A DNA stretch of 64,000 bases from NCBI GenBank assembly GCA_024698705.1, contig JAILQX010000025.1, positions 20,925 through 84,924 on the forward strand, read 5' to 3'. Positions 1-64,000 of this stretch are shown in pieces. The notes beneath the pieces were generated by a model. It was not told the origin of the DNA, ran no database searches, and saw only the letters and a program-made list of their open reading frames with translations. The number at the start of each line of letters is the position of its first letter. Positions within the stretch are counted from its first letter, which is position 1. The position numbers and the translations under genes were made by a program. The stretch is from Lachnospiraceae bacterium (GTDB lineage Bacteria > Bacillota > Clostridia > Lachnospirales > Lachnospiraceae).

Positions 1-161
1 GTGTTTCCATCATGTACCACCATATATTGTGGTTGTGCTTAAGGTGGGGGTGTTTTTTGTGTTATTTGCACTAAAAAGCTGTAAAAATTTTGTTAGATTT
101 GTCCCGCAAAAAAGTCTCTGCCAACGCTCTGATTCATGAAAGATCAATGGAAAAACAGCAT

Positions 162-189
162 AAAAAAAGCAGGAACACGAGGTTCCTGC
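162..189 (-). terminator. Rho-independent terminator after the hydrolase/ATP-grasp gene
   Basis: Minus strand GCAGGAAC-CTCGT-GTTCCTGC followed by T7. Confidence 0.85.
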
Positions 190-210
190 CCTTAATAATG
201 TCGATTGAAT

Positions 211-2655
211 TCAGTTTTTCACGACTGTCGTGCCAAGTATCACCCCGCACAGATCTTCGAATTCCATGCCGGCTGTCTTTGCTTCAAGCACAAAATGTGC
301 ATCCGAATACAACTGAGGCAGTGAATCACACTCCAGACATACGAATGAGCCGTCATCACGCACGATAAAATCCATCTTTGCATAAGCCATGACACCCAGT
401 ACCTCCGTAACGGTCTCCGCAGCCTCCTTGAGCTTTTCTGCAAGTTCATTCGGTATATCCGCAGGACACTTGGGCTTGCGCTTTCCTTCGAGCGTCATAC
501 CGGACTCTTCATCCACTGTTTCCAGAGGCAGAACTTCAAGCACAGGCAATGCCTTTCCGTGCAGTGTGCCTACGGCGAATTCACGTCCGGCCACATATTC
601 TTCCACAAGGATATCGCTCTCCCACTTAAATGCTTCACGAACTGCCTTCTGATATGCGTTCACATCGTTTGCGACCGAGATACCTATTCCGATACCGCCG
701 TTGTTCGGCTTAACGATAACGGGATAATTAAGTCCGCATGCCTCAGGCATAACAAGCTTCTTGCCACGGAATACAACATATCCAAGCGGAACCGGTACCC
801 CTGCTGCAGCCATGAGCTGCTTTGCGACCGACTTGTTCGAAGACAAAGCCGAAGAAAAATAATCGCAGCCTGTATAGCTTATGCCGATAAGGTCGAGCAT
901 GGACTGTACCTTTCCGTTCTCGCCGTTTGAGCCGTGAAGCGCTATGAACACCATGTCAGCCTGTCTGCATATCTGTATGACATTCGGTCCGAAATAAGCC
1001 GGCGACTGATCCGTACGGCGCTTTCTCACCGCCCAGAGATCCGGTATGTCATCCGGAATATCCGAAAGCTCGAGCGAATACTTATCGGGATCAACAAATG
1101 CATCCTTTATATTTTCTTCCGTTTCGCCGTATCCCATAAATGAATCCAGTAATATGACGTTATGTCCCTGACCTTTGAGTATCTCCGATACGGTATAGCC
1201 GGTACGAAGAGAGAGATTTCTCTCATTTGACAGACCGCCCGCAAGAACGACGATATTGATCTCTTCCGCAAGCTCGGGATCTATCACCGTTTCTTCAGCG
1301 AGATCTTCTACGGCCAGATCCGAACCGTCCATGTTGAGTTCCAGGGTATTCATCATTTCCTTGGTCATCGATAGTATCTGAAGGACTCCTCGCACCTTGT
1401 CGGGCGGCAGATCCAGATCATACCTTTTCTTAAGTATCGTTTGTACCTGTGCCACAAGCACACTGCTTGCATGCTGTACCAGGAAATTCGAAAAGTTTAT
1501 GATACGGTTGATCTTCTTTGATCTTAACAGATCATCAACCATATCGATGATCTTTAACATATCACCCAGTTCAAAGCTCTCGGTTATACCTCTGACAGCC
1601 TCCAGAAACTCCGGCTTTTCTTTTGAATACATGATGCAGTAAGCGAGCAGATAAGCCGTGTTGTCGGAGTATGTCGGGTCTGCGACCATATCACACAATA
1701 TCCCCAGATAATCAGTAACGGTATGCTCACTTCCGATCGCAAATGCCTTCTGTACAAGGATCCCGACCAGCTTGTTTGTTTCACTCTTTTCCTTATCATT
1801 TACGGCGGAACGGATCATCGAATTAAAGAACTGATCCATGATCTGCATCTCCGGCCTCTGTCCGTTCGGATTGACATGGATCGCATATTCCCCGTTCTCT
1901 CCGAAATCAAAAAAAGTTACCGGCGAATGTGCCTCCGCAAATCCGAACCTTCCGTAATCATATCCGATATAATATGTCTTTTTTCCGATATCGTTCATCA
2001 GGATATTGACATAGTCAAAGTCAACGTTATGATTCTCGATCACGTCCTGCCTTAAAAGTATCCTGTCGCGGTAATGCTCCACGAACTTGTCCGAAAAGCC
2101 CTGTCCGTCAAAACTTACGCATCGCATCGGGGTGTCATTTAAGATCGCTACGTATTTGGCCTTATTTCCGCCCTTGGAATGACCGAGTACCGTAACGTTC
2201 CAATCCTCCAGATGCATCTTCTGATATACCGCACGATACCATTCCAGGGCATTGATCTGCTGGAGAGAATCGATCTGGTTAGCACCCAAAAAATCATCCT
2301 CCCACTCGTTGCTTGCGGTACCGCGGAAGGCTACTATCGCTTCATGTTCCTCATCCTCAAGAAATACTGCGGACACACCGCCACCGCCGCCGTATGCACG
2401 ATCCATATTGCTCTCTTCGATACGGATGTTCATCAGTTTATCATTCCTGCGGATAGCCATGATCAGATTCTTCCAGTCATTTCCAAGCATAAATGATGCG
2501 TAATTGTATTCGTCATCAATCTTGCTCATATCTATTCCATCAAGACACTCACGAACCGTTTTACCATGTTCCGAGAGTATTCTCGGGAACGGTCCTGTTC
2601 CGGGAAGATATACCATATTCTCCAAAAGGAGCAACTCATCCATTTTCAGATACAT
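211..2655 (-). CDS. Fusion protein: N-terminal DUF2974/Mbeg1-like alpha/beta hydrolase and C-terminal D-Ala-D-Ala-ligase-like ATP-grasp domain
   Basis: GHSKGG nucleophile elbow, SFDGQG and AEAHSP motifs; C-terminal VVLAGGLSNERNLSLRTG and VKPNNGGIGIGIS ATP-grasp motifs. ATG at 2655 preceded by GGAGGA. Confidence 0.8.
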   Translation of the reverse strand: MYLKMDELLLLENMVYLPGTGPFPRILSEHGKTVRECLDGIDMSKIDDEYNYASFMLGNDWKNLIMAIRRNDKLMNIRIEESNMDRAYGGGGGVSAVFLEDEEHEAIVAFRGTASNEWEDDFLGANQIDSLQQINALEWYRAVYQKMHLEDWNVTVLGHSKGGNKAKYVAILNDTPMRCVSFDGQGFSDKFVEHYRDRILLRQDVIENHNVDFDYVNILMNDIGKKTYYIGYDYGRFGFAEAHSPVTFFDFGENGEYAIHVNPNGQRPEMQIMDQFFNSMIRSAVNDKEKSETNKLVGILVQKAFAIGSEHTVTDYLGILCDMVADPTYSDNTAYLLAYCIMYSKEKPEFLEAVRGITESFELGDMLKIIDMVDDLLRSKKINRIINFSNFLVQHASSVLVAQVQTILKKRYDLDLPPDKVRGVLQILSMTKEMMNTLELNMDGSDLAVEDLAEETVIDPELAEEINIVVLAGGLSNERNLSLRTGYTVSEILKGQGHNVILLDSFMGYGETEENIKDAFVDPDKYSLELSDIPDDIPDLWAVRKRRTDQSPAYFGPNVIQICRQADMVFIALHGSNGENGKVQSMLDLIGISYTGCDYFSSALSSNKSVAKQLMAAAGVPVPLGYVVFRGKKLVMPEACGLNYPVIVKPNNGGIGIGISVANDVNAYQKAVREAFKWESDILVEEYVAGREFAVGTLHGKALPVLEVLPLETVDEESGMTLEGKRKPKCPADIPNELAEKLKEAAETVTEVLGVMAYAKMDFIVRDDGSFVCLECDSLPQLYSDAHFVLEAKTAGMEFEDLCGVILGTTVVKN

Positions 2656-2671
2656 CAGTCTGTCCTCCAAA

Positions 2672-3154
2672 CTAATTTGATTCTATCTCCTCGATCAGAG
2701 CCTGAAATACAAGATTCAGGTTTTCATTTTCAAGGCGCATGTTACGCACCAGGTTCACGCTGATATAACGAAGAAGCTCCACACCCGCTTTCGGATGTGC
2801 TTCCACATATGCATTGAATGCGCGGTCATCTATCGACAATGTCCTGCATGAAGTAACGGCATGCACCGTTGCGGAACGTTTGTCCTCATCGATCATGGCC
2901 ATCTCTCCGAACACCGGCTTCATTGAATCATCCAGGGACGCGCATACAAATTTTTCTCCGTACAATGTGGACCTGATAATGTCAACTTTTCCCTCAAGAA
3001 GGATGAACATCTCCCTGCCCTTTTCGCCATCACTTATGATGTCTGTGTCCGCTTCGAACCGTCTCTCCTTAAGACTTTCGAACAAGCTTGTCATATCCTC
3101 CTCCGAAAGTTTTTTAAAGAAAGGGAAATCCTTTAATACATGATGATCGGACAT
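2672..3154 (-). CDS. Stand-alone cyclic-nucleotide-binding (Crp-type sensor) domain protein without HTH
   Basis: FGEMAMIDEDKRSATVHAVTSCRTL phosphate-binding-cassette pattern; start overlaps upstream stop (TAATG). Confidence 0.85.
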   Translation of the reverse strand: MSDHHVLKDFPFFKKLSEEDMTSLFESLKERRFEADTDIISDGEKGREMFILLEGKVDIIRSTLYGEKFVCASLDDSMKPVFGEMAMIDEDKRSATVHAVTSCRTLSIDDRAFNAYVEAHPKAGVELLRYISVNLVRNMRLENENLNLVFQALIEEIESN

Positions 3155-4314
3155 TATTTTTCCTCCCCAAGTATGATGGCACCCATATTTGCTCCGAGTA
3201 CGAAATCATCCGGTGGATTCAGTTTAGGTGCATTTGTTTCAAGTTTCTTTACGTCTTTGAGTTTCTGAACTATTTCCCCGTAATTTGTGGACTTCTGTGC
3301 CTCAGAGAGTATCCTGTGTTTGATCTCTTTTTCAACTCCGATATTCTCAAGAACACCGAGAAGCAAAAATCCCTTATCTTTCTTATATTTTGTAAACAGT
3401 TCTCCGTATGTACGGCCGGCCCATTCATCCTCTATCGGTATGATCTGGACCGATACACCGTCGCCGTTGTCGAGGAACGAGCTCATGACCTTGCTCATGC
3501 CGCTGTAATTTGTCGAGGTCGCCAGGATGTACCTGGTGTACTCATCTGCGTATATAACTTCAGCACAGTTCTGCACCTCAAGATACGTCTTGTAACGCTC
3601 CGTACGTACCTCTGCGCAGATATGACATTTTGCATTCATATTCCTGAACATCAATGCACTCACAAACACTCTCGAATCCACGAGTTCGTCATCGAGCGAC
3701 TCCTGATTCTCTCCTATTATGAGCACCTTTGATGCTGATTTCGCATTGGCCTTTATAAGTGTCTGTTCTTCGGTATAATCTCCGCGCAGTATATTGAGTC
3801 CTTTGAGAGATCTGTCATCGCGCAACACGTCAAGCTTCGACTCTTCCGTGCTGCTTATCAGTATCAGATCCGAAGCCTTGAGTTCTTTATTTTTACGTAA
3901 AATATCAAGGAGAAGTCCCTTGATATCATTTTTCCATCCACATATGATGATATGATCTTTCATTTCCTGCATCTTTCTGCGTCCTCTTTGCCTATTCAAC
4001 CGCTTCGTGACCATTGCCGACGATATGTAACCCGTGATCGTCGACAGACCGATCATCCCGAGTATCAGCACCAGGATGCCGATCATCCTTCCCGGAAGAC
4101 TTTCGGTGAATACGTAATCATTGCCCGCCATCGACAGCACATTAAATACGACCACATCAACAAAACGGATATCCTCGCCCGCTGAGATCAGGGTCTTGTA
4201 ACAGACCGCACATACCGCCAGATATACCAGTACGATGACCATGATAGTGTCGATATGATTCTCTCTCGTAAGACGCTTAATTTTTCGAAACAGCCTTCGC
4301 AGTTTTACTTTCAT
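3154..4314 (-). CDS. Ion channel with two TM segments, pore loop and TrkA-N/RCK-like domain, CASTOR/POLLUX-like
   Basis: TM helices, non-K+ filter region SMAGNDYVFTESLPGR, HIIICGWKNDIKGLL nucleotide-binding motif. Confidence 0.75.
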   Translation of the reverse strand: MKVKLRRLFRKIKRLTRENHIDTIMVIVLVYLAVCAVCYKTLISAGEDIRFVDVVVFNVLSMAGNDYVFTESLPGRMIGILVLILGMIGLSTITGYISSAMVTKRLNRQRGRRKMQEMKDHIIICGWKNDIKGLLLDILRKNKELKASDLILISSTEESKLDVLRDDRSLKGLNILRGDYTEEQTLIKANAKSASKVLIIGENQESLDDELVDSRVFVSALMFRNMNAKCHICAEVRTERYKTYLEVQNCAEVIYADEYTRYILATSTNYSGMSKVMSSFLDNGDGVSVQIIPIEDEWAGRTYGELFTKYKKDKGFLLLGVLENIGVEKEIKHRILSEAQKSTNYGEIVQKLKDVKKLETNAPKLNPPDDFVLGANMGAIILGEEK

Positions 4315-4346
4315 ATCAGTGTTCCCGCATAACCTGTGATCAAACC

Positions 4347-5444
4347 TTATACATTGAATCTGAAAAGGATGACGTCTCCGTCCTTTACCACGTAATCCTT
4401 TCCTTCCATGCCGACAAGTCCCTTCTCTCTTGCTGCCGCAAGACTTCCCTGTTCAAGCAGATCCTTGTAATTGACGACTTCAGCCTTTATGAAGCCCCTT
4501 TCAAAGTCCGTGTGGATCTTTCCGGCTGCCTGCGGTGCTTTCGTTCCGATCTTTATCGTCCAGGCTCTGCACTCATCCTCTCCTGCAGTCAAAAAGCTCA
4601 TAAGATTAAGCAAACGATAACTTGCTGATATGAGCTTGTCCAGTCCCGATTCCTTAAGTCCGAGATCCTCTAAGAACATAGCTTTCTCGTCATCATCAAG
4701 CTCTGCTATCTCCTGTTCTATCTGGGCACAGATCACAAATACCTCCGAGCCGTTTGCCGCCGCATAATCCCTTACAGCCTTAACATGTGCATTACCTGCT
4801 CCGTCATCGGCAAGATCATCCTCTCCGACATTTGCCGCAAATATGACCGGCTTTGCGGTAAGAAGATTGTATGTTGCAATAAATCCCTCTTCATCCTCAT
4901 CACCGCACTCAAAGCTTATCGCAAGCTTTCCTGCTTCAAGATGAGCTATGAGTCTCTTTATGAATTCAACCTCTTTTGCTATCTTTTTGTCATTGTTTGC
5001 AGCCCTGCCCTGCTTTGCAAGACGTCTTTCCAGCACCTCTATATCGGCAAATATAAGCTCGAGATTGATGGTTTCTATATCACGCAGCGGATCAACGCTT
5101 CCGTCAACATGGACAACATTGCTGTCCTCAAAGCATCTTACGACATGTACGAGCGCATCCACCTCTCTGATATTTGCCAGAAACTGGTTACCAAGTCCTT
5201 CTCCCTTGCTCGCTCCCTTGACAAGCCCCGCTATGTCGACAAACTCTATGACTGCGGGTGTAACCTTCTTTGTATGGTACAGTTCTCCGAGCAGCTTTAT
5301 CCTTTCATCCGGTACGGCCACGACTCCAACGTTCGGATCTATCGTACAGAACGGATAATTTGCCGACTCCGCTCCCGCCTTTGTAAGTGAATTGAATAAT
5401 GTGGATTTGCCTACGTTTGGCAGACCCAAAATGCCTAGTTTCAT
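4347..5444 (-). CDS. ychF: Redox-regulated ATPase/GTPase YchF
   Basis: [27 protein letters not shown]-terminal TGS domain. Confidence 0.97.
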
Positions 5445-5583
5445 GATCTATCTCCTTGCACCCGTAAATACGGGATAATTTATATTTTGTATTTTTTAAG
5501 CCCGATGTAACTAGTGTATTATAACATCGGACCCTGTTTTTCTCAATAGCGCAGCACAACAAAAAGAACTGCCGCGGATAAAT

Positions 5584-5617
5584 AAAAAGAACTGCCGATC
5601 GTCTCGGCAGCTCTTTG
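5584..5617 (-). terminator. Rho-independent terminator after the histidine phosphatase gene
   Basis: AAAGAGCTGCCG-AGACGAT-CGGCAGTTCTTTTT on the minus strand. Confidence 0.8.
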
Positions 5618-5650
5618 TTATCTGATTTGTGATCGCATGGACCGTCCATG

Positions 5651-6202
5651 TCATATAAGCCTCAAAAGCTTGCAGTTTTCTATTCCGACAGACCAATAAT
5701 CCTTTATGGGGATATTTCTGATCCTGTTTATTATGCTTAAGTTCATGGCTCCATGTCCGACTATCAGGATATCCTTGCCTTCCGTGAGGAGAGGATATAC
5801 CATCTCGTCAAGAAAAGCGCCCGTCCTTTCGAACAATTCTTCAAAGCTCTCTCCGTCTTCTACCGGAACCGTATACTTTTCCGGTTCCTTAAATAAAACA
5901 TTTACGGGACAGCCCGGGATCTTGAAGCTGTTCTCCACGCCTTCGTATATACCAAAGCACATTTCGACCAGCCTTGTATCTTCGATGATCGGAATATCTC
6001 TGTCTCCTGCGATTATCGCGGCGGTCTCGGCCGCTCTCTTTAAAGGAGATGTGTAGATGATATCCAGATTCACATCCGCATATGTGGCGGCTGCATCTCT
6101 TGCCATCTGCCTTCCGCTATCATTAAGAGGGATATCGGTCCTGCCCTGGAGTTTATGCATATCGTTCCAGTCGGTCCTTCCATGTCTCATAATATATAGC
6201 AT
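5651..6202 (-). CDS. Histidine phosphatase family protein
   Basis: LYIMRHGRTDWN and VGHGAMN motifs. Confidence 0.92.
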   Translation of the reverse strand: MLYIMRHGRTDWNDMHKLQGRTDIPLNDSGRQMARDAAATYADVNLDIIYTSPLKRAAETAAIIAGDRDIPIIEDTRLVEMCFGIYEGVENSFKIPGCPVNVLFKEPEKYTVPVEDGESFEELFERTGAFLDEMVYPLLTEGKDILIVGHGAMNLSIINRIRNIPIKDYWSVGIENCKLLRLI

Positions 6203-6217
6203 TTAATGGCCTCCCGA

Positions 6218-7237
6218 TCAGAATTTGCCTGCTTTTGCAGCTTCTTCGATAGATACGGCTACGGCAACGGTCATACCAACCATAGGATTGTTACCTGCAC
6301 CGATAAGGCCCATCATCTCAACGTGAGCGGGAACTGAAGAAGAACCTGCGAACTGAGCGTCTGAATGCATACGTCCCATAGTATCTGTCATACCGTATGA
6401 AGCAGGACCTGCTGCCATGTTATCGGGATGAAGTGTACGTCCTGTACCGCCGCCTGAAGCAACTGAGAAATACTTCTTGCCTGCTTCAACTCTTTCCTTC
6501 TTGTATGTTCCTGCAACGGGATGCTGGAATCTTGTGGGGTTGGTTGAGTTACCTGTGATAGATACATCAACATTCTCCTTCCACATGATCGCAACGCCTT
6601 CCTGAACATCGTTTGCTCCGTAGCAGTTAACCTTTGCACGCGGAGAATCGGGATTCTTTGAATAACATTTACGGAAAACTTCTTTTACTTCGCCCGTGAA
6701 ATAATCATAATCCGTCTCAACATATGTAAATCCGTTTATTCTGGAAATGATCTGTGCTGCGTCTTTTCCAAGACCGTTAAGGATAACTCTTAAGGGTTTC
6801 TGACGAACCTTGTTGGCTTTCTCTGCAATACCGATAGCACCTTCGGCTGCCGCAAATGACTCATGTCCCGCAAGGAATGCGAAACACTCTGTGTCTTCTT
6901 CAAGAAGCATCTTTCCGAGGTTTCCGTGTCCAAGACCAACCTTACGTCTGTCTGCTACGGAACCGGGAATACAGAATGACTGAAGTCCCTCACCGATCGC
7001 TGCTGCTGCTTCCGATGCTTTTTTGCATCCTTTCTTGATAGCGATCGCTGCGCCTACGGTATAAGCCCACTTTGCGTTCTCGAAACAGATCGGCTGAATG
7101 CTCTCAACCTGCTTATATACATCAAGGCCTGCAGCTTTTGTGATCTCTGCCGCCTCTTCAACACTTCCGATTCCATACTCATTCAACTTAGCAAGAATCT
7201 GTTTTTCTCTTCTTTCATATGATTCAAATAATGCCAT
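6218..7237 (-). CDS. GGGtGRT family protein
   Basis: Diagnostic SGGGTGRTLHPDNMAAGPASYGMTDTMGRMHSDAQFAGSSSVPAHVEMMGLIGAGNNPMVG. Confidence 0.9.
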   Translation of the reverse strand: MALFESYERREKQILAKLNEYGIGSVEEAAEITKAAGLDVYKQVESIQPICFENAKWAYTVGAAIAIKKGCKKASEAAAAIGEGLQSFCIPGSVADRRKVGLGHGNLGKMLLEEDTECFAFLAGHESFAAAEGAIGIAEKANKVRQKPLRVILNGLGKDAAQIISRINGFTYVETDYDYFTGEVKEVFRKCYSKNPDSPRAKVNCYGANDVQEGVAIMWKENVDVSITGNSTNPTRFQHPVAGTYKKERVEAGKKYFSVASGGGTGRTLHPDNMAAGPASYGMTDTMGRMHSDAQFAGSSSVPAHVEMMGLIGAGNNPMVGMTVAVAVSIEEAAKAGKF

Positions 7238-7254
7238 TGTTATTGTCCTCCTGA

Positions 7255-7947
7255 TTACTCTTTACGTGGATCGATGAATCTTACAGCGTCAGCAACACGA
7301 CCATACTGTCCTGAAGCCTTTTCAAGGGCTGTCTTAGCATCGTCACCGGCCTTAATGAAATCCATCATCTTACCGAAGTTAACATACTTGTAACCGATTA
7401 TCTCGTCATCCTCGTCAAGAGCAAGCTCTGTAACATAACCATCGGTCATTTCCAGATATCTGGGACCTTTTTCCTTTGTGCCGTACATTGTACCAACCAT
7501 GGATCTGCTTCCCTTACCGAGATCTTCAAGACCAGCACCGATCTGAAGTCCGTCCTCAGAGAATGCACTCTGTGTACGACCGTAAACGATCTGAAGGAAC
7601 AGCTCTCTCATAGCTGTATTGATAGCATCACATACAAGGTCCGTATTAAGTGCTTCAAGGATCGTAAGTCCCGGTAAAATCTCTGCTGCCATAGCTGCAG
7701 AATGGGTCATTCCCGAACATCCTATTGTCTCAACAAGAGCTTCCTGGATGATACCGTCCTTAACATTGAGTGAAAGCTTACATGTTCCCTGCTGAGGTGC
7801 ACACCAGCCAATACCATGTGTGTATCCGGAGATATCTTTGATCTCTTTGGCTTTTACCCATTTTGCCTCTTCCGGAATGGGTGCTGCGCCATGGGAAACT
7901 CCCTGAGTAACCGGACACATGTTCTTTACTTCCGTTGAATAAATCAT
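7255..7947 (-). CDS. Iron-sulfur cluster assembly scaffold (NifU/IscU-like) protein paired with the GGGtGRT protein
   Basis: GWCAPQQGTC and ETIGCSGMTHSAAMAAEIL resemble the NifU-N scaffold; adjacent to the GGGtGRT gene. Confidence 0.85.
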   Translation of the reverse strand: MIYSTEVKNMCPVTQGVSHGAAPIPEEAKWVKAKEIKDISGYTHGIGWCAPQQGTCKLSLNVKDGIIQEALVETIGCSGMTHSAAMAAEILPGLTILEALNTDLVCDAINTAMRELFLQIVYGRTQSAFSEDGLQIGAGLEDLGKGSRSMVGTMYGTKEKGPRYLEMTDGYVTELALDEDDEIIGYKYVNFGKMMDFIKAGDDAKTALEKASGQYGRVADAVRFIDPRKE

Positions 7948-8140
7948 ATATATTTCCTCCTACAGTTATATATTTATGGTTATGTTCCCGGCGTTCATCC
8001 GGGATTTTACCCATTTTTTTCTCAGACCGCTACATAAAGGGACCGCCACGTCCGACCGTTCCCCGATCAACAGCAGTTTAATCTATTCTACTCTATTTAC
8101 ACTGATATGAAAAGAAAAAAAATAAACATATTTGATGCAT

Positions 8141-8665
8141 TTACAGGATGCTCTCCTTGCTTATCAGCTGGCTGACGGAATCAACATCCTTTATGTGCCG
8201 CAACGTGAACGCGGTCTGATCGGAAGGCTTTCTGCTGTATCCCGATGTCTCCGTTCCGCTTGCGAAGTATATATTGCCCGTACCATCCGGAAATAACTCC
8301 GTACTGAAATCCGGAAGATGACTCCTCTCCACGCTTCTTATCCTGTTGCTTTCGTTTATGATGATCCTCTGATTGGTTATCACATAAAAAGTATTGCTGT
8401 TCTTATATGCTTTTACGATCAGCCGGCCTATCGACATATAAAGTCCTATAGCCACAAACACCATGCCGTATAATGCCACGCCCGCAGATCCGGAAGCAAC
8501 TATGGCACCTATGGTCCAGAATATGGCAAAGCCTGCCCATACGACACTGAACGGTATGAGATACGCATCCTCTTTTGAAAGCAGTTTTCCGGGCTCCGGC
8601 TTTCCGGTCCACATCTCAAATTCATCAAGTCTCATCAGATCCTTGAACCAAGTCTTTTCTTTCAT
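8141..8665 (-). CDS. Small membrane protein with bacterial PH-like domain
   Basis: Two TM helices followed by YVITNQRIIINES..RSVERSHL. Confidence 0.7.
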   Translation of the reverse strand: MKEKTWFKDLMRLDEFEMWTGKPEPGKLLSKEDAYLIPFSVVWAGFAIFWTIGAIVASGSAGVALYGMVFVAIGLYMSIGRLIVKAYKNSNTFYVITNQRIIINESNRIRSVERSHLPDFSTELFPDGTGNIYFASGTETSGYSRKPSDQTAFTLRHIKDVDSVSQLISKESIL

Positions 8666-8680
8666 CGTGCTTTCTCCGTT

Positions 8681-9073
8681 TTAGAATGTAACAGTTTTGG
8701 GCGGCTCTGTAAATGATGAGAATACAGCCGTTGCATCCTTGAAGTATAATACCTCAGTATTGTCATCCTCTGCCGAATACATGGCCTTTAACGAAGGATG
8801 CTCATCAAGCATGTGTGCCTTTGCTTCTATCCTGTCATCTCTTACCAGAGTACCTGCTACTCTGAGCCATCTGCCATCCTTGAACGCACAGATCTCAACC
8901 TTGGGATTGGCCCGGATCTGCTTTGATACATCCTTTGACTTGCCTGTCTGAATGTAAAGCTTTCCTTCAAATATGTCTGCCGTTCCGAACGGACGGACTC
9001 TGGGCTGATCCTTGTCCACCGTCGCAAGATAATATGTTTCCGCTTCCTTTAAAAATCTGTAAACCTCTTCCAT
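8681..9073 (-). CDS. Pyridoxamine 5'-phosphate oxidase family (flavin-binding) protein
   Basis: MEEVYRFLKEAETYYLATVDKDQPRVRPFG; start trimmed to MEEVYR. Confidence 0.88.
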   Translation of the reverse strand: MEEVYRFLKEAETYYLATVDKDQPRVRPFGTADIFEGKLYIQTGKSKDVSKQIRANPKVEICAFKDGRWLRVAGTLVRDDRIEAKAHMLDEHPSLKAMYSAEDDNTEVLYFKDATAVFSSFTEPPKTVTF

Positions 9074-9090
9074 TTTCTGTCCTTTCCGCT

Positions 9091-9723
9091 TTAAGCATTG
9101 CCGATATGTTCCGCCACCGCATAGCAATAACCTTCCTCTTCCCAGAGTCTGAAACGATAATCGTCAGCTGCTACGCCCGGTGCATCACATAACACAACTT
9201 TGTTATCATCGATCTTAAATACAGCCTTATCTATAGGATATGCAAGACCTTTACCGACGGCCTTGATAAAGCTCTCCTTTAATACCCACAGTTTTGTGAG
9301 GTAAATATCACGCTCTTCGCCGGACAGCTGCTCTATCCCTTCAAGCTCTTCTCCTCCAAAGAAACGCCTTGCGATCTTAAGCGAACATCTGCCGACAGCT
9401 TCCACATCGCATCCGACCTCATGATCGGCCATGACAAGCAAAACCCTGTTGCCCGAATGAGAGATATTGTGATCGATACCGGCTGCTCCCATGATCCGTG
9501 GCTTGCCGTTTGCATCCGTTTCGACACGTCCGTCATACACTACGTTGCATTCCTTACATGCCTTCCTTAACAGGTCTTCCGCTGCAAGCGATCTCATCTT
9601 ATCTTCCATGCCCTTAAGCCTGTCGGTCTTTTTCTTCCTGTATCCGGCAGCCTGCATGTAGCTTTCGTTAAATCTGTTTTCATCCTTTAGCTCATCGGTC
9701 CGTGAAGTATATATTCTTATCAT
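9091..9723 (-). CDS. 4'-phosphopantetheinyl transferase superfamily protein
   Basis: NISHSGNRVLLVMADHEVGCDVE and KLWVLKESFIKAVGKGL. Confidence 0.92.
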   Translation of the reverse strand: MIRIYTSRTDELKDENRFNESYMQAAGYRKKKTDRLKGMEDKMRSLAAEDLLRKACKECNVVYDGRVETDANGKPRIMGAAGIDHNISHSGNRVLLVMADHEVGCDVEAVGRCSLKIARRFFGGEELEGIEQLSGEERDIYLTKLWVLKESFIKAVGKGLAYPIDKAVFKIDDNKVVLCDAPGVAADDYRFRLWEEEGYCYAVAEHIGNA

Positions 9724-10619
9724 CTTCTGCTGTTCTTATCCTCACATTCTCCGAGAAGCTGAAGGTAGTTTTCATATCTTACCCTGCTGATAAGTCCCTT
9801 ATCTACCGCTTCCTTCACGGCACAGCCGGGTTCGTTGCGATGAATGCAGTCATCAAACCTGCATGCACCGGCGTATTCATCAAACTCATGATAATGATCC
9901 TTAAGATCATCCTTCGTCACATCAAAGAGAGAAAGAGATGAAAATCCGGGTGTGTCAAGTATGTACGAGTCCTCATCCAGTGCTATCAGTTCACTGTGCC
10001 TCGTTGTATGTCTGCCTCGTTCGATCCTGTCGGAAATAACTCCCGTCTCCATCACGACCTTTGGCTGTAAAAGATTGATTATGGATGATTTGCCTACTCC
10101 GCTCGGTCCTGCGACCGTCGTTGTCTTTCCCTTAAGATATCCCGAAAGTTCCGAGATGTTGGTACCGTTTACCGCTGACGTAAATATGATCGGATATCCT
10201 GCCTTCTCATATATGTTCTTGATGTCCTTAAGCCTCTCATCTTCTGCAAGATCCTTTTTGTTAAACACAAGAAGACAGGGGATATCGTTCTGCTGCATCA
10301 GTATCAGAAAACGGTCAAGGAGATTGTAATTGGGTTCGGGCTTCACAGATGCAAATATGACTAATGCCTGGTCGACATTAGCCACATTGGGACGTATAAT
10401 GCTGTTCTTTCGATCGAGAATGCGCACGATATTGCCCGTTTTGCTATCCTCATCGATGACGTCCATCTCACAGTCATCACCCACAAGGGGTTTCTCGTGA
10501 TTCTTTCTGAAGACGCCCTTAGCCTTACACTCATATATGTTCTGCGCATCCTTATGTGTGTCATCGCTGACATGCACATAATAGAATCCCGCAATTCCTT
10601 TTACGATCTTTCCGTGCAT
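9720..10619 (-). CDS. rsgA: Ribosome small subunit-dependent GTPase A
   Basis: Circularly permuted GTPase: NKKDL, GPSGVGKSSIINLL, DTPGF, C-terminal zinc motif. Confidence 0.96.
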   Translation of the reverse strand: MHGKIVKGIAGFYYVHVSDDTHKDAQNIYECKAKGVFRKNHEKPLVGDDCEMDVIDEDSKTGNIVRILDRKNSIIRPNVANVDQALVIFASVKPEPNYNLLDRFLILMQQNDIPCLLVFNKKDLAEDERLKDIKNIYEKAGYPIIFTSAVNGTNISELSGYLKGKTTTVAGPSGVGKSSIINLLQPKVVMETGVISDRIERGRHTTRHSELIALDEDSYILDTPGFSSLSLFDVTKDDLKDHYHEFDEYAGACRFDDCIHRNEPGCAVKEAVDKGLISRVRYENYLQLLGECEDKNSRR

Positions 10620-10636
10620 ATTTTCGCCGTTTCGTA

Positions 10637-12802
10637 TTATTCCTCTGTAAATTTAACGGATCTCTTGACCGATCTTTCCTCGGATCTGGCTTCGGTCACG
10701 ACTCTGTTACCGTCTGCATCGATCTCCTCTGTCCCGGGGATATCCACATTATAGACAATGGTTATGACTCCGTCGCCGCTTCCTGTGATACCCGTGATGT
10801 TCATTGAAACAGGGAACGATGTGACAGTTTCTCTCTTGAGTTCAAGTCCTTCAAGCGTTGAAAGGATGACCGTAGCTTCACTTCCTGCCTTGTATTCACT
10901 GTCTTCGTTTCCGGGGCTTTCTATATTGCCTACAAAGAAGTATACCTTCTCGCCTGTTCCCGTACTGATCCTGATGTCAACCTTTGTACCGCTGTTGACG
11001 ATAACATCGGCTGCATATGACTGATAGCATACCTTGTCTATCATTGCCGGATCGGGGTCGGTAGCTTCCGTTACCGCACCTACCTGAAGTCCGTGCTCTA
11101 TAAGTACTGCAGTGGCATCCATCTCACTCATACCGATAAGGCTCGGTACCTTGACCTCTATGACTTCCGTTCCCGTACTTACCGTAAGAACGATCGTATC
11201 CTCTCTCTCTGCCTTGTCTCCGGCCTTCGGTGTCTGATCGACTATATTGCCCTTCTCCACCGTATCGGAGCTGGCCTGTACCTTTTCTATCTTCTTGAAG
11301 CCTGCTTTGTTTAACTTGGCAACCGCTTCCGCATATGACAGATTTGATACATCGGGAACCTCGACTAGCTTTGAATCCTTTTCATCTCCCTGTGTGGGTT
11401 CCGCTGTTGCGGAAGGTGTTATCTCTATATCGTCCGCAATGACTTCCTCTTCGGGTTTGTCAAATAAGAACAACCCGAAATGTCTTCCGACAAAGAATAT
11501 TATGAGTAATCCGATGATAACGGCTGCAATAACTGCAAGGACCGTTGTGAGTCTTTCCATGAACTCATCATGTGTATCATCGATCTCTTCATACTCCGCG
11601 CCTTTTCTTCTTGTATCCGCAGGCTGAACGCGTTTCTTTCTGCCTGCCTGCACATTTACCGGCTGCTTCTTAGCCGGAACGGGTTTGCGCTTTTTAGCGC
11701 TTGTGGGCTTTGCCTGCTTAGTTGCAGCCTGTTTTGCCGCTGCCTGCTTTGCCGCTTTTGACGGCTGCTGTTTGCTTCCCTGCTTGGGCGGTCTGGCTTT
11801 GCCCTGCTGCTTCTTTACCGGCACTGTACCTGCCTTAGCTGCCGCCTCATTGGTACGCATGTGTATCTGATCCGCTTCGGTGATACGTCCGGTACGGTTC
11901 TTTATCTCTCTTATGTCCCCTTCGGTAGCGATCCTTGTACGCGATTCCTCTTCGGGGTCTACTATCTTAACGAAGTCCTCATCGGGCTTCATAAGTGATT
12001 TCTTAAGATCGTCGATGAGCTCGGCCATGTTCTGATATCTTCTGTCCGGACTCTTCTGTGTACATTTGAATACGATCTGTTCCACGCTGATCGGGATCTC
12101 GGCCACATACTCTCTCGGCGAAGGCATGGGCTCCTGTATATGCTTGATAGCGATCGCAACGGTCGTCTCACCGTTAAACGGCACACGTCCGGTAAGCATC
12201 TCAAACATTGTGATACCGAGACTGTAGATATCACTCTTCTCATCGGAGAATCCGCCTCTTGCCTGCTCAGGTGATGTGTAATGCACCGAACCCATAACGT
12301 TCGAGGTGATTGTGTTGGAACTTACTGCCTTTGCGATACCGAAGTCAGTAACCTTAACCTTTCCTTCCTTTGAGATCATGATATTCTGGGGCTTGATATC
12401 CCTGTGAATGATATGATTGTTATGTGCGGCTTCTATACCCATGGAAACCTGTATTGCTATGCTTATGGTCTCCTTGATGGACAGTCTGGCCTTCTTTTCT
12501 ATATATTTCTTGAGGGTGATACCTTCGACCAGTTCCATGACGATATAGTATATGCCGCCCTCTTCGCCGACATCATACACATTGACGATATTAGGGTGCA
12601 TCATACCTGCTGCCGCCTGGGCCTCGGTACGGAATTTTGATACAAAATTTGCATTTTCCGAAAATTCCTGCTTAAGCACCTTTACGGCTACAAAACGGTT
12701 TAATTTGCCGTCTTTGGCTTTATATACATCCGACATGCCGCCGGTCCCGATTTTTTCAAGGATTTCGTAGCGATCTCCTATTACCATCCCGATCTTTATC
12801 AT
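10637..12802 (-). CDS. Stk1/PknB-type PASTA Ser/Thr protein kinase
   Basis: HRDIKPQNIM, DFGIAKA, TM helix, PASTA-like repeats, Lys/Ala-rich linker. Confidence 0.97.
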   Translation of the reverse strand: MIKIGMVIGDRYEILEKIGTGGMSDVYKAKDGKLNRFVAVKVLKQEFSENANFVSKFRTEAQAAAGMMHPNIVNVYDVGEEGGIYYIVMELVEGITLKKYIEKKARLSIKETISIAIQVSMGIEAAHNNHIIHRDIKPQNIMISKEGKVKVTDFGIAKAVSSNTITSNVMGSVHYTSPEQARGGFSDEKSDIYSLGITMFEMLTGRVPFNGETTVAIAIKHIQEPMPSPREYVAEIPISVEQIVFKCTQKSPDRRYQNMAELIDDLKKSLMKPDEDFVKIVDPEEESRTRIATEGDIREIKNRTGRITEADQIHMRTNEAAAKAGTVPVKKQQGKARPPKQGSKQQPSKAAKQAAAKQAATKQAKPTSAKKRKPVPAKKQPVNVQAGRKKRVQPADTRRKGAEYEEIDDTHDEFMERLTTVLAVIAAVIIGLLIIFFVGRHFGLFLFDKPEEEVIADDIEITPSATAEPTQGDEKDSKLVEVPDVSNLSYAEAVAKLNKAGFKKIEKVQASSDTVEKGNIVDQTPKAGDKAEREDTIVLTVSTGTEVIEVKVPSLIGMSEMDATAVLIEHGLQVGAVTEATDPDPAMIDKVCYQSYAADVIVNSGTKVDIRISTGTGEKVYFFVGNIESPGNEDSEYKAGSEATVILSTLEGLELKRETVTSFPVSMNITGITGSGDGVITIVYNVDIPGTEEIDADGNRVVTEARSEERSVKRSVKFTEE

Positions 12803-12858
12803 CTGTTTCCCATATCTTTCTCCGCGATCCCGTCAAGGGCCGAGGGTGTTACTCCTAT

Positions 12859-13599
12859 TCAGTCATTATCAGCAAACGGCTCGACAAGAACAACAGCTAT
12901 ATTGTCCTTACCTCCGTTGTTATTGGCTGCTTTCACAAGGCTCTCCGCCTTCTCCGCGATATCTCTCTGTCCCTGCATGATCATACGGATCTCCTCATCC
13001 TCTATCATGTTGCTGAGTCCGTCTGAACACATCAGTATCACGTCATCTTTATTAAGTGTAAGTTCAAAAAAATCAACATCAACATCATCAAGCGCACCTA
13101 TGGCTCTGGTGATGATATTCTTATCCGGGTGTGTTCTCGCAAGTTCGCGTTTGAGCCCGCCCATACGTACCATCTCTTCAACGAGTGAATGGTCTCTGGT
13201 TATCTGCTTTATCTCTCTGTCATTGATTATGTAGAGCCTGCTGTCTCCGACATTGGCTACACAGAGTTTGTCTCCGTCGATCGTAGCAGCCACGACCGTC
13301 GTTCCCATACCGTTGAGTTCGGCTTCCTCTTCGGATTTCCGACGTATGTGGGAATTGGCGCTCTTTATAGCCTTCTCAAGAACAAATACCGGTGATTCGT
13401 CATCAGACTTGCTTATCTCGTCCACAATGGTTTCGATCGTATACCTTGAAGCATAATCCCCCGCATTGTGTCCTCCCATACCGTCAGCTACCATGAACAG
13501 ATTCGGCAGATGACCGACCGCCACTTCCGACGTATACACATAATCCTGATTGAGTTTTCTTCTTTTACCTATGTCGGTAATAGAAAATGTCTTTAGCAT
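12859..13599 (-). CDS. Stp1/PrpC-type PP2C serine/threonine phosphatase
   Basis: MVADGMGGHNAGDYAS, VGDSRLY, CSDGLSNM, GGKDNIAVV. Confidence 0.97.
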   Translation of the reverse strand: MLKTFSITDIGKRRKLNQDYVYTSEVAVGHLPNLFMVADGMGGHNAGDYASRYTIETIVDEISKSDDESPVFVLEKAIKSANSHIRRKSEEEAELNGMGTTVVAATIDGDKLCVANVGDSRLYIINDREIKQITRDHSLVEEMVRMGGLKRELARTHPDKNIITRAIGALDDVDVDFFELTLNKDDVILMCSDGLSNMIEDEEIRMIMQGQRDIAEKAESLVKAANNNGGKDNIAVVLVEPFADND

Positions 13600-13687
13600 A
13601 TTCTTCTCCCCAGTTGTCAATTCGGCTAATGCCTCTAACTGTCCGGATAGCTGTTAAACGCAACAAAAGTAAGTTTACCGCCGATCA

Positions 13688-14725
13688 TCAGATATCACCG
13701 GTAAGCTTACGTCGTCTTAACTGTCCGCAGGCACCATCAATGTCCTGCCCCATTTCCCTTCTAATAGTAACATTTATTCCATTTTTTTCAAGTTTATTTT
13801 TAAATGCAAGGATTGCTTCCCTGCTCCCCCGTCTGTAATCACGCTCCTTGACGGGGTTCACCGGAATGAGATTGATGTGAGCCGAAACTCTTGCTGCAAG
13901 TTCCGACAATAATTCCGCATCCTTCAAAGAATCATTTACTCCCGCCACAAGGCTGTATTCGAAGGTTATCCTGCGACCTGTGCATTTGTGATAATATTCG
14001 CAGGCCTCCATGAGTTCCTCTATCGTATAGCTGTTTGCTATGGGCATCAGTTCCCTTCGCTTTTCGTCCGTTGCAGCATGAAGTGACAATGCCAGTGTGA
14101 TCGCCAGCTTCTTCTTTGCGAGTTCCCTCATCTTGGGAACGATCCCGCATGTTGAAACGGTTATATTACGGCCGCTTATGTTCAGTCCGTCCTTGCATGT
14201 CAGCAATTCTATGAACTTAAGCAGGTTATCGAAATTGTCCATGGGTTCACCTATACCCATAACGACCACATTGCTTATACGCTCTTTCATGTAATGCTGT
14301 ATGGCATAGATCTGGTCGAGCATCTCCGACGGTGTGAGACTTCTCTCCAGTCCGTCAATTGTGGAAGCACAGAACCTGCAGCCCATCCTGCAGCCTATCT
14401 GTGAGGAAATGCATACGCTGTTCCCATGCTTATATCTCATAAATACACTCTCAACAAAATTGCCGTCACCGAGCGCAAATAAAAACTTCTTTGTTCCGTC
14501 AAGCTTCGATTCCTGAAGATCCGCTATCTCAAGTGAGGTATAGATACACTCCTTCCCAAACAGCTCTTTCACGGATCCGGGAATATTGGTCATTTCATCA
14601 TATGACCTTGCCAGCTTTACGTGCATCCAGTCATATATCTGGTCTGCCCTGAATGACTGAAGCCCAAATTTCTTTATATACTCTTTTAATTCATTCTTTG
14701 AAAGTGATTTTATGTCAACCATCAA
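13688..14725 (-). CDS. rlmN: 23S rRNA (adenine-2503-C2)-methyltransferase
   Basis: CISSQIGCRMGCRFCAST radical SAM motif, GMGEPMDN-like motif. Confidence 0.97.
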   Translation of the reverse strand: MMVDIKSLSKNELKEYIKKFGLQSFRADQIYDWMHVKLARSYDEMTNIPGSVKELFGKECIYTSLEIADLQESKLDGTKKFLFALGDGNFVESVFMRYKHGNSVCISSQIGCRMGCRFCASTIDGLERSLTPSEMLDQIYAIQHYMKERISNVVVMGIGEPMDNFDNLLKFIELLTCKDGLNISGRNITVSTCGIVPKMRELAKKKLAITLALSLHAATDEKRRELMPIANSYTIEELMEACEYYHKCTGRRITFEYSLVAGVNDSLKDAELLSELAARVSAHINLIPVNPVKERDYRRGSREAILAFKNKLEKNGINVTIRREMGQDIDGACGQLRRRKLTGDI

Positions 14726-15989
14726 TGCGCTCCAGTTTTGCTATAAAAAATCCTCCGTTGTCATCACACGGATAATAGGTTTTCTCTTCCAGAAGCTTAA
14801 ACGGGTGATTATCAATTATATATCTCACCCTCTCTTCATTTTCGGCTTTGCGAAGCGTACAGGTCGAATAGATCATGATACCGCCCTTCTTCACATAGTT
14901 CCACACACTGTCAACTATCTGGCGCTGCAGCTTTTCCAAGGAATCCCATGATTCCTTTGATGCATTGAGCTTTATATCGGGCTTTCTGCTCATCACTCCG
15001 AGTCCCGAACACGGAACATCCGCAAGCAGGACATCTGCCTTTTCACAGGCCGTTTCATCAAATACGGTGGCATCCCACACCTTTACACTGATGTTATCCG
15101 CCCTCATCCTTTTTATATTCTCTTCTATGAGTCCGGTCTTATATGCGCTTATGTCTCTTGCTTCGACTATAGCACCCTTGCTGACCGCATGAAGACTCTT
15201 CCCTCCCGGGGCAGCGCATACATCTATGACCTTGTCACCTTTTTTTATGCCCGCACATTCACATACCATCATACTGGCTATGTCCTGAACGGCATAAAGT
15301 CCTTCCTTAAAGCATGCTAACCTGTCGAGTCCTTCCGTACCCGTAAGTTCGTATGCATATGATAATGCCGCGTTCCTGAAAACTATGTTCTCACGCTTCC
15401 ATTCACCCGTTATCTTCTCAACATCCGCATCGATTATATCTTCTCTGATCCTTACGAACAAATGGCTTTCCTTCAAACTCTCCTCAAGGATCTTTTCCGC
15501 TATCTCATTTCCGTAATCCTTTATGAGGCTGTCTTCTATGAGCTTCGGGACCGAATATCTTATCTCGTGATCGTTATAGTCTATATTGGCTTTCTCTGCC
15601 GATATCTTTCTTAAAACGGCATTGACAAATCCCGCGAGACTTGCAAACTTATGCTTCTTTGCCAGCTTAACGGCTTCATCGATTGCTGCCCTGTCAGGAA
15701 CTCTGTCCATGTACAGTATCTGATACACGCTCATACGCATCAGGCATCTTATGAACGGCTTCATTTTGGCAGCCTTTACACTTGAATAGGTATCTATTGA
15801 GTGATCGATGCTTATAAGGCGTTCCATGGTCCCTGTGAACACACGCCTTATCCAGGCTCTGTCAGATTCCGGTATGTAGTTGTATTTGTCCAAAACCTGT
15901 TTCAAAAGAATATGGCTGTGGGTGCCTGTACGCACAACTTCAAGTAACATCTCCACAACCATCTCTCTTATGTTTATCTTATTGTCCAT
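14715..15989 (-). CDS. rsmB: 16S rRNA (cytosine-967-C5)-methyltransferase
   Basis: NusB-like N-terminus, DVCAAPGGKSLH, DVPCSGLGVMSRKPDIK. Confidence 0.97.
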   Translation of the reverse strand: MDNKINIREMVVEMLLEVVRTGTHSHILLKQVLDKYNYIPESDRAWIRRVFTGTMERLISIDHSIDTYSSVKAAKMKPFIRCLMRMSVYQILYMDRVPDRAAIDEAVKLAKKHKFASLAGFVNAVLRKISAEKANIDYNDHEIRYSVPKLIEDSLIKDYGNEIAEKILEESLKESHLFVRIREDIIDADVEKITGEWKRENIVFRNAALSYAYELTGTEGLDRLACFKEGLYAVQDIASMMVCECAGIKKGDKVIDVCAAPGGKSLHAVSKGAIVEARDISAYKTGLIEENIKRMRADNISVKVWDATVFDETACEKADVLLADVPCSGLGVMSRKPDIKLNASKESWDSLEKLQRQIVDSVWNYVKKGGIMIYSTCTLRKAENEERVRYIIDNHPFKLLEEKTYYPCDDNGGFFIAKLERIDG

Positions 15990-16001
15990 TGTCTGTTCAT
16001 A

Positions 16002-16931
16002 TCATCCCAGTCTGTCTCCGGGATCCATCTTATAACCAAGCAGAAACGCTGAGGTCTCCATCCGCTTTTTCCCTTCCAGCTGTAGCTCGGTGATCCGCAG
16101 GGCTCCGCATTTGCATGCTACGACCAGCCCCTTTTTGTCCGCTTCTATGATGGTGCCGGGATCTTTGTACTGTCCCTCGACCACATCTGCTTTCCAGATC
16201 TTAAGCTGCTTTCCGTCCTTATATGTATAGGCACCCGGCCATGAATTGAGTCCCCTTACATATCTCTCCAGGATCACGGCGTCTTTGTTCCAGTCGATCT
16301 CTCCCATTTCCTTGGTGAGCATCTTTGCATAACTGCTCTTACTGTCATCCTGTTTAACAGGCTTCAGTTTACCCTGTTCGATGAGCGGTATGGCCTTAAC
16401 TATCGCTTGCGCTCCCAGTCTGCTCAATCTGTTAAACAGTGATTCTCCGGTATCATCATCCGCTATGACTATCTTCTCACTCATCAATATGTCTCCGGTG
16501 TCCAAGCCCACATCCATCTTCATGATGGTAACGCCCGTCTCCTTAAGGCCGTCAAGTATGGCCCACTGTATGGGAGCCGCACCTCTGTAGGCCGGCAACA
16601 GCGATGCATGTATATTGACACATCCGAGACGCGGCATGTCGAGCACTTCCTTAGGAAGTATCTGTCCGAAAGCAGCCACTATGAACAGATCCGCCGGATA
16701 GGCCCTCAGTTCTTCTATCGCTTCCGGCTGTCTCAGTCTTACCGGCTGAAGGACATCTATACCATGCCTTAAGGCACACTCCTTGACCGGTGACATGGCT
16801 ATCGACTTTCCTCTGCCTTTCTGTCTGTCAGGCTGGGTCACAACTGCCGCCACTTCGTATCCCGCCGCTATGACAGCTTCAAGCGCTTCCGCCGCAAAAT
16901 CAGGCGTCCCCATAAATACTATTCGCATCAT
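16002..16931 (-). CDS. fmt: Methionyl-tRNA formyltransferase
   Basis: IVFMGTPDFAAEALEA, NIHASLLPAYRGAAPI. Confidence 0.98.
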   Translation of the reverse strand: MMRIVFMGTPDFAAEALEAVIAAGYEVAAVVTQPDRQKGRGKSIAMSPVKECALRHGIDVLQPVRLRQPEAIEELRAYPADLFIVAAFGQILPKEVLDMPRLGCVNIHASLLPAYRGAAPIQWAILDGLKETGVTIMKMDVGLDTGDILMSEKIVIADDDTGESLFNRLSRLGAQAIVKAIPLIEQGKLKPVKQDDSKSSYAKMLTKEMGEIDWNKDAVILERYVRGLNSWPGAYTYKDGKQLKIWKADVVEGQYKDPGTIIEADKKGLVVACKCGALRITELQLEGKKRMETSAFLLGYKMDPGDRLG

Positions 16932-17416
16932 TTTCCCTCGTCCGCAGATTCATCAGCGACCACGTCGCGCAGTTCTCCTATAACCTTTTCCGTATACATC
17001 TTTCCGTCAAGGTGATCGATCTCATGCAATATGCATCTTGCCAGCAATTCCGTCCCTTCTATGATCTGCTCTTTCATATCGGTATCGTAATATCTGACCT
17101 TTACATAGTTAGGTCTGGTCACATCACCGCATTTGCCGGGAACGCTCAAACACCCCTCCTGTCCCGTCTGCTCCCCGCTTGTTTCGAGTACCTTGGGATT
17201 GATCATTGCGATAGGATCCTCATATGTGACATCAACAACACATATTCTTTTGAGTATGCCCACCTGCGGTGCCGCAAGTCCGACACCGTTTGCATCATAC
17301 ATAGTGTCAAACATATCCTCGATAAGCTGTTTTATACGCGGTGTGACCTCTTTGACCTCCTTGCATACCTTGTTTAGTACCGGGTCTCCGTAGACCCTTA
17401 TCTGTCTGAGTGCCAT
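16928..17416 (-). CDS. def: Peptide deformylase
   Basis: GVGLAAPQVG, EGCLSVPG, HEIDHLDG. Confidence 0.98.
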   Translation of the reverse strand: MALRQIRVYGDPVLNKVCKEVKEVTPRIKQLIEDMFDTMYDANGVGLAAPQVGILKRICVVDVTYEDPIAMINPKVLETSGEQTGQEGCLSVPGKCGDVTRPNYVKVRYYDTDMKEQIIEGTELLARCILHEIDHLDGKMYTEKVIGELRDVVADESADEGK

Positions 17417-17443
17417 ATCTCTCCTCCACCGGTCTTGTGTTCA

Positions 17444-19684
17444 TCAATAGGGATTCATGGGATTCAGATCAAAAAATACCTGAAGATCTCCCATTTCCTT
17501 TATACCGGATTCCAGCCTGTTCTTACATTCAGTCAACAGCCTTTCGTCCCGGCTCTTTATAAAAAACACGAACCGAAATACATCATTTATCTTTCCTATC
17601 CCTGCTTTAGCCGGTCCTATGACCTTCACCTTATCACTTACACCCTTTATATATTCTGCCATGGATGTGCATGTGTTTTCGGCCAGTTCCCTGCTGCGGG
17701 ATGTTACCAACACTGCAAGTATATCACAGATAGGTGGGTATCCGCCAAGTTCTCTGTACAAAATCTCTTCGTCATAGAATGCCCTGTAGTCCTGGGCTGC
17801 CGCTCTGACTATCGCATAATGCTCGGGCTGATAGGTCTGTATGACCGTTTCGCCTTCCTTGGTACCTCTTCCCGCTCTGCCGGCCGCCTGCGTTATGAGT
17901 TGGAATGTACGTTCCGCAGCCCTGTAATCATTGATCGCAAGCGACATGTCTGCTGCTATTATACCAACCAGCGTCACATCGGGAAAGTCATGACCCTTGA
18001 CTATCATCTGTGTACCTATTAGGATATCCGCTTTCCTGTCACCGAATTCGGACAGGATGTGTTCGAGACTGCCTTTCTTTTTGGTTGTATCCGCGTCCAT
18101 CCTGAGTGTTCTTGCAGCGGGAAATATCTTCTTTACCTCTTCCTCTATCAGCTCCGTTCCCGCCTTGAATCCGAGGATATATTTTGAGCCGCATTTGGGG
18201 CAGACAGACGGCCTTTTCTCCTCGTAGCCGCAATAATGACATACCATCTTTCCCGTGCTGCGATGCTCCGACAATGATACGTCACAATGCGGGCAGCGCA
18301 GAACAATTCCGCAGGATCTGCATGATACAAATCCTGCATATCCTCTTCTGTTCAGAAACAGCATGACCTGCTCATTTCTGTCCAGTTTTTGTGCAATGCT
18401 CTCCTTAAGCTTTTCACTGAAAACGGATTTGTTGCCCTTTTTAAGTTCCTCACGCATATCCACTATGCTCGTACCTGCCAGCCTGCCTCCTACGGCACGC
18501 TTATACATGCTCCAAAGCCTGTATTCGCCGTTTACGGCACGGTAAAACGTATCAACCGAAGGAGTGGCACTACCGAGTACCACCGAAGCATGATTAAGCT
18601 CCGCCAGTTTTTCGGCGACCTCCCTTGCATGATACTTCGGGACATTTTCGGATTTGTATGTATGCTCATGCTCTTCATCCATGACTATGAGCCCGACTCT
18701 TTCAAACGGGGTGAACAGCGCGGATCTGGGACCTATGATCACGTCTATCTCGCCTTTTTTTGCCCTCTCGCACTGATCGTATTTTTCTCCCTCGGACAAT
18801 GTCGAATTCATGATCGAAACACGCTCTCCGAAATAATGATAAAATCTCTTTACCGTCTGATAGGTCAGAGCAATCTCGGGGATGAGGACGATGACCTGCT
18901 TTCCCCTCTTTACGACCTCCTCAATGAGCTTTATGTATGTAACTGTCTTTCCGCTTCCGGTGATACCGTGAAGAAGATATGTCTTTCTTATGTCCGCATC
19001 GTAATCTTCGATGAATTCTTTTACTATAGCCTTCTGTTCATCATTGAGTTCTATGTTCTTCTCTACGCTCTTTTTGATGACTATCGGATTTCTGAAATAA
19101 TTCTCGGTCTCAATACTGATCACACCGGCTTTTTCAAGATTTGTTACCGTTGTTGCCGACACTCCAAGCTTTCCGGTGACCAGATGATAATCCAGTACTT
19201 TCTCCTCAATGAGCTCCCTCATAAGCCTTTCCTTGCCTGCCTGTTTCTTTCTCACGGCTACAGCCAGTTCTTCTACGGCTGTCTCCTCCGAAGCCTTAAG
19301 GATGATCGTCTTTTTTGCCTTCGGTTTATATGTCTTTTTGATCGGCAATACGGTCTTAAGAGCCGTATTCATGGTCGAACCGTACCGCTCTTTTATAAAT
19401 GCGGCAAGTTCGATCAGACGTCCCTCACTTGCGTTCTGTTCCACAACGATATCCGTTATGTCCTTGATCCTGTCCGGGTCGAAGTCCGTATGATCGCTGC
19501 ATTCGATCACATATCCGGTCAAAAGCCTGCCGCCTTTTCCGAAAGGCACGGTGACCTTTGTCCCCGGTTTGCATCTGTCCTTAAACCTGTCGGGTACACT
19601 GTATGAAAATGTTCTGTCCAGGCTCTCGGCACTGATATCTACAATCACACTGGCATACATACGCTTCACATTACCTGTAATCAT
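17444..19684 (-). CDS. priA: Primosomal protein N' (replication restart helicase)
   Basis: GITGSGKTVTYI, MDEEHEHTYKSE, zinc-binding CXXC pairs. Confidence 0.97.
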   Translation of the reverse strand: MITGNVKRMYASVIVDISAESLDRTFSYSVPDRFKDRCKPGTKVTVPFGKGGRLLTGYVIECSDHTDFDPDRIKDITDIVVEQNASEGRLIELAAFIKERYGSTMNTALKTVLPIKKTYKPKAKKTIILKASEETAVEELAVAVRKKQAGKERLMRELIEEKVLDYHLVTGKLGVSATTVTNLEKAGVISIETENYFRNPIVIKKSVEKNIELNDEQKAIVKEFIEDYDADIRKTYLLHGITGSGKTVTYIKLIEEVVKRGKQVIVLIPEIALTYQTVKRFYHYFGERVSIMNSTLSEGEKYDQCERAKKGEIDVIIGPRSALFTPFERVGLIVMDEEHEHTYKSENVPKYHAREVAEKLAELNHASVVLGSATPSVDTFYRAVNGEYRLWSMYKRAVGGRLAGTSIVDMREELKKGNKSVFSEKLKESIAQKLDRNEQVMLFLNRRGYAGFVSCRSCGIVLRCPHCDVSLSEHRSTGKMVCHYCGYEEKRPSVCPKCGSKYILGFKAGTELIEEEVKKIFPAARTLRMDADTTKKKGSLEHILSEFGDRKADILIGTQMIVKGHDFPDVTLVGIIAADMSLAINDYRAAERTFQLITQAAGRAGRGTKEGETVIQTYQPEHYAIVRAAAQDYRAFYDEEILYRELGGYPPICDILAVLVTSRSRELAENTCTSMAEYIKGVSDKVKVIGPAKAGIGKINDVFRFVFFIKSRDERLLTECKNRLESGIKEMGDLQVFFDLNPMNPY

Positions 19685-21419
19685 TTATGATAAACTGAAC
19701 GCTTCTTTTTCCCATATATTCATTGACGGCAGGATAATAAATAATATCACACATGACATTTTCACGTGCTCCCGGCGTCATTAGTCTCTTTGACGTGCCC
19801 TCTCCGAATTTCTCATCGACATGAGCCAAAAAAAGATCGAGTTTCCTGAACATGACGAGTTCCGTATTAAAGCCGTCCTCACAAGTGACCGAAAACTTTG
19901 CCATATTTGCATTTTTGCCCATGTATCTTCCTTCAAGAAACCTGATGTTCCTGCAGGCAAATACCGGCTTTTCATTGCCGTTTCCAAATGGTTCCAGCAT
20001 TGAAAGCTGATCTATCAGTTTTTCGCTTACGTAAGATAGAGGCATCGGAACGTCTATGATGATCTTCTCCTCCAGAGAATCCGGATCGATCTCACACTCG
20101 TTGATCCTTCTTTTAAATTCCTCAAGCCTGTCTCTGTTCAGTGAAAATCCGGCTGCCATTGCATGTCCGCCGAACTTGGTAAATACATCCTTCACTTTGC
20201 ACATGGCATCGTAGATATGAAATCCAGGTATGCTCCTTGCCGAGCCTTTGAGCGCATCTCCTTCGCCCGTTACAACAAATACGGGTCTGTAATATTTTTC
20301 CTTTATCCTGCCGGCCACGATCCCCGCAAGGCTCTCATGCAATTGCGGAAGGTGCACGACTATGACTCTGTCCTTCGCATCTACAAGCTCTTCGGCACTC
20401 TTTAGACCGTCTTCGGTCATGTACTTTCTGCTTTCATTGAGTTCCTTAAGTTTGGAAGCGATCCTTATACCGTCTTCTATTGTCTCACACTTTAACAGAT
20501 CAAGAGAGATATCCGCGGTGTCCAGTCTGCCTGTGGCATTGATACACGGCCCCAGCACGAAACCAATGCTCTGTGATGTTTTTGTTTTACCTTCCAGTCC
20601 GCATACCTTCACAAGGGCTCTCATTCCGAGGTTATGGCTCTTATCAAGGCACTTTAGTGTGTTACGTACAAGATATCTGTTCTCATCCTTAAGTTCCATG
20701 ATATCACATACGGTAGCAAACCCCGCAAGCTCCATGAGTTCCTCCAGCGGCTCTGTTTCCATGCCTATCGCATCGAACATTGCCTGAATGAACTTGAACG
20801 CCACCACGGCCCCGCAGATATTCTTGAAGGGGTATATGCAATCCTCTCTCTTCGGGTCCACAACAGCAGGAACATTGGGCAGGATATATCTTCTCTCACC
20901 GTCTCTTTCCTCATAGGGTATCTCATGATGATCCGTTACTATACATGTTAATCCAAGTTCCAGTGCATGGTCAAATGCATCAACGGCAGCTATACCGTTA
21001 TCACATGTGACCAAAAGGTCGACCCCGTCATTTGCGGCATCATCGATCATGGATGCATTGATGCCGTATCCGTCCTTTATCCTGTGAGGAATGACCGTAT
21101 CGACATCGGCTCCGCAGATCGTAAGACCCTTCCATAGAATATAGGTTGACATAATTCCATCGACATCGTAGTCTCCTACAACTCTTATTTTCGAATTCAT
21201 ATCGATTTTATCCAATGTTATGTCTACCGCTTTGTCGATATCCTTCAAGTAATTGTAATCATGTACGCACGATCTGTCGGGCGATAAAAACCGTCTCATC
21301 TCCTCTTCATCCATGAGATCCCTGTTGCGCATTACGCGGACAACGACCTGGTCTATGCCGAGATGATCGCCTATGCCTTTAAAATCACATTTCTTGCCGG
21401 ATACAACCCATTTAGCCAT
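19671..21419 (-). CDS. recJ: Single-stranded-DNA-specific exonuclease
   Basis: GDYDVDGIMST, TDHHEIPYE, GGHAMAAGFSL. Confidence 0.97.
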   Translation of the reverse strand: MAKWVVSGKKCDFKGIGDHLGIDQVVVRVMRNRDLMDEEEMRRFLSPDRSCVHDYNYLKDIDKAVDITLDKIDMNSKIRVVGDYDVDGIMSTYILWKGLTICGADVDTVIPHRIKDGYGINASMIDDAANDGVDLLVTCDNGIAAVDAFDHALELGLTCIVTDHHEIPYEERDGERRYILPNVPAVVDPKREDCIYPFKNICGAVVAFKFIQAMFDAIGMETEPLEELMELAGFATVCDIMELKDENRYLVRNTLKCLDKSHNLGMRALVKVCGLEGKTKTSQSIGFVLGPCINATGRLDTADISLDLLKCETIEDGIRIASKLKELNESRKYMTEDGLKSAEELVDAKDRVIVVHLPQLHESLAGIVAGRIKEKYYRPVFVVTGEGDALKGSARSIPGFHIYDAMCKVKDVFTKFGGHAMAAGFSLNRDRLEEFKRRINECEIDPDSLEEKIIIDVPMPLSYVSEKLIDQLSMLEPFGNGNEKPVFACRNIRFLEGRYMGKNANMAKFSVTCEDGFNTELVMFRKLDLFLAHVDEKFGEGTSKRLMTPGARENVMCDIIYYPAVNEYMGKRSVQFIINDYR

Positions 21420-21493
21420 AAATCCTCCGCTATATGAAACAAAGGGGATGAGCCCTGCTCATCCCCGAAATCCAATCTGCCTTATATCATCAA

Positions 21494-23674
21494 TCACTTA
21501 GATGTCTTAGCTTTTACCTTATCGGTTTTCTTGACAAACTTTGTTCTGAATATGTACCACATAGCACCTGTCAGACATACTGAAGAGTATGTACCGATCA
21601 GAATACCTACCATAAGCGGCATCGCGAACTCCTTGATGCTCGTAACACCGAATACATAGAGCGATGCGACCATGACAAATGTTGTCAATGATGTGAATAT
21701 ACTTCTCGACAATGTCTGGTTGATACATTTGTCGACCATGGCTTCGTATCTGTCAAGGTTGTTGCCGACAGTCGGAAGTGTCTCCCTGATCCTGTCAAAT
21801 ATAACGATCGTGGCATTTATCGAATAACCCACTACCGTAAGCATACATGCGATGAATGTCGATCCGACGCTTATCTTAGCCAAGGCATAGAATGCAAGGA
21901 CTACAAGAACGTCGTGACACAGAGCAAGTACCGAACTTGCGGCAAAACGTATATCCTTAAATCTGAACCAGATGTAAAGAAGCATGCAGATCGTAGCTAC
22001 TATGACAGCAACGACCGCTTCTTTTCTCATTTCGCCCGAGATCGTTGATGAAATGGTCTCTGCAGTGATCTTTTCTTTCTCTATTCCGTAGTTGGTCTCA
22101 AGAGCCTCGGTCATGGCTTCACGCTGTGCAACATTAAGTGTTGAGGTCTTGAAGATGACTTCGTTGGTTCCCTGAACCTTCTGTTTCTGGATGTCTCCGC
22201 CACCGATGGCTGCTCTGATAACAGGTATGACCTTGCTGTCAAGATCTGCGAGGCTTATGTCCTCATTGAATGCAACGTTGGTACTTGTACCGCCCTTGAA
22301 CTCAAGCGAATAATTGAGGACGTCACCGATCTTTGATTTATTCATGGCCATACCGGCAATACCGGAAATGATGAGCACTGCCGAGAAGCAGAAAAAGATG
22401 ACCTTCTTTGAAAGGAATTTTGCTTCTTTTCTCTCTTTTGCCCTGCCGTAGAATTTCTCGTCGGTGATACCGATCGCATAGAATGCATTGATGATCACTC
22501 TTGTGATAACAAGTGCCGTGAACATTGATATTACAATACCAATTCCGAGTGTCTGAGCGAAGCCCTTAATGGTACCGGTACCCATGGCTCCCAGCACAAG
22601 TGCTGCGATAAGTGTTGTGATATTACCGTCTATGATAGCTGAGAATGCTTTCTTAAAACCTATCTTGATAGATGAGCTTACCGTCTTGCCCGTTGCGATC
22701 TCTTCCCTGATACGTGCAAATATGATAACGTTCGCATCAACCGCCATACCTATCGAAAGGATGATACCCGCGATACCCGGTAATGTAAGTGTTACATTGA
22801 ATGCGTTCAATGTAAGTATCATAAGAACAACATACAATGCCAAAGCTATTACGCTTGCCAGACCCGGTATGAAATAAACAACGATCATGAATACCGCTAC
22901 AATGGCAAAACCGATCGCTGCGGCATAAAGGCTTGTCTTTATGGCTTCTTCACCGAGCTGTGCGCCTACCACGTTACTTCTGAGTTCTTCAAGTTCAAGT
23001 TTAAGACCACCGATACGGATCGTAGTCGCAAGTCTGTCAGCCTCCTCAAATGTGCTGCTGCCGGTGATAACTGCATTACCATCGGTTATTGCAACCTGAA
23101 CATAAGGGCTGCTTATGATTTGATTGTCGTATATTATATAGATAACATCGTGGTTTACCGCTGCCTTTGTGGTAGCTTCCGCAAATGCTTTCGTACCTTC
23201 CTCGGTAAACTCAAGTGCTACTACGAATTGCTGGTTGCCCATGCTGTCCTTCTGTGAGCCTGCCTGAGCATTGGCCACTTCCGTTCCGGACAATACAAGG
23301 TTTCCGTCTTTATCATAGAATTCAAGAGATCCGGGCTTTCCAAGTTCTTCAAGAACCGCATTTGCATCTGATACACCGGGTATCTCGATGTTTATCCTGT
23401 CACTGCCTTCCTGATATACACTGGCTTCGGTCGAATAACTGTCAACACGCTTCTGCAGTTTGAAGATCGTATCCGCCATATCTTCCGCCGAGGGATCTTC
23501 CTCTCCGACAACCTGATATGTAATGCTGACACCACCTGCCAGATCGAGGCCCTGCTTGATATTGGCTGCGCTTCCCGAGCCCGCACTGTCAAGGCCGAAA
23601 ATACTTGCGTACACACCGCCTGCCAAAAGGGCAAGAATGATCACAAGTGTGATTATACCGTTTCTTTTACTCAT
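21494..23674 (-). CDS. secDF: Protein translocase subunit SecDF (natural fusion)
   Basis: SecD KQGLDLAGGVSITYQ and SecF SLEFKGGT followed by YSINATIVIFDRIRE. Confidence 0.96.
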   Translation of the reverse strand: MSKRNGIITLVIILALLAGGVYASIFGLDSAGSGSAANIKQGLDLAGGVSITYQVVGEEDPSAEDMADTIFKLQKRVDSYSTEASVYQEGSDRINIEIPGVSDANAVLEELGKPGSLEFYDKDGNLVLSGTEVANAQAGSQKDSMGNQQFVVALEFTEEGTKAFAEATTKAAVNHDVIYIIYDNQIISSPYVQVAITDGNAVITGSSTFEEADRLATTIRIGGLKLELEELRSNVVGAQLGEEAIKTSLYAAAIGFAIVAVFMIVVYFIPGLASVIALALYVVLMILTLNAFNVTLTLPGIAGIILSIGMAVDANVIIFARIREEIATGKTVSSSIKIGFKKAFSAIIDGNITTLIAALVLGAMGTGTIKGFAQTLGIGIVISMFTALVITRVIINAFYAIGITDEKFYGRAKERKEAKFLSKKVIFFCFSAVLIISGIAGMAMNKSKIGDVLNYSLEFKGGTSTNVAFNEDISLADLDSKVIPVIRAAIGGGDIQKQKVQGTNEVIFKTSTLNVAQREAMTEALETNYGIEKEKITAETISSTISGEMRKEAVVAVIVATICMLLYIWFRFKDIRFAASSVLALCHDVLVVLAFYALAKISVGSTFIACMLTVVGYSINATIVIFDRIRETLPTVGNNLDRYEAMVDKCINQTLSRSIFTSLTTFVMVASLYVFGVTSIKEFAMPLMVGILIGTYSSVCLTGAMWYIFRTKFVKKTDKVKAKTSK

Positions 23675-23811
23675 CTTTTATCTCCTCCTCCACATGCCGT
23701 ACCATATGTCAGTCCGGCATCGGATAACATACCGCATATAAATTTAGCACATTTCCGATTTTATGGCAACCCAAATAAACCGAATGTTCCCATATGTTCT
23801 TTAACCCGGTT

Positions 23812-25071
23812 TCAGGCTTCTTTATCATCGATCCTGAGCAATACCTTTTTGATACGATTTTTATCTATGGCCTGCACCCTGATCCTTATGCCGTCCTCGG
23901 TTACTATCTCGTCTCCCTTTTCCGGCATCCTGTCCAGTATCTCTATGACAAGGCCGGCGATGGAATCATTTTCCTTGCTCTCAAGCGTAAGGCCGAGTTC
24001 GTCATTTACATCGTCGATCTTCCTGCTGCCGTCTATGATGTAGGCATTCTTTTCAACCTTCTTTATGAATTCTTCTTCATCGGCATCGTACTCATCCCTT
24101 ATCTCGCCGACTATTTCCTCAAGCAGGTCTTCAAGCGTTACCATACCGACACAGGTACCGTATTCACTGAGGACAAATACAAGGCTGAACGTGGTCTTTC
24201 TCAGTTCCATCAGAAGATCCGCCGTTTTTTTGTATTCATATGTATAATAGGTTTCCCTCAGGATATCCGAAACCTCAAAACTCTTTTTATCCTCTACAAG
24301 TATGAAGTCCTTGATATTGATGAGGCCTATCACATTGTCCGGTTCGTCCCTGTACACCGGTATCCTTGTGTACATGTGCTTTTTAAAGACCTCGAGGACC
24401 TCTTCGTACTTTGACTTCTCTTCGACACATACCATATCGATACGAGGTACCATGATATCCTTTGCCACCGAATCCGAGAAGTCAAACACATTGTTGATCA
24501 TGACCTTTTCGCCCGACTCGATAACTCCATCCTCGTGGCTTACATCCACATAAGTCCTTAATTCTGCTTCGGTTATGGTGTTTCTTGCCTTCATATCAAT
24601 ACGCATGAGAAACAGTATTCCCTGCGCTATCTTATCGACTATCCATATCACGGGAGTCATAACACACATCAATGAATAGATGATGGGAGCATATATAAAT
24701 GCCATCTTATCGGCCAGTATCTTGGCGGCATTTTTAGGAACGATCTCCCCAAATAAAAGGACGACGATAGTCAGTATGCCCGTGCCTATCGAAATAGCCG
24801 CATTGCCCCACAGCTCCATAACGAACAAAGTCACGAGCGATGATGCCGCTATGTTGACTATATTATTTCCTATGAGTATGGCACTGAGCATCTTGCTGTA
24901 TCTGTCCAAACAGGCTTTGACAATGCCCGCTCCCTTTTTATTCTCTTCAAGCCAGGCTCTCACCTTCACCTCGCTTATAGTTGAAAGCGCGGTCTCTGCA
25001 GAAGAAAAAAAGGCCGATAAAAGTATGAGAATGATTATTATTGTCAGTTTGATTATCTGATCACTGCTCAC
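23812..25071 (-). CDS. Hemolysin C/CNNM (CorC) family transporter with CBS domains
   Basis: LSAFFSSAETALSTI, DIMVPRIDM, CBS pair, CorC_HlyC C-terminus. GTG start at 25071 with GGAG RBS; the longer ORF runs through tRNA-Leu. Confidence 0.92.
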   Translation of the reverse strand: MSSDQIIKLTIIIILILLSAFFSSAETALSTISEVKVRAWLEENKKGAGIVKACLDRYSKMLSAILIGNNIVNIAASSLVTLFVMELWGNAAISIGTGILTIVVLLFGEIVPKNAAKILADKMAFIYAPIIYSLMCVMTPVIWIVDKIAQGILFLMRIDMKARNTITEAELRTYVDVSHEDGVIESGEKVMINNVFDFSDSVAKDIMVPRIDMVCVEEKSKYEEVLEVFKKHMYTRIPVYRDEPDNVIGLINIKDFILVEDKKSFEVSDILRETYYTYEYKKTADLLMELRKTTFSLVFVLSEYGTCVGMVTLEDLLEEIVGEIRDEYDADEEEFIKKVEKNAYIIDGSRKIDDVNDELGLTLESKENDSIAGLVIEILDRMPEKGDEIVTEDGIRIRVQAIDKNRIKKVLLRIDDKEA

Positions 25072-25102
25072 TTTATTCTCCGATCGTGCAAACAATATAC
25101 TA

Positions 25103-25126
25103 AAAAAGCTCCTTTCAGGAGCTCTT
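25103..25126 (-). terminator. Rho-independent terminator downstream of tRNA-Leu
   Basis: Minus strand AAGAGCTCCTGAAAGGAGCTTTTTT. Confidence 0.8.
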
Positions 25127-25129
25127 AAA

Positions 25130-25212
25130 TGCTGGTAGTGGGACTTGAACCCACACGTGGTTGCCCACAACAGATTTTGAGTCTGCCTCGTCTGCCATTC
25201 CGACACACCAGC
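25130..25212 (-). tRNA. tRNA-Leu (anticodon CAA)
   Basis: Minus strand GCTGGTG...GGCAGACTCAAAATCTGT...GGGTTCAAGTCCCACTACCAGCA; long variable arm, loop CTCAAAA. Confidence 0.93.
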
Positions 25213-25274
25213 CTATCGGTCTTATGCGACCGAATTAAAGTTTATCATATCACTTACCCATTTGCAAGAACTAT

Positions 25275-27116
25275 CTAGATCGCGTTTTTCCTGTTGATCA
25301 TGTCTCTTTTTCTGAGTGTGGAATCAAGTATCTTCTTCCTGATACGAAGGTTCTTGGGTGTTACTTCAAGCAGTTCATCGGTATCTATAAATTCCAGTGC
25401 CTGCTCAAGGCTAAGGACCTTCTTGGGTGAAAGTCTTAGCGCCTCATCGGCACTTGAACTTCTTGTATTGGTAAGCTGTTTCTTCTTGCAGACATTGATC
25501 TCTATGTCCTCAGCTTTGCCCGTCTGACCAACGACCATTCCCGCATATACTTTTTCACCGGGCTCGATAAAGAGTGTACCTCTGTCCTGAGCATTATACA
25601 GTCCGTAAGTAATGGCTTCACCAGCTTCAAATGCTATGAGCGAGCCCTGTTTACGATACATCATGTCTCCCTTGTAAGGGCCGTATCCGTCAAATATGGT
25701 ATTGAGTATACCGTTACCCTTTGTATCTGTCATGAACTCCCCTCTGTAGCCTATAAGACCTCTTGAGGGAATATTGAATTCAAGTCTTGTGTATCCGCCG
25801 TTTATAGATGTCATGCCGAGGAGCTCGCCCTTTCTTGCGGAAAGCTTCTGGATAACGCTTCCGGAGAATTCTTCGGGTACATCTATATAAGCAAGTTCCA
25901 TAGGCTCCTGCTTCTGATTCCTTTCATTGAATTTGTAAAGGACTTCTGCCTTGGATACTGCAAATTCATATCCTTCACGTCTCATATTTTCTATAAGGAC
26001 GGAAAGATGGAGTTCCCCTCTTCCCGATACCTTGAACACATCCGTCGAATCCGTTTCCTCGACCCTGAGAGAGACGTCTGTGTTGAGTTCCTTAAACAGT
26101 CTGTCCCTTAGATGACGGGAAGTGACATACTTACCTTCCTGTCCGGCAAGCGGCGAATCATTGACCATGAAATTCATGGCGATCGTAGGCTCGGAGATCT
26201 TCTGGAAGGGTATCGCTTCCGGCTGATCCGGTGAGCAGAGTGTATCTCCTATATGAATATCCGAAATGCCGCTTATGGCTACGATGGAACCTATGCCGGC
26301 TTCATTTACTTCAACCTTGTTAAGACCATCAAACTCGTACAGCTTGCTGACCTTGACTTTGGTGCATTTATCGGTCTCATGATGATTGACTATGACAACA
26401 TCCTGATTGACCCTGATGGTACCGTTATCGACCTTTCCGACACCGATACGTCCTACATATTCGTTATAATCAATGGTACTGATGAGCACCTGGGTTCCCT
26501 TCTCGGGATCTCCCGTTGGTGCGGGAATGTAATCAATGATAGTCTCAAACAGCGGGACCATGTCCGTTCCCGGCTTATCGGCTTCCATGCTCGCATAGCC
26601 GCCTTTTGCCGAAGCATATACAAAGGGACATTCAAGCTGTTCGTCACTCGCATCGAGATCCATGAAAAGTTCAAGCACCTCGTCCACGACCTCTGCAGGT
26701 CTGGCTTCGGGCCTGTCTATTTTATTGATACATACGATGACATGAAGATCAAGTTCCAGAGCCTTCTGAAGCACGAACTTGGTCTGGGGCATAACGCCTT
26801 CAAATGCGTCTACCACAAGGATAACACCATTGACCATCTTAAGAACACGCTCTACCTCTCCTCCGAAATCGGCATGTCCCGGTGTATCTATGATATTTAT
26901 CTTGGTGTTCTTATATGTAACGGCAGTGTTCTTTGACAGGATGGTTATCCCACGTTCACGTTCGATGTCGTTGGAATCCATTATACGTTCTGCCACTTCC
27001 TGATTTTCCCTGAATATACCACTCTGCTTGAGCAGTTCATCGACAAGCGTTGTCTTGCCGTGATCAACATGGGCGATTATCGCAACATTTCTTACATCTT
27101 CTCTTGTCTGTACCAT
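25275..27116 (-). CDS. typA: Translational GTPase TypA/BipA
   Basis: [26 protein letters not shown], full BipA C-terminus. Confidence 0.98.
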
Positions 27117-27194
27117 AATATTTCCTCTTTCTGCCTTAAAAACTTATTCACTATAGCACAGCAGATGCAAGTATGCAATAGTCGCATTGTACAA

Positions 27195-30100
27195 CTATTC
27201 GTACATACCGCTGAATTTCATCATACGTTTGTTTACATACATCATTTCATCGGCACGCTTTGCAACATCCGCCACATTTTCATCCTTGTCCTTTTCATAG
27301 ATTGCAATGCCGGATGCTATGGACGCCTTGCCGTCCTCGATAGTCTCAAGGTTAACGGCGAGATGTATGTAATCTCTGAGCCTGTCCATACATTCGTCCC
27401 TGTTCCTGTAATCCTCGCCTCTTAGGATAACGGCGAATTCATCCCCGCCTATCCTGAATACGGGACTGTGGGTAAATGCGTCACATATCAGCTTACAGCA
27501 GTTTCTGATATAGACATCCCCGACGTCATGTCCGTAGGTATCGTTGATCTTCTTTAACCGGTTCGTATCACACATGACAACACCGAACTCCACAGGCTTT
27601 AAATTGTCGCTTATCTCCTTGGTGATCCTTTCGATCGTTGCAAGATAAGCGGTCAGGTTCTTGACACCCGTAAGCGGATCTCGGTTTGCCTTTATGACGG
27701 TCTCGTCCAGTTTCTTCTGAAGTGCATCCTGCTCGCTCCTCATGCTTGTTATAAGAAGCTTTGTCAGATTCGATACCGTTACGGGCTTTAAGATATACGA
27801 ATTCATGCCGGCGTCAAAGGCCTTCTTGATCACCTCTTCGGAATTGACATTGATAAGTGCGATCATCGGGACTATGTCCGCTCTGGGCATTGACAGTGAC
27901 CGGATGCTCCTTGTAAGCTCATAGCCGTCCATATCGTTCAACGTAAGATCGAGCAGTATCGCGTCAAGGTTCTCGCACCTTACCTTTCTTATCGTACTGA
28001 TGGCCGCCTTACCGTTTTCCGCTTCGTATACGCTTGCTCCTTCTTCTTCAAGGATGTCCTTAGTGATCTTTCTGGTAAGATCGTTATCCTCAACGAGCAG
28101 GAGTTTAATCCCGGAAAGTGAATGAGCGGTTACGCCGCCTGCGTTGGATGTATCAAACCTGCTTGCCGAATTCAGCGCATGCTTTACGAACTCCTCCTTG
28201 CAGTTTTCAAATACACCGAGCATCTTCTCGGAAAATGCCCCGCATTCTCCGTTAAGTATCATGTCATATGCTTCATCCGTTGTATATGCATCCTTATATA
28301 CTCTTCTTGTCGTCAGGGCATCGAAACAGTCCGCGATCGAAACTATCTGTGCGGAGATGGGTATATCATCGCCGGCCAGTCCGTCCGGATAACCCTTGCC
28401 GTTCCATTTCTCATGGTGGTGACGGCATATTTCCATACTGATATCCAGATAATCCTTGCTCCAGCCCTTCGGAGCCTTCTGCAATATCTTACAGCCTTTT
28501 TCACAATGGGTCTTCATGACTTCAAACTCTTCGGGCGTAAATCTTCCGGGCTTTAAAAGTATCGCATCCGGTATCATGATCTTGCCTATATCGTGCAATG
28601 CGCTCGCGGAAGTGATGAGCGCGATCTTCTCCGGTGTCAGACCGTACTCCGGCAGTTCATTCATTACATGGTTCGCAAGGATATTGGTAAATCCCTTTAC
28701 CCTTCTGATATGCTCACCGCTTTCGGTATCCCTTGCCTCTGTTATATTACCGAGCAGTTCTATGATCTCTTCATGTATCTGATTGAGGGATTTTGCCTTT
28801 TCATGAAGTTCCACGGTCCTGTCCGTGATCGTAGTCTCAAGCTGGATACTGTATTCACGTTCCTTGGCCTGCTCACCCTTAAGTATCTCCCCGCGGACCT
28901 GGGCATCCGTGTCGATTATACCGATGATAAGACCTTCGGGATCGTTGGTATCCATGGAGAATCTTAAATTGTAATATCTCTCGTCTCCGTCGATCTCAAA
29001 TAAACCTTCTATATTGTACGAACCGTTCATCATAAGTTCATTGAAGATGACATCCTCATCGGTCTTTTCGATAAACTCTTCTCTCTCTTCCGGTCTGACT
29101 ATATCGATAAACAGTTCGCTGATACTTGTCACCGAATCCATATCGACCGTTGCATCCGCAAGTTTATCAAATCTTTCACTTGCCTTGTAAACTTCGATAT
29201 AACCGTTCGCAAGGTTTACATAACATACAAATTCAAAACTGTCGACAAGTCCGCCGATGATCGCATCCTTTTTTTCGGAGATCGTCATATTTTCGGTATC
29301 CTTGCTCCTGTCGAGCAATCCCATGACAACAGCGGACACTTCACCTTCATCGCTCGCACGCCAGAAGTTTATCTCGACCTGTCTTATCTCGCCTTCCCTT
29401 ACGGCCCTGTAATGCTCCGTATACACATCACGATCCTTCAGATGCTCCTTGATGTTCTTCGGATCGACTATCATCCTAAATCTCTCTTCGTCAGCTGAAT
29501 ACACTCCGACATTTCCATAAAAATCCATAAGTTCGGTATAGGAAAGTCCCTTTATCCTGTCCTCGTAATATTTGCCGCCGTATTCGTTTCTCGCATAGAG
29601 TTCCTGAGTATTCTTATTCAGATTTACGTAGAAAATGGCTATGTACTCATTTTTGATGGCATTCATTATGGTGCCAAAATGCATTAATTCCTTCTCACGC
29701 GCTTCGGAAATACTCTGCAGCCTCATCGCAACAAATACGCAGAATGCGACCATACAGCCAAACGCCTTGTAATTATGATTCGTCACATACATGATGAGTT
29801 CAAAGCCTATGATGACAGATGAATAGATGAGTGTGGCAGCCATGCGCTTTTTCTGATCTTCCCTGAACCTGAAGATGCAGATCGCCGAAATGATAAATGT
29901 AGCTGCATAATGCGCAAGAATGCCGTAAACCTGGGCATAGAACCACAGATTGTTCCAGATCATGCTGCCGTCCTCTGCGATGAGCGTCGAGTCAAATGCT
30001 GAAATAAACCAAATTGCGATCAGAATGGCAGCACAGGGTATACACAGAAAAAAAGAAAGGATACGGAATTTCTTCTTATCCTCCACAACTCTCGAGACAA

Positions 30101-30392
30101 CATAAAGAAGCCATATCATCGCAGCAAATGACAGACATGTTGAATAGATCTTGACAAATATGATGATGCTTTCCTCCGGTATAAAACCGTTGTCACTGAG
30201 GATCCTCCCAAGCGACTCAAAAAAGAAAGCCAGACTGTAAAGCGCACCGAGCACTCTCAAAAGCCTGCTTGCGATCCGCCCGTTTTCATTCATGAACCTG
30301 ATCGCGATCAGACCCGCCAGCAGGATCGCGATTATGCAAATAAAATTTATCTCCAAATTGGAAAGTGGGATCAATCCTATCGCTTTTTCCAT
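27195..30392 (-). CDS. Membrane c-di-GMP protein: multi-TM sensor, HD-GYP, receiver, GGDEF
   Basis: HDIGKIMIPD...KGYPDGL (HD-GYP); LDAILLDLTLNDMDGYEL (REC); FRIGGDEFAVIL (GGDEF). Confidence 0.92.
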   Translation of the reverse strand: MEKAIGLIPLSNLEINFICIIAILLAGLIAIRFMNENGRIASRLLRVLGALYSLAFFFESLGRILSDNGFIPEESIIIFVKIYSTCLSFAAMIWLLYVVSRVVEDKKKFRILSFFLCIPCAAILIAIWFISAFDSTLIAEDGSMIWNNLWFYAQVYGILAHYAATFIISAICIFRFREDQKKRMAATLIYSSVIIGFELIMYVTNHNYKAFGCMVAFCVFVAMRLQSISEAREKELMHFGTIMNAIKNEYIAIFYVNLNKNTQELYARNEYGGKYYEDRIKGLSYTELMDFYGNVGVYSADEERFRMIVDPKNIKEHLKDRDVYTEHYRAVREGEIRQVEINFWRASDEGEVSAVVMGLLDRSKDTENMTISEKKDAIIGGLVDSFEFVCYVNLANGYIEVYKASERFDKLADATVDMDSVTSISELFIDIVRPEEREEFIEKTDEDVIFNELMMNGSYNIEGLFEIDGDERYYNLRFSMDTNDPEGLIIGIIDTDAQVRGEILKGEQAKEREYSIQLETTITDRTVELHEKAKSLNQIHEEIIELLGNITEARDTESGEHIRRVKGFTNILANHVMNELPEYGLTPEKIALITSASALHDIGKIMIPDAILLKPGRFTPEEFEVMKTHCEKGCKILQKAPKGWSKDYLDISMEICRHHHEKWNGKGYPDGLAGDDIPISAQIVSIADCFDALTTRRVYKDAYTTDEAYDMILNGECGAFSEKMLGVFENCKEEFVKHALNSASRFDTSNAGGVTAHSLSGIKLLLVEDNDLTRKITKDILEEEGASVYEAENGKAAISTIRKVRCENLDAILLDLTLNDMDGYELTRSIRSLSMPRADIVPMIALINVNSEEVIKKAFDAGMNSYILKPVTVSNLTKLLITSMRSEQDALQKKLDETVIKANRDPLTGVKNLTAYLATIERITKEISDNLKPVEFGVVMCDTNRLKKINDTYGHDVGDVYIRNCCKLICDAFTHSPVFRIGGDEFAVILRGEDYRNRDECMDRLRDYIHLAVNLETIEDGKASIASGIAIYEKDKDENVADVAKRADEMMYVNKRMMKFSGMYE

Positions 30393-30513
30393 AAGTGATA
30401 TCCTTTCCTGTCTTATCTGTTTATTTTACCATATTGTGCGACTATTATAAATGATTTACGTGAATTTTTGCATAATTTGCGCATACAAAAAGCCGGCGCA
30501 CAAACGTGGGGCA

Positions 30514-30550
30514 TAAAAAAAGCCGGATGCGATCACTCACATCCGGCTTT
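30514..30550 (-). terminator. Rho-independent terminator after the flotillin gene
   Basis: AAAGCCGGATG-TGAGTGATCG-CATCCGGCTTTTTTT on the minus strand. Confidence 0.9.
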
Positions 30551-30561
30551 ACAGTTTTTAC

Positions 30562-32082
30562 CTACTTCTTGGTTTTTGTTTCCTTTACGGCTTCCGCTGC
30601 GACTACGGCTTCGGCCTGTTCTCTTTCAAGTCCGGTAACATTGATGTTGCGTGTTACCTTGGCATCATATGTATTGGCCTTCATGATATCAACTATATCC
30701 AGTCCGGTCACTTCCTTAACCGCTTCAATGGTCTGGGCAAGAACACCGGGAACATAAGAACCCATGTTGTTCACTCCGTTTGAACCGTTACCGCCGTCAA
30801 TTATCGTAACCTTATCGATATTTTCAAGAGGCTTTGCGATAGCTGTAGCCATCTCGGGCAATGCCTTTACGATCATCTCGACCATGGCTGCCTGACCGTA
30901 TTTCTTCATGGCTTCGGCCTTCTTTTCAAGTGCCTCGGCTTCGGCTATACCTTTGGCTTCGATGGCTGCCGCTTCGGCTTCACCGACTTTTCTGATACCT
31001 TCAGCTTCCTGAGCCTTTGCGAACAGGTCTGCCTCAGCCTGTACCTTCTTTGCTTCAGCTTCTTTTTCTTTTTCGAACTTCTCGGCTTCGGCCTTTCTCT
31101 GACGCTCGAACAATTCCGCCTCAGCCTTCTGCTGTCTTGCAAATTTCTCGGCTTCGGCTTTCTTCTTGATCTCGGCTTCAAGAGTCTGTTCCGTTACTTC
31201 AACGTCCTTACGCTTGAGTTCGATCTCTCTTTCCTGCTTTGCGATATTTGCATTGGCGGTTGTGATCTCTATCGTTTTACGCTGTTCCTGCTGCTGGATC
31301 TCATAAGCAGCATCGGCTTCAGCCTGCTTGATATCACTTTCACGCTTCAGTTCTGCCTGCTTGATACGAAGTTCGTTCTGCTTTGCGGCGATCTCTGTTT
31401 CGGCTGCAACCTGTGCCTCATTGGCCAGTCTCTTTGCTTCCGCTTCGGCGATCGCAACATCCTTGTCAGCCTGAGCCTTTGCGATCGATGCATCTTTCTG
31501 GATCTGGGACATGTTGTCCTGACCGAGGGCGATGATCAGGCCCTTCTCATCTTCTATCTTCTGGATATTGCATGAGATGATCTCGATACCGAGAGCATTC
31601 ATATCCTTCTGTGCTTTTTCCTGAACCTCATCACCGAATTTCTTACGATCGGTGTTGAGTTCCTTCAACTTAACGGTACCGATGATCTCACGCATGTTAC
31701 CCTGAAGTGAATCCGTAAGTGCCGATACAATGAGCTTCTCATCCATGTTAAGGAAGTTCTTCATGGCGATCTTGATACCTTCGGGATCCGTCTTTACCCT
31801 TACCTTTGCGACCGCATCGATGTCAACACCGATGAAGTCAAGTGTTGGAACATATCCGTTGGTCTTTATGTCTATACTGATCTGCTTGAGAACAAGCGTA
31901 TCCTTTCTTTCAAGGAAAGGAAACTTGATCCCGGCACGACCTATGAGGATCTTGGGTTCTCTCTTCCATCCCGAAATGATAAACGCTTTATCCGGCGGAG
32001 CCTTGACATAGCCGCTGGCTATGATGCCGAGTATCACGGCAATGGCTACGACGATGATGATGATCAATGTAAGTGTATCCAT
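30562..32082 (-). CDS. Flotillin/SPFH family protein
   Basis: N-terminal TM, SPFH domain, Ala/Glu/Lys heptad-rich coiled coil. Confidence 0.93.
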   Translation of the reverse strand: MDTLTLIIIIVVAIAVILGIIASGYVKAPPDKAFIISGWKREPKILIGRAGIKFPFLERKDTLVLKQISIDIKTNGYVPTLDFIGVDIDAVAKVRVKTDPEGIKIAMKNFLNMDEKLIVSALTDSLQGNMREIIGTVKLKELNTDRKKFGDEVQEKAQKDMNALGIEIISCNIQKIEDEKGLIIALGQDNMSQIQKDASIAKAQADKDVAIAEAEAKRLANEAQVAAETEIAAKQNELRIKQAELKRESDIKQAEADAAYEIQQQEQRKTIEITTANANIAKQEREIELKRKDVEVTEQTLEAEIKKKAEAEKFARQQKAEAELFERQRKAEAEKFEKEKEAEAKKVQAEADLFAKAQEAEGIRKVGEAEAAAIEAKGIAEAEALEKKAEAMKKYGQAAMVEMIVKALPEMATAIAKPLENIDKVTIIDGGNGSNGVNNMGSYVPGVLAQTIEAVKEVTGLDIVDIMKANTYDAKVTRNINVTGLEREQAEAVVAAEAVKETKTKK

Positions 32083-32258
32083 ATAACTTTCCCCTTTCTT
32101 GTGTGACATTGTTTAGTGTTTGTTACGCATGCCCCGTCACACGGGCAGGCGTTTTCTGATACTGATATAAGTATAACCAAATAAATGCAGGATATAAACC
32201 ATATTTACACCCAAATATAATACGGTATTATGGGATAAATGACAGGATCAAGACTTGT

Positions 32259-34974
<2,716 letters not shown>

Positions 34975-35041
34975 GTAACGTCGCCCTTTATATTATGTAA
35001 ACCAAATATCTGTTTTTCGTATCTTAGTTATGTAAACTGCA

Positions 35042-36754
35042 TCAAATGATACTCTCTGCTGTTTCAAGTATTTCCTTTATGTCATCATCGGTGAGTTTTT
35101 CACTGGTATCGATCCTTGAGCACAGCTGATCGTGCTGAGTGTTGAATACTTCCAGGATATCCTTTATCTTGTCTTTTATATCATCAGGTTCAAGATTGAT
35201 GAAAAGCTTATTGAGGGCTACCACAAGGATGATGACCTGTTCATGGAGTGAATACGGCGAGAACTGCGGCTGACGCAATATCCTCATGAGTCCCTGTCCG
35301 TGCTTAAGTCTTTCCTTCGTCATTGCATCAAGATCACTTGAGAATTGCGTGAACACTTCCATTTCCCTGTATTGGGCAAGTTCGATACGGAGTGCTCCAA
35401 CCGCCTTCTTCATGGCTTTTGTCTGTGCATCACCGCCTACTCTCGATACCGAAAGACCTACATTTACCGCAGGACGCTGTCCCGAGAAGAACAGATCGCT
35501 TTCAAGGAAGATCTGACCGTCCGTGATGGAAATGATATTGGTCGGGATGTATGCGGATACATTTCCGGCCTGTGTCTCAACGATCGGAAGTGCGGTAAGC
35601 GAACCTCCTCCTCTTTCATCACTCAGATGAGCCGATCTCTCGAGAAGCCTTGAATGCAGATAAAATACATCACCGGGATATGCCTCACGTCCCGGAGATC
35701 TGTCGAGCAGCAGACTCAATGACCTGTATGCTATCGCATGCTTTGAAAGATCATCATATATGATCAGGACATCCCTGCCCTTTTCCATAAAATATTCGCC
35801 GAGTGCGGTGCCCGAATAAGGCGCTATATACAGAGCCGGTGCCGCATCACTTGCTGAAGCGTTGACGACCACCGTATAATCCATGGCCCCACGCTGTTTG
35901 AGTGAATTGACAAGCTGGGCTACCGAGCCCGCCTTCTGTCCGATAGCAACGTATATACAGATGACATCCTTGCCCTTCTGGTTAACTATCGTGTCTATTG
36001 CAACGGCTGTCTTACCCGTCTGTCTGTCACCTATTATCAGTTCTCTCTGTCCTCTTCCTATGGGGAACATGGAATCTATGGCAAGAAGGCCTGTCTCAAG
36101 TGGTCTGTTGACCGGTTGTCTGTCAATGATCGGAGGGGCGTCATGTTCTATCTCTCTGTAATCCTGCGCGACAACATCTCCTTTACCGTCAATAGGCACA
36201 AAAAGAGCGTTGACAACTCGTCCGAGGAAACCGTCGCCGACCGGTATGCCGGCCGTCTTATGAGTCCTTCTTACCTTGCTGCCCTCGCATATCTCGTCAT
36301 CATCGTCAAATAAGATACATCCTACCGCATTTTCGGAAAGGTCCAAGACCATGCCTCTGATACCGTTTTCAAATATAAGGATCTCTCCGTAAGTGGCACT
36401 CTCCAGTCCGTCAACCATGGCGATACCGTCACCCAGTGTCAAAACGGTGCCTATCTCTTCCGGATCCGTCGACGGTTCCCATGATTCGATATTTTCCCTG
36501 ATGAGGGTTATGATATCCCTGTTTATACACGCAAGACTGCGCAGTCTTTCCTTAAACTGTTCCAGTCTTCCTTCGTTGTTCCAGTCGTATATCTCATTGC
36601 CGACAACGAGCCTGAAACCGCCGGCATATTTGTGGCTCTCTTTCCACACAAGAGCGATATCTTCACCATATCTGTCTTTTAAAAATGCCTGAAAGCGGAC
36701 CTCCTGATCTGCCCTCGGTGCGCTTTCCGAATAAAGGATCGCATTTCTGCCCAT
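35042..36754 (-). CDS. atpA: F1 ATP synthase subunit alpha with N-terminal delta-subunit-C-terminal-domain-like extension
   Basis: [15 protein letters not shown] alpha core; about 70 extra N-terminal residues including [31 protein letters not shown], resembling the AtpH C-terminus. ATG at 36754. Confidence 0.93.
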
Positions 36755-36783
36755 AATCACAAACTCCGATTTTATTTCGTAAA

Positions 36784-37263
36784 CTATTTGCCTGCAGCTT
36801 TAAGGAATGTATCAAAACTGTCTGATACATCTTCGCCGCCAACGATCTTTGATGTAGCCACAGCGATCATATCCGTGATCTCCTTCTGTGTCTCACTCAG
36901 TATCCTGTCATGCTCTTCGGATGCTTTTTTCTTGGCCGTTGCTATGATCTCGTCGCCCTGTGCTTTGGCTCCGTCGAGCATCTCCTGACGGCTCTTTGAA
37001 GCCTCCTTCATGGCTTTTGCCTTGTTGGCTGCTATCTCTTCATCTGCCGAAACCAACTTCTGCTCATATTCTGCCTTAAGCTGTTCGGATTCCGCCAGCT
37101 TAGCCTTTGCCTTTTCATCAATATCCTTGTAATAATCCGCGCGCTTTTCCATAAAAGCCTTGATCGGCTTATATAACAGGAAATACATGATCGCAAACAG
37201 GATCACCAGATTGAGCATATGCAACAGGATCTGCTGCCAATCTATGTTAAGAGGTATATTCAT
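36784..37263 (-). CDS. atpF: Fo ATP synthase subunit b
   Basis: [41 protein letters not shown]. Confidence 0.95.
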
Positions 37264-37364
37264 TACTTGTCCTTTCTGCCGCCGGGCTGAAAGCGGCCAT
37301 TGGTGGCGCATTCCATGCGGCAACAATCAAGATTGAAACGCAGTTTCAAACTTGTCCTTTCTCT

Positions 37365-37721
37365 TTACAATACAAATATGATAAGTATTGCTATGATCAA
37401 TGCATAAATTATAGCGGTCTCGATAAATACAAGGCCGAGCATCAGTGATGTTCTGATCGGACCTTCTGCCTCAGGCTGTCTTGAAATACCTTCAGCGGAT
37501 TTTGAAATGGCATGGCTCATGGCAATGGCACCGGCTGCCGCAACAACCGCGATAGCGATACCTGCCGCAAATGCTTTACCATTGGTTTCGGACATACCGC
37601 CTGCTTCTTCGATCTGTTCCTCACCTGCCTGGGCTGCACCGGCCTTTACCGGTGAAAGCAAAGCCGCGCTGACCATAACCAACATCAATGCAATAAATAA
37701 TCTCTTTAATACGTTTTTCAT
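37365..37721 (-). CDS. atpE: Fo ATP synthase subunit c with N-terminal signal-like segment
   Basis: GISRQPEAEGPIRTSLMLGLVFIETAIIYALIIAI; extra N-terminal hydrophobic segment. Confidence 0.93.
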   Translation of the reverse strand: MKNVLKRLFIALMLVMVSAALLSPVKAGAAQAGEEQIEEAGGMSETNGKAFAAGIAIAVVAAAGAIAMSHAISKSAEGISRQPEAEGPIRTSLMLGLVFIETAIIYALIIAILIIFVL

Positions 37722-37758
37722 CAATAAGCCCTCCAAAGCTTTTATTTATGTTGAAAAT

Positions 37759-38634
37759 TTATGCCACTACTTCAAATGTTCTGTCATTTGTTTTTGTCTG
37801 TCTGTCTTTTTTCTTCTTTTCCTTCGGTGGTTTCGGCGGTGATTTCTCGGAGACTTCACCGTAGAATATCGAAGTCAGCATCGTTAGAACGTATGCCTGT
37901 ATGAGTGCGTGCAGCAATGTGAACAGGACTGCCACAAATACCGGCAGGACAAAACTCAATGCCGTCGAATAATATACAAGTTCCGTGACCAGCGCCCCGC
38001 TGAGCAATGCACCGAACAGACGGAAGCTCATGGATATCGGCAGTGAAAAATCCTTCAACGTCATGAACACGCCCTTGATGCCGTTGCTCACAATTCCGCC
38101 TGACAATATGACCGTGTATGAGAGCACTCCCAGACTTATCGCTCCGTTTATGTCCGCAAGAGGTGCCGGCAATGAAACGGGATGTCCCGAAACGGATATT
38201 GCCTGCACACCAAGAAGTTCAAACAGAGTACCGATAAAGATATATCCGCCGGCGGTAAATATATATGCTCCGAGGAAACTGTTCCTATGCGGACTGTTAC
38301 CTTTGGCAAGTCCGTCAAACATGCCCACGGCTTCCTCCAGGAGCATCTGGAATTTTCCCGGTATGATCTTAAATTTTGGAATGAAAAATATACGAACGAT
38401 CAGTGCAAAGACAAATATGATCCCCGTTACGACATACGCTGATATTACCGCAGGGTTCACATCCTTGATCCCAAGAAAACTGATCTTCACCGATTCATGG
38501 AGCACCGCATCCTTCATCGTTTCCCGGATGGTCTCCGCTCTTTGCTCGGCTCCTATCGCAAATATGCCTATCAGCAACAAAACTATGATGACACCGAACA
38601 CAACTGCGCTGATGCATTTTCTCTTCTTACTCAT
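37759..38634 (-). CDS. atpB: Fo ATP synthase subunit a
   Basis: SFRLFGALLSGALVTELVYY with conserved Arg; operon position. Confidence 0.92.
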   Translation of the reverse strand: MSKKRKCISAVVFGVIIVLLLIGIFAIGAEQRAETIRETMKDAVLHESVKISFLGIKDVNPAVISAYVVTGIIFVFALIVRIFFIPKFKIIPGKFQMLLEEAVGMFDGLAKGNSPHRNSFLGAYIFTAGGYIFIGTLFELLGVQAISVSGHPVSLPAPLADINGAISLGVLSYTVILSGGIVSNGIKGVFMTLKDFSLPISMSFRLFGALLSGALVTELVYYSTALSFVLPVFVAVLFTLLHALIQAYVLTMLTSIFYGEVSEKSPPKPPKEKKKKDRQTKTNDRTFEVVA

Positions 38635-38741
38635 ATCGCTGCCTCCACATCGGATGCAAAAGCATCCGCAACTCCGCTTTATATTATATCACCAAATATG
38701 ACAATGCACTACTCGCTTTCATGTTTTGTCTCGGTAAATAT

Positions 38742-39941
38742 CTACTCTATCCTGAAATCATAATATGCATGGACCAGACTCTTGTATCCAAGCTCCTTGA
38801 GCCTTGAATAGCGAACGTTGTAACGTGCTTTTGAATGGGTACCCGCCAGCAGATATCTTATACACTGCTGGGCGTAAAGATCTATCATGTGTAAACTTTT
38901 TTCGGTATTGATCACCGAGAAGAACCAGTAGCTCCATGTCAGGTCATTGTCACCGGCATTCTCAAGAAGCTTGCTGTTGAATATCCTGATAAATGCGGCA
39001 GCCGCACGTTCTCTGTTAAAACCGCCTCGTTTTCTCCAACGATCCAGAGCCCTCATCTTGCGTCGCATCTTCTGTTTCATCTTTACGACCGATGCCGGGG
39101 CTATGTCTATGATACTGCCTTTGATCTCAAATCCGAGAAATGAAAATCCTTCGGAAGCATTGCCGCAAAATTCCTTGTCAGGATTGACGTCAAGACCCAT
39201 GTCCCCAAGAAACCGTCTTATATATCCCGCGTATTCGTCCCGTTTCTCTTCGGTCTGTGCAAATACGATAATGTCATCGGAGTACCTGGCATATACCGCG
39301 CCCTCATCGGCAAAATATCTGTCAAGTTCCTTAAGATACAGATCCGCATAAAACGAGGCGATCGGCGTTCCTGCCATTATGCCTTTTTCCTCTATGACAG
39401 GTTCTTCTTCGTCCAAAACATATTTTTCTTCGAGCAGTCTTCTCAGAAGATCAAAGAGTTCCGTATCGTCCTTCAATGTATCCTCAATCATCGGTATCAG
39501 CCGATCCACCGGTATCGAATTGAAATAATTCTTCACATCGACCTTGTAGAAATACATCCTGTCCTTTAATGGTCTTAATGTTATCCTTCTTATCGCATCC
39601 TTGGCACTTCTACCGGGTCTGAACGAATACAGATTGTCACTGTAAATGCCATCGTATTTCCGGAGTATCAGGTGTGTCAGAAGTTTTAAGACCATGTTCT
39701 CCGCATAGGGATAGCTGTAAACGACTCTCTTTTTTGCCGACCCCTGCTTGCTTATTATCGCTTTTTTAGGCAGGGCAAACCTTTCCCCGCATTCGATCCC
39801 GTCGCATACCTTAAGATATCCATGCGAATCGATAAAGGCTCTGAGCTCCTTCACGAAATCCTTCGGCACCGCAAGCCCCGTCTTATATCTGTAATATTTC
39901 TCCCAGCTTTCTTCACGGGAAAGCATATCCAAAAGAGACAT
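38742..39941 (-). CDS. Stand-alone reverse transcriptase (RNA-directed DNA polymerase), unclassified
   Basis: SFRPGRSAKDAIRR, YKVDVKNYFNSI (motif A), GIMAGTPIASFYADLYLKELDRYF (motif B), YARYSDDIIVFAQ (motif C, SDD), GLDVNPDKE, FSFLGFEI. Confidence 0.92.
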   Translation of the reverse strand: MSLLDMLSREESWEKYYRYKTGLAVPKDFVKELRAFIDSHGYLKVCDGIECGERFALPKKAIISKQGSAKKRVVYSYPYAENMVLKLLTHLILRKYDGIYSDNLYSFRPGRSAKDAIRRITLRPLKDRMYFYKVDVKNYFNSIPVDRLIPMIEDTLKDDTELFDLLRRLLEEKYVLDEEEPVIEEKGIMAGTPIASFYADLYLKELDRYFADEGAVYARYSDDIIVFAQTEEKRDEYAGYIRRFLGDMGLDVNPDKEFCGNASEGFSFLGFEIKGSIIDIAPASVVKMKQKMRRKMRALDRWRKRGGFNRERAAAAFIRIFNSKLLENAGDNDLTWSYWFFSVINTEKSLHMIDLYAQQCIRYLLAGTHSKARYNVRYSRLKELGYKSLVHAYYDFRIE

Positions 39942-39965
39942 ATTATTTCCCCTTAAACAAAAAAA

Positions 39966-40128
39966 CCATTCAGAGTCAGATCGGCGTAAGGACCTGCCTC
40001 TTGCCCTCGACTCTGAACGGAATAACAGAAAAAGAAATCATTAAATCCATGTAAATACATGGAGGTACCGGACCGTACACGACCGAACTGCCTGCGAAGT
40101 ATAAAAAGGCCGTGCCTGATCCGCCGCA
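39966..40128 (-). other. Structured leader region upstream of the RT, ending in a terminator-like hairpin
   Basis: On the minus strand: CCTGCG..CGCAGG, CCATGTA-TT-TACATGG, and CCGTTCAGAGTC..GACTCTGAATGG (12 bp with one G-U) followed by T7 and RT RBS AAGGGG. Confidence 0.6.
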
Positions 40129-40161
40129 GGCGCAAAGCGTTCTCTTTCTGCTGTTAACTGA

Positions 40162-40677
40162 TCAACTAAGCGCATCATTTGTACGCTTTATCACATAGGC
40201 TTTTGTGTTCCACCAGCCTTCATGATCATGATAAAAACGCAGATACGGTATGTTCTGCTTTCTGCACATATCACGTGTCTTCTGTGCACCGGTACTGTCA
40301 GACATGACCTCTGTGATGAGTGCTGTGCTTCCGTCTTTCTCAAATGTAAATATCACACCGTCTCCGTAACCGTATTTTTCTCTCTTAACCTGATATTGCG
40401 GAAATTCACTTCTGTATATCTGCTCAAAATAATCCCCGTAATGACCGTTAAAATTATACTGATTTTCTTCATCCGGCATCTTCGGTCCCCATGAAAAACC
40501 TGAAGGAGTGTCAGCTTCATCCTCTTCGGCATATCCCGTCTGTGCTGCTGCGACAGGTCTTGCCGTCTGCTGATCTATATTTTGTGCTGCCTCTTTTACC
40601 ACCGACATGGCGGCATTTTTTAACTTATCCAATGACGGATCGTTGGCTAAGTCCTTTAATTTCGAAAATAATCCCAT
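40162..40677 (-). CDS. Hypothetical protein
   Basis: Intact ORF MGLFSKLKDLANDP..; start trimmed; no recognised family. Confidence 0.6.
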   Translation of the reverse strand: MGLFSKLKDLANDPSLDKLKNAAMSVVKEAAQNIDQQTARPVAAAQTGYAEEDEADTPSGFSWGPKMPDEENQYNFNGHYGDYFEQIYRSEFPQYQVKREKYGYGDGVIFTFEKDGSTALITEVMSDSTGAQKTRDMCRKQNIPYLRFYHDHEGWWNTKAYVIKRTNDALS

Positions 40678-40785
40678 ATCCCATACCTCCTGAAACCTGC
40701 AATACATCATTTATTTTATAGGAAAAGCCATAGCGTGACAAGGGTAACAATACTTGTTTACGGTACGGCTATATGCTTTTTCCCA

Positions 40786-42498
40786 TCAGGCCTGTTCAAT
40801 ATCCGTATAATACTTTTCGATCCGCGGTCTGGCGGCCACATAATACTTTTCAAGGCTCTTGTCAAAATGCTTTCCCATGCTCTCCATCATGATCGAATCC
40901 GCCTCTTCAAATGACATCGCGTCCTTATATACACGCTTGCTAACAAGAGCGTCATAAACATCCGCAATGGCCATTATGCGAGCTTCGATAGGTATCTCAT
41001 CTCCTTTAAGTCCCTGCGGATAACCTGATCCGTCCATCCTTTCATGATGATAATGGGCGATATTTTCTGCAAGTACCTTGAAGTAAGCATCATTTGTTCC
41101 CTCAAGTATCTTACGCAACACCTTTGCCCCCTCGGGCGCGTGTTGTTTCATTTTCTCGAATTCCTCATCGGTAAACCGTCCGGGCTTTCTCAACACCGCA
41201 TCGTCAACCGCTATCTTCCCTATATCGTGCAGGGGTGCAGCCTTGATGATCGCCTTGACAAAATCCTTCGTGATCCCCCGGTTTTCCGTGAATTCCTTAT
41301 CCTTCACGATCTCGTCCATAAGTATCTCGACAACATCACTCGTGCGGACGATATGGCCTCCTGTTGAATTGTCCCTGCTTTCAACCATGACCGCCATACT
41401 CTTTATTAGGTTATTGTTGATCCTTACTATATCACGTGTCTTATCCTCAACCTCACGTTCAAGATCGGCATTGTAGTTATCCAGCATCTTTATATATTTC
41501 TGGTTCTGGGTATCATCGGTTATGACCATCTGATATCCCTTTTTCACACCCTCGTCGTACAGATGATTGATGTCCACAAGGTAGATCCTGTCATCCTTGT
41601 TGTAGAAGAATTTATCATCACGTCCGTCTTTGTCAAATGCCTCAAGCCTTGACATGAATGCCTCATTCAATGAAGGACTGCCGGTGATCGGAGTATCTAT
41701 CCTTATATCCTCGAGTTCGTTGAATATGTTCTTTGCGACCTGATTACTGCCCAGATAATTCTTTGCAAAATCCAATGATATGAATCCGGTATCACCTGTC
41801 TCTATAATGGAGTCGATCGATGTATCGGCCACATCATACATGCATGATCTGTGTGCGATGAGCAGATACATGAACTGGGCAAATACATATGCTGCCGGCA
41901 CCAGTTCGAAATTATTTATTCCAAAGGCTTTCTGCCCGAAAAATGCAATGATCGTGATCAGTTCCGGCACAAAAAAGAGGATTACGGTTCTCTTCGAAAC
42001 CTCATTTTTATTGACAAAACTGTATATGATCGCCCCCATGCCGAGTGCGAGGTATATGATCACAAGTCCGTAAAATACACTGTGCATTATCCCATAGGTC
42101 TTCACAACGATGAGTCCGTTATCCCCCGCGGTAGCCGTTATATCTTTATAAAAGATCGGAAGCCGCCCGATCGAGAAAACAGAAAGATAGACCATGAAAC
42201 TGATAAGCAACGCGATCAGCCTTATGGTTCTGGTTACCCTGATACAACAGATATCATATATGTTAAGAGTGATGAAAAGTATAAGAAAACATCCGCCGAT
42301 ATATATGATCTTTACGGCCAGGATATACTCTTGCAGAATCGACGCCCGGCTCATAAAAACATAACCGACGTTTACGATCGGAACAAATGCATATATCAGT
42401 GAAAAATTGACATTGAAATGGCGATGCCAGAGACAGACATACACAACCGTCAACAATATTGAAAAATAAAATAATATAAGATAATACGTTGCTATCAT
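40786..42498 (-). CDS. Membrane HD-GYP domain phosphodiesterase with multi-TM N-terminus
   Basis: HDIGKIAVDDAVLRKPGRF..HHERMDGSGYPQGLKGDEIP. Confidence 0.92.
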   Translation of the reverse strand: MIATYYLILFYFSILLTVVYVCLWHRHFNVNFSLIYAFVPIVNVGYVFMSRASILQEYILAVKIIYIGGCFLILFITLNIYDICCIRVTRTIRLIALLISFMVYLSVFSIGRLPIFYKDITATAGDNGLIVVKTYGIMHSVFYGLVIIYLALGMGAIIYSFVNKNEVSKRTVILFFVPELITIIAFFGQKAFGINNFELVPAAYVFAQFMYLLIAHRSCMYDVADTSIDSIIETGDTGFISLDFAKNYLGSNQVAKNIFNELEDIRIDTPITGSPSLNEAFMSRLEAFDKDGRDDKFFYNKDDRIYLVDINHLYDEGVKKGYQMVITDDTQNQKYIKMLDNYNADLEREVEDKTRDIVRINNNLIKSMAVMVESRDNSTGGHIVRTSDVVEILMDEIVKDKEFTENRGITKDFVKAIIKAAPLHDIGKIAVDDAVLRKPGRFTDEEFEKMKQHAPEGAKVLRKILEGTNDAYFKVLAENIAHYHHERMDGSGYPQGLKGDEIPIEARIMAIADVYDALVSKRVYKDAMSFEEADSIMMESMGKHFDKSLEKYYVAARPRIEKYYTDIEQA

Positions 42499-42505
42499 AA
42501 AACCT

Positions 42506-44227
42506 CTATCTCAATGCATGCATGTCTTTTTTCATCGCATACATCCTTTCATCCGCGATCCTCAGTCCCTCTCTTATTCCAAGACCGTCATCGGGTTTTG
42601 ACTCATATATTCCGTAAGCCGTGCTGAGCAGAAGATCCTCATATCCGGTATCCGCTTCGGCGAGTCTGTTGTTAAGCTTATCAAGTACACTGATGAGCCA
42701 TGTCCTGTCGTCATCCTTATCCACCTGCAGAACAAATATGAACTCATCTCCGCCTGTCCTCGCAAGGAAGCCCCTGCCCTCAAATGATGCCTTTAGTACA
42801 TCCGCAAAATGCAAAATATATTTATCACCGGCTTCGTGTCCGTAGCTGTCATTGGCCTTTTTCAGATGATTGAGATCGAACTGGACTATTATGTATCGCT
42901 TTTTGCCTTCGTCGATCATATCGAAATAATTCTCCGAAGCCTGCCTGTTGTTCAGTCCGGTAAGCGTATCCGTAAATGCCAGTTTTTCTATGATCTCCGC
43001 TCTTTCCTCAACCCTTGCCGACCTCATCGCATTGACTATGTAATCATAGAACATGGACAAAACAAAGAATATCATCGCGAAATACAGCAGGTTTGACGAA
43101 AAACCGTAATTGCTCTCCGTAGCGTGATATCGGATCATGCTCAAAAGAGCTACGATCCCCATTGAAATCGTTGCATATACGGACAGGATATATCTGTTTT
43201 TGCCCTTGACGATATCATAGATCCTTATACTCAGGACCGATACGATAGCTATTCCCGAAAGAACATGCATGATCGTCAATGAAGAACGCATGCCGACCTT
43301 ACAAAATATATATAAGCCGGTCGTCACGGCAAAAAATGCAATATCTATAAGCCACAGTATGCCAAAATAAATATTTCTTCGTGTCCTAAGTCTCCCGTTC
43401 TCTTCCTCAAACTGGTAAGCCATGAAAAAACACGGGAGCAGATAGAATGCGAAATATTTTATGAAAGCCTTTAAGACCAGGTCGTCAGAAAACAGTTCCG
43501 TGATATCGAGCTCACATATCATCCATACACCGAATGCTATCGAAAACAATGCAAGCCCGGCAAACCTGAACATATCCACCGGTCTGAACAGTTTTCTGAG
43601 ACTGCAGACGATCACCATTACGGTCATAGAACATCCGAGGATTATAAAGAAGAATCCCAGCGACATCGGAAATACCTTGCTTGAAGGATAATCCTTAAAA
43701 AATGCCCTGCCTTCCCATATTTCCGGCGGTGCGAGTTTGCTGAAAGCATCGTCCTCACCTATACGCATTGTGATACTCAACATGGCACCGGCCACCTTAT
43801 CATCCAGCTTCACGGTTCTGAAACCCACACCGAGCACATCTCCTCTTTCATATGCATCCGTTTCTGCTCTCAGCAGTTCCTTTCCATCCAGCTCAACCAC
43901 GATATCATAATAATGCTCATAGACTACCATGATCGTATTGTCCGGAAGCTTATCGGGAAGTTTTCTTGATATGACAAGGGTATCGCTCTTCTTTACATCG
44001 TCAAATACTTTCTCAAACAGATCGACATCCGTATATCTTTCATCGTTATATGTGACATCCCATCCTGCATTCAATATCTCCGGTCTTGATTCGGTCTTTG
44101 CATATCCCTCTAACAAACAGATCGCAGATACAAGTCCGCCCATTGCGCAGAATATCGCGATTATCACCAGGAACAAACTTGCAGGTGTCAGTTTTTTTTC
44201 TTTGCTCACATTAGTTTTCATAGTCAC
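42506..44227 (-). CDS. Membrane diguanylate cyclase with 7TMR-DISM-like N-terminus
   Basis: Extracytoplasmic domain, multiple TM, FLARTGGDEFIFVLQ. Confidence 0.9.
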   Translation of the reverse strand: MTMKTNVSKEKKLTPASLFLVIIAIFCAMGGLVSAICLLEGYAKTESRPEILNAGWDVTYNDERYTDVDLFEKVFDDVKKSDTLVISRKLPDKLPDNTIMVVYEHYYDIVVELDGKELLRAETDAYERGDVLGVGFRTVKLDDKVAGAMLSITMRIGEDDAFSKLAPPEIWEGRAFFKDYPSSKVFPMSLGFFFIILGCSMTVMVIVCSLRKLFRPVDMFRFAGLALFSIAFGVWMICELDITELFSDDLVLKAFIKYFAFYLLPCFFMAYQFEEENGRLRTRRNIYFGILWLIDIAFFAVTTGLYIFCKVGMRSSLTIMHVLSGIAIVSVLSIRIYDIVKGKNRYILSVYATISMGIVALLSMIRYHATESNYGFSSNLLYFAMIFFVLSMFYDYIVNAMRSARVEERAEIIEKLAFTDTLTGLNNRQASENYFDMIDEGKKRYIIVQFDLNHLKKANDSYGHEAGDKYILHFADVLKASFEGRGFLARTGGDEFIFVLQVDKDDDRTWLISVLDKLNNRLAEADTGYEDLLLSTAYGIYESKPDDGLGIREGLRIADERMYAMKKDMHALR

Positions 44228-44286
44228 ATCATATCACTATTTTCCGTTCTCCACCATGTATCTTATTAACAAAAAATATTTCCGAA

Positions 44287-44346
44287 ATACGAAGCGCAAA
44301 AGCACCCCGCATACGAAGCGCAAAAGCACCCCGCATACGAAGCGCA
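44287..44346. repeat. 24-bp tandem repeat, about 2.5 copies
   Basis: atacgaagcgcaaaagcaccccgc twice perfectly, then atacgaagcgca. Confidence 0.9.
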
Positions 44347-44348
44347 AT

Positions 44349-44561
44349 ACAGCAGGGATCGGGGCCGGAATAATAGGTCCGGATTCTGCTTATGCACGTC
44401 AAATGCCCACAACTTCTTTTTCTTACGGGTCGGCAGTAATCCGCCATCCATGGCGGTACTGCCTCAAAATGCCTTCCGGGCATTTTGACCCTTTCCTGTT
44501 AAGCATTTGACGGCAACGCAACGAATCCGTCGTATATTATTCCGGCCCCGATCCCTGCTGT
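44349..44561. repeat. 213-bp nested palindromic element with perfect 27-bp terminal inverted repeats (MITE-like or structured RNA)
   Basis: acagcagggatcggggccggaataata (44349-44375) vs tattattccggccccgatccctgctgt (44535-44561), plus inner nested stems. Confidence 0.9.
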
Positions 44562-44584
44562 GTTGTGTTTGGTTTCCCGTGCGC

Positions 44585-45382
44585 CTAGCTGGCCAGGTCT
44601 TTTCGGGTGTATTTTACGAAGGCTGTTACAACGGCCGCTATGATCAAGACAGCACTTATGATATATGCTGAAGCCGCGATCTCATTTCCAACAAATATCT
44701 CGGTTGCATTTGCCAGTGAATAAGGCCCGTATACGATGTAGTCCTTAAGATCCGGGCTGATCCTGCAGATCAGATCCGAAAAATAAAACAGCAATGCGAT
44801 ACCCAGTCCCGCACCGATCATGTTCTTTTTGACAAATGCCGAAAATGCAACACAGATGCAGGCTATCTCGATATTCATCAGCAGAACCGAGATCATATAC
44901 TTTAGGAAAAGATCTGTTTCAAAATTCTCACCGAGATAAGCAACTCCGCTGATATAGAATATGCCGGTGATGACACTGAACAATATCAGACCTGTGATAC
45001 ACGCTGCGATCTTCACTGCCACGACCTTAGTTATTGAGACCGGCAGCGAATACAGGAATTCGCCCGTATGTCCGTCCTCTTCCTTTGAGAGTAACGAAGT
45101 CGCCATGATGGCAGCAAACATTCCGCTACCTATGCCATGGACCGCACCGACCTCAGTTGCGAAATATCCTTTGAGTGTACCTATACCAAGTGTGCTCATG
45201 CCAAACGCATCCGAGAATGCACCCATATTGGAAAAGCTGTCCGAAAGCGCCTGCATATCCTCTGTCATACTTTGATAAAGAAGTACGCACATAAGTCCGA
45301 GCGTTCCGACTGAAATACTCCATATCAGAAGGCTTTTCAGATTCTGTTTGAATTCATGCTTGAATAATGTGATCATATCCAT
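44585..45382 (-). CDS. ABC-2 type transporter permease
   Basis: Six-TM ABC-2 pattern MITLFKHEFKQNLKSLLIW..; next to an ABC ATPase. Confidence 0.85.
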   Translation of the reverse strand: MDMITLFKHEFKQNLKSLLIWSISVGTLGLMCVLLYQSMTEDMQALSDSFSNMGAFSDAFGMSTLGIGTLKGYFATEVGAVHGIGSGMFAAIMATSLLSKEEDGHTGEFLYSLPVSITKVVAVKIAACITGLILFSVITGIFYISGVAYLGENFETDLFLKYMISVLLMNIEIACICVAFSAFVKKNMIGAGLGIALLFYFSDLICRISPDLKDYIVYGPYSLANATEIFVGNEIAASAYIISAVLIIAAVVTAFVKYTRKDLAS

Positions 45383-45399
45383 CCTCCTCACTACATATT

Positions 45400-45448
45400 G
45401 GGAACCACCCGCGCATGCAGATTTGCCTTCGGCAAAGCGCGGGGGCTA
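45400..45448. repeat. REP-like hairpin repeat, copy 1
   Basis: gggaaccacccgcgcatgcagatttgccttcggcaaagcgcgggggcta; identical to copy 2. Confidence 0.9.
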
Positions 45449-45489
45449 CATAGTGCAATGTTTTCTCTGAAAACCTTGCACTACATTTC

Positions 45490-45538
45490 GGGAACCACCC
45501 GCGCATGCAGATTTGCCTTCGGCAAAGCGCGGGGGCTA
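45490..45538. repeat. REP-like hairpin repeat, copy 2
   Basis: Same 49 nt as copy 1; hairpin CCCGCGC..TTGCC-TTC-GGCAA..GCGCGGG. Confidence 0.9.
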
Positions 45539-46360
45539 TGCTTCATAATAACCCATAAAGATCTCTTCTATCGAAGGATCAGTTATGTCCAGCTGCGTTA
45601 TGTTTTTTCCCGAAAGGTCGGCTATAAGTGAGTTCATGTCACCCTTATAGAGATAATCCGATTTTTTACCGTCTGCCGTCACGATTACCCTCTTCGAGTT
45701 TGTATGAGTAAGCTCATCCACGCTTCCGCAGCTTATGAGTTTTCCCTCCTTCATGATCGCAACATTTTTGCAGTAGTTTTTCACTTCCGAAAGAACATGT
45801 GTTGACAGCAGACAGGTCGTACCCTGCTTTACATACTCTTCTATGAGTTCAAAAAATGTATTCTGCATCAGCGGGTCGAGACCGCTTGTCGGTTCATCAA
45901 ATACGAACAATGCCGGCTTGTGCTGCATTGCGCATACTATACTCACTTTTTTCCTGTTTCCGAGTGAAAGCTCATTTATACTTCTGCTCGTATCTACCTT
46001 CAGTCTCTCGCAAAGTTTTCCCGCTTCGTCAGCACAATCTGTACCTCTTACGTCTGCTGCAAGCTTTATCACTTCGCTCACTTTCATTGACGGATAGAAC
46101 ATGGCCTCGGAAGGCATGTATCCTATGTTCTTCATCAGTTTCTCATGGCCTGACCTCGCATCGGATCCCAATATCTTTATCTCTCCTTCATACCCCAGAA
46201 ACCCAAGCATCGATCTGATCGTCGTTGATTTGCCGGCCCCGTTCGGTCCTAAGAATCCGAATATATCTCCCTCTTTTACCGTAAATGATACGCCCTCGAC
46301 TCCCCTGTGCTTCCCGTATCGTTTTGTAAGGTTGTTTATCTCTATAACATTTCCTGCCAT
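45536..46360 (-). CDS. ABC transporter ATP-binding protein
   Basis: GFLGPNGAGKSTTIRSM, LSLGNRKKVSIV, LFVFDEPTSGLDP; start trimmed to MAGNVIEINN. Confidence 0.94.
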   Translation of the reverse strand: MAGNVIEINNLTKRYGKHRGVEGVSFTVKEGDIFGFLGPNGAGKSTTIRSMLGFLGYEGEIKILGSDARSGHEKLMKNIGYMPSEAMFYPSMKVSEVIKLAADVRGTDCADEAGKLCERLKVDTSRSINELSLGNRKKVSIVCAMQHKPALFVFDEPTSGLDPLMQNTFFELIEEYVKQGTTCLLSTHVLSEVKNYCKNVAIMKEGKLISCGSVDELTHTNSKRVIVTADGKKSDYLYKGDMNSLIADLSGKNITQLDITDPSIEEIFMGYYEA

Positions 46361-46401
46361 ATGCATTTCCTCCGTTTTCCTTAAACCGAATATAACAACA
46401 T

Positions 46402-46430
46402 AAAAAAACGGGAGCAATACAAGCTCCCGT
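46402..46430 (-). terminator. Rho-independent terminator upstream of the ABC pair
   Basis: ACGGGAGC-TTGTATT-GCTCCCGT-TTTTTT on the minus strand. Confidence 0.88.
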
Positions 46431-46479
46431 AAGTCGCACTTATTCGTCCGTATCCCGCACTTATCCCGCACAAGATATA

Positions 46480-46743
46480 TCAGACCTTATTCATTTTCTC
46501 CACGTAATCTGCGCTTTTGACCGTCATCCGGACCCATGCGGGTCTGAATCCGCTTTTGAATGCGTTTCTTACCCATCTCAGATTTGACCATGCGCTGCAA
46601 TGGAAAGGTACCTTCCCTCTTTCCGGTATTTCAAGCGCCAGTCTGTTCGTTAAGGCTGAAGCGATACCTTGTCTTCACACAATGGATTGCTCCATCGCTA
46701 TCCGCAAGACTTCTTCGTCAGTGAACATCTTATTATCTGTCAT
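46480..46743 (-). pseudogene. GNAT acetyltransferase remnant with internal deletion
   Basis: Manual minus translation: MTDNKMFTDEEVLRIAMEQSIV*RQGIASALTNRLALEIPERGKVPFHCSAWSNLRWVRNAFKSGFRPAWVRMTVK.. Confidence 0.75.
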
Positions 46744-46747
46744 AACT

Positions 46748-47230
46748 CTACGGTTCAGCCTCCGTGTCCTCTTCTTTGCCGGGTCTTGACTGGAACATTT
46801 CCAATTCTTCGTTCAACACCTTATCATCTATCCTTCTCTTCACTTTGTATATCAGGAATATGCAAATATATACGAGGATGATATATGCTGCGAAGCCCGC
46901 CGTCCATGCGACACTTCGTTCGAACCAGTCAAACAGTAAAGAAAACCCTGTGTAAACGGCTGTGCAGATAAATATCCCACCGGCTTCCTTTGCGCCAAAA
47001 CTCTCCGATTCATCGAAATTGCCGAGCAGGTAGACCTGTACGTAACAGATGATGTAGCAGAGCAGTATCATTTCCGCCATATGCAGGATGTCGGCCGTAA
47101 ATGATCCCTGTGTCAGTTTATACACGCAGTAGATAAACAATATCGCAAAGAAATAGAGGCATGCTTTAAATTCAATTCCTATCTCCTTTGTGAGATAACG
47201 CTCCCACAGCGATGTTTTTTTCTTATTCAC
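46748..47230 (-). CDS. DUF3021-like four-TM membrane protein
   Basis: Follows a LytTR gene; four hydrophobic segments; GTG start with GGAGG RBS. Confidence 0.7.
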   Translation of the reverse strand: MNKKKTSLWERYLTKEIGIEFKACLYFFAILFIYCVYKLTQGSFTADILHMAEMILLCYIICYVQVYLLGNFDESESFGAKEAGGIFICTAVYTGFSLLFDWFERSVAWTAGFAAYIILVYICIFLIYKVKRRIDDKVLNEELEMFQSRPGKEEDTEAEP

Positions 47231-47675
47231 GTCCGACACCTCCCTTCTTAAGTCTGTTGCGCAATTCCGATGCATATGTCCTTGAAATGAGTATATGCTC
47301 TCCGCCCTTCATCGTTGCATCGATACGGTTGGACGGAAGACTTTTTAATCTCTCTATCTTATCGATGTTGAGTATCATGGATTTACTGCATCTTATAAAG
47401 CTTATATCATCCAACAGTTCGGTAAGTGCCGCCAGCGAATGCGAGAGCTTTATTATCTTACTCTCGGTATAGGCAAATGTTCTGTCATCAACCGTCTCGA
47501 TATAGAGTATATCCCTTGCATTGAACCTGACGGTCTCATCATCGCATTTTCCGGTCAGCGTTGTGCTGTGCCCTTTAAGAAAATCTATGACTTTTTCCAC
47601 TTCCGGCGTAAGCTCTCCGTATGTTACGACCACCTGAGCCTCGGCGCCGTCGGTCTGTTTTATCGTAATCTTCAT
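47223..47675 (-). CDS. LytTR family DNA-binding protein
   Basis: DILYIETVDDRTFAYTESKIIKLSHSLAALTELL..FIRCSKSMILNIDKIERL. Confidence 0.92.
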   Translation of the reverse strand: MKITIKQTDGAEAQVVVTYGELTPEVEKVIDFLKGHSTTLTGKCDDETVRFNARDILYIETVDDRTFAYTESKIIKLSHSLAALTELLDDISFIRCSKSMILNIDKIERLKSLPSNRIDATMKGGEHILISRTYASELRNRLKKGGVGRE

Positions 47676-47703
47676 ACAATCTTTTCCTTCAGATCTTTGA
47701 AGT

Positions 47704-48603
47704 CTATTGTACCTCATAAGACGTTTTTCGCCAAATGATCAATACCACACCTGCTGCGACCGCTAAGACAACGATCGATCCGATCCAGTAAGAACTCCTG
47801 CCTGATACATAAGATACTTTATCGGGATCGATAAATCCGTTCAGGATCGCGGGATTAGTATTATAGACCGCATGCATTACAGCTGCGGGCCATACCGAGC
47901 CCGACCTTTGTGTAACATAGGTCAGAAGGATACCCAGTAATATGCACATTATACACATCCTTACGATACCAAGATACGGAAATCCCGGATAATCCGTCCC
48001 GAAATTATGTCCTATGCACGTAAGAGGAGCATGCCACAGTCCCCATATGATACCTCCGACGATAAAAGCTGCCCACTTTGGCATGAGTTTCATGAGCTTG
48101 GGCATCATATAGCCTCTCCATCCGCCCTCTTCTCCGAATGCCGCAAATGAACCGATAAGTCCGCTTACGATCGCTGCGATCGGATATATCATCATAGTAT
48201 TACGATCAATCCCAAGCGTAAGATAATATCCGGGATCATAGCATTCGGGACTGATGAGCAATGCTATACCGCAGGCGGCCTCTCCCAATATCCACGGAAG
48301 AAATATCGCCGACATTAAGCAGACCCATCTGCGGTCTTTGAAACTGATACCCAGCATCATGGAATCACTGCCGGTCATCCTGAATCCTTCTTTGGTGATC
48401 AGTCTTGTCAGAACATGCGAGATCACCGGAAACATCATTCCGAGAGCAACAAAGCTCTGCAGTTGCTGAGACATATCGTCCCAGTATTCTCCTTTGGGAA
48501 CAGCAAGCGCAAACCATATCCACGTAAGAGCGAAGGAAAGGGCAAGATAGATCAGAAGTCTCTTCAGATCGTCTGTACCTTTTTTATTTTTTATATCAGT
48601 CAT
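47704..48603 (-). CDS. CPBP family intramembrane metalloprotease
   Basis: FGEEGGWRGYMMPKL and GIIWGLWHAPL. Confidence 0.93.
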   Translation of the reverse strand: MTDIKNKKGTDDLKRLLIYLALSFALTWIWFALAVPKGEYWDDMSQQLQSFVALGMMFPVISHVLTRLITKEGFRMTGSDSMMLGISFKDRRWVCLMSAIFLPWILGEAACGIALLISPECYDPGYYLTLGIDRNTMMIYPIAAIVSGLIGSFAAFGEEGGWRGYMMPKLMKLMPKWAAFIVGGIIWGLWHAPLTCIGHNFGTDYPGFPYLGIVRMCIMCILLGILLTYVTQRSGSVWPAAVMHAVYNTNPAILNGFIDPDKVSYVSGRSSYWIGSIVVLAVAAGVVLIIWRKTSYEVQ

Positions 48604-49372
48604 CACTTACCTCCTTCCTCTCATACAGGCCTGCCGCTGTAAGATATGAAAGATAATATATCCCCGGAGAAATGATCGGTGACAATACGGTCATAAGCAT
48701 CATTTCAAACTCGTGCGCATCGATCCATTTTATGATCTTATCAATGTCGAATCCAGCAATCTTATCCAGATCCCCGAACAGAAACCAGGCGATGGCAAGC
48801 ATGGCAAGTGCCATCCAGAATGCGGTCTTAAACATCTGGGCTTTTTCCTTTCCCATCAGAAGAAACATCGGGATCTCAAATGCCTCCAAGATAAGGATCA
48901 TGCTCAGAAAGGGAACCGAGAAACCATTCACGAGATCAAGCATATCCATACTGACACCTTCTCTCATAAATGATGCTGCTGTAACATTCCATATAAGAAA
49001 AAGTGAAAAGACCACATATATCACTATGGCTATAAAGATATATTTGCTCGCTACATAGGTCCTCTTGTTCAGGGGCATCGAAAACAGATATCCGCGCGTT
49101 TTATCCCTGTCATCAAATCGCATGATCGCAGAGCCCCAGTTATTGATCAAAAAGGCTCCCATCCAGATTATAAAAAATGCTCCGAACAGGAAAAAAGCAT
49201 CAAATAAATTGACCGATTCTCCGTCAATATTCTCAAAAACGTAAATACTGCCTTCATTATTTCCCCGGAATATCATTCGCAGGACGATAAACAAACATGT
49301 TGCGATAAGCATTGTAATAACCAGTCTTTTTCCTTTGACCGCAACAAAATCCTTATAAAGCAATCCGCCCAT
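48596..49372 (-). CDS. ABC-2 transporter permease
   Basis: Multi-TM, overlaps neighbours, follows ABC ATPase. Confidence 0.85.
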   Translation of the reverse strand: MGGLLYKDFVAVKGKRLVITMLIATCLFIVLRMIFRGNNEGSIYVFENIDGESVNLFDAFFLFGAFFIIWMGAFLINNWGSAIMRFDDRDKTRGYLFSMPLNKRTYVASKYIFIAIVIYVVFSLFLIWNVTAASFMREGVSMDMLDLVNGFSVPFLSMILILEAFEIPMFLLMGKEKAQMFKTAFWMALAMLAIAWFLFGDLDKIAGFDIDKIIKWIDAHEFEMMLMTVLSPIISPGIYYLSYLTAAGLYERKEVSDD

Positions 49373-50160
49373 CAGATGACACCTCGCTTTCTTTCAGCTG
49401 TCAGTACCGATAAGGTGTATGACAGGATACTTATGCAGACGGCGGTCAGTACAAAGATCCACCACTTATCTTTCACAAGATCAAGAGTATTCCATACAAA
49501 CGAACTTCCGTCTTCTCTTACGGGTTCGGGTATGACCTCGGTGATCACAAGCCATAGCATCTTAATGGTCCTAAATCCCGCGATAAATGCCATCAGTATC
49601 ATCAAAAGAAGTGTAAATATCTGGGCATAACTTTCCTTACCGAAACCTAAAAGTATGCAGAAAAAGATCAGTAACGAACCGTATATGCCGATCACGGAAG
49701 CTCCCGATAAAATGATCCCCATAAACTCTCCGAAAGACAGAAGATCGGTAAGAGCCGACAGAACCGCAGCCAGAATGGTATCGATCGTTACACTCATAAA
49801 AAACATCGCAAAGATCGTCATAAATCTCGCAAGGACTCTTTGACGTATCGGGATCGGAAAAGATGCGGCCACCTTATCAAAGCCTGCCTTCCCGTCGGCT
49901 GTAAACACATTCGTCATATCTCCGACCGCTGCGATAGGTAACAACATCAATAAAACCAGTACCTGTACTCCGAGATTTTTTACATCTGTGGAAGTCATCT
50001 GATTATCGGCCAGCATACGCTCTCCGGCCATTGCTATATTTCCGAAACGTGCGCTTAAAACGAACATCACGGATATTACCACAGTTCCGATAACGGAAAA
50101 GAAAGTAATATGGAGTTGTTTTCGAAGACATAATATGTCTTTTATGATCAATCCTTTCAC
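49372..50160 (-). CDS. ABC-2 transporter permease
   Basis: Multi-TM, follows ABC ATPase. Confidence 0.85.
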   Translation of the reverse strand: MKGLIIKDILCLRKQLHITFFSVIGTVVISVMFVLSARFGNIAMAGERMLADNQMTSTDVKNLGVQVLVLLMLLPIAAVGDMTNVFTADGKAGFDKVAASFPIPIRQRVLARFMTIFAMFFMSVTIDTILAAVLSALTDLLSFGEFMGIILSGASVIGIYGSLLIFFCILLGFGKESYAQIFTLLLMILMAFIAGFRTIKMLWLVITEVIPEPVREDGSSFVWNTLDLVKDKWWIFVLTAVCISILSYTLSVLTAERKRGVI

Positions 50161-50164
50161 CCGA

Positions 50165-51043
50165 TCACCTCATTTCACTGACATAATGAAGCATGATCTG
50201 TTCAAGTGAAGCGGGCTCTGTCAGAAGATCCGGATACAGCCTTGCGGCCGCATGTCTGTCATTTATAAGTATCTCAGCGCCCAGGCTGCTTATCTCCTTG
50301 TGAACCACCAGTGGAGCGCTTATCTTCTCTGCATCTTCTTTTCTGCATTTGATCAGACCGTGCCTTTCAAGAAGCTCGTCCTTATTTCCCGCAATGACCA
50401 GCTTTCCGCCATTGATAAATACCACCTCATCCGCGATCTTTTCCAGATCTTCGGTGATATGTGATGACAGAAGTATCGTATGATCCTCCTCTATGACAAA
50501 CTCCCTGAAGATATCCAGCATCTCATTTCTGACTATCGGGTCCAGACCGCTTGTGGGCTCGTCCATTATCAGAAGCTTCGCATGGTGTGACAATGCCACA
50601 GCGATCTGAAGCTTCATCTGCATGCCTCTTGAAAAGGTACCGCATTTTTTCTTTGACGGAAGCGAGAATCTCTTCAGATATCCGAAAAAGGTTTCCTCAT
50701 CCCAGTTTTTGTAGATGTTCTTCATCATGATATCTATGTCTTTGCCGTTCATAAATTCATGAAAGCCCATCTCTGCAAATACAACGCCTATATCTTCTCT
50801 CAAATCAGCACTGTTTTTATCCACACTCTCCCCAAATACACGTATCTCCCCCGCATCACGTTTTATAACATCAAGGATCAGGTTGATCGTTGTTGTCTTT
50901 CCCGCACCGTTCTGGCCGATGAATCCGCATACCGACCCTTCCGGCACCGAAAATGATATGTTATCAAGTTTAAAGTCCCCGTAATCCTTTGTTACTTTTT
51001 CGAGTTCTATAACATTTTTTATCTCATCCATATCTTCTTCCAT
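50165..51043 (-). CDS. ABC transporter ATP-binding protein
   Basis: GFIGQNGAGKTTTINLIL, LLIMDEPTSGLDP. Confidence 0.95.
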   Translation of the reverse strand: MEEDMDEIKNVIELEKVTKDYGDFKLDNISFSVPEGSVCGFIGQNGAGKTTTINLILDVIKRDAGEIRVFGESVDKNSADLREDIGVVFAEMGFHEFMNGKDIDIMMKNIYKNWDEETFFGYLKRFSLPSKKKCGTFSRGMQMKLQIAVALSHHAKLLIMDEPTSGLDPIVRNEMLDIFREFVIEEDHTILLSSHITEDLEKIADEVVFINGGKLVIAGNKDELLERHGLIKCRKEDAEKISAPLVVHKEISSLGAEILINDRHAAARLYPDLLTEPASLEQIMLHYVSEMR

Positions 51044-51045
51044 TT

Positions 51046-51426
51046 CTATCTGGACTTATCCAGATAAATAACATTAAGCATTTCTGTCATCTCTTCAAGC
51101 GAAACCTTTCCGAGCAATGCTTTGTCAACTGCCTTTTCAAGCCCTTCCTCTATCGCGTAAAGCATATTTTCCTTCATGATCTCGCTGCTCACGCCTTTTA
51201 TGAAGCTGCCTTTACCGACAACGGATTCTATAAATCCGTCTCTTTCAAGGTCTTCATAGGCTCTTTTCGTCGTTATCACGCTTATCTTCAGATCCTTGGC
51301 AAGAACTCTCATGGACGGGATCGCGTCTCCCGCAACAAGCTCTCCCGTCATGATCTGACTTTTGATCTGTTCTTCGATCTGTTCGTAGATCGGTACTCCG
51401 GAGGTATTACTGATGATGATATCCAT
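51046..51426 (-). CDS. GntR family regulator (YtrA-type)
   Basis: GVPIYEQIEEQIKSQIMTGELVAGDAIPSMRVLAKDLKISVITTKRAYEDLERDGFI. Confidence 0.95.
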   Translation of the reverse strand: MDIIISNTSGVPIYEQIEEQIKSQIMTGELVAGDAIPSMRVLAKDLKISVITTKRAYEDLERDGFIESVVGKGSFIKGVSSEIMKENMLYAIEEGLEKAVDKALLGKVSLEEMTEMLNVIYLDKSR

Positions 51427-51523
51427 ATTGTTTTTCCTTTTGTGTCGGGCAGGTGATACTGCAAGATATCACTTTCCCTGATAATCGATTATCCGTAAAC
51501 GGTCATGCGCATTGACCATTTAT

Positions 51524-51563
51524 TGTATATATCCAATATATACACTAGTTCTGTATTTGTCAA
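51524..51563 (-). promoter_or_regulatory. Promoter with overlapping palindromic operator for the GntR-ABC operon
   Basis: TTGACA-N17-TATATT on the minus strand; TGTATATAT-CCA-ATATATACA palindrome at 51524-51544 over the -10. Confidence 0.75.
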
Positions 51564-51690
51564 CACCCAAACAATGAGCAGATCAGTATTTTTTAAACAC
51601 AAAATACTTTATTAAAACATTTCATAGGTATATAATGTGGATTGATAGGGGATAAAGGGAATATAAAAAGTATATTCGAAAGGAACCATC

Positions 51691-52995
51691 ATGAGTATCA
51701 ATAAGTTGGAAGATTACACCCCTGCAAACATTGCCGATCTCATCATAGGTAATACGGATGCCGTTCTCGTTGTCGATTCACAAAACGATAGTTATCGACG
51801 CATCATAAGTCATGGCTTCTTTTCGGATTTCATTGCGGAAACCGGGAGCTATCATGATCTTATAGAAAGTCTGTATTTTCACATAAGTAACAGCGGAAAA
51901 AAGGTTGAAGGCAATTACCGTGTGTTCATACCCACCTTCGGTGAATTTCATGGTAAATACAGCAAGAACCTTAAACTGACATATAAAGACATCACACATC
52001 AGATCCTTATGCAGATCTATCCTGTGGAAGAATCAAGATTTTATATATTAACTCTCAATGAACTTGACAACAGCACTTCACTGGATGAGTTCCAAACCGA
52101 TTCAAAGGTTACAACGATCCAGAAGGCTTACCTGTTCTCGATGTATTTTGATCTGATAAAAAATACCACAAGCAGCTTAAGCATTACCGAAATATCGGAT
52201 GAGACCATGAACTCCCAGCTTTCTTACACAGACTGGCGCATGGGTATCGTCAATGCCATATGGCCGGATGATCAGCCACTTTTCCTTGAGCGTACCGATC
52301 CCGATTATCTGAAGGCACACTTCAAGCCGGGACAGACATCCTCGTTCGACTGCCTCATGGCTAATCTGGAAGGTAAATTTATCTGGGTTAAGCTGACATT
52401 CAGCAGAGCTCAGACAACCAATGATGATGATTACAGATTTGTATTCATGGTTCAGGATATCAATGAAGATACCGTGGCCATGATGACCACGTTAAAGAAA
52501 TATGAAGAACTGGCATCTATAGATCCGCTTACCGGGATCCTTAACCACGGCAGGATAGAAACTGAGATGTGCAATACTATCGAAAACAATAAAAAGACCA
52601 CCGAACCTGCTGCATTTATGATGCTTGATATAGATCATTTCAAATCCGTCAATGACAACTTCGGTCATTCTGTCGGAGACAAGACTCTAAAGCATTTTGC
52701 GGAAATACTCGACGAACAGACCAAGAAGTACAACGGCATGATCGGACGATGGGGCGGTGAAGAATTCGTAGCAGTGTTCTCCGGTCTTGAAATGTCCGAG
52801 ATCAAACGTATCGCGGAAGAGATGCGCGAAGCCGTAAGCAATGCCGAATTTACATCTGTCGGTCATATCACCACTAGTATCGGTGTTACCGGGTTGCGGG
52901 CAAACGATGATTTCCAGACGGTATTTGAGCGCATGGATAAGATGCTTTACGAAGCAAAATCAAGCGGACGTGACCACGTTTGTGTTGCCGAATGA
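51691..52995 (+). CDS. GGDEF diguanylate cyclase with PAS-like N-terminus
   Basis: IGRWGGEEFVAVFSG; MLDIDHFKSVNDNFGH. Confidence 0.93.
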   Translation: MSINKLEDYTPANIADLIIGNTDAVLVVDSQNDSYRRIISHGFFSDFIAETGSYHDLIESLYFHISNSGKKVEGNYRVFIPTFGEFHGKYSKNLKLTYKDITHQILMQIYPVEESRFYILTLNELDNSTSLDEFQTDSKVTTIQKAYLFSMYFDLIKNTTSSLSITEISDETMNSQLSYTDWRMGIVNAIWPDDQPLFLERTDPDYLKAHFKPGQTSSFDCLMANLEGKFIWVKLTFSRAQTTNDDDYRFVFMVQDINEDTVAMMTTLKKYEELASIDPLTGILNHGRIETEMCNTIENNKKTTEPAAFMMLDIDHFKSVNDNFGHSVGDKTLKHFAEILDEQTKKYNGMIGRWGGEEFVAVFSGLEMSEIKRIAEEMREAVSNAEFTSVGHITTSIGVTGLRANDDFQTVFERMDKMLYEAKSSGRDHVCVAE

Positions 52996-53009
52996 TATGA
53001 TTATCACCT

Positions 53010-54164
53010 TCATCCGAACGTGATGTTCAGATAACCGTCATCAAACTTTGCTTTGATGACTTCCCTGTCGGCAAATTCAGAAGGGATGGCGAATTTTCGG
53101 ATCTCATTTTTAACTCCGACGATCAATTCATTACCATCCTGTTCAAGATCAAGTTCATCTTTAATTGCGAATGGAAGCAGTATCCTCAGGATACTGTTTT
53201 CTTTGTCTATAACATAGATCTCCTTTTTGAACAGCACTTCAAACGGATCCCGATCTTCATAGATCATCTCTCCCACTCTTCGAAGCACCTCGATCGAACG
53301 TATCTCACACGGCTGAAGTTCCACAAAAAACTGCGGTACTTCACTGAAGGATTTCCCGATCTCTTTTAGGCCTTCCTCCTGAAATTGATTCCATTTGCTG
53401 AAATACCCCTTCATCGCTTCTTTGGGATAAATATGGTTCACAATGATCGCATCCACGTTATAATGATAGAGATACATGCATGTAAAATTTCTCTTTGATT
53501 CACTTATGACTATCTTTTCCGGAGTCGTGACTATACGGATGCTCACGATATCCTTGTTAAGCAGCAATGCCTGCAGCCTCTCCATTTTATCTATCAGATA
53601 TTCTATATCATCAAACACGTTTTCTCCGGGCATCGGAACCTTCATGACACTTTCGACTATCGGTCCCACGGTCTTAACGCCTGCTTTTTTGATCGGCAGG
53701 ATCTTTTTTATCAGCTGAGAAAATCTTTCGGGATACTTGAGTAAAGCCAGAGTTTCCCCTGTCGGAGCACAGTCAACGATCACGGTGTCATATCTGCCGC
53801 TTTCATAAAATTCAAGCATCTTAAACATTGAGAACAGTTCCTCAAGGCCCGGAAATACAAGTAGTTCCTCAACCTCTATGCTGCTTTCGCTGTTTATTGT
53901 AAGAAGTCTCTTAAAATATTCTTTTAAGTTGCCCCAGCTCTTCTCCGCCTCATAGACCGTATCTATCTCCAATGCCGTCAGATTTTCATCTATCTGCGTC
54001 TCTTCTTTGCCGATACTTACCTCAAATGAATCTCCGAGACTGTGCGCGGGATCCGTACTCATTATCAGAACTTTCTTTCCCGATGCTGCTATCTTGCAGG
54101 CTGTAGCGGCTGCCATACTGGTCTTGCCGACGCCTCCTTTTCCGGTATATATTATGATCCTCAT
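53010..54164 (-). CDS. ArsA/Get3-family ATPase with Hsp20-like C-terminus
   Basis: YTGKGGVGKTSMAAATA, VDCAPTGETLALLKYPE, C-terminal beta-rich LRILLPFAIKDELDLEQDGNELIVGVKNEIRKFAIP. Confidence 0.9.
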   Translation of the reverse strand: MRIIIYTGKGGVGKTSMAAATACKIAASGKKVLIMSTDPAHSLGDSFEVSIGKEETQIDENLTALEIDTVYEAEKSWGNLKEYFKRLLTINSESSIEVEELLVFPGLEELFSMFKMLEFYESGRYDTVIVDCAPTGETLALLKYPERFSQLIKKILPIKKAGVKTVGPIVESVMKVPMPGENVFDDIEYLIDKMERLQALLLNKDIVSIRIVTTPEKIVISESKRNFTCMYLYHYNVDAIIVNHIYPKEAMKGYFSKWNQFQEEGLKEIGKSFSEVPQFFVELQPCEIRSIEVLRRVGEMIYEDRDPFEVLFKKEIYVIDKENSILRILLPFAIKDELDLEQDGNELIVGVKNEIRKFAIPSEFADREVIKAKFDDGYLNITFG

Positions 54165-54220
54165 ATCTCTCTGTCCTTCCTTATCGCGTTTCCTGACCGT
54201 TTGCTTCCGAATATCCGCTC

Positions 54221-54457
54221 TCAGGTTATATCAACCTTCTTTGCGCCCCTGTTTCCCTTACTCTCATCACTATCTGCGTTTCTCGGATGGATACAGCATT
54301 CCGTTATGACCTCAGACACGATCTCCTTAATAAGGTCCTTAACTTCTTTCTCTATCACATCAAGATGTTCTCCGACACTCTCCGGGAAAAGAGCTGTGAC
54401 TGCTTTTTTCTGATACATGTATGCTGTTTTTAACCTCTGCAATGCAACTTTATTCAT
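54221..54457 (-). CDS. Small hypothetical protein between two ArsA genes
   Basis: 78-aa ORF overlapping the upstream arsA-like stop; acidic helical segment. Confidence 0.65.
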   Translation of the reverse strand: MNKVALQRLKTAYMYQKKAVTALFPESVGEHLDVIEKEVKDLIKEIVSEVITECCIHPRNADSDESKGNRGAKKVDIT

Positions 54458-55622
54458 TGTTCGTCTCCTTTGTAAATCTTATATGAAGCCTGTCTGACTT
54501 AAATTCCGCTCCCGCCACTTCGTATTCCCTTAGCATGTTCGGAAGCGGTATGTTTCTCTTGAAGTTTCCTGTTTTTATCACTATATCTGTATTTGATCTG
54601 TACAGATCGATGTCCGCTTTGTCAGCTGTCGGGATAAATATTTCCAGGCTGTATCCTTCATCGGTCTTCTTAAATGCTTCTCTTTCGGTGATCACTTTTG
54701 GTATAAATACACCTTCATCCAGTGCATCATCTATGATCCTTTTGATATTTTCTATGCCCCTCACTTCCTCGTCGTACCAGGGTATCTCATATATGGGAAG
54801 CGCCGAAAATGTTTCCTTTATCGAATCTATATATCCCTTCTGTATCCTGATCCAGTCATCAAAAAACTCATTGTCCATATCCTGTGGGAGTATCCTGTTA
54901 ATGTAGAGCGCATCAACATTGAAATCATACAGATTCATATACATGTAATTTCGTTTTGTCTCGTCTATCACTATCTTTTCGGGTGTCGTGACTATCCTGA
55001 CGCTTGTTGTCTCTCTGTTCTTAAGAAGTTCCTGCAACTCCATCAGTTTGACATACATTTTTTCCATATCGTTCAAAGCCACTTTATTGGGCATCTCCAC
55101 CTTAAAGACCGTCTTGGATATCGGTGATAAAAGTCTGATACCGACCTTCCCTATCGGAAATAATTTTTCCATATACCATGAAAGGAGTTCCGGAAATTTG
55201 AGAAGTGAAAGCGTCTCTCCTGTCGGTGCGCAGTCAACTATTATCCTTCCGTATTTTTTGCTGTTGTAGATCTCGGAGATCTTTAAAAGAGAAAACAGCT
55301 CTTCCATTCCGGGTATCATTCCCATGTCCTGAAGACTGATATCACTCTTGTCCGAAAGCAGCTTCATGATATAATCCGTCATTTCAGCAAAATCATTTTT
55401 CATGACATGATCCGGGTCTATCTCATATACATCGAGGTTTGGTATGACCTCTTTGGGTTCTTTTCCAAGTCTCTTTTTAAAGATATCACCGAGATTATGA
55501 GCCATATCGGTGCTTACGAGCATCGTCTTTATTCCTTCACCGGCGCTTTTGACTGCATGAGCTGTTGCTACCGAGCTTTTTCCGACACCGCCTTTTCCTG
55601 TAAATATATATATCCTGTTCAT
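54450..55622 (-). CDS. ArsA/Get3-family ATPase with Hsp20-like C-terminus
   Basis: FTGKGGVGKSSVATAHA, VDCAPTGETLSLLKFPE, C-terminal LEIFIPTADKADIDLYRSNTDIVIKTGNFKRNIPLP. Confidence 0.9.
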   Translation of the reverse strand: MNRIYIFTGKGGVGKSSVATAHAVKSAGEGIKTMLVSTDMAHNLGDIFKKRLGKEPKEVIPNLDVYEIDPDHVMKNDFAEMTDYIMKLLSDKSDISLQDMGMIPGMEELFSLLKISEIYNSKKYGRIIVDCAPTGETLSLLKFPELLSWYMEKLFPIGKVGIRLLSPISKTVFKVEMPNKVALNDMEKMYVKLMELQELLKNRETTSVRIVTTPEKIVIDETKRNYMYMNLYDFNVDALYINRILPQDMDNEFFDDWIRIQKGYIDSIKETFSALPIYEIPWYDEEVRGIENIKRIIDDALDEGVFIPKVITEREAFKKTDEGYSLEIFIPTADKADIDLYRSNTDIVIKTGNFKRNIPLPNMLREYEVAGAEFKSDRLHIRFTKETNNE

Positions 55623-55708
55623 AGGACCCTCCTTTTATTTCTTATAGCGAATATTTCCGCTCTCGAAGTATTTGCCTTGTCTTAAGGCAGCGTGCGCTGC
55701 CTTATCAG

Positions 55709-56203
55709 TTAATCTATATTTATCTTCTTTATCCCTGTTTTGGTTTTTTCTTTTATCTTTTCCTCTCTCAGAACCTCGAGGACCTTACCCGTCATCTTTG
55801 CGAAAAGCTCCATCTCCTCTTTGGTAAGTGCATTCATTACCTTTATCCCGTAATGGGTGATCGTAAAGAGCAGTTTTTCAAAATGTTCGTTTCCCTTTTG
55901 ACTGAGTTCGATAAGTACCACTCTCTTGTCTACCGTAGAACGGTTCCTGATGATCAGATCGTTTTTCTCCATACGGTTTACGATACCAGTCGCCGTATTA
56001 AGCGGCACATGTATGTACTCGGCTATCTCGGTCATGTTAACTTCTTTTTTCTGATACAGAAGCCAGAAGACCAGGATCTCGTTCTTGGTGAAATTCAGAA
56101 ATATACTCTCCCAGATATCGGCTGACAGAAGTTCTTTTATATCGTCTATATATTTCTTAATGTTTTCAAACTGTTCATTTGAAATGAGCTGTTTCTTTTC
56201 CAA
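55709..56203 (-). CDS. MarR family transcriptional regulator
   Basis: MTEIAEYIHVPLNTATGIVNRMEKNDLIIRNRSTVDKRVVLIELSQKG. Confidence 0.94.
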   Translation of the reverse strand: MEKKQLISNEQFENIKKYIDDIKELLSADIWESIFLNFTKNEILVFWLLYQKKEVNMTEIAEYIHVPLNTATGIVNRMEKNDLIIRNRSTVDKRVVLIELSQKGNEHFEKLLFTITHYGIKVMNALTKEEMELFAKMTGKVLEVLREEKIKEKTKTGIKKINID

Positions 56204-56250
56204 TTACCGCATCCCCTTCGGATAATTACTTCGGGCTTCGAACTAATTTG

Positions 56251-56279
56251 ATTCTAGCGCGGAAGTATTTTTTTGTCAA
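56251..56279 (-). promoter_or_regulatory. Sigma-A-like promoter for the marR-arsA-arsA operon
   Basis: TTGACA-N17-TAGAAT on the minus strand upstream of MarR. Confidence 0.65.
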
Positions 56280-56384
56280 TACTCTTTTTTTCTTCTCGAT
56301 AAAACTGAGGATCATGACTGCCCCGGATGATTTCATACTTAAAGTAAGGATGATTTCATGGTACAATAATATCTGTCACGAAAT

Positions 56385-58403
56385 ATGAAAGCGGGTTTTA
56401 AAATGAGTGATCCTAAATTTAAAAACATCCATAAAAAAGAAAATGAAAAACTTTATAAGAAAGTAAAACATATAAGTTCATTCGGTTCCATAACCATGTA
56501 TCTGTTCCTCAGCATACTGTTTTGCGTGATGGCAGTTATACTTGCGGGCTTTATCCTTGAATACATCATCGAGACCAAATTCACGGAAGCCTATACAGAT
56601 CTGAAATATGTTTCGGAATTATACGAGTTGGGAAACACCGATAATACTGTCATGGACTATCTCCGATCTGACGGCCGTGATTTCATTGTAACAGACAGCT
56701 CCGGAAAAGTTGTTTATCAGATCGGTGAGAATACGATCAGCGACATTTCCGGTGATATAATCTTTTCCAACAGTACGGAAACATACACGGTATATGCGGA
56801 TTCGGAATCGGGTTACCTTTATCCGAATAACGGCCATCTCGGTGTCGATTTCATGAGATTACGTGACAGCCTCGAAATGGATGTTGAAAATATAGAACTC
56901 CCGCTCTGGTTATCCATCGATATAAACGGAGGCGATCGGAAATTGGTCGGCAAGACCCTTTTCTCGTTCAGCAAAAGGGATGCCATCCTTGCGATAGAAC
57001 TGACCATAGGTATCGGTGTCATCACCCTTATCATGTTCTTGATATTCTTCATCTACCTGATCAGAAGTATCGTCAATTACAAACGTGTGGTAAAACTCTT
57101 CTACTCCGATCCGGTAACAAGCGGTCATAACTGGGTATGGTATGTAAGAAACGGCAATGAAAGACTCCGTAAGGCCTCAAGCAAAGCATCTGCATTTGCG
57201 GTCGTCGATGTTGTATTTAAAAACTACAGAAATTACTGCCTGTGTCATTCCATATCCGAAGGTGAAGCATTTCTGTCAAAGATCTACACCATATTGTCCG
57301 CGGAAATAAAACGCGGTGAGATATGTGCGCATTCAACGACAGCGGTCTTTGCTCTCCTTCTGCGATACGACAGTGAAGAACAGCTCCGCTCAAGACTGAA
57401 TGATATATTACAGAAGCTGCGAAATATGGACAAAGAGCATAACCATGTCTTCCAGATGGGTGTAAACCTGCTTGAACCTGTTACCGATGAAAACGGCAAG
57501 CCTCTTAAGCGTAAAAAGATCAGTATTGAAAATGAATACAACAATGCTGCCGCAGCTAGTGCGACTCTGGAATCCTCCGATGCATGCGAAATACGCTTCT
57601 TTGACAGTAATCTGCTCGAAGAACAGCGCTGGAGTGACAGTGTACACGAAAGGCAGATGTCAGCTTTGGACAACGAAGAATTTGTGGTATATTATCAGCC
57701 CAAATATGATCCGAAGACCAGCATCCTTCGCGGTGCGGAAGCGCTTGTCAGATGGGATTCACCGGATCTCGGCTTTGTATCTCCGGGCCGCTTTATACCT
57801 ATATTCGAAAAGAACGGATTTATCACCAGACTGGATCATTATATGATAGCCCACGTTGCCAGGGATCAGAAATCATGGCTCGATGCGGGTTATAAATGTG
57901 TACCTGTATCCGTCAATGTTTCCAGGGCCCATTTTTCCGAAAACGATCTTGCAGAACAGATCCGTGATATCGTTGACAAGGCGGAATGCCCTCATGATCT
58001 TATAGAGATAGAATTAACGGAAAGTGCATTCTTTGATGATAAGCATGCAATGATCGAAACGATCGGCAGATTAAAGAGCTACGGCTTTGCGGTCTCAATG
58101 GACGATTTCGGAGCAGGCTACTCCTCTCTCAATTCGCTGAAGGATATGTCTCTTGATGTCCTCAAACTGGATGCTGATTTCTTCCGGGGTGAAAATGCCG
58201 ACGAGCGCGGACAGATAGTCATTTCCGAAGCCATCAGGCTCGCAAAGAATCTGAATATGCGTATAGTTGCGGAAGGCGTTGAAGAAAAGGAACAGGTCGA
58301 TTTCCTTGCCGATCAGGATTGCGATATGATCCAGGGCTACTATTTTGCCAAGCCCATGCCGAAGAGTGAATATCTTTCGAGGATAGCCGTAAGCGAAGCA
58401 TAA
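56385..58403 (+). CDS. Membrane degenerate-GGDEF/EAL protein
   Basis: Intact RGAEALVRW, ELTES, DDFGAGYSS; no GGDEF signature in the upstream domain. Confidence 0.92.
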   Translation: MKAGFKMSDPKFKNIHKKENEKLYKKVKHISSFGSITMYLFLSILFCVMAVILAGFILEYIIETKFTEAYTDLKYVSELYELGNTDNTVMDYLRSDGRDFIVTDSSGKVVYQIGENTISDISGDIIFSNSTETYTVYADSESGYLYPNNGHLGVDFMRLRDSLEMDVENIELPLWLSIDINGGDRKLVGKTLFSFSKRDAILAIELTIGIGVITLIMFLIFFIYLIRSIVNYKRVVKLFYSDPVTSGHNWVWYVRNGNERLRKASSKASAFAVVDVVFKNYRNYCLCHSISEGEAFLSKIYTILSAEIKRGEICAHSTTAVFALLLRYDSEEQLRSRLNDILQKLRNMDKEHNHVFQMGVNLLEPVTDENGKPLKRKKISIENEYNNAAAASATLESSDACEIRFFDSNLLEEQRWSDSVHERQMSALDNEEFVVYYQPKYDPKTSILRGAEALVRWDSPDLGFVSPGRFIPIFEKNGFITRLDHYMIAHVARDQKSWLDAGYKCVPVSVNVSRAHFSENDLAEQIRDIVDKAECPHDLIEIELTESAFFDDKHAMIETIGRLKSYGFAVSMDDFGAGYSSLNSLKDMSLDVLKLDADFFRGENADERGQIVISEAIRLAKNLNMRIVAEGVEEKEQVDFLADQDCDMIQGYYFAKPMPKSEYLSRIAVSEA

Positions 58404-58453
58404 CCTGTATCATATGTCCGGACGATCGTTTTTTACCGGGCAGATCATGATCC

Positions 58454-59596
58454 TCAATATTCGTCGAGGAAATTATGACGCACTCCTTTTTGCTTATATT
58501 CTATGACTGTATCAAGATTTACATTTTCAACACTTCTGAAAATGTTTGATTCAATAAAAGGATTGGTTTTTTTCAGTTCGGCTATAAGCTTCTTTGTCTC
58601 AAGACGTTTGGATGAAGTTGTCCCATCCTCATGACATGTTGTACACGTATCCGTAAAATGGCATGCACATTGAAGGAAATGCAATTCGTTGTAATCTCTC
58701 CATGCGCATATATCACTTTCTCTGACCAGATATAGCGGTCTGATCAGTTCCATTCCTTCAAAATTGGTACTGTGAAGCTTGGGCATCATGGTCTGTATCT
58801 GTGCACCATGTATCATACCCATAAGTATGGTCTCGATCACGTCATCATAATGATGTCCCAACGCTATCTTATTGCATCCAAGTTCCCTTGCCTTACTGTA
58901 CAGATATCCGCGTCTCATTCTTGCACACAGATAACACGGACTTTTCTCTATGGTGTCCACCGCATCAAATATCGTGCTTTCAAATATCGTGATGGGAATA
59001 CCTAGTGCTTCCGCGTTGCTCTCTATCAATGCTCTGTTTTCTTCATTGTAACCGGGATCCATGACAAGAAATGTCAGTTCAAATTCCATTTGTCTGTGTC
59101 GCTGTATCTCCTGGAAAAGCTTTGCCATGAGCATGGAATCCTTTCCTCCTGAAATGCAGACGGCAATACGGTCTCCTTCTTCTATCAGCTTATATGTTTT
59201 GCAGGCCTTTGCAAAAGGCGCAAAAAGCTGTTTATGAAATTTCTTCTGTATGCTCTTTTCCGCCCTGTCTCTTTTTCCTGCTTTATCCGTATCATCCGAA
59301 ATGCCGGATCTGATATATCCTACATACCCTTTTTCAAGGCTGTAACAGTCTCTTCCCGCAAGGTACTCTGTCGTATCATCTATCTCACGTGACCTCCGAC
59401 CGATCTCACAGTAAAAGATCAGTTTTTTATCCTTGGGAATTGCCGCCAGTTCATCACTGTTTTCAAGGTCTTCCACATAGATATTTACGGCACCCGGGAT
59501 CATCCCGTACAAAGTCAGCCCTTCATCTCTGATATCTATCAAAACATACTCATCCGCGGACAGCAGTTTCAGTTCATCATATGTTATCTCTTTCAT
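58454..59596 (-). CDS. Rhodanese-TtcA-like fusion (tRNA thiolation-type PP-loop ATPase)
   Basis: N-terminal rhodanese LIFYCEIGRRSREI; SGGKDSMLMAKL; CYLCARMRRGYLY. Confidence 0.9.
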   Translation of the reverse strand: MKEITYDELKLLSADEYVLIDIRDEGLTLYGMIPGAVNIYVEDLENSDELAAIPKDKKLIFYCEIGRRSREIDDTTEYLAGRDCYSLEKGYVGYIRSGISDDTDKAGKRDRAEKSIQKKFHKQLFAPFAKACKTYKLIEEGDRIAVCISGGKDSMLMAKLFQEIQRHRQMEFELTFLVMDPGYNEENRALIESNAEALGIPITIFESTIFDAVDTIEKSPCYLCARMRRGYLYSKARELGCNKIALGHHYDDVIETILMGMIHGAQIQTMMPKLHSTNFEGMELIRPLYLVRESDICAWRDYNELHFLQCACHFTDTCTTCHEDGTTSSKRLETKKLIAELKKTNPFIESNIFRSVENVNLDTVIEYKQKGVRHNFLDEY

Positions 59597-59636
59597 CTTT
59601 ATTCCATTATGCCTTCCCGTTTTTTATGATACCGGA

Positions 59637-60254
59637 CTACTGCATCTTTTCACAGATGATCGTATCCATACAATGAAAATGCGGGATGCCTCCACTGTTA
59701 TCTTCGAAGATAACTTCTTCGATATCAAGCACCTTCCAGTCTGAAAGAAATGTAAAGAGTTCACCTGACCTCCACATTTTCTCTTCGATATCCCAATCCG
59801 GGGGCAGTTCAAGGAAAGGCTTTTCAACAAATACATTCAGATAAACGATTCCGTGCAGGTTTGTTATGCGGTCCAGTTTCTCAAAGAAATTTTTTTTGTT
59901 TTCATCAAACAGATACTGAACGGTACCGGTCGAATATATGATGTCAAAACATTCTTCCGTCTCAAAAGTGTTTATATCATCAACATATGCATTCACCTTA
60001 ACGCCACGATCATTCGCAAGTTTAATGGTCTTTTTGATTCCGTTCTCAGTGATATCAAATGCTGTAACATCATATCCTTTCTCAGCCATATAAACAGCAT
60101 CCTTGCCTTCGCCGCAACCTATATCAAGCACCTTGGGAGCGATCTCGCATGATCTTAAAGATATTAATCTATCCAGAAAATCACCCGGTTCTGTCCCCCA
60201 ATAATACTCGTCCGAATCGTACCATTTTTCATAATTTGTTCTTATATTTCCCAC
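59637..60254 (-). CDS. Class I SAM-dependent methyltransferase
   Basis: VLDIGCGEGKDAVYMAEKGYDVTAFDI. Confidence 0.93.
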   Translation of the reverse strand: MGNIRTNYEKWYDSDEYYWGTEPGDFLDRLISLRSCEIAPKVLDIGCGEGKDAVYMAEKGYDVTAFDITENGIKKTIKLANDRGVKVNAYVDDINTFETEECFDIIYSTGTVQYLFDENKKNFFEKLDRITNLHGIVYLNVFVEKPFLELPPDWDIEEKMWRSGELFTFLSDWKVLDIEEVIFEDNSGGIPHFHCMDTIICEKMQ

Positions 60255-60346
60255 TCTTGTACCTCACATATATTTATTATTCGGAATTGCGCAGGATATC
60301 TGCTTTTTCCGGTTCCTCTTTTGTAACTCGGATATACTCCATACGA

Positions 60347-61237
60347 TCACTCGCCTTCCTGCAGATCGAATATACTCATCTGGGTGTATTTCTGCGGGAA
60401 CTCGTTCATATAACGGAAGATCTCATCCTCATCGTGAATGATCCCGTTTTCTTCACAGTACCTTGTGAGAAGCGATCGCAGTTTGTGTGCCCGCGGGCTC
60501 GGTAGCTCGTAGGCGTTTCCGTACGTTTTTACGTAACGTTCCTTCATTCCGGGGAAATGCTTGTCCAGTGCGGCGTAGAAATACTCGCGATCACCCTCCC
60601 GAAGAGTCAATCCCATGCCGAAACCTATGATACCTTTTACGTCAACACGAACGCATTCATTCAGGATCGAAGTAATGTTTTCTTCCGTATCGTTGATGAA
60701 CGGAAGGATCGGTGTCAGCCATACGACTGTAGGGATTCCCCTCTTCTGCATCTCCTCCAGGACTTCGATCCGGCGTTTGGTATTGCAGACATGCGGCTCG
60801 AGGATCTTGCAAAGTTCGTCATCATAGGTCGTAAGCGTCATCTGAACTACACATTTTGCAGAGCGGTTTATCTCCTCCAGAAGATCGATATCCATGAGGA
60901 TGCGGTCCGACTTTGTCTGCACCGCGGCGCCGAAACCGTACTTCCTGATGATCTCCAGGCATCTTCGCATGAGATGCAGCTGCTCTTCACAGTGCATATA
61001 CGGATCAGACACGTAACCGGTACCGATCATACATTTACTGCGCTTACTGCGCAGTGCTTTTTCCAGAAGTTCCGGTGCATTCTGCTTCACCTCTATATCC
61101 TCGAACGGATGCGTGAACTGATAGCATGCGCTTCTGCCGTCACAGTAAATACAGCCATGACTGCATCCGCGATATATATTCATCCCGTATTGTCCGCTGC
61201 TTCCGTTCAATATTCCCTTGGCATCAACAAAATGCAT
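60347..61237 (-). CDS. SPL-family radical SAM protein
   Basis: GCSHGCIYCDGRS; MTLTTYDDELCKILEP. Confidence 0.92.
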   Translation of the reverse strand: MHFVDAKGILNGSSGQYGMNIYRGCSHGCIYCDGRSACYQFTHPFEDIEVKQNAPELLEKALRSKRSKCMIGTGYVSDPYMHCEEQLHLMRRCLEIIRKYGFGAAVQTKSDRILMDIDLLEEINRSAKCVVQMTLTTYDDELCKILEPHVCNTKRRIEVLEEMQKRGIPTVVWLTPILPFINDTEENITSILNECVRVDVKGIIGFGMGLTLREGDREYFYAALDKHFPGMKERYVKTYGNAYELPSPRAHKLRSLLTRYCEENGIIHDEDEIFRYMNEFPQKYTQMSIFDLQEGE

Positions 61238-61258
61238 CGCATCATTCTCCTTTGGTTT

Positions 61259-61738
61259 TTAAAGTTTTAATCTCATATCCGTATACTTCTGAACCTTATC
61301 TTCAAACCCAAGCTTTTTATATACAGGATACCCTTCATCCGTCGCCATCAGATCAATGCGGCAGACCTGATGTTCTCCGGCATATTTGATCATATTGCTC
61401 ATTAGCTGCGTACATATTCCCATGCCACGATATTTTTCTTCGGTATATACACTGAGAACCTCGGAATCGAGACCGTTTAACAGAAACGGATTTGCCGGTT
61501 TCTCGATTATCAGCAAATAAGCCGCCGCAACAAGCCTGCCCTCCGCTCTTGCAACAAACGCGATCAGTTTCTTTCCAAGTTCTCTTTCAAAATAGCCCGG
61601 AAGCTGAGTTTCCATACTCTCTCTTTCCTCGTCGGTAATCGAACCAAAATCATCTATCATATATAGGATCCTAAGTCTGACAAGTTCCGGAATATCGCTT
61701 ATTGTTGCAGTATCGTATATAACACTTTCCTTATCCAT
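61259..61738 (-). CDS. GNAT family N-acetyltransferase
   Basis: VYTEEKYRGMGICTQLMSNMIKYA. Confidence 0.92.
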   Translation of the reverse strand: MDKESVIYDTATISDIPELVRLRILYMIDDFGSITDEERESMETQLPGYFERELGKKLIAFVARAEGRLVAAAYLLIIEKPANPFLLNGLDSEVLSVYTEEKYRGMGICTQLMSNMIKYAGEHQVCRIDLMATDEGYPVYKKLGFEDKVQKYTDMRLKL

Positions 61739-61753
61739 TCATTTCACCGCCTT

Positions 61754-61987
61754 TTAATTATTGTTATCATAGCTTTTAATAATATCCACAAGGCTGCTGA
61801 TCGCCTTACCTATATGTTTATCTTTGTGAACAAATACCTGTGAGTAGATCGGGAAACTGTTTCCCTTCCAGTCCAGTTTTTTCAGAGTTTTGTTTTTTAC
61901 CTCATTTACGGCAGTCATGTCCGGGATAAAAGCAATTCCGAGATTGTTAACCGCAAATTGCTTTAACACTTTTATATCTTTATTCCT
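61754..61987 (-). pseudogene. Truncated LysR-type substrate-binding domain remnant
   Basis: VLKQFAVNNLGIAFIPDMTAVNEVKNKTLKKLDWKGNSFPIYSQVFVHKDKHIGKAISSLVDII with no HTH upstream. Confidence 0.75.
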
Positions 61988-62852
61988 TTGCCATATAGGC
62001 GTAAAGAGTAACCCACTTGTTCTCTTCTCCGGCATTTCCGGCTTTGAATGCCGGTACGCTTTTGGATGCAGTCAGCACATATCTGCCATTCTCCATCCTA
62101 TGCTGATCAAGTACCCGGTAACCGGCCTGCATTGCTTCCGACTCAGGCTCACATCCCAATGCGTGCAGAGCATATATGATCTGGTGAGCCCCGATCTTGA
62201 TCGGGTCCGGCGGATAGAATGTCCCTATCATCACGTCTACCATAGGCGTTATCATATCGTCTGTCCTATAGAAAATGTTTCGTTTGGTAAAGTAATGTAC
62301 CAGGTCATCAGCGCATTCCGGCCTGCATCCCTGAAGTGACAGTTCCGCAACCAGCAAAAGGTATTCCACCGTCAGACGCGCGCAGCTCTTATGTGGCTTA
62401 TTGGGATTATTGATCTTCTTGTTGGTGCTGATACACCTGAATCCACCGTCTTCCCGGATCAGTCCGAGGACACTGTCGATCTCATTTTTCACTATGTCTT
62501 CCTGATCGTATCCCAGTTTAACAAAGTTTCTGAGTAAAAGCGGCTCGCCGCAAAGCATTTTGAAGCCTGTACTTTCGATCAGGCCGAACACCTCGCTGTC
62601 GATATCCTTTCCGATATCATCTCTTGTCAGGCCCCATTCGGCAAAGCCAAGGATCGCATCATACTTGTCCCAGTTTTTTTCTTTCCCGAGTTTTTTAAGC
62701 GCGCGCTCGTATACTTTGCTTCCAAGCAGGGCATTTTTACACGCGATCACTTTTTCATCATTTTCCGGTAAATGCTCATACTCCTTCAGCGTTCTGAGCC
62801 TTACTTCCGGATTATTTTCTTCCAAAAGCCAATCTAAAATGTTTTGATCCAT
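61980..62852 (-). CDS. Hypothetical alpha/alpha-toroid-like protein
   Basis: Intact 290-aa helical ORF with GLIREDGGFRC repeat-like element. Confidence 0.7.
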   Translation of the reverse strand: MDQNILDWLLEENNPEVRLRTLKEYEHLPENDEKVIACKNALLGSKVYERALKKLGKEKNWDKYDAILGFAEWGLTRDDIGKDIDSEVFGLIESTGFKMLCGEPLLLRNFVKLGYDQEDIVKNEIDSVLGLIREDGGFRCISTNKKINNPNKPHKSCARLTVEYLLLVAELSLQGCRPECADDLVHYFTKRNIFYRTDDMITPMVDVMIGTFYPPDPIKIGAHQIIYALHALGCEPESEAMQAGYRVLDQHRMENGRYVLTASKSVPAFKAGNAGEENKWVTLYAYMAKE

Positions 62853-62870
62853 TCTTTTCGCCCTCCCTGC

Positions 62871-63755
62871 TTATTTCTTCTTTACAGGGATCCAGATCGC
62901 ACTGTGATAATCCGAAGAACTCGGATCCTCGTCGCCATACCACTCGATGTTCACGCGACCCGGAAACTCAAAGTCAGGATTGCCCGGCAGCCACTCTTTC
63001 CAGATCTTTGTGTTTACGTCCTGAAGTGCTTTAGGGCAGGGACCGTAGCAATCGAAGATTGCCCAGTCAAAATCCGGAAGTTCATAAACGGTCATGCCTT
63101 CGGGTACTTCGCCGCCATTGTAAATACCTGCAACGATATAACTGAACCTTCCGTCACAGAGATCATCAACACAAACACCGTACTCGCCGATATTATTATC
63201 TACGATCGCTTTTTCAATATCATTTGCCGGTGCATTTCCTTTCCAGACATTGTTAGCATATTTTTCACCGATCTCATCCCAGAACTTGGGGATCTCAACA
63301 TAAGAAGTCTCTCCGTCAAATTCTCTTGCAAATCCGATCACCTTAAAACCGGTCATATTTTTTATCCTGTAATCCATCTTATTACCTCCGTGAATTGATA
63401 TTTCAATTTTCAGAGGAAGAAATGCTTTGATCGGCGCGCCTTCACGCACCTGAGTCGGGCTCACTCCATGAAAACGCGAAAACGCTTTTGTAAAGCTTTC
63501 GGGTGTTTCATAGCAGTAACGAAATGCAATATCGATAATCTTTTCATCCGTTTTCTGAAGGTCCAATGCCGCACGAAAAAGCCTACGGCTTCTGATATAC
63601 TCACCCGGTCCGTAACCGGTCATCAATGAAAATCCCTTCTGAAAAAAGAATGATGACATAAAGACCTGATCGGCAACATCCTGCGCACTGATATTGTCTT
63701 CCAGATGCTCTTCCATGTAATCAATCGCCTTCCGAATGCATGTAAGCCACTCCAT
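62871..63755 (-). CDS. AraC-family regulator with GyrI-like effector-binding domain
   Basis: N-terminal tandem HTH, C-terminal GyrI-like domain YRIKNMTGFKVIGFAREF..WDEIGEKY. Confidence 0.93.
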   Translation of the reverse strand: MEWLTCIRKAIDYMEEHLEDNISAQDVADQVFMSSFFFQKGFSLMTGYGPGEYIRSRRLFRAALDLQKTDEKIIDIAFRYCYETPESFTKAFSRFHGVSPTQVREGAPIKAFLPLKIEISIHGGNKMDYRIKNMTGFKVIGFAREFDGETSYVEIPKFWDEIGEKYANNVWKGNAPANDIEKAIVDNNIGEYGVCVDDLCDGRFSYIVAGIYNGGEVPEGMTVYELPDFDWAIFDCYGPCPKALQDVNTKIWKEWLPGNPDFEFPGRVNIEWYGDEDPSSSDYHSAIWIPVKKK

Positions 63756-64000
63756 TTGTCACACTCCTTCTCTTTGATGATCTTATTTTATACGGAGGTC
63801 CGAAAGTTATCCTGTCAATTTATGTTCCGTTTTGTCCTGATCAATGTATATTCTTTACCGGCTCTTCGATCCCGGTCACCTTGCACAGAAACTCACAATG
63901 TCGTAAGCTGTTCTACTCCCGACTCTGTCTGATCCATACCGGGATCCCGGTTTGTCATCACGACGGAAACTTCTCCCGTGGCAACATTCATTTTCAACAT

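What the first reader, a model, noticed from the sequence alone, without database searches (positions are those of the whole stretch)
38742..40161. Stand-alone reverse transcriptase with a structured, terminator-like leader: candidate RT plus ncRNA system
Seen: a 399-aa RT with catalytic Asp (YKVDVKNYFNSI) and YSDD (YARYSDDIIVF). Motif B is GIMAGTPIASFYADLYLKELDRYF, without the PQG of group II introns and retrons or the SQ typical of diversity-generating RTs. No maturase or endonuclease motif was recognised. The roughly 220-nt gap upstream folds on the coding strand into at least three hairpins: GCCTGCG..CGCAGGC, CCATGTA-TT-TACATGG, and a 12-bp stem CCGTTCAGAGTC..GACTCTGAATGG followed by T7, just before the RBS and ATG of the RT. 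The stem needs a G-U pair that forms only in minus-strand RNA. GCCTG can pair with either a near CAGGC or the distal CGCAGGC. Established: retrons and several defence-associated RTs (DRTs) use an adjacent structured ncRNA as template. Inference: the leader could be the RT's template/primer RNA, or an attenuator controlling the RT.
Basis: partly seen in the sequence, partly recalled or inferred. Interest (0 to 1): 0.75.

Follow-up and report, generated by a model that had tools for sequence, protein, structure and literature searches.

The report
UG26 defence-type reverse transcriptase with RT-5 RNA
A gut or rumen Clostridia bacterium carries a three-part cassette (a small nuclease-like protein, a pseudoknotted non-coding RNA and a reverse transcriptase) that most likely copies part of that RNA into short repetitive DNA as an anti-phage defence, as better-studied relatives of this catalogued but untested enzyme class do.

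Summary
The RT (38742-39941, minus strand) is a UG26-class RT (555 bits; next class 123). The leader contains RT-5, an existing Rfam family (86 bits). It is longer than the Rfam model: a 133-nt RNA with a terminal stem, a pseudoknot and a last hairpin. 43 of 46 base pairs show two-sided compensatory change, including all 6 pseudoknot pairs. The RT is not stand-alone: a catalogued partner (RTasCOG2852, 40162-40677) lies just upstream. RNA and RT occur together in nearly every locus. In the sister clade of the window's RT they lie 1.2-7.7 kb apart, the RNA with its own promoter, which argues for a trans-acting RNA and against an attenuator. Best explanation: a Class-2 DRT-like ribonucleoprotein copying a short internal template. 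The likeliest template is the 9-nt junction after the last hairpin (UUUAANNNN), placed as in the DRT10 RNA; the template is inferred. No telomerase-like repeat was found in the variable bulge. Neither defence nor cDNA was tested. Parts are catalogued; mechanism apparently unpublished in the library searched.

The parts
38742..39941 (-). UG26-class reverse transcriptase, 399 aa
   Evidence: PADLOC RT_UG26 555 bits over 1-397; next specific class UG17/DRT10 123 bits. All 22 relatives aligned hit RT_UG26. AlphaFold model pLDDT 91; Foldseek best matches are group II intron RT, DRT9 and DRT2.
40020..40152 (-). Full-length RT-5-type non-coding RNA, about 133 nt
   Evidence: Own covariance model R1, 141.6 bits, E = 8e-37. 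Rfam RF03026 covers 40033-40135, 86.4 bits. Covariation.
40140..40151 (-). Terminal stem P0, 5' strand (GCAGAAAGAGAA)
   Evidence: Pairs with 40025-40036; 12 of 12 pairs with two-sided changes, 98.3% paired. Not in the Rfam model.
40025..40036 (-). Terminal stem P0, 3' strand (UUCUUUUUCUGU); in most relatives followed by a U run, i.e. a built-in terminator
40131..40139 (-). Small hairpin P5 (CGC-UUU-GCG)
   Evidence: 3 of 3 pairs with two-sided changes, 99.3% paired.
40125..40130 (-). Pseudoknot 5' strand CCUGCG
   Evidence: Pairs with 40091-40096; 6 of 6 pairs with two-sided changes, 99.4% paired, although the alignment was not fitted to it.
40091..40096 (-). Pseudoknot 3' strand CGCAGG, in the apical loop of P3
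40069..40123 (-). P1 (40118-40123 with 40069-40074), P2 (40108-40115 with 40077-40084), P3 (40098-40101 with 40086-40089)
   Evidence: 11 of 14 pairs in P1/P2 and 4 of 4 in P3 with two-sided changes.
40102..40107 (-). Variable bulge between P2 and P3 (UUUUUA), usually 6-11 nt in relatives; rejected as a repeat-addition template
   Evidence: Direct repeats no more frequent than in shuffles (p = 0.09 to 0.86).
40046..40063 (-). Last hairpin P4 (UCCAUGU-AUUU-ACAUGGA), candidate template boundary
   Evidence: 7 of 7 pairs with two-sided changes.
40037..40045 (-). Junction J(P4/P0) UUUAAUGAU, candidate template (inferred)
   Evidence: Begins UUUAA in 98 of 119 relatives and is 9 nt long in 104 of 119. 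A-B-A' pattern in 114 of 119, 75 +/- 5 in shuffles.
39959..40020 (-). Intrinsic terminator between RNA and RT (stem 40009-40020 with 39966-39977, then T7)
   Evidence: MFE -28.6 kcal/mol, z = -5.35. No such extra terminator in many relatives.
40162..40677 (-). Partner protein RTasCOG2852 (171 aa from the likely start; the 182-aa ORF runs to 40710)
   Evidence: PADLOC PDLC03793 E = 5e-59 over residues 12-181. Homologue in 68 of 104 UG26 loci.
40713..40741 (-). Promoter-like site TTGTCA-17-TAAAAT upstream of the partner
   Evidence: 10 of 12 consensus matches; such sites are no commoner in the region than in shuffles, so weak.

Best explanation
A UG26 defence-associated RT (DRT) system of the Class-2 type. 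A discrete ~133-nt RNA, folded by its terminal stem and pseudoknot, binds the RT in trans. The RT copies a short single-stranded stretch of it, probably the 9-nt junction UUUAA-NNNN immediately 3' of the last hairpin (P4 as template boundary), and re-anneals the growing cDNA on the UU that follows, giving tandem-repeat cDNA; for this window roughly 5'-(A)TCATTAAA-3' repeated every 8-9 nt. In this clade the cDNA or the RNP would control the partner, a COG2852-type protein with a PD-(D/E)XK-like fold and an N-terminal helical stretch, to stop phage growth. Shown here: the RT class, the RNA and its structure, the partner and their linkage, and RNA-RT unlinking in relatives. Inferred: RNA binding, templating, template position, repeat addition and defence.
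For: RT class: UG26 at 555 bits; the best specific classes after it include UG17 (DRT10), DRT9, DRT3a and DRT2, of which DRT3a is named Class 2 in PMC13174585 and DRT2, DRT9 and DRT10 in PMC12632851. RNA: Rfam RT-5; 43 of 46 pairs with compensatory change, and slid controls collapse from 95.7% to 36-48% paired. Coupling: all 24 Rfam hits in 200 genomes of the family lie beside a UG26 RT; 33 of 34 loci from model searches have the RT within 1.5 kb and the 34th genome has it 7.3 kb away. Trans-acting RNA: in L073, L077, L094, L101 and genome G631 RNA and RT are 5.4-7.7 kb apart, and 1.2 kb apart across an opposite-strand gene in G741; partner-less RNAs have a -10 box just upstream (24 of 40, 4.4 expected; with partner 9 of 79). 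The partner recurs about 0.75 kb upstream and no other gene recurs comparably. Template position: in DRT10 (PMC12632851) a 137-nt RNA carries its template directly 3' of a hairpin at about nt 107-115; here J lies at about nt 107-115 of 133, and three DRT10 homologues fetched here show a direct repeat right after a hairpin near the 3' side (L168, L169, L170, read by eye). The innermost two P0 pairs, which would hold A', are the least variable of P0 (93 and 94 of 96 A-U). A-B-A' is present in J of 114 of 119 RNAs, 75 +/- 5 in shuffles.
Against: No experiment; no published work on UG26 mechanism found in the library. The A-B-A' pattern in J rests largely on one conserved sequence (UUUAA....UU), so related RNAs are not independent; covariation between A and A' fades on removing similar RNAs (p from <0.001 to about 0.05-0.16), and the associated column is no more coupled than unrelated ones. 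The J hypothesis was formed after looking at the data, after the bulge hypothesis failed. The RNA model does not recognise DRT10 RNAs. No match in viral contigs and no near-full-length match in phage or plasmid records, and no recurrent defence neighbours, so the defence role is by class only. The partner's fold match is weak (best E = 0.018) and its active site looks incomplete.
Confidence: 0.68

Rival explanations
1. The RNA and terminator form a cis-acting leader (attenuator) that sets RT expression; the RNA is not a substrate of the RT.
For: In the window the RNA and a strong terminator lie between partner and RT, so RT transcription must read through both.
Against: In a sister clade RNA and RT lie 1.2-7.7 kb apart, in G741 with an opposite-strand gene between, yet the RNA keeps its structure. 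The RNA is capped by its own terminator and has its own promoter when no partner precedes it. The pseudoknot is conserved without an alternative fold being conserved. The extra terminator is not conserved.
Confidence: 0.1
2. Class-2 DRT in which the RNA is bound as scaffold or template, but with a different template (variable bulge, other loop) or a single non-repetitive cDNA.
For: The bulge is the most variable single-stranded stretch and lies beside the pseudoknot; the J evidence is partly confounded by relatedness.
Against: No A-B-A' enrichment in the bulge. The Class-2 systems investigated so far make tandem-repeat cDNA (PMC13174585).
Confidence: 0.3
3. A retron: terminal inverted repeats are a1/a2 and the RNA is partly converted to msDNA primed from a branching guanosine.
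For: Upstream structured RNA with complementary ends; effector-like partner.
Against: RT scores 49 bits against the retron St85 model, cut-off 235, and lacks VTG and NAxxH motifs by inspection; the best class is UG26 by over 430 bits.
Confidence: 0.03
4. A degenerate or domesticated group II intron RT.
For: Best fold match is a group II intron RT (TM 0.79); TIGR04416 116 bits.
Against: Below the TIGR04416 cut-off of 300; no intron RNA in Rfam at gathering threshold anywhere in the window; single copy in its genome; UG26 score far higher. RTs share this fold in general.
Confidence: 0.02

Closest known systems
Rfam RT-5 RNA (RF03026)
   Same: The window RNA matches the whole model, 86.4 bits.
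   Different: The real RNA extends beyond the model: terminal stem P0, the 5' half of hairpin P5, and the pseudoknot, which the Rfam structure line does not show.
UG26 RTs with RTasCOG2852 (PADLOC PDLC03764, PDLC03793)
   Same: Both proteins match at full length.
   Different: Nothing in kind; the RNA and promoter evidence and the partner-free, split loci are added here.
DRT10 (UG17, SLATT, 137-nt ncRNA; PMC12632851)
   Same: Compact RT with a separate RNA of similar length and plan (closing stem, small hairpins, short junction after the last hairpin), plus a partner gene.
   Different: RT class clearly different (123 against 555 bits); partner COG2852-like instead of SLATT; RNAs not alignable; junction only 9 nt; pseudoknot found here.
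DRT9 (protein-primed poly-dA; PMC12483538)
   Same: RT plus ncRNA; Foldseek match TM 0.67.
   Different: No poly-U template conserved here; RT HMM 88 bits.
DRT2 and DRT3a
   Same: Class-2 RTs with ncRNA templates; the DRT2 RNA is pseudoknotted (PMC12039810).
   Different: RT scores 64-81 bits; no ACACAC template in the RNA.

Membership tests
UG26 RT class | Full-length match to the UG26 profile, best by a wide margin | tested here: met
   555 bits, residues 1-397 of 399; 22 of 22 relatives.
UG26 RT class | Intact catalytic residues | tested here: met
   D135, D222 and D223 invariant in 22 aligned RTs.
RT-5 RNA (RF03026) | Score above the gathering threshold | tested here: met
   86.4 against 45.7 bits.
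Class-2 DRT (works like) | Sequence closest to other Class-2 RTs | tested here: met
   UG17, DRT9, DRT3a and DRT2 are the nearest characterised classes by HMM score; no tree with all classes was built.
Class-2 DRT (works like) | Conserved ncRNA encoded in cis | tested here: met
Class-2 DRT (works like) | RT binds the RNA and makes RNA-templated repetitive cDNA | not testable with these tools
   Needs RIP-seq and cDNA sequencing.
Class-2 DRT (works like) | Anti-phage activity | not testable with these tools
   Needs phage challenge.
DRT10 | UG17-class RT | tested here: not met
   123 bits against 555 for UG26.
DRT10 | SLATT partner | tested here: not met
   The only partner recurrent across loci is COG2852-type.
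DRT10 | A-B-A' template 3' of a stable hairpin | tested here: inconclusive
   Pattern present in J in 114 of 119, but covariation of A and A' is not significant once similar RNAs are removed.
Retron | Retron-class RT with VTG and NAxxH | tested here: not met
   49 bits, cut-off 235; motifs absent on inspection.
Group II intron RT | Maturase-class RT inside an intron RNA | tested here: not met
   116 bits, cut-off 300; no intron RNA in the window.
Diversity-generating retroelement | Template and variable repeats with a DGR RT | not tested
   RT class far from DGR by HMM; template/variable repeats were not searched for.
PD-(D/E)XK nuclease (partner) | alpha-beta3-alpha-beta core with catalytic D and ExK | tested here: inconclusive
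   Predicted secondary-structure order fits; weak match to the EcoT38I endonuclease (E = 0.018); E134 invariant, but Lys usually replaced (ExM/ExL) and no conserved upstream Asp.

The most novel reading that the evidence does not exclude
UG26 is a second bacterial, telomerase-like repeat-adding RT lineage: a trans-acting, pseudoknotted 133-nt RNA templates 8-9-nt tandem repeats (core TTAAA) from a junction bounded by a hairpin, and the repeats control a COG2852 PD-(D/E)XK-like effector rather than a membrane protein.
Probability: 0.3. Interest if true: 0.72.

Novelty: new member of a known kind. Interest (0 to 1): 0.5.

Why it matters
It joins three separate catalogue entries (UG26, RT-5, RTasCOG2852) into one cassette, gives the RNA its full extent and a pseudoknot backed by covariation, and shows that the RNA can sit kilobases from the RT with its own promoter. 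That turns an RNA of unknown function into a specific, cheap test: is J copied into 8-9-nt repeats? If so, repeat addition is wider among Class-2 DRTs than the four characterised systems.

Tried and rejected
1) Variable P2/P3 bulge as an A-B-A' template: direct repeats at chance level. 2) A/A' coevolution in J: strong at first (p < 0.001), but other columns are as strongly associated and it weakens to p 0.05-0.16 in non-redundant sets; kept only as a lead. 3) Homology of the RNA to DRT10 RNAs by covariance model and by Rfam: nothing convincing upstream of SLATT; the best hit (20.6 bits) is a short stretch elsewhere whose reverse strand also hits. 4) Phage or plasmid carriage: none in IMG/VR, no near-full-length match in phages or plasmids. 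5) Conserved extra genes around UG26: none beyond the partner; HD-GYP or GGDEF neighbours belong mainly to one syntenic clade. 6) Empty-site test through the adjacent ATP synthase: that operon itself is not shared by congeners, so uninformative. 7) Literature on UG26 or RT-5 mechanism: none found; the source papers for RT-5 and the UG classes, as I recall their identifiers, are not held. 8) Pfam identity for the partner: no convincing hit.

Full report
Observation. Rfam identifies the leader directly: RT-5, RF03026, 40033-40135 on the minus strand, 86.4 bits against a gathering score of 45.7. PADLOC identifies the RT as UG26 (555 bits) and the gene upstream of the RNA as RTasCOG2852 (E = 5e-59). 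So the locus is a cassette partner - RNA - terminator - RT, all on the minus strand.

RNA anatomy. I aligned leaders from 104 UG26 loci, built a covariance model of the full RNA and aligned 99 plus 20 matches. The RNA is ~133 nt (window 40020-40152): terminal stem P0, small hairpin P5, a strand that pairs with the apical loop of P3 as a pseudoknot, stems P1-P3, hairpin P4, a 9-nt junction, and the closing strand of P0, followed in most relatives by a U run. On 96 distinct sequences 95.7% of cells pair, 43 of 46 pairs have two-sided changes, and shuffles and slid registers fall far below. The pseudoknot was not part of the model used for alignment and still has 99.4% paired cells and two-sided changes at all six pairs. 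The 12-bp stem with T7 is an ordinary strong terminator between RNA and RT; it is not conserved.

Linkage. Every RT-5 hit in 200 genomes of the family (24 loci in 22 genomes) adjoins a UG26 RT. In further genomes of the order, class and genus, 33 of 34 loci have the RT within 1.5 kb. The exception, genome G631, has RNA and RT on the same strand 7.3 kb apart. The RT tree places the window's RT as sister to a nine-member clade in which seven have no adjacent RNA; in four of those (L073, L077, L094, L101) the RNA lies 5.4-7.7 kb upstream on the same strand. In G741 an opposite-strand glycosyl hydrolase gene lies between them. Five of the six genomes tested from the corresponding genus lack the partner altogether. 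RNAs without a partner upstream often carry a -10 box at the right place (24 of 40, 4.4 expected); those behind a partner rarely do (9 of 79, 3.4 expected). The RNA is therefore most simply an independent gene acting in trans, and RT plus RNA is the core; the partner is a clade-specific addition (66 of 83 rows of one well-supported clade, 1 of 18 outside).

Distribution. Patchy: 6 of 20 genomes of the genus with the own one counted, 22 of 200 of the family, 17 of 392 of the order, 13 of 391 of the class. RTs of congeners (57-62% identical) are no closer to the window RT than RTs from other families of Clostridia (up to 63%), which fits horizontal transfer or long divergence. No carriage by sampled viruses, and no near-full-length match in phages or plasmids. 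Only the partner and the RNA recur around the RT. This looks like an accessory cassette; the defence role itself rests on RT class.

Mechanism. Characterised Class-2 systems copy a short part of a cis-encoded RNA into repetitive cDNA (PMC13174585, PMC12632851, PMC12483538, PMC12039810). In DRT10 the RNA is 137 nt, its template lies directly 3' of SL5 at about nt 107-115, and repeat addition needs a short direct repeat A-B-A'. I fetched DRT10 homologues; in three of them I see by eye a direct repeat directly after a late hairpin near the closing stem (TCAA-CGGTAC-TCAA in L169; TAAC-TTATTG-TAAC in L170; TAA-TAATG-TAA in L168). In the UG26 RNA the same place is J(P4/P0), nt 107-115 counted from the first paired base, beginning UUUAA in 98 of 119 and 9 nt long in 104 of 119. 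It is followed by UU held by the two least variable pairs of P0. In the window the stretch reads GAUUU-AAU-GAUUU. An A-B-A' of at least 2 nt occurs in 114 of 119 (shuffles 75 +/- 5) and of at least 3 nt in 55 (27 +/- 4). This is suggestive and post hoc: it largely reflects one conserved motif, and A/A' covariation does not survive redundancy removal. The obvious alternative, the variable bulge, has no such pattern. I therefore put about 0.35 on J as the template, within 0.68 for the overall RNP explanation.

Partner. N-terminal MGLxSKLxG helix, variable linker, C-terminal domain with invariant E134, R158 and GWWN. AlphaFold gives the strand-helix order of a PD-(D/E)XK core; the best fold match is the EcoT38I endonuclease, weak at E = 0.018. 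The Lys of ExK is usually missing, so nuclease activity is open; a DNA-sensing or degenerate-nuclease effector is my guess.

Verdict. A real, strongly conserved RT-RNA-partner cassette of a catalogued but, in the library searched, uncharacterised DRT class.

Noticed in passing
window 44373-44536 (-): Rfam TwoAYGGAY RNA (RF01731, 58.8 bits) just upstream of the GGDEF gene 42506-44227; the stretch also encodes an imperfect repeat (RMRGAFALRMRGAFALRISE) in one frame.
   Followed up: no
window 40786-44227 (-): An HD-GYP gene and a GGDEF gene lie directly upstream of the cassette. In a related clade (L051, L071, L079, L101) an HD-GYP-type gene ends almost exactly where the UG26 RT begins, suggesting coupled translation.
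   Followed up: partly
window 32681-38634 (-): ATP synthase operon whose A subunit is only 26-37% identical to the copies in congeners; the genome has a second copy (G000:C17), so this one looks like an accessory, possibly ion-specific, ATPase.
   Followed up: no
window 45398-45631: Direct repeat visible in translation (GTTRACRFAFGKARGL twice) between the ABC transporter genes.
   Followed up: no
L020 junction after P4: Divergent RNA with a perfect 4-nt A-B-A' (UGUU-CAAAGC-UGUU), a good candidate for testing the template idea.
   Followed up: no
L012: RNA and RT are separated by an extra stretch with three copies of an AAAGCTTTACTATGCTGTAGT-like repeat.
   Followed up: no
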